A model generated the notes under the pieces. The model saw only the letters and a list, made by a program, of their open reading frames with translations, searched no databases and was not told the origin of the DNA. A stretch of DNA of 64,000 bases, from assembly GCA_030154085.1 (NCBI GenBank), contig JASKKR010000008.1:1-64000 (forward strand), given 5' to 3'. The translations under genes were made by a program, and so were the position numbers. Of this stretch, positions 1 through 64,000 are shown piece by piece (positions within the stretch are counted from its first letter, which is position 1; the number at the start of each line of letters is the position of its first letter). This DNA is from Candidatus Cloacimonadota bacterium (GTDB lineage: Bacteria > Cloacimonadota > Cloacimonadia > Cloacimonadales > Cloacimonadaceae).

Positions 1-1248
1 GGGGAAGATGCCGCCCAGTTCCTTGTTCAGGTCATGATCCTCCCACTGTTCATGAAAGAGCTTTGACCTGAAGGCCTTGCCATTGTCAAGATAGACGTAC
101 TGGGGCAGAACTGCCATAGTCTGTCTATCATTATCGGCGATCTGCGAGGCGTTGATGAAGCCATTGCGGAAGGCGGTCAGGATATGCTGGCTATCCTCGG
201 TAAAGGCCAAAGATGCTCCCACCGGATAGCGGCTTGCCCAATCCATAACCATGATCATGGTCATGCGTTGGGCTCTGCCGGTCTGGGGATTGATGATATC
301 AAAGGATAGGGTATGTCCATCCGCCACCCATACTTCGCCCACAGCTAAGCTGCTATCGTCTCTGCGGATGGACTTGATGACTCGCTCCGATACATATTTA
401 CTGCCTTCTCTGGCCTGGTACCACTCAGCCGGATGGGTCTCTGCCCATTCCTCGCACCAGCGTCTCAAAGTCCGTTCATGGGTTGGTGAATCCAGAAAGC
501 CCTGCCTGGCCATCTGCTTCATATTGACGATGGCGGAACCGATCTTGATCCGGTTGGGACTGAGCAGCTTGTTGAGCAGATACTGCTGCTCATGAAAGGT
601 GATCTTGCGCTCTTTGCGGGTGCTCTTGCTCTTATGGATCAGGGCGAACATATTGAAGTTACTCTCGTAATATGTCTTTATCCATTCCCGTAGTGCCCGT
701 TCCTGCCTCGGACCTTTGAGCTCCCTCAGTTCCGGGACTATCCTGCCCGCATTATAGTCTGTGGTGATCCGCTTCCAGGCTGTGGTACGCGATTGTGCCG
801 CATCCAGCCTCTTGATCGCCTCGAAGCAGAACTGGGCATAGAGCTGCGCCTCTTCCTTGTGCAGCAGCTTCTCTTCTTCCTCCGGAGCCAGATCAATGTA
901 GTCTGGATAAAGATCGATCACCACATCATTATCTTTGGCTTCGTGTATCTGAGAGATCACCACTTCAAAGAACTGCTGTTCGTCATAGCCATAGTAGTCT
1001 TCTTTATCGGATTCGTCTTTATCAGGCAGCGTGGTATCCTTATTGAACTGCTCCGCATAGGCGATCAGATGGCTCTTCTCGGGTTCCGGAGCATCCTTTC
1101 TGGTTCTGTCCACCACAAAGCATCTGCCGCCTGGCTTGATCTCCAGGGATAGACCTTGGTGCTTCAATAGCTCATTCAACTCTGCCAGCTTTGCCTTATA
1201 CTGATCATAGAACTCTGGAGTGGGTCTTTCATCAAGCGGATACATCAT
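1..1248 (-). CDS. Mu-like DDE transposase catalytic subunit (C-terminus cut by window edge)
   Basis: An open frame of 416 codons runs from an ATG at 1248 to the window edge without a stop. It should act as the DDE recombinase that joins element ends to target DNA. An RNase H-like integrase core is visible: the first Asp lies in WVADGHTL (D310) and the second in YLDNGKAF (D388). The spacing resembles MuA, and the third acidic residue would fall outside the window. A helical DNA-binding region precedes the core (about residues 190-280). The start is supported by an AGGAGG Shine-Dalgarno sequence. The ATG overlaps the end of the upstream gene by 17 bases, which suggests translational coupling. 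It lacks the N-terminal winged helix usual in MuA; that fold appears to be encoded by the preceding gene. The superfamily call is firm; the exact subfamily is not. Confidence 0.85.
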   Translation of the reverse strand, partial: MMYPLDERPTPEFYDQYKAKLAELNELLKHQGLSLEIKPGGRCFVVDRTRKDAPEPEKSHLIAYAEQFNKDTTLPDKDESDKEDYYGYDEQQFFEVVISQIHEAKDNDVVIDLYPDYIDLAPEEEEKLLHKEEAQLYAQFCFEAIKRLDAAQSRTTAWKRITTDYNAGRIVPELRELKGPRQERALREWIKTYYESNFNMFALIHKSKSTRKERKITFHEQQYLLNKLLSPNRIKIGSAIVNMKQMARQGFLDSPTHERTLRRWCEEWAETHPAEWYQAREGSKYVSERVIKSIRRDDSSLAVGEVWVADGHTLSFDIINPQTGRAQRMTMIMVMDWASRYPVGASLAFTEDSQHILTAFRNGFINASQIADNDRQTMAVLPQYVYLDNGKAFRSKLFHEQWEDHDLNKELGGIFP

Positions 1249-1594
1249 TGCCTCCTGTAGATTTTTCAGTGGAACCACTTGTTCCAACAGAAGCATCATC
1301 ATAATAGACCAGGAAGACACTGGGGAAGCAAAACTCGCCCAGTTTGATCTCTTCTTCAAAGTAGAGTTCCGGTCTTCGTAACTTATCCCGATACCTTTCA
1401 TACTCGGCAGCGATGATCTCCTCCGTAGCCAGGATGAAGGTTTTAATCGTGGCTCCGTTCTTGGTGGGGATCTGATGCTTGAGTGCGGTCAGTTTCCCTG
1501 CCGCTACCATGCGCCTGATCGTCTTCAGGTTCTTGCCCAGCAGAACGGCTACCCTGTCCAAGGGCAGCCAGATGTAATCGACTCTACAATCCAT
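1232..1594 (-). CDS. Small winged-helix DNA-binding protein, Mu transposase N-terminal-like or Ner-like
   Basis: This 120-residue protein starts at ATG 1594, seven bases after an AAAGGA ribosome site. A longer frame reaches 1807 but would run through the operator boxes and has no ribosome site. Residues 8-55 look like a winged helix: IWLPLDRVAVLLG, then KTIRRMVAAG, then a basic wing and a beta strand ending FILATEE. This resembles the MuA end-binding domain I and also excisionase-type HTH proteins. Its place between the control region and the transposase is that of Ner in Mu, but the fold suits a detached transposase domain. It overlaps the transposase start by 17 bases. Function is inferred from fold and position. 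Confidence 0.6.
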   Translation of the reverse strand: MDCRVDYIWLPLDRVAVLLGKNLKTIRRMVAAGKLTALKHQIPTKNGATIKTFILATEEIIAAEYERYRDKLRRPELYFEEEIKLGEFCFPSVFLVYYDDASVGTSGSTEKSTGGNDVSA

Positions 1595-1620
1595 CTGTAT
1601 ATCCTTTAAGAACCGTGACC

Positions 1621-1752
1621 CGCTTGGACATTTTCCCAGGGACTGCCGTAAAATGAGGCTAAGCGCTTGGACATTTTGGCCTCTCACCATAGTTATCAAT
1701 GAGTTAGGCTGTTTTTCACCCCCCACTTGGACAGGGGTACCCGCTTGGACAT
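1621..1752 (+). repeat. Operator array: four direct TTGGAC boxes
   Basis: TTGGAC occurs at 1624, 1667, 1727 and 1745, in the same orientation. Three copies share CGCTTGGACAT; the fourth reads CACTTGGACAG. Spacings are 43, 60 and 18 bases. They lie just upstream of the winged-helix gene start, so they probably bind the repressor and perhaps also the transposase. The same CGCTTGGACATTT word recurs at the element terminus (2910). Confidence 0.65.
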
Positions 1753-1953
1753 CCCCACATTTTACCATTTTCTGCCTTCCGATTGGTCTTGCTTTCGCTG
1801 TAGTCATGCTACACCTCTCTATCTAGTATTGGGGGTGCTAACAACCACAACGGCAGAATCTTGGGAAGTCCTTTCCGCTCAGTTTGCGGGATTTCTTAAA
1901 GATTGTCCGGCAATCACTTATTATCCGCCAGAGTCACAGTATGCACTTTAGTA

Positions 1954-1981
1954 TTGACTCCAATCCACCTCCCGGTAGACT
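1954..1981 (+). promoter_or_regulatory. Candidate sigma70-type promoter for the repressor gene
   Basis: TTGACT (1954-1959) and TAGACT (1976-1981) are separated by 16 bases and lie 68 bases before the repressor start. This is a by-eye match, not tested. Confidence 0.4.
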
Positions 1982-2049
1982 GGCATCAGGAACCATAATT
2001 GCAGCCACAAGGAAACGGTCAATGGTAAAGTTGCTATACGGAGTCAACA

Positions 2050-2805
2050 ATGAATAAACCTACAATAGGACAACGCCTTAGCTTGGTGATTAAGGCCATG
2101 CGCCTTAAGGATTATCAGTTTGCCAATAAGTATGGCATCTCCCGTGCCTCCCTATCAAGATACAAATTGAATGAGCGATATCCCGATCCTGAGTTCTTGG
2201 AAGCCCTCTCCAAAGATCAGATCAACCTCCACTGGCTCTTTACGGGAAACGGCTCCATGTATGCCAAAGACGAGTTTCAAAAGCTCATCCAGTCCAATCA
2301 GACGCCCATTATGCAAACCAATACAGATAACTCAACCCCTACAATAATCACACCAATCCTACATCCCATCACCAATCAGGACTTCGATCCTACTCGATCT
2401 ATTACCTTTCCCATCGTGGGTGAAATAGCTGCCGGACCTCCGATGGAGATCAGAGACGAGTGGAGTCAGGTGGGGCAGATTCAGTTGCCGGTCTCATTCC
2501 TGCCTGGCAACCCCAAGCAATATGCTGTCTTTCAAGTAAATGGACAGAGCATGGAGCCTGTGATCCAGCATCAGGACATCGTGGTCATCAAGAGCGATCT
2601 GAGCTGGGAAAATGCCGATGGGAAAAATGCAGTTGTAAGGACTGACGATGGCCTCACCATCAAGAAGGTGCAGATCGACCACCACAGGCAACAGATTATC
2701 CTCCAACCATTTAATATAGACTATCCGGTTCTTGTTTTAGACTCAGATTGGAATTACGGAGCTTTCCTAATCGGCACAATCGCACTCCAATTGCGCTTTT
2801 TCTAA
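2050..2805 (+). CDS. Self-cleaving S24 (CI/LexA-like) repressor of the Mu-like element
   Basis: A protein of 251 residues. Residues 1-60 form a helix-turn-helix (FANKYGISRASLSRYKL), and residues 125-251 a LexA/CI-type S24 peptidase domain. The likely self-cleavage bond is Ala-Gly in GEIAAGPP. The catalytic Ser lies in NGQSMEPVI and the catalytic Lys is probably that in DGKNAVV or the adjacent DDGLTIKK strand. It should hold the element silent by binding the TTGGAC operators and be inactivated by RecA-stimulated cleavage after DNA damage. An upstream CGGAG supports ATG 2050. It reads towards the element end, as Mu c does, but Mu c is not an S24 peptidase, so the repressor is lambda-type in a Mu-type layout. 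Confidence 0.85.
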   Translation: MNKPTIGQRLSLVIKAMRLKDYQFANKYGISRASLSRYKLNERYPDPEFLEALSKDQINLHWLFTGNGSMYAKDEFQKLIQSNQTPIMQTNTDNSTPTIITPILHPITNQDFDPTRSITFPIVGEIAAGPPMEIRDEWSQVGQIQLPVSFLPGNPKQYAVFQVNGQSMEPVIQHQDIVVIKSDLSWENADGKNAVVRTDDGLTIKKVQIDHHRQQIILQPFNIDYPVLVLDSDWNYGAFLIGTIALQLRFF

Positions 2806-2833
2806 TTTCAAAGTTCCATTTTTCCAACTGCTC

Positions 2834-2936
2834 TTTCCAAAGCCTGTCCAAACGCCTCGCTAATTTGCAGTAATAGTGTCAGCAAACAGTCCAAAAACGT
2901 CCAAATAGGCGCTTGGACATTTCCAAAGCCAGTCCA
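2834..2936. repeat. Terminal transposase-binding boxes of the Mu-like element
   Basis: A 17-base word TTTCCAAAGCC(T/A)GTCCA occurs at 2834-2850 and 2920-2936, 86 bases apart, with one mismatch. GTCCAA boxes also lie at 2846, 2889 and 2899, and an inverted TTGGAC at 2913. The multi-box layout recalls the L1/L2/L3 sites of Mu. Read from the minus strand the terminus begins TGGACTGGCTTTGG, starting with TG as expected. Confidence 0.6.
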
Positions 2937-3089
2937 TCGTATCTCGCCACCATTCAAAGCCTTATCCCCACTTTACCCTTGTGTCACAACTTGCAACTTT
3001 GGGTGTCAGTTTATACACATATCCAGCTTTCCAGATATTCTGGAACAAATCCTGCAATTGTTACTGATCAAATAATACGGAGTCTAAAG

Positions 3090-5945
3090 GTGAAAAGACA
3101 ATATATCACTCTGTTATGGTTCTTGTTCATAGGACTTTTAGCAGCAAATACACATACTCTACAAAGACCCATTCGCAAAACTGAAAAGCATCCTATACAA
3201 TCAATGAGCTATCCCGCCCGAGCTGATAGCGCTACCGGTTTTGACGTTCAGAAGTATACCATAAATATCAGCATCAGCCAAGACCCAGCATACATTAGCG
3301 GTAATGTACTCGCAGAAGTACAGGCAGAAGAGAACTTAAGTAGCATCACCTACCAGCTTGTAGGCCTAGATGTGTCCTCTGTCTTGGTAAATGGAGAACT
3401 AGCGCCTCACACGCATCAGAATGGAGAGATTCAGATCCCCCTTGATGTATCTGCGGGAGAAAGCTTTGAGACACAAATTTTCTACAGTGGCAATCCACAA
3501 CTGTCTGGAGATTTTTATAATGTGGGCATGTATATCAGACCGGAAGAAGTTTTTACTATCTCAGACCCTGATGCTGGACGCTATTGGTGGCCATGCTATG
3601 ATCATCCTTGGGATAAGGCAATAGTAGACATCATCGTTACTATGCGGTCAGATTGGAAGGTGGCAGCAAATGGGCTTAGGGAGAGCATCGTTGATAATGG
3701 TGATGGCACGGCAACCACTACCTGGCGTGGAAGTCATCCCATGACAACATACTTGGTTTGTATCACTGCTTCCCTCTATCAAGAGATCTATCAAAACGCC
3801 CTGCAAGGCAATCTGCCAATTATTAATTTTGTGACGCAGAGTCAGTATCAGAATGCGATTAGCGATTTTGCTTCATTGCCGGACATGATCGATTATTACT
3901 CCGCCCTCTTTGGGGATTATCCCTTTGAAAAATATGGCATGACAGCTGTTAATATGTCCACGTTTGGCGCAATGGAGCACCAGACTATGACGACTTTGGG
4001 AAATTATATCATAGATGGTTTGGGCACATATGAGCTCACAATCGCACATGAATTGGTGCATCAGTGGTATGGCGATGCAGTTAGTTTTCTCACTTTTGCT
4101 GATGTCTGGCTATCGGAAGGATTTGCGACCTATGGAGAGCTTCTTTGGGTTGACCAGGTCCAAGGATGGCAAGCAGCTACAGAATATGTGCGAGATAGCT
4201 ATCATCAATACTATCTGAATTGGGAAAATACTACTACCCCTCCCACAATCTATAATCCGCCATTTAATAACTATTTTTACCCTCAGTCCTATGAGAAAGC
4301 AGCCAGCGTGCTGCACATGCTGCGCTTGAAGATGGGAGATGATGATTTCTTTGAACTGCTCAGACAGTGGTTTGCGACTTACAAAGGCAGCAATACAATC
4401 ACACAAGAATTTCAAGATATGGCACAGGACATCAGTGGATTGGATCTCCAGCAGTTTTTTGAGCAATGGATTTATGGTTCTGGGATTCCTTCAGTGAGTT
4501 ACTCTCTTTGGTATCATCCTGAAAATCAGAGTTTGAAAATCTCTGCCAAAAGCAGCAGTCCCACTACCACAGAATTTGATCTGGATATCCCTTTCAAAAT
4601 CAACTATGCCGCCGATAGTGATTCGCTTTTGATCCGAGCTACGCCGCAAGGCTTTGAGAATATATTCCCCTTTACGCAAGATCCAATTGGACATCAAGCA
4701 AATCATAATTATTGGTGCTTTTTAAGGAATATCAATGAGGAGAAGCCAGAGCTAAAGGAAGCCATTGCAAGTTCAGCCAAAGTCTATCTTATCTGGGATG
4801 AGTATCAAAATGCAGAAGGCTATCAAATCCAACGTAGATCTGCCTCAGAAGAGCCTTGGCAAATCATCAACACCGAATTGATCTTGGGAACAAGCTTTAT
4901 AGATAGAGATCTGCAAAATGGGCTCGAATATCAGTATCGAATTCAAGCTGTCGATGCATACGGATATATCAGTGCGCCATCTCAGATGCAGTCTGCAATC
5001 CCGCAAGCTTTCAGCTTTGAACATGATCTCCTGTTAGTGGATGAGACCCGAGATGGTAATGGTGCAATGATCTCACCGGACGATATGATGGTGGATAGTT
5101 TTTATGAGTCAACCATAAGCCCTATCGCCTTCGATTCTTGGGATATAGCCCAGGAAGGAATCCCGGACTTGGCTACCCTCGGACAGTATAAAAGCATCCT
5201 CTGGCATGATGATGATTTTGCTCAGAATGAGATTGGGTCAGCAGAAGATATCTTGCTTGGCTATTTGCTTGGAGAAGGTCATATATTGATCTCCGGATGG
5301 AAGACCGCCAGTTCATTGAGTTCTGAATTCTTGGAACTTATGGCACCCGGGACCGATGTCTATTATGACAATTCTCCAGTTCTGAACGGTGCTATTGGTC
5401 AAGGTTATAATGATCTGGATGTGGACGGGACAAAACTAGCACAGGTATGGAACAATATGCTCCCATATGTTAGCAGTTTTGAGGGAGGAGAACAAAGCAT
5501 ATACCTTGCTGATGCTGCATCAAGTAGCAATGCGGCAGGGCGCAGTGTAGGTCTTCGCAGTGGCAATCTGGTAATTTTAGGATTCCCCCTATATTTTATG
5601 CAAGAGAGCGAAGTTAGAGACTTCCTGCAACAAATTCTACCAGAAATGGGAGCTGTCAGCCTTGCAGATGACCATGTTCCTGCGCTCCCTCTGAACCTGG
5701 ACACATATCCAAACCCCTTCAACCCCTATACAACGATTTCATATTCCTTGCCCAAAGCAGGCAAGATCAGCCTAAGGCTTTATAATCTCAAAGGACAATT
5801 GCTGCGTGAATTGGCAGAAGGAGTCTACTCTGCCGGACATCATACTCAAAGCCTGGATGCCTCGGAATTACCTAGCGGAATCTATTTTCTCAGACTATCA
5901 AGCGAACGGGAGACAATTACTCGCAAAATCACCTTAGTGAAATAG
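3090..5945 (+). CDS. Secreted M1-family zinc aminopeptidase with type IX sorting domain
   Basis: Start chosen at GTG 3090, with GGAG seven bases upstream and a signal peptide directly after it (KRQYITLLWFLFIGLLAA); this gives 951 residues. The frame is open further up to a TTG at 2913, but that lies inside the transposon terminus. The order is: signal peptide, M1 N-terminal beta domain, catalytic domain with GAMEHQT and HELVHQW (H320, E321, H324, zinc ligand E343 in LSEGFA), a fibronectin-III-like region near 560-640, and a C-terminal sorting domain from about 868 starting YPNPFNP. It should remove N-terminal residues from peptides outside the cell, feeding amino-acid fermentation. The sorting domain implies type IX export; no secretion machinery is in the window. 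The Mu-like element inserted about 150 bases upstream. Confidence 0.9.
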   Translation: MKRQYITLLWFLFIGLLAANTHTLQRPIRKTEKHPIQSMSYPARADSATGFDVQKYTINISISQDPAYISGNVLAEVQAEENLSSITYQLVGLDVSSVLVNGELAPHTHQNGEIQIPLDVSAGESFETQIFYSGNPQLSGDFYNVGMYIRPEEVFTISDPDAGRYWWPCYDHPWDKAIVDIIVTMRSDWKVAANGLRESIVDNGDGTATTTWRGSHPMTTYLVCITASLYQEIYQNALQGNLPIINFVTQSQYQNAISDFASLPDMIDYYSALFGDYPFEKYGMTAVNMSTFGAMEHQTMTTLGNYIIDGLGTYELTIAHELVHQWYGDAVSFLTFADVWLSEGFATYGELLWVDQVQGWQAATEYVRDSYHQYYLNWENTTTPPTIYNPPFNNYFYPQSYEKAASVLHMLRLKMGDDDFFELLRQWFATYKGSNTITQEFQDMAQDISGLDLQQFFEQWIYGSGIPSVSYSLWYHPENQSLKISAKSSSPTTTEFDLDIPFKINYAADSDSLLIRATPQGFENIFPFTQDPIGHQANHNYWCFLRNINEEKPELKEAIASSAKVYLIWDEYQNAEGYQIQRRSASEEPWQIINTELILGTSFIDRDLQNGLEYQYRIQAVDAYGYISAPSQMQSAIPQAFSFEHDLLLVDETRDGNGAMISPDDMMVDSFYESTISPIAFDSWDIAQEGIPDLATLGQYKSILWHDDDFAQNEIGSAEDILLGYLLGEGHILISGWKTASSLSSEFLELMAPGTDVYYDNSPVLNGAIGQGYNDLDVDGTKLAQVWNNMLPYVSSFEGGEQSIYLADAASSSNAAGRSVGLRSGNLVILGFPLYFMQESEVRDFLQQILPEMGAVSLADDHVPALPLNLDTYPNPFNPYTTISYSLPKAGKISLRLYNLKGQLLRELAEGVYSAGHHTQSLDASELPSGIYFLRLSSERETITRKITLVK

Positions 5946-5981
5946 ATTGAGCTTGCTATACAAAAGCTGTTTAAGAACTCC

Positions 5982-6009
5982 TTGACTGTGAGACAGCATC
6001 CAGAATAAT
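5982..6009 (+). promoter_or_regulatory. Candidate promoter for the small exported protein
   Basis: TTGACT (5982-5987) and AATAAT (6004-6009) are 16 bases apart, each one mismatch from consensus, and end 23 bases before the gene start. The same spacing and -10 sequence occur before kdd. Confidence 0.5.
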
Positions 6010-6032
6010 GGAAAAAACATAATATTGGTAAG

Positions 6033-6524
6033 GTGGATAAATTGAAAAAGATCATATTCTTAATCATAGCATTGACCATTAGCGTCGGGCTTTTTGCCCA
6101 AAAGGGTCTCTTTAATCTTTCATATGGAATGACCCTCGAAGAGGCGAATAACGTCTTGGCGCAAGCGGGCTTTTATCCAGAAGAAAGCGAAGCTCACGCT
6201 GTGAAATATTATAGCGATATCAACGAACTTGTGTCAGCCATTATGCTCTTTCTGGAACCAAATACAAAACGCTTGGCAGGATGGTTTGTGAAATATAACC
6301 CAGAAAACGGCGAAGATAATGACCACCTGGTTATCGATCGCATCACCATGATGCATGGCAAGACAAATCACTTTGATGAAGAAACTCAGCAGCTTATCTG
6401 GTTTTTGACCAATACACGTACATTACACGTAATGTATGCCCAAGATAATAGCCTGACAGCTTTGTATTACGATGCCTTTTTTGCTGAGTTGTTTGATATG
6501 CAAAGCTCTCTTAAAGAAAACTAA
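6033..6524 (+). CDS. Small exported protein of unknown function
   Basis: A protein of 163 residues with a signal peptide (KKIIFLIIALTISVGLFAQ, cleavage probably after FAQ). The mature part begins KGLFNLSYGMTLEEANNVL, a G-M-(T/S)-x-E-E-(V/A) pattern seen in small periplasmic beta-alpha proteins such as BamE-like folds, but that likeness is weak. The start may be GTG 6033 or TTG 6042; the latter is better spaced from TAAGG. It stands alone between two longer genes and has its own candidate promoter. No function can be assigned. Confidence 0.7.
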   Translation: MDKLKKIIFLIIALTISVGLFAQKGLFNLSYGMTLEEANNVLAQAGFYPEESEAHAVKYYSDINELVSAIMLFLEPNTKRLAGWFVKYNPENGEDNDHLVIDRITMMHGKTNHFDEETQQLIWFLTNTRTLHVMYAQDNSLTALYYDAFFAELFDMQSSLKEN

Positions 6525-6656
6525 GCAAGTAGCTTTTTTTATGGCAAGAGGCTGCCAGAGGCGGCAACCCTTCTGCAAAGGAAAGTATCACAACTCAGAC
6601 ATCTCCAAGATAGCAAGGGATTCTCTGCCGTAAAACCAAAAGATTGGTCTTGTCCT

Positions 6657-7895
6657 CTATAACCTAGAATCTGCCAAAAGCTCGCCTTGGCTTTGCCGCA
6701 TGCGTTCGCGAATGAGATCCCGTTGACGCTCAAATTCGACCATCTGCTCTGCATTCAGTTTCTCGGCTCCGACCATCCTGAGGCGATTAGGATTAATATA
6801 GCGTCCATTGGATATTAATCCAAAGTGCAAATGTGCTCCTGTAGACCTACCTGTTGATCCCACTCTTCCGATAATCTGCCCTCTTTTGACAGTTTGCCCT
6901 GCTCGCACGCTATATGAAGCAAGGTGCGCATAGAGTGTGGTCATCCCGCTATTGTGTCGGATACGAACTTCATTGCCATAGCCGCCATTATAACGAGCAG
7001 ATATAACTTTCCCATTTGCCACTGCATAGACTGGAGTACCGTAGCGAGCGCGATAGTCCACCCCCTGGTGATTTGTCCATCGTCCAGTGAAGGGATCCAT
7101 TCTTTTCCCAAATGATGAACTCACATGTATACTGGCTAAAGGATATCCTACCCCGCTAGCATTATTGCTTTTACCATCCTTATTATACAATCCGTTGAGA
7201 ACTGATTTGTCATCTTCCTGCTCATAGCGGAATAACTCGTGAAATCCAGTTCTTGCTCCATCATAGCTTACATATAGTACTTTTGCTCCAGGTAATATCT
7301 TACCCTCAAAGATCCGCTCTTCGACGTATACCCCAAATTTGTCACCTCTGCGCGCATCCCTGTGGAAATCGATCTCTCCTTCCAAGCCGTTGTTCACTGT
7401 CTGCTTATCTGCCGGGCTCAAGCCCAAGCTCAGAAGAGCGGCATCCAAAGTAGTTTCCAATGTTCCCGTGATAAAACGTTCTCGGCGCTGAACCGGCAAA
7501 GCTTCCCGAGTATAGATTAGAGAGTCAGCAGTTGCTACAAAGTGGTGCCGTACAGTTGGTTCTTGGATGTACATCATTTTAGCAATTTTATTGCCTTCTT
7601 CATTTAAAATCACTCGCAGAGTATCGCCTGGTTGAATAGTAGTGACATCGATATATTCGCCAAAACGAAGTGCTGTCAAACCTATTTCAGGTCCTGGTAA
7701 ATCCAGTTTCTCCAATAGAGCAAAGATGGAGGAACCGGGGCTAACCGTCTGAGTTATCCATGGTTCAACTACTTCTGGTAAATTATCAGGATCTCCTTTA
7801 TTCTCACTGCCCGGCCTGTAAAGAAGGGAAGACAGTCCAAAAATCATCATCGAACCGAATATGAAGATCAGCAATATACGTTTCCCTATGCTCAT
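6657..7895 (-). CDS. M23 family murein endopeptidase, membrane-anchored
   Basis: A 412-residue protein with an N-terminal membrane anchor or uncleaved signal (residues 5-25). A LysM/OapA-like segment follows (about 45-115), then a linker domain, and a C-terminal M23 (lysostaphin-type) domain about 250-370. Zinc ligands are visible: H276 and D280 in HQGVD, and the HLHFG pair (H355, H357), with YAHL (H324) also conserved. It should cut peptide cross-links in murein in the periplasm, like MepM. Its ATG overlaps the stop of the CDF gene by four bases, so it appears co-transcribed with the lysine genes although unrelated in function. It is the last gene of that run. Confidence 0.9.
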   Translation of the reverse strand: MSIGKRILLIFIFGSMMIFGLSSLLYRPGSENKGDPDNLPEVVEPWITQTVSPGSSIFALLEKLDLPGPEIGLTALRFGEYIDVTTIQPGDTLRVILNEEGNKIAKMMYIQEPTVRHHFVATADSLIYTREALPVQRRERFITGTLETTLDAALLSLGLSPADKQTVNNGLEGEIDFHRDARRGDKFGVYVEERIFEGKILPGAKVLYVSYDGARTGFHELFRYEQEDDKSVLNGLYNKDGKSNNASGVGYPLASIHVSSSFGKRMDPFTGRWTNHQGVDYRARYGTPVYAVANGKVISARYNGGYGNEVRIRHNSGMTTLYAHLASYSVRAGQTVKRGQIIGRVGSTGRSTGAHLHFGLISNGRYINPNRLRMVGAEKLNAEQMVEFERQRDLIRERMRQSQGELLADSRL

Positions 7896-8812
7896 GTTTT
7901 AGAAACTCCTTTAGATTTATCTCCTTTTTCTATATAAGGATGATAGTGGATATGCACATTTCGCAGTCCATTGTCAAAATAATCCAAGAGACGGCTTTCT
8001 ACGGTTTGTGAGATTTTATGTCCCTCGGCAATCGTGATGCTGCCAGGGACAGTGATGGTCATATTGATTGTATAGTATGGTCCAAAACGATGCACTCCCA
8101 ACTCTTCGATGCCTTTGACACCATCTACCATCATGGTTTGATCCAGTAATTCACGAGCAAAACCTTCTTCCGGTATCTTATCCATTAGCTCAGAGGACGA
8201 TTCCATGATGATCTCGACCCCAGTTTTGATGATGTAGAGGGCTACGATTGCCCCTGCCGCAGGATCCATCCAAAAATATCCCATACGCCCCATAATCACA
8301 CCCAAAATAACAGCTATTGACGCCATGATATCGTTCAGATGGTCATTTGTCAATGCTCTTAAGGTAGGATTATGAGTTCGTTTTGCCGTCTGTTTAGTGT
8401 AAAAATACAAAACAAGCTTCACAACTAATGTACCCAGCGCGATCACCAATGCCCAAGCAGATGCCCCTCTTCCAATCTCTGTCTTAGCAATCAATTCATA
8501 GACTGAGTTTACGCTCTCCAAGAGAATAGCGATACCGGTGGTTAGAATGAAGGCTCCCACAACAATTGCCGCGATGGATTCTAATTGGCGATGCCCATAG
8601 GGATGCTCTTTATCTGCGGGCTTTTTAGCCTGTTTCATAAAGACCTTAACCACCACATAATATACGGCATCAGAACTAGAATTTATCCCATCTGCCAAGA
8701 GTGCCGGACTATGCCCCAAAATCCCGATACTGGTTTTAAGCAGGGCTAAGATGATATTACTAACAAGCCCCAGATTCACAGCCACTGACGTAAGAAAATC
8801 TCTATCTCGCAT
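7892..8812 (-). CDS. Cation diffusion facilitator (CDF) family divalent metal exporter
   Basis: A 306-residue protein with about six membrane helices followed by a cytoplasmic alpha-beta domain, the usual CDF plan and length. Metal-site motifs are visible: LLADGINSSSDAVY in helix 2, HPYGHRQLES after helix 3, and TNDHLNDIMAS in helix 5, giving the D/D-H/D tetrad. The C-terminal domain has HxH metal-binding patterns (HIHYHPY). It should export Zn, Fe or Mn by proton antiport. It overlaps the upstream P-loop gene by 11 bases and the downstream M23 gene by four. Its substrate cannot be told from sequence. Kam enzymes use Fe-S and, in one case, cobalamin, so a link to metal balance is conceivable but unproven. 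Confidence 0.9.
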   Translation of the reverse strand: MRDRDFLTSVAVNLGLVSNIILALLKTSIGILGHSPALLADGINSSSDAVYYVVVKVFMKQAKKPADKEHPYGHRQLESIAAIVVGAFILTTGIAILLESVNSVYELIAKTEIGRGASAWALVIALGTLVVKLVLYFYTKQTAKRTHNPTLRALTNDHLNDIMASIAVILGVIMGRMGYFWMDPAAGAIVALYIIKTGVEIIMESSSELMDKIPEEGFARELLDQTMMVDGVKGIEELGVHRFGPYYTINMTITVPGSITIAEGHKISQTVESRLLDYFDNGLRNVHIHYHPYIEKGDKSKGVSKT

Positions 8813-9815
8813 TTTCTAACTCCATTGTGTCGATAAATTTCTGGTCAGGAAAGTGTTCCCGGATCGTTGTGCGGAACTTATCTGCTTCGATTGGATCCGA
8901 GGCTATCGCGGTAGAATTTAATGCAAAAGCAATTATCTTAAAGGGAATCAGACATCTCACAGATACTTTGTGCAAAAGCGTATCCAGCCTATCCTTTGAA
9001 AGTTTGAGGCATTCTGGATGCCGAACAATAAGCTCCGGCTTCAGGTCCATGATATTGCCTATTACTTTATCGTATATGTTATCTGTTATGGAAGTAGGAA
9101 TATATAGCGCAGAGACATCGTCATCAAGCAGCTCTTTAAGAGCTTTTTCATGATTGATTAAGCTTTTAAGACCGCTCTTATACCATGTGTCACCTCGTTC
9201 GATGAGAGTCTCCTCAGCATTGGGAAAGTTATCTTTGATATACTTGCTCCTGGAACTAACAGGAATGCTTTTGAGCAATAACAATCTCTGAATCTCCCCA
9301 ATGATTTCATCGAGTTTGCCAAAGCTGGCACCGATTAGAAGCAATATGGCATCCACATCGTCTTCCAAAGCAATAGACTTCCGATCTAATGATCCATCTA
9401 TAAGGATCTTTTTTGCCCCGAGAGATCTCATGGTCAGCACCATGTGCATTTGCTTCTGAACTGTGGAAGGACCCGTAATTTGAGTAGCGAGTGGAATCAT
9501 CGCCTTGGCTATATAAAGTTTGCGGCCTGTATAGATTTCAGACTTCAAAAGTTCAACTCCGCTTCCGCATTGATCCAGAGTCTGAGCATCGCAGCAGAAC
9601 AGTGCCCCGGGAGACAGATAAACCTGCGGTTTGGGAGTCTTAAATAGGCGATCCATTTCCTCCCCGTCACTTCCGGTGGAAAACACTCCCCAAGCTAGAT
9701 TGGGGGATTCTCTCAAAATGCTATTTAGGAGAGTTGTTTTCCCGGAATTTTTACTGATTCCCACTAGGGCGATGGTTTGCAATGCCCCAGTGGAAATCAA
9801 TTCTTTCATCAGCAA
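8802..9815 (-). CDS. P-loop protein of the lysine fermentation operon, candidate KamB
   Basis: About 335-337 residues; start TTG 9815 or ATG 9809, after an AAGGGAG site. A Walker A motif lies near the N-terminus (GISKNSGKTT, about 18-27). The rest is an alpha-beta protein without motifs I can name. It follows kamA by nine bases in the order kdd-kamA-this gene. In clostridia and fusobacteria kamA is followed by kamB and kamC, linked to reactivation of lysine 5,6-aminomutase, and position and size suggest KamB here. No kamC, kamD or kamE is adjacent. The operon link is seen; the KamB name is inference. It could be another nucleotide-binding maturation factor. Confidence 0.55.
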   Translation of the reverse strand: MLMKELISTGALQTIALVGISKNSGKTTLLNSILRESPNLAWGVFSTGSDGEEMDRLFKTPKPQVYLSPGALFCCDAQTLDQCGSGVELLKSEIYTGRKLYIAKAMIPLATQITGPSTVQKQMHMVLTMRSLGAKKILIDGSLDRKSIALEDDVDAILLLIGASFGKLDEIIGEIQRLLLLKSIPVSSRSKYIKDNFPNAEETLIERGDTWYKSGLKSLINHEKALKELLDDDVSALYIPTSITDNIYDKVIGNIMDLKPELIVRHPECLKLSKDRLDTLLHKVSVRCLIPFKIIAFALNSTAIASDPIEADKFRTTIREHFPDQKFIDTMELENAR

Positions 9816-9824
9816 AATACTCCC

Positions 9825-11069
9825 TTATCGTTTACGACGGTTATTTCTTCCTGTCTCTGTGGGACCAATAGATACATTTTTGCCACGGAGCAAGCTCATC
9901 ACGCCCTCATTGCTCTTGCGCTCTTCCGAGCAGAGCCCTGTATAGGCACCAGTATCTTGATATTCATATCCAGGCTCCGTATAACTGGTGATGAAGCCTT
10001 CATAATTTCTCAAGATTACTCGTCCTGGCATTTGTGAAATGACATAGTTTGGCATCACTGGGATTTTGCCTCCACCACCGGGAGCATCCACCACATAGGT
10101 GGGAACGCAGAGTCCACTCGTATGCCCTCGCAGGGATTCGATGATCTCGATCCCTTTCGATATAGGAGTGCGAAAGTGGGCAATCCCTTCCGATAGATCA
10201 CATTGATAAATATAGTAGGGTCTTACTCGGTTTTTAACTAGCTTATGAACCAAGTTTTTCATCACATCCACGTGATCGTTGATACCCTTAAGTAATACAG
10301 ATTGATTGCCAATCGGTATCCCGGTCTCAGCAATTCTTGCCAGTGCAGCTGCTGCTGTATCATTGAGTTCTTGGGAATGATTAAAGTGAGTATTCAACCA
10401 CAAAAAAGGATATTTCTTCAAAACTGCCATCAGTTCTTCGGTGATGCGCATGGGTAATACGACTGGAGTGCGCGTACCGAGCCTGACTATATCAAGATGC
10501 TCGATCTGGCTGAGCTGATTTAATATCTCATCCAAACGCTCATCCCCTAAAGTCAAAGGATCACCTCCGGAAAGGATTACGTCGCGGATCTCGGTATGTT
10601 CACGTATATATTCGATAGCTTGCTCCACATTCTCCCGGGGCATGGGTGCATCGTGCTCCCCGGCTTTTCTGCGCCGAGTACAATGACGGCAATACATAGC
10701 GCATTGGTCTGTAAGCAGCAAAAGTACTCTATCCGGATAGCGATGGGTCATTCCTGGCACGGGAGAATCTGCATCTTCATGCAGCGGATCTGCCATGTCG
10801 GAAGCATCAACTTCACTCTCAAAGATGCGAGGTATTGCTTGCGCGCGCACGGGATCGTTGGGATTGTCTTGATCGATCAAAGATAGATAATATGGAGTAA
10901 TCGCCATACGAAACGAAAATCCTTCCTTGGCAAATACTGCCTCCTCTTCTGGAAGCAGTCTAATGTATTTGCGCAGCTCTTCCGCGGTAGTGATCCGGTG
11001 TTTTAGCTGCCAGTGCCAATCATTCCACTCTTTCTCAGTGGCTATTGTGCGGATATCTATAGTGCTCAT
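9825..11069 (-). CDS. kamA: L-lysine 2,3-aminomutase (radical SAM, PLP)
   Basis: Converts L-lysine to L-beta-lysine, the first step of lysine fermentation. Length 414 residues, normal for the family. The radical SAM cluster motif is CAMYCRHC (C123, C127, C130), and the PLP lysine is K335 in DAPGGGGKIPV. The GGD of the SAM-binding loop (LSGGDPLTL) is also present. An AAGGAG site lies before ATG 11069. It sits nine bases after kdd and nine before the P-loop gene, clearly one transcription unit. The C-terminal tail past about 370 is basic and variable. Being next to kdd makes a catabolic enzyme far more likely than an EpmB or beta-lysine osmolyte enzyme. Confidence 0.95.
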   Translation of the reverse strand: MSTIDIRTIATEKEWNDWHWQLKHRITTAEELRKYIRLLPEEEAVFAKEGFSFRMAITPYYLSLIDQDNPNDPVRAQAIPRIFESEVDASDMADPLHEDADSPVPGMTHRYPDRVLLLLTDQCAMYCRHCTRRRKAGEHDAPMPRENVEQAIEYIREHTEIRDVILSGGDPLTLGDERLDEILNQLSQIEHLDIVRLGTRTPVVLPMRITEELMAVLKKYPFLWLNTHFNHSQELNDTAAAALARIAETGIPIGNQSVLLKGINDHVDVMKNLVHKLVKNRVRPYYIYQCDLSEGIAHFRTPISKGIEIIESLRGHTSGLCVPTYVVDAPGGGGKIPVMPNYVISQMPGRVILRNYEGFITSYTEPGYEYQDTGAYTGLCSEERKSNEGVMSLLRGKNVSIGPTETGRNNRRKR

Positions 11070-11078
11070 GTTCTCTCC

Positions 11079-12137
11079 TTAATCAGTATACCTTTCCTTG
11101 AAGAGCTTCATCAAGACCGGTTTGCGGCGAAGAAGATCAAGGGCAATCATGGCATGATTGTGAGCATAACCATTACCAAGGATCATATCCACGTCCGCTC
11201 CGATTCCTTCAGCTCCCAAAGCCGCCTTTGTAAAGGAGGTGGCCATTGAGAAAAAATATACCAATCCACGATCTCGTGCTGCCATGATGGACGGCAGCTC
11301 CGTGTCTTCGATGTTCACCACGTTTATCACTACATCAGCCATCTTGCCATCGGTCAAGCGAGATACTTCTTTTTGGATAGTGATAGCATCCGTCGCATCA
11401 GCAATGATCACTTCGTGACACCCAGTTTCTTTGCAAGTAGGGATATAATTCTCATTTCTCACGACGCCAATGACTTTCCCTGATACTCCAGCACGCTCTC
11501 TCGCCACAGCATTGCAGAGGACACCACTCTTACCATTAGCGCCGATAATGACAACATTATCTCCTGGGCGCACCAATCTTTCCACTTGAGCTGGAGCTCC
11601 TGCCACATCAAGAACGGATAGAGCTAGATTTTCATCCATATCATCTGGCAGTTTTGCATAGATACCACTAGAAAAGAGGATAGCATTCCCTTCTATCTCC
11701 AACTGATCTTTGTCTAAAAGAACTTTTTTTACTTTCCTGATCTTCAAAGGAGTAAGCGAGAGGGATACCAAACTGGCAATTTTGTCCCCCACTTGGATTT
11801 TTTCTTTCATTTCAAATTTAGGACCAATCTGTGCCACTCTGCCAATCAGCATTCCGCCACTGCCGGTATCTTCATTTTTATGCTTTCCGGTGCGTTCGGT
11901 AAGATCAATTGCATGCTCGGCAAAAGCCTTTTCAAGATCTTTATGACCTTGTGCTATCAATTTATTTTTGATCTGATGAAAAGATGCACTATCCACATTC
12001 AGACGGATCACATCGATTAATAGTTCATTGTCCCATATTTCGGACATATCATTGTCTAAGACTCTTGCGGGTTGGGGCAAAACACCCTTTGGTTCTACTA
12101 CACGGTGAGTTCCATAGCGACATCCGCCAGTTTTCAT
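11079..12137 (-). CDS. kdd: L-erythro-3,5-diaminohexanoate dehydrogenase
   Basis: Oxidatively deaminates 3,5-diaminohexanoate with NAD(P)+ in the lysine fermentation pathway. The protein has 352 residues, begins with the family signature GGCRYGTHRVVEPKGVLPQ, and carries a Rossmann nucleotide site VVIIGANGKSG near residue 195. GGAGG lies six bases before ATG 12137. It heads the minus-strand run kdd-kamA-P-loop-CDF-M23 and has a good promoter at 12193-12220. The downstream pathway genes kce, kal and the 5,6-aminomutase genes kamD/kamE are not in the window. Confidence 0.93.
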   Translation of the reverse strand: MKTGGCRYGTHRVVEPKGVLPQPARVLDNDMSEIWDNELLIDVIRLNVDSASFHQIKNKLIAQGHKDLEKAFAEHAIDLTERTGKHKNEDTGSGGMLIGRVAQIGPKFEMKEKIQVGDKIASLVSLSLTPLKIRKVKKVLLDKDQLEIEGNAILFSSGIYAKLPDDMDENLALSVLDVAGAPAQVERLVRPGDNVVIIGANGKSGVLCNAVARERAGVSGKVIGVVRNENYIPTCKETGCHEVIIADATDAITIQKEVSRLTDGKMADVVINVVNIEDTELPSIMAARDRGLVYFFSMATSFTKAALGAEGIGADVDMILGNGYAHNHAMIALDLLRRKPVLMKLFKERYTD

Positions 12138-12192
12138 AATTCCTCCAAGGATCTATATATTTATTTTTCTAATCTATTTTTCCAATTCCTCC

Positions 12193-12220
12193 ATTATTTT
12201 GATCTGCTCAATTGTGTCAA
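12193..12220 (-). promoter_or_regulatory. Candidate promoter of the kdd-kamA operon
   Basis: On the minus strand TTGACA (plus 12215-12220) and AATAAT (plus 12193-12198) are separated by 16 bases. The -35 box is perfect and the -10 has one mismatch. The site lies 56 bases before the kdd start. Confidence 0.55.
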
Positions 12221-12404
12221 TAATAAAGTGCTGGTCAACTTTACACCCCTTTTTGGCAGCTATACTTCCCAACCCTATGCAATCTGAACTGCGATTCGAA
12301 ATTTATACTTGATGGATAAATTTATATTATAGAAACTCGTATCTGGTATTGTAATAATCAAGCATTTGATTATATTATTATAAAAAGCTTATCGAGGAGA
12401 TAAA

Positions 12405-12911
12405 ATGGCAGACACCAAAAAGTCAAAATTTAAATATTACTTCGTAGCAATATTAATAGTGGTCATAGTTGCGGCGATCCTGATAGTTCCTAGATGGAAT
12501 AGATATCAGACCGAGAAAAGATCCACCGAAGCCAAAGAAGCTATAGAAGCATTGCGAAACTATGTGGATGACTATGTCAAAACTCACCAAAGTGCCGGTG
12601 GATTCAATGTAGATGCTGCTCTAACCGAAATAGGCATCGACAATAGAACTCTTAAAAATTGGGATTTTGCTGTAGCGTGGAAACCGACAGCCATCTACAC
12701 TCAACAAATGATGGACTCTCTTCGCGACGTAGAGACCACCAGATATGTAAATATTGCGCCCTATAGGATCATCATGGCTATTGCCACTAAAGAAGGATCT
12801 GTCCCGGAAGGACGCAAAGTTTGGTATGATGGAGACAACAACAGCTTCCATGGATTTGGTATTGATGAGCAAGTAGAACCGGATTGGAGTCGCATATTAC
12901 CAAACCCATAA
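12405..12911 (+). CDS. Single-pass membrane protein, pseudopilin-like, unknown function
   Basis: A protein of 168 residues: a short basic N-terminus, one membrane helix (about 11-29, YYFVAILIVVIVAAILIVP), then a helical stretch and a soluble outward domain. The long N-terminal helix running into a globular domain with W, N and D residues recalls type IV pilin or pseudopilin architecture. No clear prepilin peptidase site (G-F/M-x4-E) is present, so it is not a standard pilin. GAGGAGA supports ATG 12405. It is divergent from kdd and stands alone. Confidence 0.7.
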   Translation: MADTKKSKFKYYFVAILIVVIVAAILIVPRWNRYQTEKRSTEAKEAIEALRNYVDDYVKTHQSAGGFNVDAALTEIGIDNRTLKNWDFAVAWKPTAIYTQQMMDSLRDVETTRYVNIAPYRIIMAIATKEGSVPEGRKVWYDGDNNSFHGFGIDEQVEPDWSRILPNP

Positions 12912-12921
12912 AGCACTGATC

Positions 12922-13014
12922 TATAAGCGAGTATATTGCTTGCCAAAGCCTCCCTCGTTACTCACTCATTTGAGAAGCGTGCAAGAAACGGGGAAATAAT
13001 GACTTACGGCTCTG
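12922..13014 (+). repeat. Dispersed hairpin element, copy 1
   Basis: One of four related intergenic elements (others near 30.68, 43.15 and 55.46 kb), all in this orientation. The core runs GCCTCCCTCGTT ... GCAAGAAACG, followed by the shared tail GACTTACGGCTCTG. This is the most diverged copy: the left stem arm has an A in place of a T, and the left outer arm (TAAGCGAG) is closer to the core than in copies 2-4. It lies between convergent genes. Confidence 0.7.
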
Positions 13015-13133
13015 CAAAATTTGCATTGGCTTAGGCATAATTGCAAACAATAATGCCTATCTCTGTTAGCTTTGTAGTGCCATATAGGCAGTGCTTTGTT
13101 AAGACATAGATAGCTGGTATAAAGTGCGCCAAA

Positions 13134-16100
13134 CTAGCTAAAAAGCTGCTTGAGCTCTTCCAAGCTCAGTGCCTTGAGCATGCTTGTTCCACCCTCGATT
13201 ACTTCGTTGAAGAGCTCCATCTTGTTTTGTTGGAGTGATAATATCTTTTCTTCTACTGTAGATTTTGTAATGAGGCGAAACACTTGCACTTTCTTACTTT
13301 GCCCAATGCGGTGTGCCCGATCTATAGCCTGATTCTCTACCATTGGATTCCACCAAGGGTCATATATAATCACGGTGTCTGCAGCAGTGAGATTGAGACC
13401 AGTTCCACCTGTTTTTAAACTAATCAGAAAGAGTCGAATGTCATCGTTATTTTCAAAATCTTGAACCGGACTGATGCGATCCTTGGTCTTGCCATCTAAA
13501 TAACTGTATGGTATTTTCAGAGAATCAAATACATTGCGCATGATCTTGAGCATTTGCACAAATTGGGAGAAGACCAAAACCTTGTGACCAGCATCGATGG
13601 AATCCTCAACTAACTCAACAAGTAGTTCCAGCTTTGAGGAAAGCTCGGGATTTGGCAAGATGTCTGGATTTGCCAGATGTGGGTGATTACAGACTTGTCT
13701 AAGTTTGGTTAGAGCAGCCAAAATATGCACATAGCTGATCTCTTCTTGGTTTTGTGGCATCAACTTTTTTTGGACAGTCTCCAAGATTTGCAGATAGAGT
13801 TTTTCTTGGATGGGAGTCATTTTACACCAAGATACCTGCTCTTGTTTGTCAGGAAGCTCCAGCAATACTTCCTTTTTGACTCTACGCATCAAAAATGGGC
13901 TGATAGCACGATGTAAGGCGACCCTTGTCTGTCGATCATCTTCCGGGACGACATATCGTTCTTTGAATTTTTTGAGGCTGCCTAAATATCCCGGCATCAG
14001 GAAATCCATAATGCTCCACAATTCAGTGAGTTTATTCTCAATCGGGGTTCCAGAAAGCGCTAATCTATGCCGTGAATTTAATTTCTTAATGGCGGAAGTG
14101 CGTTGTGCTGATACATTTTTGATATTTTGAGCTTCGTCGAGCACTATCCATTCAAATTTTATTTTTTTAAGTAAATCAAAATCGCTAATCACCATTGAAT
14201 AGCCTATCAAGAATAATCTGATATTGGGGTTAGAAAGCAATTGGGCGCGTTGCGCTTTTGGACCTTCTATGATCGCGTAAGGGATATTGGTATGAAATTT
14301 ATCAATCTCAGCAGCCCAATTGTAGGTCAAGGTCTTGGGGCAAATCACCATGCTTACACGATCAGTAGGAGATGTGTGAATAACACTGAGTGCTTGGATA
14401 GTTTTTCCGAGTCCCATCTCATCTGAGAGGATGCCATTGAGATGATAGTGTTTCAACATCATCAGCCAAGCAACGCCAGCCTTTTGATATCCGCGCAATA
14501 CGGTTTGTAGATAGTAAGGCAAGTCTGGAGATCTTTTTAGTCTGCGAGCTTTGAGATCTTGAAAAAGCTGTTCAAGAAATTCATCTCCAATCATTCTAAA
14601 GGCAGGATTCTCTTCTCGGAGCCGTTGATAATATGGCAAATTGATGATTCTGGCTCGATAGACATCTCCGCCTTCATATTTACTCTTTGAGACCAACTCA
14701 TCCATTTCGTGAAAGATTTCAGGATTGCTAATGAAGTATAACTTGCCATCGATAGTGTGCAAAAACTCATCAGAAGAGCGAAAATAGCGTTTGAGCTCAT
14801 CGTGGCTAAAAGATATATCAGCATGTTTGTAGGTCAATTCATAGCTAAACCAGTCGATATCTTCGCTGCGTTCGGCTTTAACTTCCACTTCGAGCTTGAT
14901 TTTCTTAACAAAACTTGAGCTTAAATCTTCATCTATGACCACATCCCAATCCTTATCACTCAGGCGAAATATGGCTTTTTGGAGTTCATTATACTTTTCG
15001 GCAGGATAGACCAAGCGAGCATTCTGTTCAAATTGATCAGCCTGTGATTCCGGGAGATCGTTGAGCAGGTTATGCACTTTGTCAGCGAGATTATAGGGCA
15101 AATAGTACCAATATTTTTCATCAGGATCAGCGCCTTTGGGGCTTGTATAGACGAGGGGTTTCCCAAATCTCAAGACTGAAATAGGAATTTCATGATCCTG
15201 CTCGAAAATCAAGCTGCCTTCCAGGGCAATCTGACCTTGAAAAGAGCGGATGTAGATGCGAGAAATAGGTTCGGAATCGATAACTCTTGGGAGCTGAATA
15301 GAGGAGTCAAAATCCAAGTATATATCCTGCTGAGCCAAGACCTTGTGGACGATGCTGCGGTAATAGACCAAATCCTTTTCAGAAATAGTCATCTGTCCTG
15401 AAAATATAGCATCTATGATTTCATCTTTGAAAGGCAACCACACCTTATAAACTTTATTACGAAAAAATAGCCAAGTGGGATACCCTGCATACCACACCGA
15501 AAGTTCGTCTACCATCACAGTAGATATGGAATATATATTCTTCGAGGCTTGTTCGATGCGCAAGGCAAGAGGATATGGTTTCGGGGCAAAGATCAACTCT
15601 TCACCTGTTTCTTTGATGATCGGTTTCCCCTCCATGAGCTCCAGATAGGATAACAAGATGGGAACTTTGCTTTTATAGATAGACCAGAACTTACTCTTGC
15701 TGCTATATGCAGCTCGATTTTCGTCCAGCCAAATAAAGAGGTTGAGCTCATAGTCACTGAGCGCAGTATAGTTTTGCGCCAGATCCTTGCGAGCTTCGTG
15801 TGATTTTTTTAGGAATTTGATAAGTTCCGGCATATCCAAATCATCGTATGCACTATGGTAGATCCGCACTTTATCTGTATCTGGATTATAAATACCAGAT
15901 ATCTCCAAATAGCCATTGTGAGAAAGATCAAGCCAGCGAAGATTTCCTCGCATGCTGTCGCCATCGCAAGTCTGAATTAGTTCTTCATCTAAAATATCAT
16001 CAGATAAGTAATGGTATGCATAGTGCAAAAGTGACAGATAGTGACGGCAACTTTCTTCTGTCCCACATTCGGCGCAGTGAAAATGGTCAATTAACTTGGT

Positions 16101-16301
16101 GCGAGGGTCATATAGCACCTCCACCCATTTGCTAAAATACTCTTTTTTTTCTTGAGTAGGTATGAATCTAAAGAGGATCTTGCCGGCTTCATCAATCGTG
16201 TGCCAATACCACAGGTCTCCTTCTTCCAGCGGTATGACAGCGTGATTGAAATACCAGCTGTTTGATCGATTGTGATAGTCTTTGCTAAAAAGCCGTGCCA
16301 T
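13134..16301 (-). CDS. SNF2-family DEAD/DEAH ATPase with SWIM-type zinc motif
   Basis: 1055 residues. The N-terminal half carries a SWIM-like zinc motif (CAECGTEESCRH, about 76-87) and the bacterial SNF2-associated region. The C-terminal half is a two-lobed Swi2/Snf2 motor: Walker A DEMGLGKTIQAL, DEAQNIKN (motif II), LSGTPIENKL (III), LKTGGTGLNLTAAD (V) and QAIDRAHRIGQ (VI). Such proteins translocate on DNA and are thought to act in chromosome maintenance or in remodelling protein-DNA complexes. The bacterial members are mostly uncharacterised. The protein is full length, stands alone, and is not flanked by defence genes, so I read it as a core gene. Confidence 0.92.
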   Translation of the reverse strand: MARLFSKDYHNRSNSWYFNHAVIPLEEGDLWYWHTIDEAGKILFRFIPTQEKKEYFSKWVEVLYDPRTKLIDHFHCAECGTEESCRHYLSLLHYAYHYLSDDILDEELIQTCDGDSMRGNLRWLDLSHNGYLEISGIYNPDTDKVRIYHSAYDDLDMPELIKFLKKSHEARKDLAQNYTALSDYELNLFIWLDENRAAYSSKSKFWSIYKSKVPILLSYLELMEGKPIIKETGEELIFAPKPYPLALRIEQASKNIYSISTVMVDELSVWYAGYPTWLFFRNKVYKVWLPFKDEIIDAIFSGQMTISEKDLVYYRSIVHKVLAQQDIYLDFDSSIQLPRVIDSEPISRIYIRSFQGQIALEGSLIFEQDHEIPISVLRFGKPLVYTSPKGADPDEKYWYYLPYNLADKVHNLLNDLPESQADQFEQNARLVYPAEKYNELQKAIFRLSDKDWDVVIDEDLSSSFVKKIKLEVEVKAERSEDIDWFSYELTYKHADISFSHDELKRYFRSSDEFLHTIDGKLYFISNPEIFHEMDELVSKSKYEGGDVYRARIINLPYYQRLREENPAFRMIGDEFLEQLFQDLKARRLKRSPDLPYYLQTVLRGYQKAGVAWLMMLKHYHLNGILSDEMGLGKTIQALSVIHTSPTDRVSMVICPKTLTYNWAAEIDKFHTNIPYAIIEGPKAQRAQLLSNPNIRLFLIGYSMVISDFDLLKKIKFEWIVLDEAQNIKNVSAQRTSAIKKLNSRHRLALSGTPIENKLTELWSIMDFLMPGYLGSLKKFKERYVVPEDDRQTRVALHRAISPFLMRRVKKEVLLELPDKQEQVSWCKMTPIQEKLYLQILETVQKKLMPQNQEEISYVHILAALTKLRQVCNHPHLANPDILPNPELSSKLELLVELVEDSIDAGHKVLVFSQFVQMLKIMRNVFDSLKIPYSYLDGKTKDRISPVQDFENNDDIRLFLISLKTGGTGLNLTAADTVIIYDPWWNPMVENQAIDRAHRIGQSKKVQVFRLITKSTVEEKILSLQQNKMELFNEVIEGGTSMLKALSLEELKQLFS

Positions 16302-16392
16302 ATATTGTCCTTAATTATCAATCTTGTATTATGGAGAAGAAGGTGGGTTTTTTGTCAATATATTTATCCCTTTTCTCCCGTAAAGACCCGTT

Positions 16393-17298
16393 TTAAGGTT
16401 CCTGCAATCCAGACGCTATGACCTCTGAGAATATCTGAGCACCATTATAGTTGAGATGATCATAATCAAAAAACATGGAATCAGGCAAAGAAATATGACT
16501 ATAATCAAGAAATTTAAAGTCATGCTTTCTGTTTGCGATGATCTGATAATATTGACTAGATATCTCTGTCGGAACGCGCTCAATATACTGGTCATTAAGA
16601 GGAGTATTTACTACCCAAAGGCGAATATCCTGATCCCTACACAAGGTGATAAACTCATTAAAATAGTGGACGCGAAGTGGGGAGAAATCGCGCAGCTCTT
16701 TGCCCACAAAATAGTGCCTTTGTATAGCCTTATGCAAAGACCTTAAGTCCCCGATAGCAGATCCCTCGCGGCGATCATAGGCACCATAATAGTCCAAAGG
16801 TCCGTGAAGCAGCACAAAGTCATTCAGAATGCCAACTGGAATATAATCCGGCATGATGATATTAGTAAGATAATAATAGTAAACGCTTGCATCTGCTTCT
16901 TGAAAAGCGAACTTTGCTTTATAAAAATCTTTATCCAAGAGAGGATGATAACGCTTCATCATCTCGCTTTGTGAATCTTTAGGAGCGAGGAAATTGAAAA
17001 AACTGCAAGTCAGGATCAGATCCTTTGGCTTTAGTCCTACTCTGAGGGCATGCAGTAATTTATAATAGCTAAATTCCAATTCTTCTCCAACTTGTGCCCA
17101 GTTTGCAGAAAAGGGAATATATTGGGGATCAATCCCGGCTACAGCATGTGAATCACCCAAAATGAGCACTCGGGTTTCTTCCTCTGACGGGAACTCAGTG
17201 GATATCCTCTCTTCTCGTCTGGCTCTTATAGATTGCGCTAAATATCCCATGGATATCAAAAGCAAAATAATCAGAAGAATCTTACTAAAAACCCGCAT
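16393..17298 (-). CDS. Membrane-anchored SGNH/AlgX-like protein of an O-acylation cassette
   Basis: Start chosen at ATG 17298 (301 residues), which begins directly with a membrane anchor (MRVFSKILLIILLLISMGYL). Block I of the SGNH hydrolase fold is LILGDSHAVAGIDP, with Ser at about residue 48, and the C-terminal Asp-His pair is in FFDYDHLNYNGA. Proteins like this work with MBOAT acyltransferases as AlgX/AlgJ or DltD do, placing acyl groups on polymers in the periplasm. The start overlaps the MBOAT gene by 14 bases. A catalytic triad is present by eye, which favours an active enzyme. The acceptor polymer is not known. Confidence 0.75.
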   Translation of the reverse strand: MRVFSKILLIILLLISMGYLAQSIRARREERISTEFPSEEETRVLILGDSHAVAGIDPQYIPFSANWAQVGEELEFSYYKLLHALRVGLKPKDLILTCSFFNFLAPKDSQSEMMKRYHPLLDKDFYKAKFAFQEADASVYYYYLTNIIMPDYIPVGILNDFVLLHGPLDYYGAYDRREGSAIGDLRSLHKAIQRHYFVGKELRDFSPLRVHYFNEFITLCRDQDIRLWVVNTPLNDQYIERVPTEISSQYYQIIANRKHDFKFLDYSHISLPDSMFFDYDHLNYNGAQIFSEVIASGLQEP

Positions 17299-18652
17299 AG
17301 ATAAACCCAGTATACACGGCACAATGAGAGATCAAGACCAAGATCAAAGTATAGACTGTATATTCAAAGCGCCAGTGAATCTTTGATAATATGTCCGAGA
17401 ACTTACGGAAAAGATCTTGCAGAAAGACCAGCAGTATAAAAGTAAACGGGATCAAGATCAATGCCCAAGGATCCATAAATATTCTTACTGCTAAGCGGAA
17501 ACCATAAGCACGGAAGCTAAGCCAACCAAAGAATACAAAGAAGATCGTCAAAGGCATACCAAAGCGATTCATAAAATAATTAAGCCGTTTCTTGGCTTGT
17601 GGTCTGGCTTTACGCTTTATCTGCAGATAGACTTGAAAAGCCGATAATCCCAGACCATGCCAAATGCCCCACAATAAATATCGGCTATCCGCATCATGCC
17701 ACAATCCACAAAGTGCCATCGATATCACTGGAACCAAGAAAATGCTCCAAAATTTACGTCTGTTAAGACGTGAAAGAGGAAAAAAGAGATAGTCTCGAAT
17801 CCAATCTGATAAGGAGATATGCCACTTCCGCCAAAATTGACTGATATTGCCTGCCAGATATGGGCGATCGAAGTTTTCCATGATGCGTATTCCAAACAAC
17901 CTGGAAGACCCGATTGCAATATCACTATAAGCTGAAAAATCAAAATAGATCATAAAAGCATAGGCAAAGAGGGCTGCTAATGCCTGTAAAGATGAGTAAG
18001 AATTTGGATTCTCCCAAACTGGTGTAAGAAAGTATGCCAGCCAGTTACTTATTACAAGTTTTTTGAAAATCCCGACAGCAATGCGTCTGGATCCTTCTTG
18101 CCAATCTTTGATGTCCATCTTTGCTACATTCCGGAGCTGAGGGGAAAAGCGTTCATATCGTTCTATCGGACCTGCCAGAAAGATAGTAAAGAAACTGCTA
18201 TATAAGATGAAATCATCAAATCTGCCGGGTGATATCATTCTCCATTTAATGTCGGTGAGATAGCTAATATGTTTGAAGGTAAGATAGCTAATACCCAATG
18301 GTAAGAAGAGTTGGTGCAGGCTAAAATTGGGGAGCTCTTCCAAAAATAGGTAAACCGCTTCTGAGATCCCGCTGAGCATACCTAAATACTTGAATAAGAT
18401 GAGCACTAACAAGATCCCAAGCACTCCTACCCCATGAAATACGCTCTCATTCGGATGACGATGAATAAGCCAACCAAAAGCATATGTATACAAAGATAAT
18501 CCAATGACAACTACCACAGACATTGGTTCCAGCAGCCAGATAAAAAGCAAGCTACACAAGCTGAGAGATAAAACTCTGAGCCTGCTATTTTGAAAACACC
18601 AATACAGTGCTAAACTTGCCACTAGAATCCCAAAATATTCAAGCGTTATCAT
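17285..18652 (-). CDS. MBOAT-family O-acyltransferase (DltB/AlgI-like)
   Basis: A membrane protein of 455 residues with roughly eleven hydrophobic segments. The MBOAT signature is present: FWRKWHISLSDWIRDY near residue 275 and the active-site His in GLWHDADSRYLLWGIWHG near 315. These proteins carry an activated acyl group across the membrane and pass it to an extracellular polymer. It lies between an acyl carrier protein gene (82 bases upstream) and an SGNH-like gene (overlapping), a layout resembling dltB-dltC-dltD. No ligase like DltA is adjacent. The acyl donor could be an acyl-ACP from the neighbour. Confidence 0.9.
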   Translation of the reverse strand: MITLEYFGILVASLALYWCFQNSRLRVLSLSLCSLLFIWLLEPMSVVVVIGLSLYTYAFGWLIHRHPNESVFHGVGVLGILLVLILFKYLGMLSGISEAVYLFLEELPNFSLHQLFLPLGISYLTFKHISYLTDIKWRMISPGRFDDFILYSSFFTIFLAGPIERYERFSPQLRNVAKMDIKDWQEGSRRIAVGIFKKLVISNWLAYFLTPVWENPNSYSSLQALAALFAYAFMIYFDFSAYSDIAIGSSRLFGIRIMENFDRPYLAGNISQFWRKWHISLSDWIRDYLFFPLSRLNRRKFWSIFLVPVISMALCGLWHDADSRYLLWGIWHGLGLSAFQVYLQIKRKARPQAKKRLNYFMNRFGMPLTIFFVFFGWLSFRAYGFRLAVRIFMDPWALILIPFTFILLVFLQDLFRKFSDILSKIHWRFEYTVYTLILVLISHCAVYTGFIYAGF

Positions 18653-18734
18653 AAAATATGCAGTATTATCTGGTTATGATCGGTAACTTCCTAACATCTA
18701 CCTTATGTTATCCTTTTTTTCAGTTTTAAAATAA

Positions 18735-18965
18735 TCAAAATTGCTTGATGATCTCTACCATCTGCCTGATGCTATCAAATGATTCTGCTGTAATCCGAGG
18801 GGCTGGAATCCGTTTGCCAAATTCTTGTTCTATATAGCTCTGCAAAGAAACTAAAGAAAAAGAATCTATAAGCCCACTTGAGATTAGCTTTGTGTCTATG
18901 TCTATTTCTTGATCAGGATCTTCCAAAAACTCTTCCCGAATAAATTCCAAAAGTTTGTCTTCCAT
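18735..18965 (-). CDS. Acyl carrier protein, stand-alone
   Basis: A 76-residue four-helix carrier. The phosphopantetheine attachment Ser is S35 in SSGLIDSFSLVSL, which matches the D-S-(F/L) motif better for DltC-like or specialised carriers than the DSLD of fatty-acid AcpP. It lies 14 bases after kbl and 82 before the MBOAT gene on the same strand. It probably carries an acyl or aminoacyl group for the MBOAT step, rather than serving bulk fatty acid synthesis. Confidence 0.88.
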   Translation of the reverse strand: MEDKLLEFIREEFLEDPDQEIDIDTKLISSGLIDSFSLVSLQSYIEQEFGKRIPAPRITAESFDSIRQMVEIIKQF

Positions 18966-18979
18966 GTCTTTCTCCTAAA

Positions 18980-20227
18980 CTACTTATTATGCATCGACAA
19001 AAGCTCTTCCTTGCTCTTGCCCAATATATCCAATTCTTTGCCAACCTTGATGAATTTGGCAAGGGCTATTTCCAAGTGCTCCGGATTGTGGGCGGCAGAT
19101 AACTGAGTGCGAATGCGCGCTTGATTTTTTGGTACAACCGGGAAAGAAAAAGCTACCGCATGAACCCCTTCAGCAAAGAGTCTTTTTGCAAATTCTTGTG
19201 CAAGAACAGCGTCATATAACATGATTGGTACAATTGGAGATTCTCCTGGCACCACGATAAATCCTGCAGCTACCAGTTCTTTTCGCCACCACTGCATATT
19301 TTGCTTAAGCTTCTTTCGCAAAGAATCATCTTGCTCGATCAGATTCAAGGCTTGGAGGGTGGTTATAGTCATCATCGGGGCAAGGCTGTTTGAGAAAAGA
19401 TAGGGACGACCACGCTGTCTAAGAAGTTCTACCAAGTCTTTCCTCCCAGCTACACAGCCACCAGAAGCGCCACCCAAGGCTTTGCCAAAGGTCGTGGTGA
19501 TGAGATCTATCTTGCCAAATACCCCACAGAGCTCATGACTCCCTCGCCCATTTTCACCCAAAAAACCTGTAGCATGAGAGTCATCCAAAAAGACCATAGC
19601 ATTATGTTTCTCAGCCAGATCTACGATTGTCTGTAGCTTGGCAATATCTCCATCCATGGAAAACACGCCATCGGTAACGATAATCTTACCGTGTCTGTCA
19701 TGATACATTTGTAGCTTTTTCTCTAAATGCAGCATATCAGAATGCTTGTAAGTATCATGGCTAGCACGCGATAGCCTCATACCATCGATTATCGAGGCAT
19801 GTACCAAACGATCCGAGATCATGATGTCTTCTTCCATCATGAGCGTTTCAAAGACCGCTGCATTGGCATCAAAACAGGAGCTGAAGAGAATGCAATCTTC
19901 AGTACCTAAGAAAGTACTCATCCGCTGCTCCAATTCCTTGTGTGTATCCTGAGTCCCACAAATAAAACGTACAGACGCCATCCCATATCCTCGTCTGTCA
20001 AGAGCTTCATGCGCAGCTTTCAGGATATCTGGATGAGCAGCCAAGCCAAGATAGTTATTTGAACACATGTTGATCTTGCGCGCTTCCCCCGAATTATCAG
20101 AACTCTTTATGTGGATTTCTGCTCCCTGTAATCCGGTGATCTGAACTTCCTCTTTGTTGAGCCCTTGATCCTGTATATCATTGAGGATGTCCCGATATCT
20201 CTTTTGCAGTGCTATCGAATATGCCAT
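18980..20227 (-). CDS. kbl: Glycine C-acetyltransferase (2-amino-3-ketobutyrate CoA ligase)
   Basis: A PLP enzyme of 415 residues from ATG 20227, which follows GGGGGAG; an upstream TTG at 20242 has no ribosome site. Family landmarks match Kbl closely: CSNNYLGLA, SVRFICGTQD, DGVFSMDGDI, DDSHATGFLG, the PLP lysine K249 in TTFGKALGG, and RPYLFSNSLAP. Kbl interconverts 2-amino-3-oxobutyrate plus CoA with glycine plus acetyl-CoA in threonine breakdown. No threonine dehydrogenase gene is next to it; instead it is followed by an acyl carrier protein. The same fold makes 3-ketosphinganine-like products from acyl thioesters, so an acyl-ACP substrate is an alternative, but residue likeness favours Kbl. 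Confidence 0.85.
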   Translation of the reverse strand: MAYSIALQKRYRDILNDIQDQGLNKEEVQITGLQGAEIHIKSSDNSGEARKINMCSNNYLGLAAHPDILKAAHEALDRRGYGMASVRFICGTQDTHKELEQRMSTFLGTEDCILFSSCFDANAAVFETLMMEEDIMISDRLVHASIIDGMRLSRASHDTYKHSDMLHLEKKLQMYHDRHGKIIVTDGVFSMDGDIAKLQTIVDLAEKHNAMVFLDDSHATGFLGENGRGSHELCGVFGKIDLITTTFGKALGGASGGCVAGRKDLVELLRQRGRPYLFSNSLAPMMTITTLQALNLIEQDDSLRKKLKQNMQWWRKELVAAGFIVVPGESPIVPIMLYDAVLAQEFAKRLFAEGVHAVAFSFPVVPKNQARIRTQLSAAHNPEHLEIALAKFIKVGKELDILGKSKEELLSMHNK

Positions 20228-20371
20228 TGACTCCCCCTTCAAATTTATTTTTTGTATGAAGAATTAAAATCGATGCCTGTATGACATCAGAGCCTGCTGG
20301 TCTTGTGGAATAGAACTACATGCTGGTAAGCTGATAAGATAGTTGCAAGAGCTCATCACTTGCCTGCATCG

Positions 20372-21739
20372 CTATTGCTCTTCATCATTTAAAAGATTAT
20401 TAAGTTTAAATTCATCGACATTAAACTCTAGGTTGTGAAATGCTTTGCCTAGGGCAGTTAGAGAGCGTTTACTCAACATTTGACGCTTCAGCTTTTTGTC
20501 TCTAGGACAATCATCAAGAGCTGGCAACAAGCCGAAATTTGCATTGACAGGAGTAAACCGCTGCTTACCGGGATCTTGCGTAAGACGCCGCCAAAGTTGT
20601 CCTAAGATACTCTCCTCTGGTAAAGAACTATATTCTCCACAGATGATTCCTGCGATTAACATACCACTAGCGATGCATTCCACATAACCTTCCACTCCGC
20701 TCAATTGCCCGGAAACCCACAGATCATCACGTACTTTGAGGCTGAGGTTTTGGTTTAAGATCGCTGGTGAATTCAGATAAGCATTGCGATGAATGGAACC
20801 CAGACGCAGGAATCTAGCGTTCTCCAAGCCTGGGATTTGCCGGAAGATGCGTTTCTGCTCTGGATAGCGCAGCATGGTCTGACAACCAACCAGATTGTAT
20901 GCCGTCAAATCGCTATTCTCTGCACGTAACTGTAACACTGCGAAAGCTTTCTTCCCGGTGGAGGGAATTTCCAAGCCCATCGGGCGCATCACTCCGTGAC
21001 GCAAAGTATCTTTCCCTCGGCGTGCCAATTCTTCGATTGGCATACAGTTTTCATAGAAATTGAACTTGTCTCCGCTAAAGAATTCATTTTCAAATTCATG
21101 AGCTTCATGCTTTTCACCTTCCAGAAGAGCATCTACAAAAGCATAGTACTGCCTTTTATCAAAAGCACAGTTTAGATAATCCGGATCTCCTTTGTCATAG
21201 CGGGCTTTGGCATAGACCAAGTTCCGATCAATGGAATCAGCATCCACGATTGGGGCAATAGCATCAAAAAAAAAGAGCTGCTCTTCTCCCAAAAGCTCTT
21301 TGAGATAGCGCATAATAGGCTCAGAGCTCAACGGTCCTGTCGCCAATATACACTTCCCTGAAGGGATCTGACTGCATTCTTTGCGCATTATTCGTATCCC
21401 GGGATGGGTCTCTATGAGCTTAGTCACTTTGTGGGCAAAAAGCATACGGTCTACCGCCAGAGCATGTCCTGCCGGGACAGCACTATCTTGCGCAACATCC
21501 AGCAGCTTGGCTCCTAAAAGCTTCATTTCAGCTTTTAGTAACCCTGCCCCAGTGTCAAGTCGAGTTGATTTCAGGCTATTGCTACAAACTAGTTCTGCCA
21601 GATCACCACTCTGATGCGCTTCGGTCAGTTTATTAGGACGCATCTCCCAAAGGTCAACCTCATATCCTCTGTCAGCTAGTTGTAGAGCTGCTTCACTTCC
21701 AGCAAGCCCACCGCCGATAATAGTAATCTTCTCTTTCAC
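20372..21739 (-). CDS. trmFO: Folate/FAD-dependent tRNA U54 methyltransferase TrmFO
   Basis: 455 residues, the normal length. The N-terminal dinucleotide fold reads ITIIGGGLAGSEAALQLADRG, followed by the TrmFO signatures WEMRP, LVCSNSLKS and the catalytic Cys region near the C-terminal third (GQLSGVEGYVECIASG). It makes ribothymidine at position 54 of tRNA using methylene-tetrahydrofolate. Its ATG overlaps the stop of the GNAT gene by four bases. It ends the run that begins with the HlyD-type adaptor, to which it has no functional link. Confidence 0.95.
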   Translation of the reverse strand: MKEKITIIGGGLAGSEAALQLADRGYEVDLWEMRPNKLTEAHQSGDLAELVCSNSLKSTRLDTGAGLLKAEMKLLGAKLLDVAQDSAVPAGHALAVDRMLFAHKVTKLIETHPGIRIMRKECSQIPSGKCILATGPLSSEPIMRYLKELLGEEQLFFFDAIAPIVDADSIDRNLVYAKARYDKGDPDYLNCAFDKRQYYAFVDALLEGEKHEAHEFENEFFSGDKFNFYENCMPIEELARRGKDTLRHGVMRPMGLEIPSTGKKAFAVLQLRAENSDLTAYNLVGCQTMLRYPEQKRIFRQIPGLENARFLRLGSIHRNAYLNSPAILNQNLSLKVRDDLWVSGQLSGVEGYVECIASGMLIAGIICGEYSSLPEESILGQLWRRLTQDPGKQRFTPVNANFGLLPALDDCPRDKKLKRQMLSKRSLTALGKAFHNLEFNVDEFKLNNLLNDEEQ

Positions 21740-22155
21740 AATTCCCGCTTGATCATAGTGATATACCCATCTAGATCTTTAAAGCCCAGGCTGGCATACA
21801 AGTGCCTTGCTGCAGAATTATCGCGATGCACTTCCAGTTTTGCCTGATAGCCGGTCTCTTTGGCAATCTTCAGCGCTTCTTGCAAAAGAGAGCGCCCGAT
21901 GCCTTGATTTTCGTGATCGAGCGAGACTGCCATATGATGGATATAGAGTCTTCGATAATCGTGATTTACCCACAATGCGCCGAGAATCTTCCCGTCATCT
22001 TCAGCTGTAATGATGTGACCTGTGTGTGCCAAAGAATGCGAAATTGCCTCAAAACTATCTGCCCGTTCTGGATTGGTGATATCTCTTGAACGCCAAAGCT
22101 TGATCAATTCATCATAAAGAGTTTGATCCAGATTATCATATCGTTTGATTTGCAT
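21736..22155 (-). CDS. GNAT-family N-acetyltransferase
   Basis: A compact GNAT fold of 139 residues. Acetyl-CoA motif A is visible as VSLDHENQGIGRSLLQEA (Q-x-x-G-x-G), followed by KLEVHRDNSAARHLYASLGF, the usual motif B. Its substrate cannot be told. It is tightly packed between the DUF4340 gene (no gap) and trmFO (four-base overlap), so it is co-transcribed with both. Confidence 0.85.
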   Translation of the reverse strand: MQIKRYDNLDQTLYDELIKLWRSRDITNPERADSFEAISHSLAHTGHIITAEDDGKILGALWVNHDYRRLYIHHMAVSLDHENQGIGRSLLQEALKIAKETGYQAKLEVHRDNSAARHLYASLGFKDLDGYITMIKREL

Positions 22156-23076
22156 TTATGCTGATTTCCTTTTAAAAATCTCTGCAGGGCGCATGAACCG
22201 GTAAATAGAATCAAATCCCACCTGATAGATAATCGAATTGTCATCATCGATCATCATCATGTGCCGCGCATTATCAAAACTGGCAAAGCTGAGCTTTTGC
22301 ACATTATCTTCTATATCAGTGATCCAAACCGTGACCATGGGTGTCTCAAATTTTTTCATGGTCTCTTCATCATCTCCAGGCATAAAGACGAAACTGCGGA
22401 AGTTTTGCAAAAGGCTTATAATCTTGACCAAAGCATAATTGTTAAAATCAAGCATAAAGTTCTCTTTTGCATCACGATAGAACCATTCTGTCCCCAATCT
22501 GTATAGAGTATAGTTGTTGGAAGGATATTCGACCCTAATCTCCTTGATCTCCTCTTCCCAATAATGCACGACGAGAGGAGACCGCCAGTTTATGACTGTC
22601 GGTTGATATTGCTGCACAACCTTGCTACGGATCTGATAAACCTCGTCTTCTCCATCAAAACGAAAATAATCCCAGACGTTACCTATGTTACTAAACAGTA
22701 CATGACGTTCTTGATCTGGACTTTGTATGCTGACGTGCAACGCCTCAGAATCTTGCAATTGGTACCTTTGGATAGCATCTTCGCCTGAGCTCATTGGGGT
22801 AGTGGCATATTCAGCCTCCAACACATCAGCAAAAAAGTTTGTTATTCTTAGACTATCTGCTTCCCAATTGGTATTATCAGCAAAGAGCCACTTCCCGTCT
22901 GTCAGAACAAGTTTTATGCTCCCTTCATCGTTCCAAATGTGTATCTTTTCTACATTTTTGACCATGTTCCCGAAGATCTTCCGGGTCCGTTCTTGTGAGT
23001 TATTAAAACGTAAGATTATATATACTATCAATAAAACAGCTAAAAGAATCAGCAATATGAGTCTAGATTTTTTCAT
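22156..23076 (-). CDS. DUF4340-type membrane-anchored protein of the Gld-like ABC system
   Basis: 306 residues: an N-terminal membrane helix (5-23) and then a periplasmic beta-rich domain of the DUF4340 kind. Genes for such proteins regularly follow GldG-like genes in ABC operons, and here the start overlaps the GldG-like gene by 14 bases. It has no catalytic motif. It probably forms the periplasmic part of the ABC complex with the GldG-like protein. Confidence 0.75.
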   Translation of the reverse strand: MKKSRLILLILLAVLLIVYIILRFNNSQERTRKIFGNMVKNVEKIHIWNDEGSIKLVLTDGKWLFADNTNWEADSLRITNFFADVLEAEYATTPMSSGEDAIQRYQLQDSEALHVSIQSPDQERHVLFSNIGNVWDYFRFDGEDEVYQIRSKVVQQYQPTVINWRSPLVVHYWEEEIKEIRVEYPSNNYTLYRLGTEWFYRDAKENFMLDFNNYALVKIISLLQNFRSFVFMPGDDEETMKKFETPMVTVWITDIEDNVQKLSFASFDNARHMMMIDDDNSIIYQVGFDSIYRFMRPAEIFKRKSA

Positions 23077-24631
23077 GATACTGCCTTAGTTTAAGTTTTC
23101 TCCGAAATGCCATCAACAACCCAATCAAGATGAGGATTATCGATGGTAATGCTATGGATATTACTTTTACTATGTTCTTGATATTGTTTTCAATCTGTTC
23201 GAGATTTCCCCAATTAATGCCGATCTCTTTCATAAAACGAGGCACACTCAGCGGGGATGAGCTCAGATGACGAGACCTAACCTGGATCATAGATTCACGC
23301 CCTGTGAGATAATCCAGGGCATTAAGGATTATGTTGCTGCGTTCATCATAGATCTGCCTATCAGAATTGATTACCAATTCCTTATCACCAAAAAGCACCA
23401 TCTGCAGTTCAGGAGAGCTCGGAATAAAATCCGGATCTTCCTCCGCCAATTCGCTTTTGGCAAAATAGCTATCAAATTTCCCCCTCAAAAGAGCACCTGT
23501 CGTGATGGATCCCGCATTAAAATCTTCCAAACTGGGATTGTATATCAGATCCTCGGTAATCTCAAATTTAGGTGCTCGCATCCACCCTGAATACTCCGAG
23601 GTCTGCAAAATAGGCTCAAACATCACTCCTTCTCTTCTGGCAAAACTGATGCCACTTGCCAGATACATAATGATATTATCGATATTTTGCGTGATCTGGT
23701 GGTCACTTCCCCGCAACACAGGGTACATGGGATAGTTCACCATATTACCCAGTCCCACTTGTTGCTTATCACAAAACATATCCAGGACTATATCATCCGA
23801 AAGTTTAAAACCATAATGTTCGAGCATGTCGATGACATTGGTATCCAACGGGAAAAGGTGTCGTCCATCTGTGTCTACCTTATCCTGTAAAAATACAACT
23901 TTACCTCCCTGCATTATATATTGATCCAGATGATAAAGCTTCTCTGGCTGTAAGTTCCGAGCGGTGCCAGTAAAAAGAAGAGCATCAATACCAGATAGCG
24001 GCTGAGAGAGATCTGTATCTAACACAGAAAAATTTGAACTTAGTGCCTGCTCAAAAACGCTGGTGTTAAAATCGTAGTATGTTGTATCACGAAATACTGC
24101 CACTTTGGGAAGTGTATGCGCTGCCAAGCTTTGAATCCGCATCGTAAGATTATACTCCAACTGTGGCTCGATTTTGGGCAAAAGGTCCAAAGCTTCGACT
24201 TTCCCCTGATACTCAAAGATCAGTCCAAATATCACCTCGGAAGTCGTTATTTGATCGTTTTCATAAGCCTGGAAACGTATTCTGCTCAGTCCACCATCTT
24301 GAGCTAATCGATACAGCTCTTCATGGCTCGATGGTCTGACATATTCATAACGGAACTTTCCCTTGGATGCGCGTTGATATTCGCTCAGAAGATCTCGCGT
24401 ATAGCGATCCAGGGAATTCATTGCTGCAGGGAGCTCTTTTGAGGATAATACTTTAACCACCATCACGTCTTCCAGAGAACGTACCGTTTCCTTACTGACA
24501 GGACTCAAACTATAGGCTTTCTGCCGGGAAAAATCCCATCTCAGGCTAAAAAAGCTCACCACCATAAGGAGTACTATAACTATACCAATCTTGATAGCCA
24601 AATTGCCTGTGATGCTATAAGTTTTCTTCAT
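23063..24631 (-). CDS. GldG-like ABC transporter-associated periplasmic protein
   Basis: 522 residues. It has an N-terminal membrane helix (about 10-30), a large periplasmic domain with the DUF4350/GldG-type fold, and a C-terminal membrane helix followed by a basic tail (about 490-515). The pattern SKEL..., AVFRD and LLFTG..., with PYMYPVLRG mid-protein, fits the GldG/IFT-like family. It lies one base from the ABC-2 permease gene. In Bacteroidota GldG acts with GldA and GldF in gliding, but the family is much wider, and no other gliding gene is seen here. Confidence 0.8.
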   Translation of the reverse strand: MKKTYSITGNLAIKIGIVIVLLMVVSFFSLRWDFSRQKAYSLSPVSKETVRSLEDVMVVKVLSSKELPAAMNSLDRYTRDLLSEYQRASKGKFRYEYVRPSSHEELYRLAQDGGLSRIRFQAYENDQITTSEVIFGLIFEYQGKVEALDLLPKIEPQLEYNLTMRIQSLAAHTLPKVAVFRDTTYYDFNTSVFEQALSSNFSVLDTDLSQPLSGIDALLFTGTARNLQPEKLYHLDQYIMQGGKVVFLQDKVDTDGRHLFPLDTNVIDMLEHYGFKLSDDIVLDMFCDKQQVGLGNMVNYPMYPVLRGSDHQITQNIDNIIMYLASGISFARREGVMFEPILQTSEYSGWMRAPKFEITEDLIYNPSLEDFNAGSITTGALLRGKFDSYFAKSELAEEDPDFIPSSPELQMVLFGDKELVINSDRQIYDERSNIILNALDYLTGRESMIQVRSRHLSSSPLSVPRFMKEIGINWGNLEQIENNIKNIVKVISIALPSIILILIGLLMAFRRKLKLRQYHEKI

Positions 24632-24632
24632 C

Positions 24633-25355
24633 TTAGCGCTCCTGCATCATGTTTTTGCTCTGCAGGTTAAATTCCGCTAAAAAGGCAAAGATCAAGCAGA
24701 TTGCCACAAAAAATAATACATCACGAAGATCCAATACACCTTTCATAAATCCTGATAGATGATATTCAAAACTAAAGAATTGGAGATATCGCACTAATGA
24801 AAGCGGCATGATCACAAACACAAAATGGATAGCATAGAAGAAAGCCGAAATCGCTAATCCTATTACAAATGCCAAAACCTGATTAGAAGGCAATGAACTA
24901 GCAAAGACTCCGATTGAGATGTATGCCAAGGATACCAAGAGTAGACCCAAAATACCGGTAATAATCGCCCCATAATCCACATTTTGCCCCAGCACCTCTA
25001 TGATGACTAAGTAGATAACGCTAAATGACATCAGAGTCAGAACTTGTAAAAACGCTGCTATGATCTTGCCCCATACAACTTGAGACAATCGGATCGGTAA
25101 CGTAGCGATGAGTTCGATCGTCCCACTGCTGCGCTCTTTAGCAATGCTGCCCATTGTGATGGCAGGAATAAAAAAGACATAGAGCATATGGATTGCTCCA
25201 AAAAGATTCCTCAGTTCTGCCACATTTAACTTGAAAACTGTGGTGGCAAAAGTCGCACCACTGATCACTAAAAACAGCACATAAATGATATATGAGGTCA
25301 CCGAGCGCATGGCAAGTTGATATTCTTTTTTTGCTATGGTCCAGGTCGCGTTCAC
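24633..25355 (-). CDS. ABC-2 type permease (GldF-like)
   Basis: 240 residues with six membrane helices. The conserved ABC-2 segment MGSIAKERSSGTIELIATLPI (residues 67-87) marks the coupling helix region. It starts with IAKKEYQLAMRSVTSYI, typical of the family. Its start overlaps the ATPase gene stop by one base. With the ATPase it should form the membrane core of the transporter; the cargo is unknown. Confidence 0.9.
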   Translation of the reverse strand: MNATWTIAKKEYQLAMRSVTSYIIYVLFLVISGATFATTVFKLNVAELRNLFGAIHMLYVFFIPAITMGSIAKERSSGTIELIATLPIRLSQVVWGKIIAAFLQVLTLMSFSVIYLVIIEVLGQNVDYGAIITGILGLLLVSLAYISIGVFASSLPSNQVLAFVIGLAISAFFYAIHFVFVIMPLSLVRYLQFFSFEYHLSGFMKGVLDLRDVLFFVAICLIFAFLAEFNLQSKNMMQER

Positions 25356-26452
25356 TAAGATTTCTCCTTTTCGTCTTGATCCTCTGCGGGAGGATTATCC
25401 AAGCTTATCTGTGTCGGTTCGTCCGCTTGAGTGCTTTTTGCATCAGACTCTGAATCTAATACAGCAATATCGGAATGCAAGTCCTGCACTTGATCTGTCT
25501 CAGACTCAGCAGGTTTTCCTTGTCCATCAGACTTGGTGAGATTGTGGAATATCTCTTCTAAGCTCTTGCTTTGAGAATATAGACTCACAATCAACCACCC
25601 CTTAGCTGTGACCCGACGAGCTATCTCATGTTTAAGATCCTTATCCCCAGGCACACTAAGGCGGATCTTATGACGATTATTCTCTTGCAGATTTTCTTCC
25701 ACTTTCAGCCCTTGGATGTCGCTTAAAAGAGCTTCTATATCTACATCTTCACCTTCCAGCTCAAGATTTAGAGTTTGATAGTCCGTGAGATATTTCCCAA
25801 GATTTTCTATTTCATCATCAACAATGATCTTTCCTTTATTGATGATCAAGACCCTATCGCAAAGAGCTTGTACTTCTTGCATAATATGTGAGGAGAGGAG
25901 AACGATCTTTTCTTTGCCCAAGTTACGAATCAGCTCCCGAATATCCAAGATCTGATTGGGATCTAATCCACTTGTAGGCTCGTCCAAGATCAAAACTTCA
26001 GGATCATGCAAGATCGCCATCGCCAAGCCCACTCTCTGTCTATAGCCTTTAGAAAGCGTAGCTACTTTCTGAGTGAGAACTGCTTTTAGCCCACAGCTTT
26101 GGACGACAAAATCCAGTCGCTCTTTAAATCTCGTCTTCCCCATCTTGCGCAAATCTCCGATGTATTTGAGGATCTCAAGAGTATACATCTCGTCATAGAG
26201 AGGATTATGTTCCGGAAGATAGCCAATCTTCGTGCTAGTAAGGATGGGATCCTTATATATACTCTGTTGATCCAGCATTATGCTCCCACCACTCGGCTGT
26301 AAATAGCCCACCATCATCCGCATTGTTGTAGTTTTCCCAGCTCCGTTGGGACCAAGAAACCCGGTTATGCTACCATTCTCGACTGTGAAACTTATATCAT
26401 CCACGGCTTTAATCTGACCAAAATAGCGGCTTAGATTTTGTATTTCTATCAT
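25355..26452 (-). CDS. ABC transporter ATP-binding protein (GldA-like)
   Basis: 365 residues. A full nucleotide-binding domain lies within about 1-235: Walker A GPNGAGKTTTMRM, signature LSKGYRQRVGLAMAI, Walker B VLILDEPTSGLDP, switch His in LLSSHI. A C-terminal accessory domain follows, with an acidic, Gln/Ser/Asp-rich tail after residue 310 (about 55 residues) that is probably disordered and is unusual for the family. It lies between the HlyD-type adaptor (17 bases upstream) and the permease. Confidence 0.93.
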   Translation of the reverse strand: MIEIQNLSRYFGQIKAVDDISFTVENGSITGFLGPNGAGKTTTMRMMVGYLQPSGGSIMLDQQSIYKDPILTSTKIGYLPEHNPLYDEMYTLEILKYIGDLRKMGKTRFKERLDFVVQSCGLKAVLTQKVATLSKGYRQRVGLAMAILHDPEVLILDEPTSGLDPNQILDIRELIRNLGKEKIVLLSSHIMQEVQALCDRVLIINKGKIIVDDEIENLGKYLTDYQTLNLELEGEDVDIEALLSDIQGLKVEENLQENNRHKIRLSVPGDKDLKHEIARRVTAKGWLIVSLYSQSKSLEEIFHNLTKSDGQGKPAESETDQVQDLHSDIAVLDSESDAKSTQADEPTQISLDNPPAEDQDEKEKS

Positions 26453-26469
26453 ATATTATCAGTTCCCTA

Positions 26470-27624
26470 CTATTGCATCCTAAACTGCACATTCATATCT
26501 AGATTAGGCTCTTTTAGCGAGATCTTCTCGCCTTCTTCCAAACCGGAAATTACTTCTACCATGTTAAAATCATTGGCGCCCAATCTCACTACACGGGGTT
26601 GTGGTTTTGAGCTCGCTTCTGCGGACTTTTCCTCGCCTTCTTCATGGTTAGGAATCACATAAACGATGTCCTGATTGTTTTCATCTGCAAAAACCGCTCC
26701 AATCGGGATAATAATTACATCCTTGCGAGAATTCCCCTGAATGCTCATGGCTGCAGTCATACCTGGTTTTACTACTTCTCCAGTTGCATTAATGCTTATT
26801 TCCACTGGGAAAACCTTGGCATTGTTCACCGTGACTGCTTTAGGAGCAATCTTGACTATCTCCCCTTCAAAATTATCATAAGGTAAAGCGTCCAGCTTGA
26901 TGTTTGCCTTTTGCCCTACTTGAAACTTCGCAATATCCACCTCATTGATGTTTGTGAGCACCACCATATGTGCCAAATCCGCTATTTGCATGACCACCGT
27001 ACCTTCTCCAAAAGCGTTGATGCTGGAGGTCACCATTTCTCCTTCATTGACTTTGCGGTCAATTACTGTTCCGGTACTTGTGGCATACATATGGATCACC
27101 GTGCCGGGAACGTCAAGATCACGAATCATTTCATACTGACTACTAGCTTGAGCATATTGGATCTCAGCCACCCGTAAAGCATCACGAGCATTATCGTAAT
27201 CTATTTGAGAAATGTACTCATTCTCTAAGAGCACAGTTTTGTCTTCAAAATCTTTTCTCGCTTGCTGAAGAGTCAGCTCTGCCCGTTGCAGAGTAGCTTT
27301 GGTATTGAAAAGCGTATTTGCTTGATTGTAATCTGGCTCAATATCAGCAATAATGTCTCCCATCTCCACTTGGTCGTTTTCGTCTACGTAAAATTTGACT
27401 ATTTTCCCAGAAACACGTGATTTTTGGGATACCGTGCTGGCCGGTTGGAGTTCTCCGATGATCTCTATCTTGGAATCGATATCTCCTCTGGTTACCGTAT
27501 ATTGATCGGAACTATCATCGATCGGGGTAATCTGATTACTGGTATTATTTCGACATCTGCTAAAAGCAAAAATCACCAGGATCACCACAATTATGATGGC
27601 GATTAATTTCCATTTTTTGCGCAT
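26470..27624 (-). CDS. HlyD/MacA-type periplasmic adaptor protein
   Basis: 384 residues with an N-terminal membrane helix (RKKWKLIAIIIVVILVIFAF), then lipoyl half-motif, an alpha-helical hairpin of about 70 residues (QANTLFNTKATLQRAE onward), second lipoyl half and beta-barrel domains. This is the plan of adaptors that bridge an inner-membrane pump and an outer-membrane channel. It heads the operon containing the Gld-like ABC genes; neither an MacB-type or RND pump nor a TolC-like channel is adjacent. An interspersed acidic segment (NHEEGEEKSAEASSKPQ) lies near the C-terminus. Confidence 0.88.
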   Translation of the reverse strand: MRKKWKLIAIIIVVILVIFAFSRCRNNTSNQITPIDDSSDQYTVTRGDIDSKIEIIGELQPASTVSQKSRVSGKIVKFYVDENDQVEMGDIIADIEPDYNQANTLFNTKATLQRAELTLQQARKDFEDKTVLLENEYISQIDYDNARDALRVAEIQYAQASSQYEMIRDLDVPGTVIHMYATSTGTVIDRKVNEGEMVTSSINAFGEGTVVMQIADLAHMVVLTNINEVDIAKFQVGQKANIKLDALPYDNFEGEIVKIAPKAVTVNNAKVFPVEISINATGEVVKPGMTAAMSIQGNSRKDVIIIPIGAVFADENNQDIVYVIPNHEEGEEKSAEASSKPQPRVVRLGANDFNMVEVISGLEEGEKISLKEPNLDMNVQFRMQ

Positions 27625-27720
27625 ATTTCCTCGCTCATTAAAAAAATGTTATCCTTTGATCAAAGCAAATCATGATGATTCTCATGTCAATCAAAAAGCC
27701 TCCAGATTTTCTTAAATCCT

Positions 27721-28166
27721 TCAGAATGTCCTTCCTTTTATGCTCATTTGATTTCCATATATTAACCACGTACCGTTTACGCGCTTAAGAAAAGAAAAAT
27801 ATCCGGTATCCTCAGGCTCATGGTAGGTCATACTTTCGATATCGGATTGATAGACATCTGTACTATAGACCACCGCATAATCCCCCTCGATCTCTATATA
27901 AAGAACTTCAATATCCACAAGGGAAAATCTTCCCATCCGGTCCAAAACTCTTCGTTGAGATGCCAGCTACTTTCCCCATTATGCAGATAATCTCGATGCA
28001 CTCTATCCATAATGCGCATGACATCACCAAGATTAAAATTCATCTCTATATCATAGAATAGATCGTTGATTTCCTTGCGGTTCAGGCTATCCGCATCATC
28101 TATATCGCAACTTAGCAACGACAGCAAGCTCAACACACTGATAAGGATGATGAGAGTTTTAGTCAT
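27721..28166 (-). pseudogene. Lipoprotein with internal frameshift, NTF2-like fold possible
   Basis: Two overlapping frames make one protein if joined by a -1 shift. The first starts at ATG 28166 with a lipoprotein signal (LLSLLSC) and runs EINDLFYDIEMNFN... to a stop just after the shift point. The second continues VDIEVLYIEIEGDYAVVYS... to 27721. Joined length is about 147 residues, resembling SnoaL/NTF2-like small exported proteins. The shift lies at about 27921-27927, where the minus strand reads TTTTCCC, a homopolymer run. It may be a sequencing or assembly error, a true mutation, or ribosomal slippage. The start overlaps the stop of the rRNA methyltransferase gene (ATGA). Confidence 0.6.
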
Positions 28167-29494
28167 TTTTGGATCTCTAATACCGCTAATGTCTCTATGT
28201 GCCAAGTGTTGGGAAACATATCAAAGCCGTGTAAACTCTTGAGCCGGTATTTGCCTCCCTCCAAAAGAATCTTCATATCACGTGCCAAACTCATCGGAGA
28301 ACAGCTCAAATACAATATCTTGCCTATCTCAGCTTTACGTATCGCCCCAAGACTACTTTCCGGCACTCCACTCCGAGGAGGATCCAAGATAATCGCATCT
28401 GCCGCAAAACTTTGGCTGATTTCTGATATCACTTGTTCAAATTTCCCTGCTACAAACCGTGTATTTTTGAAACCATTATCTGCTGCATTTTGCCTTGCAT
28501 CCTCAACCGCTTCTTCAAGCTCTTCAATACCAATCAGTTCATCTAGAGAAGAAGCCAAACTCAGACCGATTGCGCCAATTCCACAATAGGCATCAATCAC
28601 TCTTCGCGCTCCTTTTAGCTCAGCCCGCATTAAAGCGAGTATCTCTTCTAAGGTGTCAGAATTAACCTGCCAGAAACTGCGGTAATTGATTCTGAAAGAA
28701 AGATCTGAGAGATTGTCATTGAGATAATCCCTTCCCCAGAGCAACTTCTGCTCCGGTCCTAGAATTACATTTCCACGATCTCGATTTATGTTCTGCACTA
28801 TCCCTACTATCTGAGGAAAAGCTTCGATCAGTCCCTGAGTGATGGTCTTGGAGAAGGGTAACCGCCCATTGCGGCATACCATTATCAAAAGAATCTCGCT
28901 TTGATCACGATTGCAACGCAATCCTATATGCCTAAGACAACCTTTGTGAGTCATTTCATCATAGATTTCCACTTTGGCTTTCCGACATAGATCCATAAGA
29001 GTTCGGGCTATTTCATCAAAAATGGGAGGATGATTCATGCAAGTCTTATGTTCCACAATCTGATGCGAATAGCGAGCAAACATACCATAGCGATAGTCTT
29101 GACCCACTGGCATATAGACCTTGTTCCGATAGTGATATTGATTGGTGGAGGGAATCACGGATTCAACTTCAGATATATATTCCTTAAAAAGATCCTGAAT
29201 GAGATCGTGCTTATGCTTCAATTGCGTCGGATAATCCAACATCAACCAATCGCATGCTCCGCAAGGCTCTTCTTGCTCAAACGCTTCGCATACAATTGGG
29301 ATCACGCCTTCTCCCCGCTCATAAAATTTAACTGCACGTGCAAAAGCATGATCTTTCTTTTCGAGTGTGATCGTAAAATCAATCAGATCGCCAATGGTGG
29401 TATTTGGCACAAAGATGGCTTTATTTTGCGAAAAGCCTAGGCCCATCCCGCCCATGGCGATCTTCTCGATCCGCAGTTTTTCTGTATTCATCAA
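28163..29494 (-). CDS. 23S rRNA (uracil-5-)-methyltransferase, RlmD/TrmA family
   Basis: 443 residues. An N-terminal TRAM domain (about 1-55) is followed by the Fe-S cysteines (C-x-E-...-EPCGACDW), then a SAM-dependent methyltransferase domain with DAYCGIGAIGLSLA, the PP motif ILDPPRSGVP and the catalytic Cys in LYLSCSPMSLARD. It methylates a uridine at C5 in rRNA; RlmD (U1939) or RlmCD-type is most likely. It overlaps htpX by four bases and the downstream lipoprotein by four. Confidence 0.9.
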   Translation of the reverse strand: MMNTEKLRIEKIAMGGMGLGFSQNKAIFVPNTTIGDLIDFTITLEKKDHAFARAVKFYERGEGVIPIVCEAFEQEEPCGACDWLMLDYPTQLKHKHDLIQDLFKEYISEVESVIPSTNQYHYRNKVYMPVGQDYRYGMFARYSHQIVEHKTCMNHPPIFDEIARTLMDLCRKAKVEIYDEMTHKGCLRHIGLRCNRDQSEILLIMVCRNGRLPFSKTITQGLIEAFPQIVGIVQNINRDRGNVILGPEQKLLWGRDYLNDNLSDLSFRINYRSFWQVNSDTLEEILALMRAELKGARRVIDAYCGIGAIGLSLASSLDELIGIEELEEAVEDARQNAADNGFKNTRFVAGKFEQVISEISQSFAADAIILDPPRSGVPESSLGAIRKAEIGKILYLSCSPMSLARDMKILLEGGKYRLKSLHGFDMFPNTWHIETLAVLEIQK

Positions 29495-30360
29495 AGATTC
29501 CTTAGCCGCTCTATCCGGGCTGAAATTGGAGGATGTGTAGCAAAAAGCGAAGTTTTGCTCTTGCTGTTTATCTTTGCCAAAGCAAAGCTGTCTTGTTTCT
29601 TGGGCATCTGATAGTATTGCTCTATCTTCTCAAGTGCAGATATCATGCTTCCAGCCCCAGTGAAATCGGCAGCTCCTCTATCCGCTCGGTATTCACGATA
29701 TCGTGAATAATAGGAAACAGGAATCATTGCCAAAAGCATCAATATGTTTTGCAGTAAGATCACCACAATGTAGTAACCAAAAAATCCTAAGCCTCCACGC
29801 CCTCGATTGTCACGCATGGCAATGTCTAGCGCCCAGGCAACTATGCGTGCCAAAAACATCACAAAAGTATTAACTAGCCCCATCACGAGAGTCATCGAAA
29901 CCATGTCCCCTTGGGTGATGTGAGTCATCTCATGACCAGCTACCGCAGCAACTTCGTCCTCTGAAAGCCTATTGAGCAAACCCTGTGAAAAAGCTATCAG
30001 GGATTTATTTTTGGACGCTCCGGTTGCAAAAGCATTTACATCAGCGGATGGATAGACTCCTACTTCAGGCATCTTTATAGACGAATGCCTCGCCATTGCT
30101 TCCACTGTCTCATACACAAAGCGAGCCTTGGGATCCATTTCATCTGGACCTATTAGCCGTATCTTGTATGATACTTTGGCGATACTCTTGCTCAGAGCCA
30201 AGGATATAAGCGATCCTATAAACCCAAATAGCGCACAGAATATCAATAGAGCTATCACGTCGTTCCGAGGCATCGGAACAAAGGCTAGGATTACGGATAG
30301 CATCATAACTACCAGAAGATTTATCAACAGGTAGAATCCAAAGCGTTTTAATCCTTGCAT
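29491..30360 (-). CDS. htpX: Membrane zinc protease HtpX
   Basis: 289 residues from ATG 30360, which has GGAGG upstream; a longer frame to 30486 has no support. There are two N-terminal membrane helices, the zinc motif AAVAGHEMTHITQGDMVSM, two further helices and the third ligand Glu in REYRADRGA. The FATHPP motif near the C-terminus is typical of HtpX. It degrades misfolded membrane proteins. An Hsp20 gene lies upstream on the same strand but 525 bases away. Confidence 0.95.
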   Translation of the reverse strand: MQGLKRFGFYLLINLLVVMMLSVILAFVPMPRNDVIALLIFCALFGFIGSLISLALSKSIAKVSYKIRLIGPDEMDPKARFVYETVEAMARHSSIKMPEVGVYPSADVNAFATGASKNKSLIAFSQGLLNRLSEDEVAAVAGHEMTHITQGDMVSMTLVMGLVNTFVMFLARIVAWALDIAMRDNRGRGGLGFFGYYIVVILLQNILMLLAMIPVSYYSRYREYRADRGAADFTGAGSMISALEKIEQYYQMPKKQDSFALAKINSKSKTSLFATHPPISARIERLRNL

Positions 30361-30556
30361 TTGTAACCTCCAAATACATATATGGTTGCAAATTCTCATG
30401 TGTCGCCTTTCATGGCAAGAGAAATCTGTACCATTTCTTATACATATTTCTTTCGTGTATCCTGCAAATTTGCACTGCAGTCTCAAACCTTGCCCTTCAA
30501 TATTGTATTTATCTATTTACTCTAGCCAAATTTTTGGCATCACCACTCATCCAAAT

Positions 30557-30625
30557 CATACACTTTGGCGGTTGATTTCAAATCCTATCCAAAACATACA
30601 CTTTGGCGGTCGATTCCAAATCCTA
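30557..30625. repeat. Two-copy tandem repeat, 31-base units at 38-base period
   Basis: Units at 30557-30587 and 30595-30625 differ at two of 31 positions. Each begins CATACACTTTGGCGGT and ends CAAATCCTA. The right unit ends three bases before the hairpin element. Function unknown. Confidence 0.75.
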
Positions 30626-30627
30626 AG

Positions 30628-30731
30628 CAAAGCCGTAAGTGCTTGAAAAAGTAGCACACTTCATGCCTCCCCCGTTTCTCGCCCCTTTGAGCAGCGCGCA
30701 AGAAACGGGAAAATAAGGAGTTACAGCTTTG
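30628..30731 (+). repeat. Dispersed hairpin element, copy 2 (clearest inverted ends)
   Basis: The outer arms CAAAGCCGTAAGTGCTT (30628-30644) and AAGGAGTTACAGCTTTG (30715-30731) are inverted repeats matching at 14 of 17 positions. The inner stem is CCCGTTTCT (30671-30679) with AGAAACGGG (30701-30709), perfect, around a 21-base loop. The left outer arm is 19 bases from the core, as in copies 3 and 4. Confidence 0.75.
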
Positions 30732-30837
30732 TGAAGAACACTCTCGAAACCAGCCTGACAATAGTTTTTGAAGGCTTAGTAAGCTGTATACGGCATAGGA
30801 TTTTGACCGTTGTGCTGTTTTCCACTCAACCTACCTA

Positions 30838-30870
30838 CAAAAAAAGGGCGGATAACCGCCCTAATTTTTT
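30838..30870 (-). terminator. Rho-independent terminator of hsp20
   Basis: A perfect 7-base stem AGGGCGG / CCGCCCT with an ATAA loop (30845-30862). A-runs on the plus strand at 30839-30845 give the U-tract on the minus strand. It lies 22 bases past the hsp20 stop; the T-run on the other side may make it bidirectional. Confidence 0.85.
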
Positions 30871-30884
30871 ACCATTCAGCCAGA

Positions 30885-31322
30885 TTATTTGATGACGATC
30901 TCCTTCTTGGGAGTCGGTTCTTTCTTGGGTACTGTCAAAGTCAGTACACCATCTTCCATCTTAGCAGAAATTCCATTGGGATCCACATTTTCCGGAAGCA
31001 TCAGATTTCTTCTATAGCTTCCACTATAGCGTTCACAGCGATATATTGTACCCTTTTCTTCTTCATGCTTTTCATCACGCTCAGCTTCGATCATTATTTG
31101 GTTATCATGAAAAGAGATTTTGACGTTATCTTTTTTGAATCCGGGCAGGTTTGCTTTTATAGTATAATCTTTATCGTGCTCTATAATATCCATTGCCATA
31201 GCCCGGAAGTTATCATCAGTTTCATCTTCTTCAAATACGCGATTGAAGAAGTCATCAAAGAGACTGAGCATGCTGCTCATGGGGCGGATTTCATTGTTCT
31301 TGCGATACGGTACGATTTTCAT
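30885..31322 (-). CDS. Small heat shock protein, Hsp20/alpha-crystallin family
   Basis: 145 residues. The alpha-crystallin domain spans about 40-135, with ANLPGFKKDNVKIS, the conserved YGSF-like segment (ERYSGSYRRNLMLPE) and the A-x-x-x-(D/N)-G-V-L motif as AKMEDGVLTLTVPK. It ends with the C-terminal I-x-I anchor (EIVIK). It is a chaperone that holds unfolding proteins. GGAGG before ATG 31322. It has its own promoter and terminator. No CIRCE operator was seen. Confidence 0.93.
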   Translation of the reverse strand: MKIVPYRKNNEIRPMSSMLSLFDDFFNRVFEEDETDDNFRAMAMDIIEHDKDYTIKANLPGFKKDNVKISFHDNQIMIEAERDEKHEEEKGTIYRCERYSGSYRRNLMLPENVDPNGISAKMEDGVLTLTVPKKEPTPKKEIVIK

Positions 31323-31371
31323 GGTAACCTCCTATCTTTAACTTAGTTCATTCTGGCTTTTGTCTACTAGT

Positions 31372-31399
31372 ATTATAATTAAGATCGGGCAAAAAGCAA
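31372..31399 (-). promoter_or_regulatory. Candidate hsp20 promoter
   Basis: On the minus strand TTGCTT (plus 31394-31399) and a perfect TATAAT (plus 31372-31377) are 16 bases apart, about 50 bases before the gene. Confidence 0.55.
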
Positions 31400-31400
31400 G

Positions 31401-31437
31401 AAAAAAATTAGCAGCCTCTCAGTGAGACTGCTAATTT
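31401..31437 (-). terminator. Hairpin terminator after the M6 protease gene
   Basis: Perfect 10-base arms AAATTAGCAG (31405-31414) and CTGCTAATTT (31428-31437), with an inner TCTC/GAGA stem. The A-run at 31401-31407 gives a U-tract on the minus strand. It directly precedes the hsp20 promoter and insulates the two genes. Confidence 0.8.
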
Positions 31438-31456
31438 ATAATAAATGGCGTTGCTT

Positions 31457-34150
31457 CTACTTGCTTAACAACATCTTACGCGTCTGAGTATAAGCGCCAG
31501 ATTGAAGACGATATAGATAGATGCCGCTGCCTACAAGATTGGAATTCTCATCCTTGCCATCCCACCTTAGATTCATATGGGTTGTCCCAGGGATACCGGA
31601 GAAAAGACGGCGCACTACTTGACCTTTGAGATTGTAGATCACTAAACTGGTAGGTTCCATAGGGTCCTTAAGCTCAAATGAGATATACGTATCTGGATTG
31701 AAAGGATTGGGATAGTTTTGATTCAGCTTGTTTTGCAAGATGGGGCTTAAAGCATCATCATCGCTTACCCAATCTCCAGTGGTAAATCTGCGAGCATTGC
31801 TATAGTCGCTATTGCCATAGCTATTCTGAGCCATCACCCGCCAATAGTAAGTGGTATTAGGCGACAAAAGCGGAGAAGTGATAGAGGTCTGTTGCAGTTC
31901 ATTCATTTCCACCACAAGGTCAGTAAAAAAGGGATTCTCGGCGATTTGTAAGTTATAGCTTTCAGCAAGATAACTGGGTTGCCAGCTGACTTCAGGATTT
32001 AGGGGAAGATTGAGCGCGTAGTTCGGGGGAATCAGCAGAATCGGCACAGAAGCTACTTCTGAGAGAGCTCCGGTGGTAAATTGAATAGGATCACTAAACC
32101 CACTAGAACCAATTTCTCCTCTACTGGCTACTCGCCAGTAGTAGGCAGTAAATGGCACTAAGCCGCTAGCTTGATAGAAAGGCGTAGGATGATCCACTAA
32201 CGAAATTGCCAGATTATTAAATCCTGGATCTCGGCTGAGTTGAAAGTTGTATCCTAATGCACCGGGAACTTCATCCCAGGTGAAAATAGGATTTGTGGGA
32301 ACGCCTTCTTCCTGAGAGGTCGGATATATGGTCTGAGGTACATACATAGAGGAGATGATATTGAAGGTGTACATGGACGTATCCATGTTTCCATTGGAAT
32401 TCAAAGTAATACGCACTTTGCATTCTTCCGAATTGACCATGGGGACATTATTCCAAGTGTATGATCCACTATTTGGCACCCCATCGGCAATGAGCTGCCA
32501 ATTTGCCCCAGCATCCGCACTAAATTCCAGCTTCACTGTGCCACTGGATATTCTAGAGACCCAACTTATCTCGCGATCGGTACCGGAAAACCAGGTTTCC
32601 CCACCGATAGGATGAGTGAGCTGTACATCTGTGATACGAATATCAAAAGTGATGGTATCACCAGCATAGCCCACATTGTAGAGGTACAATCCCCCGGGTG
32701 TATTGATGGAAGTAAAGCCACTCGGGATAGTGTTTTGTGTCATAGTCATGCGAAGATTTTGAGCTGAGAAGGCTGCTTGGGAAAGCATCCCGTTTGTGGT
32801 CGTATTATTTGCTCCGGGTCGGTATATATATAGCTCATCCGGAGGACCATCCGCATTGCCTTCCAAGGAATTATTGAGTCTATAGACCAGAAGTCCTTGT
32901 CCAGGCAAAGTTGTGTCATAGAGTCCTTCTGGTTTGCGATATTCCAGCACGAAAGATTCGTTGGAACGCCAAGATTGGATCCGATAGATATTATTTGTAG
33001 CAGAGCTTGCCACTGGATATAGAGTATATGTACCAGACTCAGTAATCCAGGGCACGCTATCTATCCACTGACCATAGCGATATTTCATCCAGGCACTCAT
33101 ATGTTGCGGAGGATTGGTATTGCTCGACATCAGATCCCATGAACCAATCGGGTTTATCGTATTATCATTATAGCGATACAGATCAGGTGCACCCAAAGAG
33201 TGGAACATCTCATGGCTAAGCACGCTGGCACCACTGCTATTGAGCGAGTTTTCCAGCTGGAAATTGAAGTCCCAGACCTGAGCACCGTGAATATATGCCG
33301 ACGCAGAATATAATACCCAGCGGTGAGGCCAAAGCAATTCAGCCCAACCATCTGTCGCACCTTGGATAATGAAGCATACATTGTCGACATAGCCGTCATC
33401 GTCCCCATCCAGATCCAAAGTCATCGGGATGTCATCTGCAATATAGTTAATCGCATTTGCTAAAAGGGTGTGCTCACGTTGGGTACGATCATTATAGTTA
33501 TTTTCATTATAGCCGATGGGATTGGCAGAAGTTTGTTTGCGATAGTAATTTCTGGGATGACTGTCTATATAGGTCAGGATTAAATCTCCATCAGGCTCCG
33601 GATAGTAAAAAGAATCCACCTCAAGCTGTCCATAGGATGCAGCTCCAAAAAAGTTTTTCATTGAGTTTGCATTGGGACTGTCATCATTGAAAATACTCTC
33701 ATAAAATGCGATAGTATTACCAAAGGGGGGATCATCGGCAAAGCGAATAAAAACCACCAAGTTGTTTAGCTGTCCCTGATGAGGAGCACGACCGTTCGAG
33801 TAATCTCGCATGGATGACATACGATCATATCGTTCTTGAATCTTGCGTGAAGAGAGATTCACTCCCGGTTGCAACGAGCGTTGAGATGGCAAATCCCTGC
33901 CCACGATGAGATCGGTTGCCTTGACACCCTCACCATCGGGTGCTGCGTACACATACCAGCCTTGATCATTTTGGATTATGCTATAGTTATCTTTATCATG
34001 CAACCAATTGTGATATTCATCACCACTGGCAAAAATTTCTATGCTGCTACCATCTGGTTGCTGAAGCACAACTGGCAAAAAGCTGTGAGGAGCAGCAACA
34101 AGCATAGCCCCTAAGCAGCCTAATAGTACTATAAAGATTGTTTTCTTCAT
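31457..34150 (-). CDS. Secreted M6-family metalloprotease with type IX sorting domain
   Basis: 897 residues from ATG 34150 (AAGGA upstream), which begins with a signal peptide (KKTIFIVLLGCLGAMLVAA). The catalytic domain is M6-like (immune inhibitor A family), with the zinc motif HEMFHSLGAPD at H313. Two fibronectin-III-like repeats follow (both with TYYWR- or AYYWRV-type strands). A C-terminal sorting domain of about 80 residues begins NYPNPFNPDTYISFEL and ends KMLLSK. It is expected to digest proteins outside the cell, alongside the M1 peptidase at 3090-5945. A strong terminator follows. Confidence 0.92.
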   Translation of the reverse strand: MKKTIFIVLLGCLGAMLVAAPHSFLPVVLQQPDGSSIEIFASGDEYHNWLHDKDNYSIIQNDQGWYVYAAPDGEGVKATDLIVGRDLPSQRSLQPGVNLSSRKIQERYDRMSSMRDYSNGRAPHQGQLNNLVVFIRFADDPPFGNTIAFYESIFNDDSPNANSMKNFFGAASYGQLEVDSFYYPEPDGDLILTYIDSHPRNYYRKQTSANPIGYNENNYNDRTQREHTLLANAINYIADDIPMTLDLDGDDDGYVDNVCFIIQGATDGWAELLWPHRWVLYSASAYIHGAQVWDFNFQLENSLNSSGASVLSHEMFHSLGAPDLYRYNDNTINPIGSWDLMSSNTNPPQHMSAWMKYRYGQWIDSVPWITESGTYTLYPVASSATNNIYRIQSWRSNESFVLEYRKPEGLYDTTLPGQGLLVYRLNNSLEGNADGPPDELYIYRPGANNTTTNGMLSQAAFSAQNLRMTMTQNTIPSGFTSINTPGGLYLYNVGYAGDTITFDIRITDVQLTHPIGGETWFSGTDREISWVSRISSGTVKLEFSADAGANWQLIADGVPNSGSYTWNNVPMVNSEECKVRITLNSNGNMDTSMYTFNIISSMYVPQTIYPTSQEEGVPTNPIFTWDEVPGALGYNFQLSRDPGFNNLAISLVDHPTPFYQASGLVPFTAYYWRVASRGEIGSSGFSDPIQFTTGALSEVASVPILLIPPNYALNLPLNPEVSWQPSYLAESYNLQIAENPFFTDLVVEMNELQQTSITSPLLSPNTTYYWRVMAQNSYGNSDYSNARRFTTGDWVSDDDALSPILQNKLNQNYPNPFNPDTYISFELKDPMEPTSLVIYNLKGQVVRRLFSGIPGTTHMNLRWDGKDENSNLVGSGIYLYRLQSGAYTQTRKMLLSK

Positions 34151-34160
34151 ATTATCCTTC

Positions 34161-34511
34161 CTAAACCTGTTCTTTCCCTGTGTCCGAAAAATGACTACAC
34201 TTTTGGTCACAATTACATCTAAAACTTTGCTTGTGGGGGACAATCTTGAGCCGGCTGGCAAAGAAGAAGTTTTCCAAATCAAGATCAAATCCTTCGAATT
34301 CATCAAGTAAATCTTTTGCCACCCAGATTTTTAGACCATCAACTTCAATGCAAGTGTCCCCATCCTGCGGTAGTTCAAAAAATAGCCGGAAAATCGCCCC
34401 ACTACAACTGCGTCCTGCCAAGACAATTCTGGGCATACGAGACCTCGAAAGAAAGAATTCCTCTTTCTTTTTGAGGTAATCAGCAGCTTTTTTTGATATC
34501 TCTATTTGCAT
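34161..34511 (-). CDS. HesB/IscA-like protein with Cys-rich tail
   Basis: 116 residues from ATG 34511; an in-frame ATG at 34523 is also possible, and neither has a strong ribosome site. The N-terminus (IEISKKAADYLKKK) and the middle CSG motif (AGRSCSGAIFRL) match A-type Fe-S carrier folds. The C-terminus differs from IscA, which ends C-G-C: here it is RCNCDQKCSHF. It could still bind iron or a cluster. The gene ends ten bases before the M6 protease start on the same strand; no isc or suf genes are nearby. Confidence 0.7.
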   Translation of the reverse strand: MQIEISKKAADYLKKKEEFFLSRSRMPRIVLAGRSCSGAIFRLFFELPQDGDTCIEVDGLKIWVAKDLLDEFEGFDLDLENFFFASRLKIVPHKQSFRCNCDQKCSHFSDTGKEQV

Positions 34512-34624
34512 ATTTATTCTCATTTATATTTTAATCAATCTGCAATAACATACAAAAATTATTCCACATTCGAAGATAAATTATGCTCAGACTGAAGGTT
34601 TGCTGATATAATTCGAATCGCTGC

Positions 34625-34653
34625 TTGACAAATCATGCCCTATGCAAAATATG
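34625..34653 (+). promoter_or_regulatory. Possible lepA promoter
   Basis: A perfect TTGACA (34625-34630) is followed after 17 bases by AATATG, a poor -10. The gene starts 56 bases later. Weak on the -10 side. Confidence 0.35.
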
Positions 34654-34708
34654 TCAACTGACTATTTCTGCTTGGCAGCGAAATGTCTTAGAATATTAAG
34701 GACATATC

Positions 34709-36508
34709 ATGGAACAAAAATACATACGCAACTTCTGCATTATTGCTCATATTGATCATGGTAAATCCACCTTAGCGGATCGCTTTTTGGAAGATACTCA
34801 CGTGATCGGTAAAGGGGTGGAAGTATCTCAACTCCTGGATAGCATGGATCTAGAAAGGGAAAAGGGGATAACTATTAAATCACATGCCATCCGTATGGTG
34901 CATAAATATAAAGGACAAGACTATGTCTTAAATCTGATCGATACTCCTGGTCATGTGGATTTCTCTTATGAGGTATCGCGCGCTTTGGCATCCTGCGAAG
35001 GAGCTATCCTCCTCGTTGATGCATCTCAAGGGATTGAAGCACAGACCATGAGCAATCTATACTTGGCAATGGATAATGACCTGGAGATCCTCCCGGTTCT
35101 AAATAAGATAGATCTTCCCAAAGCAGATGTCGAAGGTGTGCAACACGATGTGGCTGAGATCTTGGGTTGCGACGAAGATGAGGTCATGAAAGTTAGTGCT
35201 AAGACCGGTTTGGGAGTAAGCGAACTATTGGATGCTGTAATTGAGCGACTCCCTGCTCCCAAGGGGAAAGAAGACGCTCCAGCTCAAGCCCTGATCTTTG
35301 ATTCATACTTCGATATGTATCGTGGTGTTGTCGTATTAGTCAGACTCTTTCACGGAAGTCTCAAGAAAGGCGATAAAATCCGCCTATTTAGCACTAATAA
35401 GGAATATGATATCGAAGAAATCGGCTATTTAGGACTAAAATTTCAAGCTCAACAGGAACTCCTAACCGGAGAAGCAGGTTATATCATCGCCAATATCAAA
35501 GAAGTCGCAGATGCCCGAGTTGGCGATACCATAACTACAGCTAAAAATGGCTGCACCGAAGCTTTGCCAGGTTTTTTGGAGCCAAAGCCGATGGTATATA
35601 GCGGCATCTTCCCCATCAATGGGGATGATTATAGCAATCTCGTAGATGCAATTGCCAAACTCAAGCTCAATGATGCCTCTTTGGTCTATGAAAAAGAAAG
35701 CTCCGCTGCTCTGGGCTATGGATTCCGCTGCGGTTTCCTCGGTATGCTCCATCTTGAAATCGTCAAGGAACGTTTAATGCGCGAATATAACGTTCCAATC
35801 ATCGCCACTACCCCCAGCGTTCGCTTCAAGATCGGCCTAAAAAATGGTACTGAGATAGATGTCCACAATCCCATAGACTTCCCAGACCCATCTAATATCG
35901 AGTATATCTTAGAACCCTTTATGGATACCGAGATCATTGTTCCTACAGAATATATTGGGAACATCATGAAACTGGCACAAGAACGTCGTGGTATCCAAAA
36001 GAACATTCAATACATTGACGAAAAACGTGTGGCACTTAACTATGAGATGCCACTTATCGAGATTATCTTTGACTTTTATGATAAACTCAAGACAGTAAGC
36101 AGAGGATATGCCTCCCTGGATTATACCTTCAAGGAGTTCCGTCCCTCAAATGTAGTTAAAGTAGATATCCTGATTAATGGCGAAAAGGTCGATGCTATGA
36201 GTTTTATATGCCACGCTGATAAAGCTCATGCGTGGGGAAAAAGTATAACAAACACCCTCGCGGAAGTGATCCCACGGCATCTTTTTAAGATCGCTTTGCA
36301 AGCCACAATCGGAGCCAAGATCATAGCCCGCAGCACAATCAATGCTATGCGCAAAGATGTGTTGGCAAAGTGCTATGGCGGTGACGTTAGCCGAAAACGT
36401 AAGTTACTCGAAAAGCAGAAGGAAGGGAAAAAAAAGATGAAGGAAATCGGCAATGTGAATGTCCCCCAAGAAGCCTTTCTTGCCGTACTGAAATCCAACC
36501 GAGACTAA
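34709..36508 (+). CDS. lepA: Elongation factor 4 (LepA), ribosomal back-translocase GTPase
   Basis: 599 residues, the usual length. GTPase motifs: AHIDHGKSTLADRF (G1), GITIKSHA (G2), DTPGHVDFSYEV (G3), NKIDLP (G4) and SAKTGLGV (G5). The C-terminal half carries the LepA-specific domain (GEKVDAMSF, ARSTINAMRKDVLAKCYGGD, RKRKLLEKQKEGKKKMK). It acts on stalled ribosomes. AAGGA lies six bases before ATG. The Omp85 gene follows after one base. Confidence 0.97.
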   Translation: MEQKYIRNFCIIAHIDHGKSTLADRFLEDTHVIGKGVEVSQLLDSMDLEREKGITIKSHAIRMVHKYKGQDYVLNLIDTPGHVDFSYEVSRALASCEGAILLVDASQGIEAQTMSNLYLAMDNDLEILPVLNKIDLPKADVEGVQHDVAEILGCDEDEVMKVSAKTGLGVSELLDAVIERLPAPKGKEDAPAQALIFDSYFDMYRGVVVLVRLFHGSLKKGDKIRLFSTNKEYDIEEIGYLGLKFQAQQELLTGEAGYIIANIKEVADARVGDTITTAKNGCTEALPGFLEPKPMVYSGIFPINGDDYSNLVDAIAKLKLNDASLVYEKESSAALGYGFRCGFLGMLHLEIVKERLMREYNVPIIATTPSVRFKIGLKNGTEIDVHNPIDFPDPSNIEYILEPFMDTEIIVPTEYIGNIMKLAQERRGIQKNIQYIDEKRVALNYEMPLIEIIFDFYDKLKTVSRGYASLDYTFKEFRPSNVVKVDILINGEKVDAMSFICHADKAHAWGKSITNTLAEVIPRHLFKIALQATIGAKIIARSTINAMRKDVLAKCYGGDVSRKRKLLEKQKEGKKKMKEIGNVNVPQEAFLAVLKSNRD

Positions 36509-36509
36509 C

Positions 36510-38162
36510 GTGAAAGCTTGGCATGCCATATTAATTGCATTCATGATGAGCCAAGCTCTGAACGCCGTCACTATCACAGAAATCAAATTCGAAGGCATCC
36601 CTGATGAGGAGCAAAACGAGATAATCCAAGCTTCAGGGCTGCACATCGGACAAGAGTATGATGCTGCCCTGATGGATGAAGCACTGCAGAATCTCTATGA
36701 CTACTTTTATGAGCACCATCAATACTTTATTCGCATAGACCTGCCGGAATTAATCCCGATTTCTGCCACCGACATCAAACTCTTGTTTCACCCTGAAATC
36801 ATAAAAGATAATTCTCACTTGCGTATACGCTATGCGGGGCTTAAGCACTTCTCGGAATCTAAGCTGCATGAAATAGCATATACTTCGGAGGAAGCCATCT
36901 ATTCTCTGAACGATCTCGAGACCATCATGAAACGAGTATTGGACGTGTATCATCAAAGAGGTTATCTTTTTGCTTCTGTTCAGCTTGATTCATTAGTCCT
37001 AAACGAAGAACTAACCGCTTGGTTGAGGATTAATGAAGGCGGCATCCTAAAACCACAGAACTATCACTTTCAGGGTAATAATACCACTCGGGAGAGTACT
37101 CTCCTGAAGAATTCCGGGCTTTTGCGACAAAGTGTCATCACTCCTGCCATCATTAGCCAAGCTGAGGAGAATATCAAGTCAAAGACCTATATCCGCGATT
37201 GCGTGATCATCCCCTTGGATGAAGAAAACATCTTGATCCGTATTGAAGAAGGCAGGATGACCTTCCTTGAAGGGGTCTTGGGTTTGGGTGATAGTGAAGG
37301 TTCTTCAAAGCTATCTGGAATGGTAAATGTAGATTTCCAAAACCTCTGGGGCACAGACCGGGGCATCCGCCTTTTTTGGCGCAGAACTCCGACGGACTAT
37401 AATGAGCTTAGCCTCTCCTATCACGAATCAGGGCATCCAGCCGTACCATTGCAAGCAGACATATCAATGTCTCGTATGCTTCAGGACAGTCTATGGATTA
37501 GCACTGAGTGGGATATTGAACTTTATTATAAAAACCTCTACCAAAAGATCGGTATAAGTTTTGGTAACCGCCAAATAAGCCCAGGCTACTCTAACTCTGA
37601 ATTAGAGGCCAACACAAACACAAAACTCGGTGCTTTCTGGGAATTTAAGAACACTCGGGGAAACCGCATCCCCATCTCCGGAACATACCTTGCAGCAAAC
37701 TACGATTACTTTTTCGACAAGCAGGCAAACTACGCAAAGGTGCAGATTTCCGCTCAGCAGTATATTCCCATCAAAGGAAGAATAATTGGCTATTTGGGGG
37801 CGCATTACAAGACTACTCAACAGAAGCAGCCTAATGAATATGACCTTTTTAGCATGGGGGGCTATGGCAGTCTTCGTGGCTATCATGAAGATGAGCTAAA
37901 AAGTCGCAGATTGGGTTGGGCAAATTCTGAATTAAGGTATATGATAAACCCGGATACCATGTTCTATATCTTTTACGATCAAGGACTTCTGTATCTGCCA
38001 GATGACACTCTAAAAATGGACGTATTAGCTTTGGGATTTGGGATAAAGGTGGGCACCAGACTCGGCATTCTGAGTCTGGATTATGGTCTTGGATATCGTG
38101 ATAACGGATTTAGTGACATAGGCTTAGGGCTTGTACATATTGGGTTGGATATTGCACTATAA
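36510..38162 (+). CDS. Omp85-superfamily outer-membrane protein (TamA-like, with POTRA domains)
   Basis: 550 residues from a GTG two bases after the lepA stop. A signal peptide (KAWHAILIAFMMSQALNA) precedes two or three POTRA-like domains (about 20-230), and a 16-strand-type barrel follows. The loop-6 motif GSLRGYHEDEL is the Omp85 hallmark (about residue 453). It ends with alternating residues closing in a Leu. It is too short for BamA (about 750-800). It could help place proteins into the outer membrane or export a partner. The lepA neighbour says nothing about its role; the coupling is tight. Confidence 0.88.
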   Translation: MKAWHAILIAFMMSQALNAVTITEIKFEGIPDEEQNEIIQASGLHIGQEYDAALMDEALQNLYDYFYEHHQYFIRIDLPELIPISATDIKLLFHPEIIKDNSHLRIRYAGLKHFSESKLHEIAYTSEEAIYSLNDLETIMKRVLDVYHQRGYLFASVQLDSLVLNEELTAWLRINEGGILKPQNYHFQGNNTTRESTLLKNSGLLRQSVITPAIISQAEENIKSKTYIRDCVIIPLDEENILIRIEEGRMTFLEGVLGLGDSEGSSKLSGMVNVDFQNLWGTDRGIRLFWRRTPTDYNELSLSYHESGHPAVPLQADISMSRMLQDSLWISTEWDIELYYKNLYQKIGISFGNRQISPGYSNSELEANTNTKLGAFWEFKNTRGNRIPISGTYLAANYDYFFDKQANYAKVQISAQQYIPIKGRIIGYLGAHYKTTQQKQPNEYDLFSMGGYGSLRGYHEDELKSRRLGWANSELRYMINPDTMFYIFYDQGLLYLPDDTLKMDVLALGFGIKVGTRLGILSLDYGLGYRDNGFSDIGLGLVHIGLDIAL

Positions 38163-38380
38163 AAAAATTACTTGCCAAGATATTCAGTATTTGTATTCTG
38201 ACACCCATATTCGAAAGTATATAGTCGTGACTAAGGACTGTGTGAAGATTTAAGTGCGCTTAGCATTTATAAACTTCAAATCCAAAATGGCACTCTTTTT
38301 TTTAATATGCCAATAACCAAACAAAAAAAAATAACCTAAGTAATGCCTGGTATACAGGTTACTAACTTATGGAGGTAAAA

Positions 38381-38581
38381 ATGAAAAAAGTCCTTTTAAT
38401 CTCCCTACTAGCTATGATGTTGATTGGAATGCTCACATTGAGTGCTTGCCAACCTAAACCTCAAGAACAAGCAGAAGAGACTACGACTGAAGAAGTCACG
38501 GACGAAGGCGCTGTAACGACTGAGGAAGGCGTAGAAGCCACTGAAGAAGCTACTGAAGAAACCACACAAATGCCAGAATAA
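38381..38581 (+). CDS. Small acidic lipoprotein
   Basis: 66 residues from ATG 38381, with GGAGG upstream. The lipobox is TLSAC, with Cys at residue 23. The mature part is only about 44 residues, almost all Glu, Thr, Ala and Val (EETTTEEVTDEGAVTTEEG), with no globular core. It looks like a flexible surface-coating or envelope spacer peptide. It has its own terminator and stands apart from lepA and ackA, so it is probably transcribed alone. Function unknown. Confidence 0.8.
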   Translation: MKKVLLISLLAMMLIGMLTLSACQPKPQEQAEETTTEEVTDEGAVTTEEGVEATEEATEETTQMPE

Positions 38582-38620
38582 GTTTTTCAGTCTCTACATT
38601 ACAATTGAGCAGTCCTTAAA

Positions 38621-38652
38621 AAATGGGTAACTTCGGTTACCCATTTTTTTTT
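38621..38652 (+). terminator. Rho-independent terminator after the small lipoprotein
   Basis: A perfect 11-base stem AAATGGGTAAC / GTTACCCATTT with a TTCG tetraloop (38621-38646), followed by a T-run. Confidence 0.92.
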
Positions 38653-38776
38653 AACAAAAAAACCTTGCCATCTCAGACAATCTCAAAAAAAGTGCCCATA
38701 TACTCAGGAATGACTGCATACTCTTATCTAGACTTAGCGTCATAAATCTGGCTAAATACCTTAAGGATGTGAAACT

Positions 38777-39991
38777 ATGAAGATCCTCGTGATCAATTGC
38801 GGCAGTAGTTCTTTGAAATATGAAGTCTATCAGATGCCCGAACAGATCAGTTTAGGGAAAGGCTTAGTTGAGCGAATTGGTCTTGCAAATGGGAATATTA
38901 AGCAAGAAGCAAAGGGAAGAATCTTTGAAAAAAACAGCAATATCCCAGACCACAATGCTGCTTTCGATCTGATGATGGAAGCAATCTTGGACGATCAATC
39001 TGGGATACTCGAATCCACCCAAGAAATCCAGGGCATTGGACACAGAGTCGTGCATGGTGGTGAACAATACTCCTCTTCTGTGCTGATCGATGATGCCGTC
39101 ATTGCAGCAATATCACAAAATAGTGAGCTAGCTCCTTTACACAATCCTGCCAATTTGACCGGGATCACAGCTGCAATGAATCTCTTCCCCGGCATTCCTC
39201 AAGTAGCAGTCTTTGACACTGCCTTTCATCAGACCCTTCCTCCGAGTGCCTATTTATACGGTATCCCTCGCGAATTTTATGAGAAATACCGCATCCGTAG
39301 ATATGGATTTCATGGCACCAGTCATCGCTATGTCGCAGGCATTGCTTTACAGATGCTCAAGCGAAGTGTGGAAAATACTAATCTGATCACCTGTCACTTG
39401 GGTAATGGCGCTTCTATCACTGCCATTCAGGCTGGTAAGTCCATCGATACTTCAATGGGGTTTACTCCCCTGGAAGGGCTGATTATGGGAACTCGGAGTG
39501 GAGATATTGATCCATCCATCATCTTTTATTTGGAAGAAAGAGGATTTGACTGCAAGACATTGAATGATATTCTAAACAAAAAAAGCGGAATTTTGGGCTT
39601 ATCTGGAGTTTCCAGCGATCTACGAGATGTAGAACAAGCCGCAAATGAAGGGAATAGGAATGCTTTGGAAGCTCTGGAAACATATGCCTATCGCATCCGC
39701 AAGTTCATTGGCGCTTATGCTGCAAATCTGATAAAGGTAGATGCAATCGTGTTTACTGGCGGTATCGGGCAAAATTCTGTAAAAATGAGGGAAAGAATCT
39801 GCAACCGGCTGGAAAATATTGGCATTCACATTGATCATGATCAAAACCGCAAAGTAGGTGGTAAAGCCGGATGCATCTCACAGCCCTATTCTCCAGTTTC
39901 TATATTGGTGATCCCCACAAACGAGGAGCTGCAAATTGCTTTGGACACAACTCAGATCATAGATCCAAATCTTCAGACAGTAGTAATATAA
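38777..39991 (+). CDS. ackA: Acetate kinase
   Basis: 404 residues. The family signatures are present: the N-terminal INCGSSSLKYEVY, the catalytic and phosphate-binding regions (GHRVVHGG, DTAFHQTLP), TCHLGNGAS, TGGIGQNS and IPTNEE near the C-terminus. It makes ATP and acetate from acetyl phosphate, the expected final energy step in amino-acid fermentation. AAGGA upstream of ATG 38777. No phosphate acetyltransferase gene is adjacent. It heads a plus-strand run with the next three genes (spacing 13 bases, then overlap). Confidence 0.97.
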   Translation: MKILVINCGSSSLKYEVYQMPEQISLGKGLVERIGLANGNIKQEAKGRIFEKNSNIPDHNAAFDLMMEAILDDQSGILESTQEIQGIGHRVVHGGEQYSSSVLIDDAVIAAISQNSELAPLHNPANLTGITAAMNLFPGIPQVAVFDTAFHQTLPPSAYLYGIPREFYEKYRIRRYGFHGTSHRYVAGIALQMLKRSVENTNLITCHLGNGASITAIQAGKSIDTSMGFTPLEGLIMGTRSGDIDPSIIFYLEERGFDCKTLNDILNKKSGILGLSGVSSDLRDVEQAANEGNRNALEALETYAYRIRKFIGAYAANLIKVDAIVFTGGIGQNSVKMRERICNRLENIGIHIDHDQNRKVGGKAGCISQPYSPVSILVIPTNEELQIALDTTQIIDPNLQTVVI

Positions 39992-40004
39992 AAAAGGAGA
40001 TACG

Positions 40005-41075
40005 ATGAAACGATTGTTCGTGATGCTATTTATGCTTAGCATCGGCTTACTCACAGCAGTTTCCATTACCGAAATCAGAGCTGAAGACTACAGCGGTGTT
40101 ATATGCAGATTGGTGATTCAGCTCGAACGTGATTCCGATTTTATCGTAAAACGGCAAAGTGATGGCTTTTTCGTAGATATAAACGGACTCACCGGCAACC
40201 TTCCTGAATACAACCTTGATGGCACTTTCCTAGATCGTATCAGCATGGGAACTTCAGGAATCTTGATCCATACCGGACTTGATCTTGATTATGAGACTAT
40301 GCGACTCAGCGATCGAAATGCCATCGTAATGGATTTTTTCAAAAAACCATCTGGAAAAAATGACCGCCTGGCAATCGCCAAATTCTACAGTGACAAAGGC
40401 AAACTTGCCAGTGCGGACAGAGAATTTCACCTGCTCGCTATAGACTATCCAAATCACTATGATATCCTCTATCATTGGGGAGAACTTCTGATCAAGCGGG
40501 GCAGCCATAGAGCCGCAGAAAAATTGGCAATGATCCCTCCCTCCAGCCCATATTATGCAGCCGCCCAAGAGCTTATCCTCAAAGCTAATGGACAAACCAA
40601 AGATCCTGAGAAACAAGAGCTGGAAAATGATAATTACATTCCCCTCATGCCTGAGGATATCCCCGAAGTAGTCGAAGAACTTACAACCACACCTCAGACA
40701 CAACCCGTCGATGAAGCCAATCTTCCCTCTGAATCTCAAAATCAAAGCCCCAGTTTCCTCGGAAAACTGGCAGATTGGGCAAGCGAAAATATTATAATCA
40801 CCATCATCATCTTTGTTGTACTTTTGATCATTCTCTGCCTTATGATCTTTAGCAATTTCTTCTCCCCCAAAAAGCCGGTAAAGAAAGATATCCAGGAAGC
40901 CAACCAAATCCTGGATACAGATACTATGTGCAAGATGGTCAATCGTCTCTTAGCCGATGGTTGGACAAACAAGGAAATCGCGCGTGAACTAAAAGTAAGT
41001 GTCCGTGAAATCGAGCTTATTGTACGCCGTCTCCACTATATGGAAATCCAAGAAGATGACAGCAAAGATTCCTAA
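40005..41075 (+). CDS. Transmembrane protein with cytoplasmic C-terminal helix-turn-helix
   Basis: 356 residues with GGAG before ATG 40005. An N-terminal signal peptide (KRLFVMLFMLSIGLLTAVS) leads a periplasmic beta domain (about 20-110) and then a short TPR-like helical repeat (about 120-195). An acidic/Pro linker follows, then one membrane helix (about 265-285, NIIITIIIFVVLLIILCLMI). The cytoplasmic end holds an HTH about 315-345 (LADGWTNKEIARELKVSVREIE), like LuxR-type recognition helices. This is a signal-peptide-led, membrane-bound putative DNA-binding protein; it may sense an envelope state. It overlaps the Wzi-like gene by 20 bases. I cannot name the family. Confidence 0.75.
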   Translation: MKRLFVMLFMLSIGLLTAVSITEIRAEDYSGVICRLVIQLERDSDFIVKRQSDGFFVDINGLTGNLPEYNLDGTFLDRISMGTSGILIHTGLDLDYETMRLSDRNAIVMDFFKKPSGKNDRLAIAKFYSDKGKLASADREFHLLAIDYPNHYDILYHWGELLIKRGSHRAAEKLAMIPPSSPYYAAAQELILKANGQTKDPEKQELENDNYIPLMPEDIPEVVEELTTTPQTQPVDEANLPSESQNQSPSFLGKLADWASENIIITIIIFVVLLIILCLMIFSNFFSPKKPVKKDIQEANQILDTDTMCKMVNRLLADGWTNKEIARELKVSVREIELIVRRLHYMEIQEDDSKDS

Positions 41076-42567
41076 GCTCAGCCTCAGCCTTTTGGTTGGG
41101 TTATTTATGTTTCTCCCGTTGATGGCTCAATCATCACGACAGCAATCTACCTTCCATAGTGAAATCCACAGCCGGGTGCTTCACAGCCTCTTAAATTCTC
41201 CGGATTATCTTTATGAGCATAAATTCTTGAATAAAGATGACGGTCTTCATCACCCCTTTGAGTCTTATACAAAAGTCGCTAGAGCTCTGGAAGAGGCTTT
41301 TTTGCCCGGTGAACCTCAAAATAATCTGCTCAGCTATCAGCACGATTTATTTACTGCTGATTTTAATTTCCTTGCAGGCTATGAAACAAGTCTGAATGAT
41401 CCCGGTAATTACGGATACCCTTACAAAGGTTGGCGTATAAATGCAAGATATTCAGATTATCTGCACCTAAACACATATTGGTATAATGGGGCTTTCTATG
41501 GCGATCTCGATGCAGCAGAAGAGGATCCTCTCATCGATGGCTATTACAAGCGCTTTGACAATCATATCCAGCTTGACAATCTTAGTGGTGAATTTGGTTT
41601 TTACAAAGATCAATACAATCTCGCATTGGGACGCGGTAGATTCCAAATCGGGAACAGCATTAGTGGCAGCATCATCCTCAATGATGAAGTTAATGACTAT
41701 GCCTATCTTAAAGCTGAAGCTTCAATCGGTATTTTTCGCTTTAGCTTCCTGCATGGCAGCTTGATGGCTGATAGCACCTATGCCATCCACGACAATGCCT
41801 ATGTCGATTCCAATTACTATCCGGAAAAATATATTGCCCTTCATCAGATCAGCTTCAACCCCTGGAAAGATACCGAAATCTTTGCAGGCGAAACAGTGAT
41901 TTATGGAAATCGCGGGATAGATTTGAACTACTTACTACCCAATAGCTTCTGGCGTGCTGTCGAGCATGACCTCTGGGATCGCGATAATATGATGATCTAC
42001 GGAGGAATCAATCAACGACTCCGGGGAGATGCCTTAGTTTATGCCCAAATGGTGCTGGATGAATTTAGCTATAGCAAGTTCTTTACTTCTTGGTGGGGAA
42101 ACAAATATGCCCTGCAAAGCGGGATCAGCCTTCCTCTTGGGAAATCAACTTTAGGATTTGAAGCAACCGCTGTCCGCCCCTATACCTATGCCCATTTCAC
42201 AAATCACACCATGTATTCACACAATCGAAAAAGTCTGGGTTATCCGCAAGGATCAAATGTCCTGGATCTCAGCTTTGAAGCAAATATACCAATTGCGCCA
42301 TTTTTGCATCTAGATTCGCAGATTTCTTGGCGTAAACGAGGCTCCAAAGGTAATTCTTGGCAAGACAACTATCATGATATCTTTGGTGGGCAAATCGACG
42401 AAGCGAGTGCCTATTGGTTTGAAGGTGAAAAAAGCCACGAGTATCAAATTCGCAGCAGCTTACTGTTCTCGCTGATGGCACATCACGACATTCTTTTAGC
42501 GCACGATAGCCTCAAAACCGATAGCTGGAGCCATCGCATCATAGCAGCTTGGCAATTTAAATATTAA
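41056..42567 (+). CDS. Outer-membrane beta-barrel, Wzi-like (capsule assembly)
   Basis: 503 residues from ATG 41056; a longer frame to 40999 would overlap the previous gene by more and adds no signal peptide. The signal peptide reads PKLSLSLLVGLFMFLPLMAQ. The rest alternates aromatic and charged residues with many Tyr and Asn, as in an 18-strand barrel; GRGRFQIG and a late NRKSLGYPQGS patch match Wzi-family motifs. Wzi anchors capsule polysaccharide at the cell surface in enterobacteria. The barrel call is firm, the Wzi call moderate. Confidence 0.75.
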   Translation: MTAKIPKLSLSLLVGLFMFLPLMAQSSRQQSTFHSEIHSRVLHSLLNSPDYLYEHKFLNKDDGLHHPFESYTKVARALEEAFLPGEPQNNLLSYQHDLFTADFNFLAGYETSLNDPGNYGYPYKGWRINARYSDYLHLNTYWYNGAFYGDLDAAEEDPLIDGYYKRFDNHIQLDNLSGEFGFYKDQYNLALGRGRFQIGNSISGSIILNDEVNDYAYLKAEASIGIFRFSFLHGSLMADSTYAIHDNAYVDSNYYPEKYIALHQISFNPWKDTEIFAGETVIYGNRGIDLNYLLPNSFWRAVEHDLWDRDNMMIYGGINQRLRGDALVYAQMVLDEFSYSKFFTSWWGNKYALQSGISLPLGKSTLGFEATAVRPYTYAHFTNHTMYSHNRKSLGYPQGSNVLDLSFEANIPIAPFLHLDSQISWRKRGSKGNSWQDNYHDIFGGQIDEASAYWFEGEKSHEYQIRSSLLFSLMAHHDILLAHDSLKTDSWSHRIIAAWQFKY

Positions 42568-42579
42568 AAGGATTATATT

Positions 42580-42993
42580 TTGAGAAGTTTTGACCGAATG
42601 GAATGGCCCAAACGCTACAAACTCAAGGGCAGCGTCCTCCTCTTGGCAATCATCGCCGTCATCTTTGGCATCTGGCTGCAAAGAAGAGACCATCAAAATT
42701 TGACCGATAAGATTATTATCAGCGAACTCAGTTTTAATGATTGGGGCTCCCAGTATATCGAGCTCGGCTATGTAGTAGAAAATACATCTGATGAAGAGGT
42801 TGAGTTGCATTTGCTTGCAAAAATCTGGGATGAGCAAGACATAGAGATCGCCAGTTCTCTCTTTAGCATCACTGTCCCTCCCCATATCCGTCAATCTCGC
42901 TCTAAGCTATTTGACCGACTCAATCGCAGCCTAAAAGAGGGAGAACGTCCTTATCGGGCAAACATCGTAATCTATCCCAAACGTACTATGTAA
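42580..42993 (+). CDS. Small single-pass membrane protein, unknown function
   Basis: 137 residues from TTG 42580, supported by AAAAGGA seven bases upstream; an in-frame ATG at 42598 is the alternative. After a basic N-terminus one membrane helix follows (about 18-34, GSVLLLAIIAVIFGIWLQ), then a periplasmic beta-sandwich-like domain. It follows the Wzi-like gene after 12 bases. No known domain was recognised. Confidence 0.65.
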   Translation: MRSFDRMEWPKRYKLKGSVLLLAIIAVIFGIWLQRRDHQNLTDKIIISELSFNDWGSQYIELGYVVENTSDEEVELHLLAKIWDEQDIEIASSLFSITVPPHIRQSRSKLFDRLNRSLKEGERPYRANIVIYPKRTM

Positions 42994-43096
42994 TCATCCT
43001 CGAAATTGCCATCACCCCATCGAGTATCTGCTCTTAATCTGCTCACCATCCATCTTTCGATAACTTGCTCTTAATTGCCGATTATTTGTATTTTCA

Positions 43097-43197
43097 GCTG
43101 CCTAAGTGCCTGGAATATATTGTCTCTGAATGCCTCCCTCACTTCTCGCTCATTCGAGTAATGAGCAAGAAACGAGAAAGTAAGGACTTAGCTGCAT
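43097..43197 (+). repeat. Dispersed hairpin element, copy 3
   Basis: Core TGCCTCCCTC (from 43131), with an inner stem that pairs TTCT-C-GCTCAT with ATGAGC-A-AGAA around CGAGTA. The right tail is TAAGGACTTAGCTGC. A left outer arm TAAGTGCCT lies exactly 19 bases before the core, as in copy 2. Confidence 0.7.
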
Positions 43198-43454
43198 CGG
43201 CTCAAAAAGTGTAAACTAAGGTGAAATATTGTTTATGATTCATAGTCTAGATTAACTAATTAAGATCATGGTCTGCATAAAATATCGGATAAATAGACAA
43301 TTTATCGGTTTGTCGGCTTTGTGTTAAGCTACCCTTGCCAACGCGATTCGACAATCATTGAAGGAGCTTTTTTCTTCGTCTTACTCAGAATCGCTATTCT
43401 GCCTATTTTGTGCGCGTCATGTCAGTATCACAGAAGTGTATATCTCTTTTCCAC

Positions 43455-43483
43455 TTGACAGATAATAGGGGGAAAAATACCGT
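43455..43483 (+). promoter_or_regulatory. Candidate rplU-rpmA promoter
   Basis: A perfect TTGACA (43455-43460), 17 bases, then TACCGT (43478-43483), a weak -10. The gene starts 31 bases later, after AAGGAGA. No L21-leader structure was evident in so short a leader. Confidence 0.45.
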
Positions 43484-43514
43484 GCTTTTCTAAGTTATAA
43501 ATCAAGGAGAAACC

Positions 43515-43829
43515 ATGTACGCCATCGTAGACATTAAAGGATTTCAGTTTAGGGCTGAAAAAAACGCAGTTCTTCGCGTTCCCTTGCTGAATACGGCTGA
43601 GCCTGGTCAGACTGTTGAGTTTGACCGCGTACTTCTCGTCCGCAAGGATGACGAAGTAGTTGTAGGCACTCCCGTAGTCGAAGGCGCCGCGATCGTAGCA
43701 GAAGTTATCGACCACGGTAAAGGTAAAAAAAAGATAATCTATCATCACAAACGCCGCAAAGGCTATCGAGTGAAAAAGGGTTATCGTGAGCAATTCACAG
43801 ATATCAAGATCACCGATATTCGGGCGTAA
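43515..43829 (+). CDS. rplU: Large ribosomal subunit protein bL21
   Basis: 104 residues, normal length. The family pattern is clear: [17 protein letters not shown] at the N-terminus, then [23 protein letters not shown] and the basic [20 protein letters not shown] segment that binds 23S rRNA. AAGGAGA lies before ATG. rpmA follows after 15 bases, the usual pair. Confidence 0.97.
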
Positions 43830-43844
43830 GGAAGGTAATGACAT

Positions 43845-44105
43845 ATGGCACATAAAAAAGGTGTTGGAAGTAGTCGTAACGGTCGGGACAGTAACCCAAA
43901 ATATCGTGGTGTAAAAAAGCACGGCAGTGAATTTGTGAACGCCGGCAATATCATCGTTCGCCAAAAGGGAACTAAGTTTCATCCCGGCGCAAACGTAGGT
44001 ATCGGTCGTGATTTTACTCTTTTTAGCCTTATTGATGGACATGTGAAATTCACTACCAAAAAAGAAGGCAAGAAATTCGTAAGTGTTGAGCCAGATAACG
44101 AATAA
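43845..44105 (+). CDS. rpmA: Large ribosomal subunit protein bL27
   Basis: 86 residues. It begins [19 protein letters not shown], so the mature N-terminus that reaches the peptidyl transferase centre is directly encoded, with no Firmicutes-type cleaved extension. [18 protein letters not shown] is the typical core. A hairpin terminator follows. No obgE follows, unlike in many genomes. Confidence 0.97.
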
Positions 44106-44128
44106 ATAACCGAGCGTTTGAAGAATTA

Positions 44129-44157
44129 AAAGCGGAGCTTAATGCCCCGCTTTTTGC
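44129..44157 (+). terminator. Rho-independent terminator after rpmA
   Basis: Stem AAAGCGG (44129-44135) with CCGCTTT (44147-44153), then a T-run. Convergent with the solute-binding gene, so it may serve both. Confidence 0.75.
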
Positions 44158-44184
44158 TTGTCAGATTATATCACTATCGTTTGT

Positions 44185-44931
44185 TCAAAAGCCATGGGTT
44201 TGCAGGATTGAATCAAGCTCTCCACTGATTATCAGATCTTCTAAAGCTGCCTTTATCTTGCTGTTGTATTTTCCATTTATAGGCATAGCTATGCCATATT
44301 TCTCATCGGTCTTAATTCTAAAGGCAACCTTGAGAGGATATTTTTCACCAAAGCCGTGAACTGCTGTGTCGTCATTGATGATCAGATCTATCTTCCCATC
44401 AATCAAGCTATTGAAAGCTTCTATATTGCTCGCAAAAGTGACAATATCCTCACGAGGGATAAGATCTTTAGCTAGTAGCTCTTCCTGAACCAAATCTTGG
44501 GCTGTGCTCCCTGAAAGGATGCCAACTTTGTATCTGCCAATATCAGCTATGTTCTCTATGTTCAGTTCACTGTCCTCACGGACAATTACAACTTGATCCA
44601 CATGGAAATAAGGTTGCGAAAAATCAATTATGCGAGATCGTTCCTCGGTGATGGTTATTGCTGAAATAGCGACGTCGATATCACCGCGAGTGAGGGCAGG
44701 GATCAGATCTTCAAATTTCATATTGATTATCTCATAGGGATATTCCATCTTCTCAGCAATTTTGTGTGTGATGTCTACGTCAATCCCGGCAAATGCTCCA
44801 TCAACTTCATAGCTAAAGGGTGGAAAATCCATATTCATGCCTATTTGCAGAACTGGCTTTTCTTTTTTACTACATGAAAAAAGAAGAATGGATATTGCGA
44901 AAATCGTTAGCAAGATATGTTTGGAAAACAT
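44185..44931 (-). CDS. Family 3 solute-binding lipoprotein, amino-acid ABC type
   Basis: 248 residues. The lipobox is ILLFSC (Cys 20). The domain follows the SBP-3 plan: IGMNMDFPPFSYEVDG, GIDVDI, then EERSRIIDFSQPYF and a hinge. It should bind a polar amino acid outside the inner membrane. No permease or ATPase gene is adjacent, so its partner is elsewhere. A sensor kinase with a similar domain lies at 55687-57396. Confidence 0.9.
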   Translation of the reverse strand: MFSKHILLTIFAISILLFSCSKKEKPVLQIGMNMDFPPFSYEVDGAFAGIDVDITHKIAEKMEYPYEIINMKFEDLIPALTRGDIDVAISAITITEERSRIIDFSQPYFHVDQVVIVREDSELNIENIADIGRYKVGILSGSTAQDLVQEELLAKDLIPREDIVTFASNIEAFNSLIDGKIDLIINDDTAVHGFGEKYPLKVAFRIKTDEKYGIAMPINGKYNSKIKAALEDLIISGELDSILQTHGF

Positions 44932-44993
44932 TGCTTCTCCTTGTCAGAAATTGATGGTTTCTGGGTTTTTACGAATGTGGTGGACAAAATGAT

Positions 44994-45440
44994 CTAAGTC
45001 TCTGCTTTTTTGACAATGAGCTTGTTCCCATCTATATTTATGATAGACACTTTACTGCCAGTCTCTATCGGCTGACTGTCTTCACTAATGGCAACCCATT
45101 CTTCTCCACCAACCTTCACATATCCTTTACCCTCTTGAGGGATAGCCACGCTGACGTGCCCAACCTTCCCTTTCAGAGCATAGACATTGGTCTCTGAGCC
45201 GTGATTCTGCAGCAATTTCTTCCCAAATTTCCTCATGAAAAGAAAGACAATAAAACTGAATATACCAAATAACAGGATTTGAAGCCACAGGCCCCCCTGT
45301 ATAAAGGGGATCATGCTCATTAAGCTGGTGACTATGGCACCTATCCCCAAGGATATGAAGAAAAAAGCTGGATCAAAGATCTCTATGATGATGAAGATGA
45401 TCCCAAGTATCATCCAAATGTGCCAAGCCAATAAGCTCAT
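44994..45440 (-). CDS. NfeD-family membrane protein
   Basis: 148 residues: three or four membrane helices (about 5-75) and a C-terminal OB-fold (about 90-148, LKGKVGHVSVAIPQEGKGYVKVGGEEW). This is the short NfeD form without a ClpP-like protease domain. NfeD proteins pair with stomatin/flotillin-like proteins at membrane microdomains; none is adjacent here. It sits 21 bases after the DUF4349 gene. Confidence 0.85.
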   Translation of the reverse strand: MSLLAWHIWMILGIIFIIIEIFDPAFFFISLGIGAIVTSLMSMIPFIQGGLWLQILLFGIFSFIVFLFMRKFGKKLLQNHGSETNVYALKGKVGHVSVAIPQEGKGYVKVGGEEWVAISEDSQPIETGSKVSIINIDGNKLIVKKAET

Positions 45441-45461
45441 TTTATACTCCTATGTTGCATG

Positions 45462-46346
45462 TTAATTTTCTGAGTCCTTCTTATCTTCGGGACTACCCTT
45501 GTCTTTATAAATTCTTTTTACTTTCCGCTTGCCCCTTGATTTCTTGCCATGTCGTGTATAATCACCGTAACCAGAATAGTAACCATAGTCCGCACCCGCT
45601 CCGCTCGAATCTCTGAGCCCTATCATTGATAAGAAATACATGAGCAATCTGGATCCCAAGGTTACCAATATGAATATTAAGGATAAGATGAGTAGCCATT
45701 TTAGAAAGATTTTAATGAAATCTAAAGCGTTGCTTTGCCAAGCAGCGTTTGTTTGGATCGGACTCAAAGTGATATACAAAAGGACACTCTCGCTCTCACG
45801 CAGTTTATCAAGGTTGTTTCTGGAAGTCTGGATAAGTCGATGGAGAGTTTCCTTCCTGGCATTTTGCTGTTCTGAAGGCATCCGGACCTTGTCCAAATCA
45901 TTAAGCTCTCTCTCGTATGAAGCAAGTCGAGCACTTTCTGAATCGAAATCAAGATTTACCAAAGCTGTATCAATCTGCTCGGTATAAGCTCTCACACTGC
46001 CTACCCTACGCAACTCCCCAATCACATCTTGTAGATCAGCTTGGTGCACTGTAAAGAGGTATGCTCCCAGGTTGCCCTCACTCTGCCGGCGTATTCGCTG
46101 CTTGGCATAAGTGTCCATGATGTTATTGATCGCATCTTGAGCTTCATCCGCATTATCGGAACTAAAACTCACCTGGGCTTTGTTAATAAACTTAAGATCC
46201 CGATATTCATGTGCGCTGGTCCTAAAAAAATCCCCTGAATCCCGGTCAATGCTGCGACCTTGATAGTCCAGTATCGCCGCTCCCAGAGCTAAAAATACTA
46301 CAAACAATGAGATTCCCTGAAGCCTTCGTCTAGATGATGTATTCAC
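45462..46346 (-). CDS. DUF4349-family membrane protein
   Basis: 294 residues: an N-terminal signal or anchor helix (about 8-28), then a soluble domain with a long coiled region (ERELNDLDKVRMPSEQQN...TSRNNLDKLRE, about 140-185). One membrane helix follows near 225-250, then a Gly/Tyr- and Lys-rich cytoplasmic tail. The pattern ...VRAYTEQIDTALVNLDFD... matches DUF4349 proteins. Function unknown. It lies one base from recN on the same strand. Confidence 0.75.
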   Translation of the reverse strand: MNTSSRRRLQGISLFVVFLALGAAILDYQGRSIDRDSGDFFRTSAHEYRDLKFINKAQVSFSSDNADEAQDAINNIMDTYAKQRIRRQSEGNLGAYLFTVHQADLQDVIGELRRVGSVRAYTEQIDTALVNLDFDSESARLASYERELNDLDKVRMPSEQQNARKETLHRLIQTSRNNLDKLRESESVLLYITLSPIQTNAAWQSNALDFIKIFLKWLLILSLIFILVTLGSRLLMYFLSMIGLRDSSGAGADYGYYSGYGDYTRHGKKSRGKRKVKRIYKDKGSPEDKKDSEN

Positions 46347-46347
46347 T

Positions 46348-48045
46348 TTATCCCCTTATTCTGTTAGTTATCAATTCTTCTGCATGCTTTAGAGATGCTT
46401 CAGTTATCTTTCCGGAAAGCATCCTAGCAAGCTCTTGAGTTCGTTCTTCATTATTCAGGATCCGTAACGAAACGATTGCCTTTTTATCACTAGTTTTCTC
46501 TACCGCTATGTGAGTGTCTGAAACGGCTGCTATTTGCGGCAGATGACTAATGCATAATACCGGATGTTTCTGGGATATCTTCTTTATGCACTTTGCCACA
46601 CTCTGGGCAGTCCTCCCACCAATACCAGCATCGATCTCATCCAAAATTAAGAGCCTTGGAGATTCCTTGGCAGCAAGTACTTCCTTGACTCCCAAAAGAA
46701 TGCGGCTCATCTCTCCACCACTAGCTACGGATGAAAGACTATTCAAACTCATTCCAATATTACCAGAAAACAGAAAATTCACACTATCCTGTCCTGTTTC
46801 TGAATATGCAGAAAGCAGGTCTGTCTGTAAGTTTTGGTTTTTATGAATTTTGTCAATCTCTATTTGAAACCTGGCATCCTTCATAGCGATTTGTCGGATG
46901 CTCGCCTGCAAGCTAGCCGACAATTCTCTCGCAGCATTGTTCCGCTTTTCAGTAAGACTTTCTGCGGTCTTTTGCAGATCATGCATCCTCTGCTTAAGTT
47001 GTTCGCGTATATTCGCTATCTCTAATTCAAAATCCTCTGCTTTTTGCAGCTCCTGTTCACGTTCAGTAACAATTTGTTGCAATTCATCCACAGTCTTAAC
47101 TTTATGCTTATGCAAAAGCGCATTGATCTCGTCCAGTCGTCTTTCCAGCTGTGTTAGCCGATCGGGATCATAATTCAGCGATTCTATGAGACCATCCAAA
47201 TGCTCCGAGACAGATCGCAGAGACTCCATGGCTTCAACTAAAGATTCTGCTGCATTACTTATATGATCATTTAATTCACAATATTCCTGCAGCTTTGCTT
47301 TGTAATGAGCCAGTCGGTCAAAAACGCTGTTTTCGCCTTCGAATAGATCTTGAATAATGCTGTGCCCCAAGTCTAAGATAGCCATGCTATGAGAGATAAG
47401 CTCATATTCTTTTTGCAGATCTTGGTATTCCCCTGGTTTCAAATCTGCCTTCTGCAATTCCTCATATTGATAGCGATATAGCTCCAGGCGCTGCTTGTAC
47501 TCTTCTTGCTTGCGTTCCTTATCTTCCAAAAGCTGCCTGAGGCGTTTAATCTCTTTATACTTATGACCAAAATTCTCACGTAGTTCCCGAGTATCTGCAA
47601 ACCGGTCCAAGATATCCAATTGATAGGATGGAGAAAGTATCTTTTGCTGATCTCGCTGATTATGAAAGTCAACTAAAAGATCCCGCAGAGATTTGATTAC
47701 GGTGGCTGTAACTCTGCGTCCACCTATGAAGTAGCTTGATTTCCCCGAGATGGATATCTCTCTCGCTAAGATCAACTCAGAGTCGTTATCAGCATTGATT
47801 TCAGAGAGAATCTCTTGCAATTCTGGATTCTTACTTATCTCAAATACAGCCTCAAGATATATAGGTCGTTTTTTGTCAAATGCCTCTAGGTTTGCAGCAC
47901 TATCTCCAAAAATCAAACCAATAGATCCAGCAATAATCGACTTTCCGGCTCCGGTCTCCCCGGTTATGACCGTCATGCCATCGCCCAGTCTTAACCTAAG
48001 TTCCGGAACTAATAAGTAATTGTTGATGTAAAGTTCGCGTAGCAT
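46348..48045 (-). CDS. recN: DNA repair ATPase RecN
   Basis: 565 residues of the SMC-like RecN plan: N-terminal half-ATPase with Walker A VITGETGAGKSII, two long coiled coils (about 160-390), then the C-terminal half with signature SVASGGEMSRILLGVKEVLA, Walker B RLLILDEIDAGIGGRTA and LCISHLPQIAA. It acts in double-strand break repair. It abuts nadK without a gap, a pairing seen in many bacteria. Confidence 0.97.
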   Translation of the reverse strand: MLRELYINNYLLVPELRLRLGDGMTVITGETGAGKSIIAGSIGLIFGDSAANLEAFDKKRPIYLEAVFEISKNPELQEILSEINADNDSELILAREISISGKSSYFIGGRRVTATVIKSLRDLLVDFHNQRDQQKILSPSYQLDILDRFADTRELRENFGHKYKEIKRLRQLLEDKERKQEEYKQRLELYRYQYEELQKADLKPGEYQDLQKEYELISHSMAILDLGHSIIQDLFEGENSVFDRLAHYKAKLQEYCELNDHISNAAESLVEAMESLRSVSEHLDGLIESLNYDPDRLTQLERRLDEINALLHKHKVKTVDELQQIVTEREQELQKAEDFELEIANIREQLKQRMHDLQKTAESLTEKRNNAARELSASLQASIRQIAMKDARFQIEIDKIHKNQNLQTDLLSAYSETGQDSVNFLFSGNIGMSLNSLSSVASGGEMSRILLGVKEVLAAKESPRLLILDEIDAGIGGRTAQSVAKCIKKISQKHPVLCISHLPQIAAVSDTHIAVEKTSDKKAIVSLRILNNEERTQELARMLSGKITEASLKHAEELITNRIRG

Positions 48046-48930
48046 TTATTTACCCAGATGCATTTTGTTGCGCAGAATCCGATAGAAGGTTCGTTTTGAT
48101 AGCTTAATAAATTTCACTTGCTCATCAGACGCTGTGATGTTTACCTCGTCTTGGTCGAAGATTGGTGAGACATTTTGCCCATCAATCTGCAGCCATGCAC
48201 TTTGCGAGAGACCGTGAATCCTCAAGCTCAGCTTTTCCTCTGCCGGAAAGACCATGGGACGAATGGAGAGAATATGTGGATTTAACGGGCTGAGGACAAT
48301 AGCCTTCATCTGAGGTGCCAAGATCGGACCGCCTGCAGAGAGTGAATAAGCAGTAGACCCGGTCGGTGTACTGACGATCATCCCATCACTGCGGGCATCA
48401 AATACATATCTCCCACCCGCAAAGACTTTTGCTGAGATTAAGCTCGGATTTTCCCCTTTGTAAACTACCGCATCATTAAGTGCATTATTTTGCAAGATCG
48501 GCTTTCCATCCCGCTTCAATGTGCATTTGATCAACATGCGTTGCAGAATTTTATACTTTCCAGCCACGAGATCACGGATAGAGAGACTTATCTCCGGCAA
48601 AGTACTTTCAGATAGAAATCCCAAATAACCAACATTTATGCCTAAAATCGGCGCATTGGTCATTATGGCCATCTCTTTTGCTCTTAGGATTGTGCCATCG
48701 CCTCCAAAAACCAAGATACAGTCAATTGGTATCGAAACTTTCTTGGTTATCAGATCCAGGATTTCCACCTGCCCACTCAGAATTTCTTGTTGGCTGATAT
48801 CACCAAAGTATCTCAAATCGCTATTCTTGCCACTGAGGGCAGAATCTTCTTCACGGATCTTATCCAACAGCTTGAAGATGCTATTGATGTCAGAAAATCC
48901 TGGATTAATGTATACTGCAAAGTTTCTCAT
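48046..48930 (-). CDS. nadK: NAD kinase
   Basis: 294 residues. The ATP-NAD kinase motifs are present: LVFGGDGTILRAKE (GGDGT), NDAVVYKG and SDGMIVSTPTGSTAYSLSAGGP. It makes NADP from NAD. It overlaps rsgA by four bases and abuts recN. Confidence 0.96.
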   Translation of the reverse strand: MRNFAVYINPGFSDINSIFKLLDKIREEDSALSGKNSDLRYFGDISQQEILSGQVEILDLITKKVSIPIDCILVFGGDGTILRAKEMAIMTNAPILGINVGYLGFLSESTLPEISLSIRDLVAGKYKILQRMLIKCTLKRDGKPILQNNALNDAVVYKGENPSLISAKVFAGGRYVFDARSDGMIVSTPTGSTAYSLSAGGPILAPQMKAIVLSPLNPHILSIRPMVFPAEEKLSLRIHGLSQSAWLQIDGQNVSPIFDQDEVNITASDEQVKFIKLSKRTFYRILRNKMHLGK

Positions 48931-49991
48931 ATATTACTCATGATCCAGAGATAGGATTCATAACGCATTGGATCTATACGTCCGTCCTCCACAGCTTCCA
49001 AGACGGCACAGCCTTCTTCTTCCAGGTGTTTGCAATCCCGAAAACGACAGTGGGGATAAAAACGATCAAACCCCGGAAAAAGCTTCGGTATGAGAGGAGC
49101 GTCATCCTGATGGAGCGTAAGCGTCTTGATCCCGGGAGTATCCACCAAGTTGCCACCGAAACTAAAGGGCAGCATTATTGCCTGAGTGGTTGTATGTTTA
49201 CCCTTCTCGTTATGGTCACTCACTTCTGCCGTGATGAGTTTCAGTCCAGGCTCAATTGCATTGATCAAGGAGCTTTTACCAGCTCCTGAATGACCAGAGA
49301 AGACTGTATCCATCCCCTTGAGCTCTTCTTTAATCTCTGTGATCCCTTCACCGGTAATCACCGAGCTATAGATCACCTTTACACCTGACTCTCGATAATA
49401 CTGCACTGCCTCATCCAAGTCCTCAAAATCTTCACAAAGATCTATCTTATTCACCACAAGGATCGGGCGGATATTGTGCTTTGCGGCAAGGATCAGGTAT
49501 CTATCCACCAGTCCCGGTTTGAAAACTGGTTTCCGCCAAGAGCTTGTGATAATTAGTTGGTCGATGTTTGCAGCCAGAGCGATCTCTTTTTGAAATCTAC
49601 CACCGCTATATCTGATCAAGCTGTTTTTGCGCGGCAAAATGTTTTCCACCCTATAATGGGGCGGAGTTGATGTATCTAGCTCGACATAGTCTCCGACCGC
49701 CAATATCCCGCTACTGATATTTTGGAACTGCTTAAGTCTTCCACTAATTGTAGCAGAAACCGTGCCAGACTCAAGTTGTATCTTGCATTGATAGTTGCTC
49801 ATCACCTCGATCACCCTGCCTTTTTCCAGACGGATGCCGCGTTTGAGGATATACCCACGTTTACTGGCAGTGCGAGCTGTCTTAAATTCAGTTCCCATGG
49901 GGATGTCTTCCAGAACATCCAGATCTGGTAAACTGATGTTTTTCAGCTTGCTAGTATATCGTTTTGACAGTTTCTTATCTTTTTGCTTCAC
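48927..49991 (-). CDS. rsgA: Small ribosomal subunit biogenesis GTPase RsgA
   Basis: 354 residues: a basic N-terminus, OB-fold (about 55-120), then a circularly permuted GTPase with motifs in order G4 (VVNKIDLCED), G1 (FSGHSGAGKSSLIN) and G3 (LVDTPGIKTL). The C-terminal zinc motif is HCRFRDCKHLEEEGC. It helps mature the 30S subunit. Its ATG overlaps the M16C peptidase stop by four bases. Confidence 0.96.
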   Translation of the reverse strand: MKQKDKKLSKRYTSKLKNISLPDLDVLEDIPMGTEFKTARTASKRGYILKRGIRLEKGRVIEVMSNYQCKIQLESGTVSATISGRLKQFQNISSGILAVGDYVELDTSTPPHYRVENILPRKNSLIRYSGGRFQKEIALAANIDQLIITSSWRKPVFKPGLVDRYLILAAKHNIRPILVVNKIDLCEDFEDLDEAVQYYRESGVKVIYSSVITGEGITEIKEELKGMDTVFSGHSGAGKSSLINAIEPGLKLITAEVSDHNEKGKHTTTQAIMLPFSFGGNLVDTPGIKTLTLHQDDAPLIPKLFPGFDRFYPHCRFRDCKHLEEEGCAVLEAVEDGRIDPMRYESYLWIMSNI

Positions 49992-52912
49992 TTCTTAAAT
50001 ACTGGTGTGATCACGTCAAAGAGATCTTTCTCCATCTTAATTTTGGCTTCGTTGCCAAAGACAGCATAGTGATTCTTGTCCATTATAGCTTGGATCATAT
50101 CTGCATAGACTCGCAGATCTTCCAGCTTTGTCCCCAGCACTTCATCTCTGATCTGCTGACGGTCTTCCTGAGTAAATCCGGTTATGTAGTCCAGATCAGC
50201 CTGCATTCCCTGAGCTTCTGGAGTCTTAGGATAATCTAATTGTGAGATATCTCCCAAAATATACTTATCCATCTCCCGCTTGGAACATTCGAAATTACGG
50301 ATAAACTCCGGTACTCTGTTATAGACCTCCAAGCTCTCTCTCAGATTGGGATCTCGGTAGGAATAGAAATATTGGTATCCATCCAAAGTGAAGCCAGCAC
50401 CACCGCCATAGGCTCCGCCTTTTACCCGCAATTCCTTATAAAGGAATTCGTTAGAAAGGATATTAGACAGCACCCGCAATCTCCCCGAATATGGATAGCC
50501 TTTCCGGAAGTAGTTTCCACCTTTAACTACATATTGGATCTTCACCGGTGCGGCAATCCCTTCGTTTTGATGGGTGGTTTCAAAAACCCGCTCGACAGGA
50601 GGGAAGCTCTCATCAGAAAGTTGGGCATACAGCTGTTTGAGTTGATCGCTTACGCTCGGGATCAATTCTTCATTTGCTGTCAGACTCATGATCATGCCGG
50701 GAAGATTAAAATAGTGATTTTGCACCCATTTGAGCTCACCGATGATCTTATCAATATCACTATCGAGGTTTTCTTCCAACTCTGTAAGGAAGCGAAGATA
50801 GTCCAACCCCCCGATCTTATCTTTGAGGGCATGTGCCTGAGAGAAGGGACGGAACATTCGGTTGATCGCGATGTTGACTCCGCGTGCGATGATCTGCTCT
50901 TCGAGGCTGGCTTTTATTTCTCTAATCAGACTTTTGATCCGAGCGCTATCTTCGAAGATAGGACGTGTGGCAAATTCTGCCATGAGATCCATAAGTTGTG
51001 GTGTTTTCCCAGTGATAGCCTTTCCCTTGAGAATCAGTTTGGGCATAATCTCGTCCGGATTCTGATAGCTATTTAGAATATCCATATAGAGAGCAATTCC
51101 GCCGGTATGATTGCCAATCTCATTGACTAATTCTGCATAGCTATAGTTTTCCGTATCGATTTGTCCCAAAAGCTGAGTATAGAGGCTCACCCACGGCAAG
51201 TCTTCAGTATCTGCATGAGCCATATCAAAATAAAGCTTAAGATACACGATCCCATTGGTTTGGATGGGATGGCTCAGTAAGGTATGGCTCTTATAGTGTT
51301 CTATTTGTGTTAGGACAGATGCTGCTTTGGGATTTACATCACTCAGACTCAAGAGGGGAATCTTCATCAGGTCTTCTTCCGAATCCGGCTCTTCCTGCCA
51401 AGCCTTGAGCTCATAATTGTACTTGATCAAGTCTTGGATCTCTTTCTGGCTCAGCTTGTTCTGATATTCATCAAGCTCTTTGCGTACTGCTGCTTCCTGC
51501 TTGACTATTAGTCCAGGACACGGCTCAAAGTGGATCTCTGTGTGATGCTGATTTTCCACACATACATCCTTAAGAAGATTCTCGAAATATGGCTCTTGGA
51601 TACCCTTACGTAGATGCGCAAGCGTTTTTTCAAAACACAATTGCTCCAGGGGATCCCCACTGTGATTCCAGAGACCCATACACTGCATATGATAGAAAAG
51701 TCCCTTGGGGAAGCCTTGCATCTGAGCTTCGCGCAGGAAGAATTCTTTGGAATTGATAATAGCTTCGATCAGCTTCTTGTCAAATCCTTCTTCCGCAATG
51801 CGCTTCATTTCATCTCGGATGATCTTTGCCAAGGTATCAAGATCTTCTTTTTTCACCTGTTTGCAAATTATGCTCAGGCTTGGCTGCAGAATGTCCGTTT
51901 GCATCATGATCTGAGAATCTTTGCACAGACCGGATTTGCGGATGACAGCCTTGAGTGGAGAAGCAGGCGTAGACATCAAGAGTTCGCCCATGAGGGAAAT
52001 ACTCTCGGCAAGATAGGGTTCGGTGATCTTCCCGAAGCTATAGCACAGAGCGAGATAATATTGTCCCTCAGGATCTTTATCATCGGAAATAGGATATTCC
52101 AAATTGATCTTTTGAGCTTTCTTAAATGGCTCTTGATATGGAAATTCAAAATGAATACCGGCATCTTCAAAATTACTAAGATATTCTTCGTCGATTATCT
52201 TAAGTGTGCTGTCAATATCCATATCTCCATAGAGCCATATCCTGCTGTTAGATGGATGATAATACTTTTTATGAAAGTCTTTGAATTTCTCGTGTGTGAG
52301 CCTTGGAATGACATCAGGATCTCCCCCACTCTCAAAACTATAGGGTGTGTCTGGGAATTGAACATGTTGACACATCCGGCTCATAATCTCATCGATTGAA
52401 GAAAAAGCTCCTTTCATCTCGTTGTAGACTACTCCCCTATATTCTATCTTCCCATCTTCCTGGAAAAGCTCATAATGCCAGCCTTCCTGATCCATGATCT
52501 TGGGCTCTTCATAGATCCGGGGGTATAGAACGGCATCCAGATACACCCGCATCAGGTTGATAAAATCCTGATCATTGGTCGAAGCTATTGGATAGGTAGT
52601 CCAATCTGAGCTAGTCATAGCATTGATAAATGTGTTCAGACTACCTTTGATCAATTCCATAAAAGTACCTTTGGCAGGATAATTCTTACTACCATTGAGC
52701 ACCGAATGTTCCATAATGTGCGGGCATCCCGTATCATCCTCAGGAATTGTCTTGAATGTAATGTTGAAGACCTTGTTTGTGTCATCACAAGCCATATGGA
52801 TCAACTCTGCTCCGCTCTTGATGTGGCGATAGCGATTGTAAACAGCTCCTAATTCCTTGATCTCATGGCTCTGAATCAGTTCAAAACCATGCTTTGCCTG
52901 GGTTTTCTTCAT
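49988..52912 (-). CDS. M16C insulinase-family zinc peptidase (PreP-like)
   Basis: About 974 residues; start at the second of two adjacent ATGs (52912), better spaced from AAGGA. This four-domain form is typical of M16C (presequence protease, falcilysin-like). The inverted zinc motif is HIMEH (from GCPHIMEHSVLNGS, about residues 65-69), followed by the distal Glu in NEMKGAFSS. A Tyr/Gly-rich active-site segment GGAYGGGAGF lies near 850. It degrades short unstructured peptides. There is no signal peptide, so it acts in the cytoplasm, probably recycling imported or leader peptides. Confidence 0.92.
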   Translation of the reverse strand: MKKTQAKHGFELIQSHEIKELGAVYNRYRHIKSGAELIHMACDDTNKVFNITFKTIPEDDTGCPHIMEHSVLNGSKNYPAKGTFMELIKGSLNTFINAMTSSDWTTYPIASTNDQDFINLMRVYLDAVLYPRIYEEPKIMDQEGWHYELFQEDGKIEYRGVVYNEMKGAFSSIDEIMSRMCQHVQFPDTPYSFESGGDPDVIPRLTHEKFKDFHKKYYHPSNSRIWLYGDMDIDSTLKIIDEEYLSNFEDAGIHFEFPYQEPFKKAQKINLEYPISDDKDPEGQYYLALCYSFGKITEPYLAESISLMGELLMSTPASPLKAVIRKSGLCKDSQIMMQTDILQPSLSIICKQVKKEDLDTLAKIIRDEMKRIAEEGFDKKLIEAIINSKEFFLREAQMQGFPKGLFYHMQCMGLWNHSGDPLEQLCFEKTLAHLRKGIQEPYFENLLKDVCVENQHHTEIHFEPCPGLIVKQEAAVRKELDEYQNKLSQKEIQDLIKYNYELKAWQEEPDSEEDLMKIPLLSLSDVNPKAASVLTQIEHYKSHTLLSHPIQTNGIVYLKLYFDMAHADTEDLPWVSLYTQLLGQIDTENYSYAELVNEIGNHTGGIALYMDILNSYQNPDEIMPKLILKGKAITGKTPQLMDLMAEFATRPIFEDSARIKSLIREIKASLEEQIIARGVNIAINRMFRPFSQAHALKDKIGGLDYLRFLTELEENLDSDIDKIIGELKWVQNHYFNLPGMIMSLTANEELIPSVSDQLKQLYAQLSDESFPPVERVFETTHQNEGIAAPVKIQYVVKGGNYFRKGYPYSGRLRVLSNILSNEFLYKELRVKGGAYGGGAGFTLDGYQYFYSYRDPNLRESLEVYNRVPEFIRNFECSKREMDKYILGDISQLDYPKTPEAQGMQADLDYITGFTQEDRQQIRDEVLGTKLEDLRVYADMIQAIMDKNHYAVFGNEAKIKMEKDLFDVITPVFKK

Positions 52913-52938
52913 CATTTTATCCTTGATATATTTTGTCC

Positions 52939-53814
52939 TCAGATAAGGTTATATTTCTTCAAACCTGCTGCTAATCTCTCACGGTTTACCTCTTGCAGTC
53001 TGCAGATAGGTAAGCGAAATTCCGGACTGATCTTGCCCATCATCGCCAGTGCTTCCTTAACCGGGATTGGATTAGTCTCGATAAACATTAGTTCATTAAG
53101 CAGCGCCAGATGTGCATGCTGTTCTGCCGCACGGGCAAAGTCACCATCCAGACAGCTCTGTATATGCTCGCTCATTAGCCTGGGAACCACATTAGCCGTA
53201 ACAGATATACACCCCTTAGCGCCGATCGCCATCAATGGCAGATTTAGGGCATCCTCTCCACTAAGAAGGGTAAAACTCTTCGGTGCATCGCGGATGATGC
53301 GTGTAGCCTGGGTAAGGTTCCCGCTGGCTTCTTTGATGCCAATGATATTCGGAAAGTCTTTTGCCAATCTTACGACTGTCTCTGGGTTTATATTAACCCC
53401 GGTACGTCCTGGTACATTGTAGATTACGATAGGAATTTCGACTTTCTTGGCAATTTCTCCAAAGTATTCATACATACCAGCTTGCGTAGGTTTGACATAA
53501 TATGGCGTGATCACCAATGCAGAATCTGCTCCCAATTCCTTTGCTTTGATCGCATTGGCAAGACTTTGAGACAGATTGTTTGTCCCCGCCCCAATCATCA
53601 CCGGTATTTTGCCTCCGATCTTTTGCATGGCAAATCTCAGCACGGCATCTTTCTCATCCTGAGCAAGTGCGGCTGTCTCAGCTGTTGTACCCAGGAGCAA
53701 GATGCCATGAGTACCTTCGTCCAAGTGAAATTGGATCAAGACTTCCAGTGCGTTCCAATCTATAGCACCATTTTTCAAAGGTGTGACCAACGCGACGTAT
53801 GATCCTTGCAACAT
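52939..53814 (-). CDS. dapA: 4-Hydroxy-tetrahydrodipicolinate synthase
   Basis: 291 residues from ATG 53814, which follows GGAGG; a longer frame to 53850 is unsupported. It is a class I aldolase TIM barrel: GTTAETAAL (Thr pair), the Tyr in VIYNVPGRTGVN, and the Schiff-base Lys in IGIKEASGN (about residue 160). It joins pyruvate and aspartate semialdehyde in the lysine/diaminopimelate pathway. The rest of the pathway is not adjacent. Confidence 0.94.
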   Translation of the reverse strand: MLQGSYVALVTPLKNGAIDWNALEVLIQFHLDEGTHGILLLGTTAETAALAQDEKDAVLRFAMQKIGGKIPVMIGAGTNNLSQSLANAIKAKELGADSALVITPYYVKPTQAGMYEYFGEIAKKVEIPIVIYNVPGRTGVNINPETVVRLAKDFPNIIGIKEASGNLTQATRIIRDAPKSFTLLSGEDALNLPLMAIGAKGCISVTANVVPRLMSEHIQSCLDGDFARAAEQHAHLALLNELMFIETNPIPVKEALAMMGKISPEFRLPICRLQEVNRERLAAGLKKYNLI

Positions 53815-53913
53815 TTGATCCTCCATGATCATGCGATGTTTAATAATCATTTCTATCAGGGTAAAACCCCTGATTTCTATACCTATGACAATTATCCATT
53901 ACGTAAAATTCCG

Positions 53914-55263
53914 TCAATACAAATGATCCTTCAGCTCTTCCATGATCTCAAAGCGTTTGTCACGCGAAACACTGTGAAAGGGCAAGGAGTGATGGATATG
54001 TAAGTCCCGCAGTGCCTTGAGTATCAAGGAAGCTGGATGCTCTTTGAGCAGATCATGCCACAGGTCGGTAAATTCTTCCTTGTTCCAATACAAGGACAGA
54101 AGATGAGCATATACATCTAATAGACAGAGCTCGTCATAGGTCAATGCATTTGAAACCATAACCTGATAGGGCGGATCATCCAGCCAGATGTAAGACAGAT
54201 CTTTTGCCATGTCATTCATCGGAGTATCTGGTAAAACCTTTAGCATGCCCAATTGAATCGCTGCTGGCTCGCAGGCACAGAGCTCGTCAATTGATCTTAA
54301 GACAGAGGTAAGATCCTCGCCTGGCAAACCGGCTATGAGATCAGCATGGATGCGCACCTGAGTCGACGCTTTGAGGCGGTTCATCGCCTTTCTGGCTTTA
54401 TCCCAATCCGAATGACGACCGCAACGTGATAACACCTCAGAATTTGTACTCTGAATTCCGATTTCAAAACGGATCTTACCTTCGGGAATTTTCTCCAGAA
54501 TCTCAAAATCACTCTCATCCAATAAATCTGGATATATCTCAAAATGCGAGTCGTGCTCCGGATTCTCCTGCAAAATATATCGATAGATCGCGTGAGCAAG
54601 ATCTTTCTGAAGATTGAAACTGCGGTCTATGAATTTTAAGGTGCGCGGTCTTAGCCCTGAAAGCCTTTTAAGTTCGGATTGAAGTTTGTGAATTTCAGCA
54701 GGCACAGAAGGAACAAAGCGTGGCTCCCGACGCTCATCGCAAGATGAGAGACAATATATGCACCGGTAAGGACAACCTCTATATGACTCATAATATACTA
54801 AATGACCAGCCAACTGAGCTTGATCCGATTCTACATATGGGAAAGGAATATCCTTCAAGGAGATTGGCTCCGGTTTGACAGTCGCGTCCACCTTAAAATC
54901 AGCTTCTGCTAATGCCCTGAAAGTTGCCTCACCCGGACCATGGATAATGTGACATCTCTTGCGTCCCTCAAAATGCCCCACTTCAGGTCCACCAATCACG
55001 AAGATCACCCTTGGCATGATCTTGGAAAGTTCATGTTGCAACCTACTCAAGATCATCCGATTCCAGATGTAAGCCGAAAGGCAGATCACATCAGCTTTGA
55101 GACTATAGATCCCTTGCAAAATCTGCATAAAGGGTTCATTCATGCTAAAAGAAGCCAAAACCATATCAAAATCAAGATCCCGAATCATTTCTCGCATATA
55201 ATACAATGCAAGATTAGATTGGCTCCAACTGCTATTGAGCGCCACAAAAGCTATCTTTTTCAT
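53914..55263 (-). CDS. B12-binding-domain radical SAM protein (DUF4080-like)
   Basis: 449 residues from ATG 55263; the open frame continues up to 55401 without support. It has an N-terminal cobalamin-binding Rossmann-like domain (about 1-130), a radical SAM barrel with the cluster motif CPYRCIYC (near 180) and a C-terminal domain of about 90 residues. The B12 domain lacks a clear DxHxxG histidine, as is common in this group. Substrate unknown; members are often annotated as methyltransferase- or MiaB-like by error. It stands alone before a gene-free region. Confidence 0.85.
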   Translation of the reverse strand: MKKIAFVALNSSWSQSNLALYYMREMIRDLDFDMVLASFSMNEPFMQILQGIYSLKADVICLSAYIWNRMILSRLQHELSKIMPRVIFVIGGPEVGHFEGRKRCHIIHGPGEATFRALAEADFKVDATVKPEPISLKDIPFPYVESDQAQLAGHLVYYESYRGCPYRCIYCLSSCDERREPRFVPSVPAEIHKLQSELKRLSGLRPRTLKFIDRSFNLQKDLAHAIYRYILQENPEHDSHFEIYPDLLDESDFEILEKIPEGKIRFEIGIQSTNSEVLSRCGRHSDWDKARKAMNRLKASTQVRIHADLIAGLPGEDLTSVLRSIDELCACEPAAIQLGMLKVLPDTPMNDMAKDLSYIWLDDPPYQVMVSNALTYDELCLLDVYAHLLSLYWNKEEFTDLWHDLLKEHPASLILKALRDLHIHHSLPFHSVSRDKRFEIMEELKDHLY

Positions 55264-55686
55264 AGAGCACTTTTTTGTTAATCTTATAGATAAGTCAAGA
55301 AAAATCATAAACAAATCAATAGTTCCGTGCGCAGTTTGATGCTTACCCATTTTAAAAATCTTGCCAATCAAAGTTCCCAAAATGGAAGAAATCTTTACCA
55401 ATCAGAATCCCCTAAATACTTGCAAAAGATGGGCTCTTGATGCCTTCCTCGTTTCTCTCCCATTTGAGAAACGTGCAAGAAACGAGAAAATAAAGAGTTA
55501 CGGCTTTGTGTTTGAGTTCTGAATGTTAGGGTAGTTCGAACTATATTTCTGCATTTTATTTACTGCAAATCTGACTTTCATAGAGCAATTTAATCATGGC
55601 AGAAATCCATATGTCGCTTATATTTAGTATTTGGTCTATGCAAAATCTGTGGTTATAAATCGCAACTGCACTAATTTGGGAGGATT
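55264..55686. other. Long gene-free divergent region
   Basis: 423 bases between the divergent radical SAM and sensor kinase genes. It contains hairpin element copy 4 (55411-55508). Promoters for both genes must lie here, but no clear pair of boxes was identified. No gene or tRNA is seen. Confidence 0.55.
55411..55508 (+). repeat. Dispersed hairpin element, copy 4
   Basis: Perfect inner stem CTCGTTTCT (55448-55456) with AGAAACGAG (55478-55486) around a 21-base loop. The first arm could also pair with GAGAAACG at 55466-55473, giving an alternative hairpin. The tail is AAAGAGTTACGGCTTTG. A left arm TAAATACTT lies 19 bases before the core. Confidence 0.75.
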
Positions 55687-57396
55687 ATGACAATAAGTGA
55701 CTTTAAAACCAAAGGATTTCAATCTATACACTGGAAACATATTTTTTCCTTGAGAAGGGTTTTTACGCTTATAATCTTGATTCTTGCCATTTCTCAGCTT
55801 AGTGCTTTTGATAGACTGATACGGGTTGGTGTATATCAAAATCCCCCCAAAATATTCGTGGATGATCACGGCAAACCGGCTGGAATTTTTGTGGATATTA
55901 TAACAGAAATCGCTCAGAGAGAAGATTGGGAACTGGAATGGCATTATGGAACTTGGGAAGAAAATCTGAGACTCTTAGCTGCAGGAGAGCTTGATCTTAT
56001 GCCGGATATGGCATATGACGAAAATCGGGCTAAGCTCTATGATTTTCACAAAAATGCGGTTTTGCTCTCCTTTTCAGAGTTGTTTAGCCGCAAAGATATC
56101 AAGATCCAGACCTACACCGATCTAGACGGTCTTACTATTGCGCTACTAAAAAATTCTGTACAGGAGAACATCCTGGAAGACACAATATCAGGCTTGGGCA
56201 TTCAATGCCGTTTTTTAAGGTTTGACAGCTTGGACGAGGTTTTTGACAGTGTGGCAGATAAACGCGCAGATCTTGCCATCACTAATATATTCTATGGAAG
56301 GATGAATGCCCGAGAACATCAACTTGTTGAATCTCCTTTGATTCTAAACCCATCAAATCTTTATTTTGCAAGTCCCAAAGGGAAGAATCAGGAGATACTG
56401 CAAGCTATCGATCAACATATAGAACTCATGAAGTCTGATCCCGAATCCATATATTTCAGCAGCCTTCGGCACTGGAGTCCTGAAGCTCAAAAATGGGAAT
56501 TGCCCATGTGGCTCTTGATCACTATGTTACTTCTTGGCGTCACTTTTGGCGTTGCTATCATCGGGAGCTTCATCCTTCGACATCAAGTAAATTTAAGAAC
56601 GCAAGAGTTGCAAAAGGCTAATCAACAGATGGAACTAAAAGTCGAAGAACGTACAGAGGAACTTGGATTTGCACTTCGAGAGGCACAGGTGGCAGATATG
56701 CTCAAGTCTGCCTTTTTGGCTAATATGTCTCATGAGTTGCGCACTCCGCTCAATTCCATCATTGGTTTTACAGGCATCTTGCTGCAAAAGTTGCCGGGTG
56801 AGCTTAATTCTGAGCAAGAAAGGATGCTAACGATCATCCAGAATAGTTCACGTCACCTATTAGCACTCATCAACGATGTTTTAGACATCTCCAAAATTGA
56901 AGCAGAACAACTGGAACTGAAACTATCAGAAGTGAATCTTCAGGCAAGTTTGGAAAAAGTGGTCAGCTTGGTGAGTCTCCAGGCCAAAGAAAAAGGTCTC
57001 GACCTTAAGCTGGAGATGAAAACCAAAAATCTCTTCATCAAGGTAGATCAAAGACGATTTGAACAGGTGCTATTGAATCTTCTCATTAATGCTATCAAAT
57101 TCACAGATAAAGGCTTTGTAAGATTAATCTGCAAGCAGGAGGGGAACATCCTGCGCATCACAGTGCAAGATACCGGCATTGGTATCCCGAAAGATAAGTT
57201 TGATGTCATCTTTGCCGCTTTCCAACAAATTGATACTGGGCTGAACAGAAAATATGAGGGCACCGGTCTGGGGCTTTCTATCAGCCAAAAACTTATCCGC
57301 CTCATGGGAGGCGACATCACTATCGAAAGTGAAATAGACAAAGGGACTAGCTTCCACATTTGCCTGCCACTTGATCAGGAAGGACACGATGGATAA
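55687..57396 (+). CDS. Sensor histidine kinase with periplasmic solute-binding domain
   Basis: 569 residues after GGGAGG. A signal or anchor (about 24-40) leads a periplasmic family 3 solute-binding domain (about 45-265, IRVGVYQNPPKIFVDDHGKP). One membrane helix follows (about 275-298), then a coiled linker, HisKA with the phospho-acceptor H349 in NMSHELRTPLNSIIGF, and HATPase motifs (NLLINAIKFTDKG, DTGIGIPKD, GTGLGLSI). It should sense an extracellular small molecule, perhaps an amino acid. Its stop overlaps the next gene by eight bases. Confidence 0.92.
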   Translation: MTISDFKTKGFQSIHWKHIFSLRRVFTLIILILAISQLSAFDRLIRVGVYQNPPKIFVDDHGKPAGIFVDIITEIAQREDWELEWHYGTWEENLRLLAAGELDLMPDMAYDENRAKLYDFHKNAVLLSFSELFSRKDIKIQTYTDLDGLTIALLKNSVQENILEDTISGLGIQCRFLRFDSLDEVFDSVADKRADLAITNIFYGRMNAREHQLVESPLILNPSNLYFASPKGKNQEILQAIDQHIELMKSDPESIYFSSLRHWSPEAQKWELPMWLLITMLLLGVTFGVAIIGSFILRHQVNLRTQELQKANQQMELKVEERTEELGFALREAQVADMLKSAFLANMSHELRTPLNSIIGFTGILLQKLPGELNSEQERMLTIIQNSSRHLLALINDVLDISKIEAEQLELKLSEVNLQASLEKVVSLVSLQAKEKGLDLKLEMKTKNLFIKVDQRRFEQVLLNLLINAIKFTDKGFVRLICKQEGNILRITVQDTGIGIPKDKFDVIFAAFQQIDTGLNRKYEGTGLGLSISQKLIRLMGGDITIESEIDKGTSFHICLPLDQEGHDG

Positions 57397-57787
57397 ATTG
57401 GTATTGATTATAGAAGATAATAGCGAAAACTACTATCTCATGCGCTATCTTTTGGAGAATCACGGGCTGAGAGTGATCGGAGCCGTGAGTGGATGGATGG
57501 GAATTGAGATGGCAATCTACAACAAACCGGATATTATATTACTGGATATCCAGCTCCCGGGGATGGATGGATATAGCGTAACTCGAAGGATTCGCTCAAA
57601 CCCAGAGATCAAGGATATACCGATCGTAGCAGTCACTTCCTATGCCATGGTGGGTGACAAAGAACACGCTCTTGCCGCAGGCGCAGATGGATATATAGAG
57701 AAACCGATCAATCCGGATAGCTTTGCGGATGAGATCATATACTACTTGAACAACAAAAGGAGAACCGATGAAGATCCTATGCGTTGA
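57389..57787 (+). CDS. Single-domain response regulator (REC only)
   Basis: 132 residues from ATG 57389 (AAGGA upstream). The receiver has the acidic pocket ED (9-10), phospho-acceptor D53 in ILLDIQLPGMDG, the Thr/Ser in VAVTSYAM and the Lys in YIEKPI. There is no output domain. Such proteins act as phosphorelay shuttles, like DivK or Spo0F. It overlaps both neighbours (eight and 20 bases), so the three are one unit. Confidence 0.93.
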   Translation: MDKLVLIIEDNSENYYLMRYLLENHGLRVIGAVSGWMGIEMAIYNKPDIILLDIQLPGMDGYSVTRRIRSNPEIKDIPIVAVTSYAMVGDKEHALAAGADGYIEKPINPDSFADEIIYYLNNKRRTDEDPMR

Positions 57788-59849
57788 CGATAATAAAGAT
57801 AACCTTTATCTGATAGAATCCGTGTTCACCCCCTTAGGACATGAATGTATAAAAGCTGCCAATGGAGAACAAGCTCTCCGAATCTTGCAAGATGAAGATA
57901 TAGATCTAATCATCAGTGACATCCTGATGCCAATCATGGATGGATTTACCCTGTGCCGCACCATCCGCAAAGATGAAAATCTCCCAAATATCCCCTTCAT
58001 CTTTTTCACTGCTACATATACTGGAGAACAAGATGAAGAACTGGCACGGAAAATCGGAGCTGATGACTTCATCGTTAAGCCCTGCGAACCTGAAGACTTT
58101 GTGAAAAGAGTACAAAAAGTCATGGACAAGGTTTCCTGTGTCCCAAATGATATAAAGTGTGATATAGAAGACGAAAAGACCGTCCTAAAGCTTTATAATG
58201 ATCGTTTGGTACGCAAGCTGGAACAAAAGATGCTGGAAACCGAAGAAGAAATTAAACAACACAAACAGACCATGGCTGCCCTACAGCGCAGTGAAGAGCT
58301 CCTTAAGACTACTCAAGCCTTAGGGAAACTCGGGGGCTGGGAATACGATGTGCTGAATGAAACTATGTATTGGACAGAAGAAATGTATCGCCTCCATGAT
58401 CTTGACCCTAACTCTGACGACAATAGCAACTTGATGGCAAACAGTATCAAAGGCTTTCCAGAAGACAAACGCCAAGAACTCCTGAAAGCTATGGATAGGA
58501 TAAAAAAATATGGCGAGAGCTTTGAAATGGATAGCTGGTACACCACCCAAAAGAACCGCAAAATCTACATCCGTGCTGCAGCTATCCCAGAAATCGTTGA
58601 TGGCAAATTAGTCAAAGTCATTGGAACATGCCAAGATCTAACTGAAGCAAAACAAGCCGAAATGGCAAAGCATGAATTGGAAGAGCAATTGCGACAAGCC
58701 CAAAAGATGGATTCAATCGGACAACTCGCTGGTGGGGTGGCACACGATTTTAATAATATCCTCACGGTTATCTTGGGTTACGCTGAAGAAATCCTAAGCA
58801 ATCTGCACAGCAATGACCCCTTAAGAGAGGATATCAACGAGATCTTAAATGCCGGCTTAAGAGCATCAAGCCTCACAAGACAGCTTCTTACCTTTAGTAG
58901 AAAACAAGTGATCAAACCGCAATTGGTGGATATCAATTCTTGCATAACAAATCTTTATAAAATGCTTATGCGCCTCATCGGCGAAGATATAGACTTTGAG
59001 CTATCTTTGGGAGAAGATCTTCCCTATATCTGGGCTGATATTGGACAAATCGAACAAGTGATCATGAACCTTGTCATCAATGCCCGGGAAGCTATGCAGA
59101 TGGGCGGGAAACTAACGATTACTACTTTTGATTTTCGAACAACTAAAGAGTTCCGTGCCAAGCATCCCCTGATCGACAAAGATCACTACCTCGTACTTAA
59201 AGTGCAAGATACCGGTTGCGGTATGGATGCTGCTACCAAAGAGCACATCTTTGAACCCTTTTTCACGACCAAAGGACCCGGAAAAGGACATGGTACCGGC
59301 TTAGGGCTGCCCACGGTTTACGGCATCGTGCTGCAAGCAGGGGGACACATTAACGTCGAAAGCAAGCCAGGTCGCGGTACAACTTTTGTGATTATGATTC
59401 CTGCTTCTGAAGAAAAGCCAGATTCACAGGACAAAGACAGTAATCTAAATACGACACAAGGGAAAAGTGAGTTAGTGCTCATCGTGGAAGACGATAGCTC
59501 TATCCTTGACCTAACTGGTAAGATCATCAGCAAAATGGGATACAGGATATCTCTCGCAGAAAGCGCAGATAGAGCATTAGAGATGATCGAAAACGAGGGT
59601 ATGCGCCCCAGAGTCTTGATAACAGACGCCGTGATGCCTGGTTTAAGCGGGATTGAGCTTGCCACGATTATACGCGTCAAACACCCAGAAATTGGCATCA
59701 TCATCATGAGTGGATATGCCGGAGATGTAGTCGCCAAATATGGAGAAGTGCAACCTGACATTCCTTTAATTCAGAAGCCTTTCTCCAGAACAGATATGGC
59801 AAAACTCATCCAAAAAGTGGTCGAGGATACTGCCCAACAACAACCTTAA
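57768..59849 (+). CDS. Hybrid histidine kinase: REC-PAS-HisKA-HATPase-REC
   Basis: 693 residues. An N-terminal receiver (D51 in IISDILMPIMDG), coiled coil (about 145-175), PAS/PAC domain (about 185-300), HisKA with H326 in GGVAHDFNNILTVI, HATPase (VINAREAMQ, DTGCGMD, GTGLGLPT) and a C-terminal receiver (LITDAVMPGLSG). There is no membrane segment. The plan fits a phosphorelay hub that receives from REC proteins and passes phosphate on. No DNA-binding output protein is encoded here. Confidence 0.93.
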   Translation: MKILCVDDNKDNLYLIESVFTPLGHECIKAANGEQALRILQDEDIDLIISDILMPIMDGFTLCRTIRKDENLPNIPFIFFTATYTGEQDEELARKIGADDFIVKPCEPEDFVKRVQKVMDKVSCVPNDIKCDIEDEKTVLKLYNDRLVRKLEQKMLETEEEIKQHKQTMAALQRSEELLKTTQALGKLGGWEYDVLNETMYWTEEMYRLHDLDPNSDDNSNLMANSIKGFPEDKRQELLKAMDRIKKYGESFEMDSWYTTQKNRKIYIRAAAIPEIVDGKLVKVIGTCQDLTEAKQAEMAKHELEEQLRQAQKMDSIGQLAGGVAHDFNNILTVILGYAEEILSNLHSNDPLREDINEILNAGLRASSLTRQLLTFSRKQVIKPQLVDINSCITNLYKMLMRLIGEDIDFELSLGEDLPYIWADIGQIEQVIMNLVINAREAMQMGGKLTITTFDFRTTKEFRAKHPLIDKDHYLVLKVQDTGCGMDAATKEHIFEPFFTTKGPGKGHGTGLGLPTVYGIVLQAGGHINVESKPGRGTTFVIMIPASEEKPDSQDKDSNLNTTQGKSELVLIVEDDSSILDLTGKIISKMGYRISLAESADRALEMIENEGMRPRVLITDAVMPGLSGIELATIIRVKHPEIGIIIMSGYAGDVVAKYGEVQPDIPLIQKPFSRTDMAKLIQKVVEDTAQQQP

Positions 59850-59864
59850 ATACTGGTTAACGAC

Positions 59865-60305
59865 TTATTCAAATAGCTCTTTGAGAGACTCTTCTGTGTT
59901 GACTCGAACATATCGATTGCTGCCCTCAAAGCCGAATTCCAGACTAATAGTCTCATACGGCAAGATTTCTTGAGCCAGTCGCGGCCATTCAATGATCGTG
60001 ATTCCGCTTTCTATCATATCCAATATTCCAAGATCTAATAGTTCCTCTTCTCGTTTGAGTCTATACAGATCCATGTGATAAAGAGGATAGATACCACTAT
60101 GATATTCCTTAAGTAGCACGAACGAGGGACTGTCTATCTCTTCAGTGATCCCAAGAAATGAACCAAGGGCTTTCACAAAGAAAGTCTTGCCGCTTCCAAG
60201 ATCGCCTGATAGAGTCACCACAGAGCCAGGACCTAAGAGGGGAGCAATATAATGTGCAAGATCAATAGTGTCTTGTTCAGTTTTTAGATCTATCTTTTTA
60301 CTCAT
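59865..60305 (-). CDS. tsaE: tRNA threonylcarbamoyladenosine biosynthesis ATPase TsaE
   Basis: 146 residues from ATG 60305, after AGGAGAAG; the frame is open to 60395 without support. Walker A is LSGDLGSGKTFFVKAL, with SPSFVLLKEY and YHMDLYRL following, all typical. Walker B region IIEWPRLA is also present. It works with TsaB and TsaD in making t6A in tRNA. The gene is convergent with the kinase cluster. Confidence 0.94.
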   Translation of the reverse strand: MSKKIDLKTEQDTIDLAHYIAPLLGPGSVVTLSGDLGSGKTFFVKALGSFLGITEEIDSPSFVLLKEYHSGIYPLYHMDLYRLKREEELLDLGILDMIESGITIIEWPRLAQEILPYETISLEFGFEGSNRYVRVNTEESLKELFE

Positions 60306-60456
60306 TTCTTCTCCTATATAATTAAAAGCAACGTAAACTACCTGACCCCAATCTTGGGGAATCAAGAGTATCCTCAGAGCACGCTCACAACACATATCTC
60401 TGACTTTTGAGATTGTAGCAAGAAAATCCTGATTAGCAAAAAGAATCTTTTAACTA

Positions 60457-61752
60457 CTAAGGTTCCTCGACTCTATTTTTGCGATGAAGCAAGCCCAGAA
60501 TAATCTGCAAATCACCGCGTCCTGGCTTTAATAATGCTGCAAAACCAAAGCCTTCTCCTATTGCCAATTGAGCCAGATACCAAGCTCCGTATAGGATGTA
60601 TGATATGCTCGATGCCAGAGCAGCTCCAGAGATCCCAAACCGCGGAATTAACAGGAAATTTGCCACCAGGTTTACCGCAAAAGCAACGAACGTAATATAA
60701 AGATGGACCTGCGGTTTGCCCTGAGCATAAAACCAGGGTGAAGCTATCTTCGGTACGCAAGCAAAGAGTATGCCTGGCAAAAGAATTAGCATTGCCGAGG
60801 TTGCTCCTGCATAGGCTGAACCATAGACGAACGGAATTAGGAAGCTACCGAATACGCCCACAATCGCCAAAACCAGGCAAGTGTAGAAACTAAGACGCAC
60901 CGTTTGAGCAGTAAGCCTGCTGCCATCGTCATCGGGGGAAAGATTGTAAAGCCTACCAATGAGCGCGCCGGTAATTGACGCAGGAAGCAGAAAAAGCAAT
61001 TCAGCAATAGTCACTGCTATCGTATAGACTCCCAAATGTGACACGTCCCAATAATGCCGGATCATGATCTGGTCAATCCTCAATTGCAGGAAGGCAAAAA
61101 GAGCAGACCACCATCCAAATGCTCCGTATTTTAGTTCCGCCTTGACAACGGGTAAAGAGATAAGGGCAAGATACTTTTCTTTGATGCTCACGTGGATCAA
61201 TATTAGCCACAGAAGCATACCCAATACGTTTAGGTAAAAAAAGCTCAGAGGCGTAAGGATACCAAATATCCAAAATACAAAGATGCATAAGCTGCGCAAG
61301 GTAAAAACGATGAGACCTATCTTATTATTTTCGATAATCTTTTCATCGCCGGTTAACCATGCCTGATGATGCATCGTAAAGATAGTCGAGATCATCAGGA
61401 TTATACCGCCTAAGATATACCATAGATCATACCCAGGCAAGACCCACTCACTGCGCCAAAGTAGCAGCACCATGATCATCAGCAAGACGCTAAATAAGCC
61501 CAAAATGTTGATGTTTGAGCTATAGATAGTTGTTCTGTCAAATCTGCTTTTCTTCTGAAAATATGCTACTGCCGAGTTTATGCCAAAACTTCCGAAAGAC
61601 CCCAATATATTGAATATAATAAGGATATATGCCACATATCCTTGTCCGGCAGGTCCCAATGCCCGTGCTACAATTATTCCAGCTAAGACGCCAAATATAA
61701 TCTTATATATCTGCGTAGCCAGATTGTGCCCAATGTTTTTGCCGTAGCCCAT
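60457..61752 (-). CDS. Oligosaccharide flippase, MOP/Wzx-like
   Basis: 431 residues with about 12-14 membrane helices. The N-terminus (IYKIIFGVLAGIIVARALGP) is typical of polysaccharide flippases of the MOP family. It should move lipid-linked sugars across the inner membrane. Same-strand neighbours include ruvB (7 bases away), a GT2 glycosyltransferase and a hexapeptide transferase, so it is part of a small surface-glycan set with ruvB embedded. Confidence 0.88.
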   Translation of the reverse strand: MGYGKNIGHNLATQIYKIIFGVLAGIIVARALGPAGQGYVAYILIIFNILGSFGSFGINSAVAYFQKKSRFDRTTIYSSNINILGLFSVLLMIMVLLLWRSEWVLPGYDLWYILGGIILMISTIFTMHHQAWLTGDEKIIENNKIGLIVFTLRSLCIFVFWIFGILTPLSFFYLNVLGMLLWLILIHVSIKEKYLALISLPVVKAELKYGAFGWWSALFAFLQLRIDQIMIRHYWDVSHLGVYTIAVTIAELLFLLPASITGALIGRLYNLSPDDDGSRLTAQTVRLSFYTCLVLAIVGVFGSFLIPFVYGSAYAGATSAMLILLPGILFACVPKIASPWFYAQGKPQVHLYITFVAFAVNLVANFLLIPRFGISGAALASSISYILYGAWYLAQLAIGEGFGFAALLKPGRGDLQIILGLLHRKNRVEEP

Positions 61753-61759
61753 ACGTCCG

Positions 61760-62776
61760 TCAGAAGATCTCTATTTGTTCATCCACCGGGCTGACGCCCA
61801 TATGTTTATAGGCTTTGAGAGTAGCTTTGCGTCCGGAGGCAGTACGTTCCAGAAAGCCTTGTTGCACCAGATATGGTTCAAAGATCTCCTCTATCGTCCC
61901 AGTATCCTCACCGATAGCCGTTGCGATAGTTTTAAGCCCCACTGGTCCACCCTGATAGTTTGTAATGATGGTACTTAGGATACGTTTATCCATCTCATCC
62001 AAGCCTTCATGATCGACCTGCAGCATGGATAGTGCGGAAAGAGCGATATCAAGCGTGATCGTCCCATCTCCACGGATCTGTGCATAGTCTCGAACTCTGC
62101 GCAGCAATCGATTTGCAATGCGAGGCGTCCCTCTGCTACGGCGTGCCAGCTCCATGATGCCATCCTCTTCCGCTTCAACGTCCAAGAGCTTTGCAGAACG
62201 TTTCAGGATCTGCACGATAGATGGTAGGTCATAATAATCCAACCTCAAGACGATCCCAAAACGATCCCGCAGAGGTGGTGTCAAGAGTCCAGCCCGAGTA
62301 GTGGCACCGATCAAAGTAAAGGGCTCTATTGGGATCTTCAAGGTTCTGGACGAAGGACCGCTATCCAGGATGATCTCCATTTCATAATCTTCCATGGCGG
62401 GGTATATGTATTCCTCGATCACATGTGAAAGTCGATGAATCTCATCAATAAAGAGTACTTCATCTCTGCCAAGATTGGTCAGGATTCCTGCCAGATCGGA
62501 TGGCTTTTCGATCACCGGACCACTGGAAATTGTAATATTCACTCCCATCTCGCGGGCTATAATTGATGCCAGAGTAGTCTTCCCAAGTCCCGGAGGTCCA
62601 TAAAAAAGCACGTGATCCAGCGGCTCTTTACGCATCTTTGCCGCTTTGATGCTAATGTCCAATAGCTCTTTGATATGGTCTTGTCCGATAAAGTCAGAAA
62701 ATGTCTTTGGTCTGAGTGCTCTATCAAAATCCTTATCGTCACTCTGTAGGCTTGGGTTGTTTATTCTTTCCAGCAT
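61760..62776 (-). CDS. ruvB: Holliday junction branch migration helicase RuvB
   Basis: 338 residues, normal length. AAA+ motifs: [11 protein letters not shown], Walker [13 protein letters not shown], Walker [11 protein letters not shown], sensor 1 [11 protein letters not shown], then [14 protein letters not shown] and the C-terminal winged helix. It drives branch migration with RuvA. ruvA and ruvC are not adjacent; instead it is between glycan genes. Confidence 0.97.
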
Positions 62777-62785
62777 AATGCTCCT

Positions 62786-63502
62786 TTAATGTAAGATTCC
62801 CAAAAGTTTGCGGATTTGTAGATTCCAAACCATCCAGACCGCTTCCCAGACAATGCTACGATTCATTTTGGAAACCCCATTGAGACGCTCGGTAAAAACA
62901 ATCGGGATTTCTTTGATACGAAATCCCTTCGCCCAAGCACGAAAGTTCATTTCTATCTGAAAAGCATAGCCGTCCGAAAGTATCTTATCTAGATTTATGG
63001 ATTCCAAGACTTCACGATGGAAACACTTGAATCCGCCTGTTGGATCTTTGATTGGCATCTTGGTGATGATGCGCACATATTTTGAGGCAAAATAACTTAT
63101 CAATAATCTCCTGAACGGCCAGTTGATGATATTCACCCCGTTTGAATAGCGAGAACCGATCACGAGATCATACTTCTTAGCAGCTTCGAGTAAGCGAGGA
63201 ATATCTTTAGGATTATGCGAGAAATCAGCATCCATCTCAATGATATAATCATAACCTTGCTCGATAGCGTACTTAAACCCTGTCACATACGCTGAGCCCA
63301 GCCCCAGCTTACGAGGACGCTCGATGAGATGCAGTCTACTTTCGTGCTCCATCATCTTCTTCACCGCTCTCCCGGTGTGATCGGGACTGTTATCATCCAA
63401 TACCAGAATCTCCAAAGATGGACTCTGTTCCAAAACTATCTCGATGAGGCGCTCAATATTTTCTATTTCGTTGTATGTAGGAATGATAACTAAGGCTTTC
63501 AT
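62786..63502 (-). CDS. GT2 glycosyltransferase, polyprenol-phosphate mannose synthase-like
   Basis: 238 residues. GT-A fold with IIPTYNEIENIERLI, the donor motif LDDNSPD, the metal site EMDADFSHNP (D-x-D), and KDPTGGFKCF near the acceptor side. There is no C-terminal membrane domain. It resembles soluble dolichyl-phosphate mannose synthase, making polyprenyl-phosphate sugars. It follows the hexapeptide transferase by two bases. Confidence 0.92.
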   Translation of the reverse strand: MKALVIIPTYNEIENIERLIEIVLEQSPSLEILVLDDNSPDHTGRAVKKMMEHESRLHLIERPRKLGLGSAYVTGFKYAIEQGYDYIIEMDADFSHNPKDIPRLLEAAKKYDLVIGSRYSNGVNIINWPFRRLLISYFASKYVRIITKMPIKDPTGGFKCFHREVLESINLDKILSDGYAFQIEMNFRAWAKGFRIKEIPIVFTERLNGVSKMNRSIVWEAVWMVWNLQIRKLLGILH

Positions 63503-63504
63503 GC

Positions 63505-64000
63505 TTATTTATCCAGATTATTCTTTAAAAGCTGTTCTTCGGGAACTTCTCTTACATCTCGTGCAGGGTTACCCAGCACTATGCGAGCAGAATCGACATC
63601 TCGACTCACTACAGCTCCTGCTGCCACCATGCCATCCTCGGCTATAGTTTTACCCGGTAGGATGGTAGCGTTAACTCCGATGCGTGAGCCTCTTTTCATG
63701 GTAACCCCCTTGAAGTGTTCAAAACGCTTTGGATCGCGTGCCATAAAGTTATCATTACTCGTTGCCACGCATGGAGCTACAAAACAGTAGTCTTCCACCG
63801 TGGAATAGGCAGTAATATAGCTATTTGTCTCAAATTTATTGCGGTCGCCGATTTTCACATAGTTTTCAATACAACAGTTCCGTCCGATTATGTTGAGCCT
63901 ACCGATTGAGACATTCTCCCGGATAGTGGCAAGATCCGCGATCAAATTGCGTTCACCTATCTCTGCTTGAGCATAGATGGTCACATGAGCTCCGATTTGG
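63505..64000 (-). CDS. Left-handed beta-helix (hexapeptide repeat) acyltransferase, cut by window edge
   Basis: The frame continues past the window edge in hexapeptide register (QIGAHVTIYAQAEIGERNLI), so the true start lies outside and at least 165 residues are visible. Repeated [LIV]-G-x4 turns run from the edge to about 40 residues before the end. GVTMKRGSRIGVNATILPG and GMVAAGAVVSRDVDS are typical of WbbJ/NeuD/UDP-GlcNAc3NAc N-acetyltransferases. It probably acetylates a nucleotide sugar or glycan for the surface-polysaccharide set. Confidence 0.85.
   Translation of the reverse strand, partial: QIGAHVTIYAQAEIGERNLIADLATIRENVSIGRLNIIGRNCCIENYVKIGDRNKFETNSYITAYSTVEDYCFVAPCVATSNDNFMARDPKRFEHFKGVTMKRGSRIGVNATILPGKTIAEDGMVAAGAVVSRDVDSARIVLGNPARDVREVPEEQLLKNNLDK

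Follow-up and report, generated by a model that had tools for sequence, protein, structure and literature searches.

We propose that a four-gene cassette in a Candidatus Cloacimonadota bacterium is a Dlt-like surface acylation system in which the carrier protein would be charged by a paralog of Kbl with no ATP-dependent ligase, a reading to which we assign a probability of roughly 0.55. The cassette lies on the minus strand of the window, the 64,000-nucleotide stretch of contig JASKKR010000008.1 that was analysed, and reads from 20227 to 16393 in the order Kbl-like enzyme (K1), acyl carrier protein (ACP_b), DltB-like MBOAT and DltD-like SGNH protein. The first-pass annotation had described an ACP, MBOAT and SGNH set with a Kbl-family enzyme in the place of DltA; all four open reading frames and their order were confirmed (Table 1), and the association is conserved. 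The K1 gene begins at an ATG preceded by the ribosome-binding site GGGGGAG, a gap of 14 bases separates it from the ACP_b gene, and the SGNH reading frame overlaps the end of the MBOAT gene by 14 nt. A promoter and terminator scan of the locus gave results at chance level only.

Table 1. Features of the cassette and its upstream flank, in window coordinates.
Feature	Position	Strand	Description
Hairpin	20271..20289	-	Weak, terminator-like; between trmFO and K1; scan not above chance
K1	18980..20227	-	415 aa, Kbl-like and PLP-dependent, alpha-oxoamine synthase family; assigned by NCBIfam, clade and site pattern
ACP_b	18735..18965	-	Dedicated acyl carrier protein, 76 aa; PF00550 (PP-binding) above cut-off
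MBOAT	17285..18652	-	455 aa, DltB-like core plus C-terminal extension with acyl-shuttle motif; PF03062 above cut-off
FIYAGF	17288..17305	-	FXYXXF acyl-Tyr shuttle motif at the MBOAT C-terminus, as in PatA/DltX
SGNH	16393..17298	-	SGNH-fold DltD-like transferase, 301 aa; ATG start, N-terminal membrane helix, Ser50/Asp278/His281

K1 scores above the NCBIfam cut-offs for glycine C-acetyltransferase (563.6 bits versus 460 for PRK06939; also TIGR01822) and its close relatives in the PDB are Kbl enzymes, and in the tree it forms a clade distinct from the ordinary Kbl, K2. The substrate-contact and PLP residues N50, H136, S185, K244 and R368 are invariant in the K1 alignment (59 of 59). The residue at N135 is a valine in 58 of these 59 sequences, while R150 is lost in 55 and R152 in 58 (E. 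coli numbering), with H150 and T152 among the K1 residues there. R150 aligns with Lys299 of ALAS2, which is located at the CoA ADP site (PMC7272653), and R144, which is kept in K1 and thereby counts against our reading, aligns with a second ALAS2 CoA-site residue, Arg293; the CoA role of the Kbl positions is assigned by this ALAS2 alignment. One WOR-3 locus (L111), first taken as K1 by identity, was placed with K2 by both the tree and the residues. We propose K1 as a holo-ACP-dependent 2-amino-3-oxobutyrate lyase that would serve as an acetyl loader.

A partnership between K1 and an ACP is well supported. Among sequences that are not phylogenetically independent, an ACP on the same strand and at most 400 nt away was found at 57 of 61 K1 loci and at none of 61 ordinary Kbl loci. 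The four K1 loci lacking a near ACP comprise two that are cut by contig ends, the K2-like L111, and that of G018, whose ACP sits in an MBOAT cassette elsewhere. Across 125 genomes of the phylum, an ACP of this kind is present in 30/30 K1 genomes versus 3/95 others. K1 pairs with two ACP clades (100/100 support), in AcsA-ACP_a-K1 and K1-ACP_b-MBOAT contexts; the MBOAT-linked ACP clade is itself supported at 100/100. In about ten phyla K1 directly follows its own ACP in [TDH]–AcpS–AcsA–ACP–K1 clusters. About ten genomes of the phylum, and genomes of other phyla too, have threonine dehydrogenase (TDH) beside the AcsA-ACP-K1 operon, and acetate transporters adjoin the AcsA-type K1 clusters. AcpS was discarded as a dedicated K1 partner, since TDH-AcpS-Kbl clusters that lack an ACP also exist and a single AcpS is present in the genomes that were checked. 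Loss of CoA contacts in AcsA proved uninformative about ACP specificity, since the closest subfamily member with a solved structure looks alike in the region inspected by eye.

In the lineage of the window, K1 is paired with the second ACP, ACP_b, inside the Dlt-like cassette, and the AcsA ligase is absent. MBOAT_b occurs in 7/7 K1 genomes without AcsA versus 1/24 with it. Three relatives from three genera (G008, G017 and G060) carry DltX–K1–ACP followed by MBOAT and SGNH, an arrangement that adds a DltX-like microprotein in front of the order seen in the window and places K1 in the slot of DltA. Free DltX-like FXYXXF microproteins were found in these three genomes and in G018, G052 and G055; the MBOAT of the window carries the DltX tail, FIYAGF, as a fusion. 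The orthologous MBOAT_long locus of G011 (trmFO-MBOAT-SGNH-SNF2) has no K1-ACP, and thus the arrangement in the window may be recent, which weighs against our reading. The first-pass annotation would have counted its idea as refuted if relatives kept kbl with threonine dehydrogenase elsewhere and the ACP-MBOAT-SGNH genes without kbl. This holds in part, and to that extent speaks against our reading: a canonical kbl elsewhere was indeed found, and G018, G052, G027 and, in decayed form, G073 have ACP_b-MBOAT-SGNH with no K1 beside it; however, G018 and G052 carry K1 elsewhere in the genome, and G027, in which no Kbl of any sort was found, is only 69% complete.

The genome of the window (G000) is 99.75% complete, and the following statements come from searches of the genome set. 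K1 is not its sole kbl, a canonical K2 being encoded elsewhere (G000:C41). DltA, noted as missing from the cassette in the first-pass annotation, is absent genome-wide, and exactly one AMP-binding ligase is present, which is FadD-like and encoded outside the cassette. This ligase could act in trans and charge the ACP, a point against K1 as the loader. An SDR-type threonine dehydrogenase is also encoded elsewhere (G000:C36); that it is not linked to the cassette is a further point against that role.

The phosphopantetheine serine of ACP_b, in a DSF motif, is Ser35 (codon at about 18861-18863), and the protein is weakly DltC-like. The only PDB sequence relatives of the MBOAT are DltB proteins; it scores 188 bits against TIGR04091, under the equivalog cut-off of 375, and its His319 and His332 are invariant in the alignment. 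Its C-terminal motif corresponds to the FXYXXF acyl-Tyr shuttle motif of PatA and DltX (PMC12148441). The SGNH protein received no family assignment above any cut-off. Its GDSH and DxxH motifs (Ser/Asp/His) are conserved in the alignment, and an AlphaFold model built from 12 sequences (pLDDT 91.5) gave DltD (6o93) as best match, with an E value of 1.6e-5 and a TM score of 0.49; an earlier model from 3 sequences (pLDDT 57.8) was set aside in its favour.

Oxoamine synthases consume an acyl thioester and release an aminoketone free of the carrier. Because the product of condensation leaves carrier-free, only through the reverse reaction, thiolysis, does the ACP come to bear an acyl group that the MBOAT can use. 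The first-pass annotation had suggested that an amino-ketone made by Kbl might be transferred; this does not fit the chemistry and was ruled out for the MBOAT. In the proposed scheme, the threonine dehydrogenase encoded elsewhere would make 2-amino-3-oxobutyrate, which K1 would cleave with the phosphopantetheine thiol of ACP_b in the place of CoA, yielding glycine and acetyl-S-ACP. By homology to the Dlt and PatAB systems, the MBOAT would take the acyl group from the ACP and carry it across the membrane to the tyrosine (Tyr452) of its own FIYAGF motif, and the DltD-like SGNH protein would pass it to a surface polymer. We infer the thiol acceptor and direction of K1, the polymer target and the acyl group itself, which is most likely acetyl. 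The fuller proposal, that a PLP-dependent C–C thiolysis enzyme charges the carrier with threonine-derived acetyl for surface export and that the same Kbl clade defines an uncharacterised carrier-based threonine/acetate pathway (TDH-AcpS-AcsA-ACP-K1) in about ten phyla, is more tentative, and we hold it at slightly under even odds.

K1 might instead run in the condensing direction, joining an ACP-borne acyl group to glycine and sharing the acyl-ACP pool of the MBOAT, with the ACP charged by the FadD-like ligase or by a transacylase of fatty-acid synthesis. ACP-using oxoamine synthases such as SPT with AcpR/AasR operate in this way (PMC9386255), and AcsA beside ACP_a, with acetate transporters adjoining, could charge ACP_a with acetate. 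Yet no dedicated ligase was found in the MBOAT context, a consumer in the slot of DltA would compete with the MBOAT, and the TDH-linked Kbl is known in the cleaving direction (PMC9814548), so that we consider condensation unlikely. Thiolysis with a different load on ACP_b, such as a propionyl group supplied by some other 2-amino-3-oxoacid in place of acetyl, would accord with the positions outside the catalytic set that differ consistently between K1 and K2 (F47M and M208F/L among them), but the substrate-contact and PLP residues do not vary and the linked genes encode TDH, an acetate ligase and acetate transporters, and we regard such a load as improbable. Least probable, and in our view very much so, is that K1 depends on CoA like any ordinary Kbl and neighbours the ACP-MBOAT-SGNH genes by accident. 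Its equivalog scores and closely related PDB enzymes would agree with this, but members of its clade are linked to an ACP across many phyla and in two different contexts, as K2 never is, it has a residue pattern of its own, and the genome already holds K2.

The cassette proposed here, with K1 as the loader, shares with the Dlt pathway of teichoic acid D-alanylation (DltX-DltA-DltB-DltC-DltD) a carrier protein, a DltB-like MBOAT and a DltD-like SGNH protein and, in the three relatives, a DltX-like FXYXXF microprotein that heads the operon together with the loader. It differs in that a Kbl-family PLP enzyme occupies the slot of the missing DltA, the MBOAT of the window itself carries the DltX motif, and the acyl group is unlikely to be D-Ala. 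Peptidoglycan O-acetylation by PatA/PatB (PMC12148441) likewise uses an MBOAT with a C-terminal FXYXXF motif and an SGNH transferase, probably with the same acetyl group; PatA, however, takes acetyl-CoA without a carrier protein, whereas here the cassette includes a dedicated ACP gene, placed between K1 and the MBOAT, along with a loader. The ligase, dedicated ACP and oxoamine synthase trio of AasR-AcpR-SPT in bacterial sphingolipid synthesis (PMC9386255) resembles the AcsA-ACP_a-K1 trio of the relatives, but it condenses long-chain acyl groups with serine and has no MBOAT, while the K1 trio is short-chain and tied to TDH, and the lineage of the window lacks its ligase. With TDH-KBL threonine degradation, K1 shares its family, its substrate residues and the linkage of its clade to TDH; it differs in the carrier protein that would stand in for CoA and in its coexistence with the canonical enzyme.

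No prior description of such a system was found in a collection of open-access papers, from which most subscription articles are missing. The enzymes known to us to charge carrier proteins are ligases, acyltransferases or condensing enzymes. If our reading is true, retro-Claisen cleavage of a 2-amino-3-oxoacid derived from an amino acid would give carriers a new route of loading, without ATP or CoA. Among the proteins annotated as glycine C-acetyltransferase, about ten phyla have a separate enzyme that is linked to an ACP, and for it ordinary threonine catabolism is the wrong reading. In this Cloacimonadota bacterium, an enzyme of a threonine-breakdown family would have been turned into a carrier-protein loader that replaces an ATP-using ligase, and amino-acid fermentation would be tied directly to modification of the cell surface.

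The window encodes the four-gene set claimed by the first-pass annotation, on the minus strand in the order K1 (a Kbl-like PLP enzyme), ACP, MBOAT and SGNH, flanked by trmFO upstream and an SNF2 helicase gene downstream; this cassette is real and not an annotation artefact. K1 scores above the curated NCBIfam cut-offs for glycine C-acetyltransferase and its closest solved structures are Kbl enzymes. The MBOAT protein is DltB-like, as its sequence matches in the PDB are to DltB only. A sequence-family search with the SGNH protein gave nothing above cut-off, but a structure model built from 12 relatives (pLDDT 91.5) has DltD as its best match (6o93, E 1.6e-5, TM 0.49), with other GDSL/SGNH esterases ranking next. 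Of its catalytic positions, Ser50 and His281 show no variation and Asp278 almost none.

Locations of the cassette genes and of loci discussed in the text (positions without prefix are in the window; G000, genome of the window; TDH, threonine dehydrogenase)
Feature	Location	Strand	Remark
K1	20227 (ATG) to 18980	minus	
ACP	18965-18735	minus	14 nt after K1
MBOAT	18652-17285	minus	82 nt after ACP
SGNH	17298-16393	minus	14-nt overlap with MBOAT
Lysine fermentation genes	8802-12137	minus	KamB-like reactivase, lysine 2,3-aminomutase-like, L-erythro-3,5-diaminohexanoate dehydrogenase
K2	G000:C41:1072-2271		adjoins rsmI
L175	G121:C72:3711-8479		TDH-AcsA-ACP, different Kbl-like enzyme in the place of K1
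L177	G073:C69:1-1577		frameshifts in ACP_b (cassette carrier) and MBOAT
L058	G055:C34:6871-9096		MBOAT-SGNH-DltX, adjoining O-antigen ligase gene

K1 is distinct from the housekeeping Kbl. G000 encodes three related enzymes, namely K1, K2 (the canonical Kbl) and a remoter relative at 36% identity, together with an SDR-type TDH at G000:C36, the family of which was assigned via a relative with L-threonine 3-dehydrogenases as its top PDB hits. The K1 clade stands apart from K2 at full support (100/100), and the MBOAT-linked K1 proteins form a subclade inside it (98/93 in one tree, 99 SH-aLRT in another). In E. coli literature numbering, N50, H136, S185, K244 and R368 are kept in 59/59 K1 sequences. 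Compared with K2, N135 is replaced by Val (58/59), R150 by His/Thr/Gln (55/59) and R152 by Thr/Ser/Pro (58/59), and position 151 is Asp in 57/59. From our own alignment of the segment after the PLP-stacking His, we take R150 to be the equivalent of human ALAS2 Lys299 and R144 that of Arg293. This alignment was checked against residue names in PMC7272653, where Lys299 and Arg293 lie by the ADP and 3'-phosphoadenosine moiety of succinyl-CoA. Of these two putative CoA-site equivalents K1 retains R144 and has lost R150; the correspondence is no more than suggestive with regard to CoA use.

K1 is very probably an ACP-partnered enzyme. Across all loci, an ACP gene lies within 400 nt on the same strand for 57/61 K1 genes and 0/61 K2-type genes, counts that are not independent, as the sequences share ancestry, with the K2 control drawn from the same scans. 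Of the four K1 genes that lack a nearby ACP two are contig-cut, L111 groups with K2 both in the tree and in its residues, and the ACP of G018 sits in an MBOAT cassette elsewhere in the genome. Within the phylum (125 genomes scanned), K1 is found in 30, operon-type AcsA in 24 and ACP in 33; ACP is present in 30/30 K1 genomes versus 3/95 others. Among these exceptions, K1 of G006 is apparently split across contig ends, G027 is 69% complete, and in G121 the gene after AcsA-ACP encodes a different Kbl-like enzyme (L175; 435 aa, 35% identity to K2), an apparent non-orthologous replacement.

The operon in relatives reads [SDR TDH]-AcpS-AcsA-ACP-K1-[acetate transporter]-(K2)-rsmI, in which PRK04319 identifies AcsA as an acetate ligase (744.9 bits against a cut-off of 729) and the transporter is of the YaaH acetate family or a DUF4212/SSF symporter pair. 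In a named-genome scan ACP-K1 also occurred in other phyla, usually with AcsA ahead and K1 identities of about 75-89%, in MAGs labeled Delongbacteria, Bacteroidota, Aminicenantes/Saccharicenans, Neomarinimicrobiota, Zixiibacteria, Elusimicrobiota, CSSED10-310 and Acidobacteria; a Calditrichota K1 is cut by a contig end. The AcsA-ACP-K1 block is like the AasR-AcpR-SPT sphingolipid trio in architecture but differs in enzyme, acyl length and possibly direction (PMC9386255). At L084, L090, L094 and L106 K1 is immediately followed by another Kbl paralog of 417-419 aa (61-64% to K1); at three of these loci an ORF of 1154-1225 aa with unassigned function comes next. The order TDH-AcpS-Kbl-type also occurs at L059-L066 and L068, where the Kbl-type gene encodes K2 or K3 and this kind of ACP is missing from the neighbourhood.

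The cassette MBOAT is present in 7/7 K1 genomes without AcsA (counting the split gene of G006) versus 1/24 with AcsA (G074, scored as AcsA-bearing from an AcsA fragment at a contig end; Fisher p 3e-6, ancestry not corrected). G052 has both AcsA and MBOAT, as does G073, where the cassette is decayed and below threshold; the frameshifts at L177 reflect either a decaying cassette or assembly errors. The single AMP-binding ligase in G000 is FadD-like and lies away from the cassette, and ligases of similar size also occur in relatives without the cassette.

Genomes G008, G017 and G060, from three genera, encode DltX-K1-ACP followed by MBOAT and SGNH (SGNH-MBOAT in G060). Their DltX-like proteins, located by the FXYXXF acyl-shuttle motif (PMC12148441), measure about 50 aa, apart from a longer reading frame in G060, and have one hydrophobic stretch and a C-terminal FFYANF or variant; their MBOATs are short, DltB-like and without the motif. 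The window encodes a long MBOAT with FIYAGF at its C-terminus, the fused-shuttle arrangement of PatA. The window cassette is thus a hybrid, with the carrier protein of Dlt, the fused shuttle of PatA and K1 replacing DltA. It falls outside the Dlt definition, as it lacks DltA, and outside that of PatAB, which has no carrier, but by analogy would work like both. Our open-access literature search, of incomplete coverage, found no account of either K1 arrangement. Orthologs of the window MBOAT in G011, G008 and G006 occupy a trmFO-linked locus with no K1-ACP there, so K1-ACP was either gained by the trmFO-MBOAT locus in the window lineage or lost from it in others. The window ACP falls in an MBOAT-linked clade (100/100) that excludes the AcsA-linked ACPs. 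K1 is thus paired with a different ACP in each of two contexts, an argument for a carrier protein as such being its partner. At L058 neither K1 nor a cassette-type ACP was found in the genome, possibly reflecting a CoA-using variant.

MBOAT enzymes require an acyl thioester. Condensation by oxoamine synthases consumes the thioester and frees an aminoketone, so K1 working in that direction could not feed MBOAT. In the catabolic TDH-KBL direction, 2-amino-3-oxobutyrate and a thiol are cleaved to glycine and an acetyl thioester (PMC9814548). Because cleavage would load holo-ACP, we propose K1 as the loader replacing DltA: K1 would cleave 2-amino-3-oxobutyrate with holo-ACP as the thiol, giving glycine and acetyl-ACP directly. 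That K1 loads ACP with acetyl, the likeliest acyl group, for MBOAT is a reading we hold at somewhat better than even odds (roughly 0.55). By analogy with Dlt and PatAB, the acyl group would pass from MBOAT to the Tyr of FIYAGF and on to the SGNH serine. The components, their order, the K1 clade, the co-occurrence and the residue pattern are observed, while the thiol acceptor, the direction, the acyl group and the polymer are inferred. Some related cassettes adjoin polysaccharide-type genes (GDP-mannose dehydratase family, O-antigen ligase, cytidylyltransferase), which is compatible with a surface glycan as the target. The lysine fermentation genes elsewhere in the window are consistent with an amino-acid fermenter.
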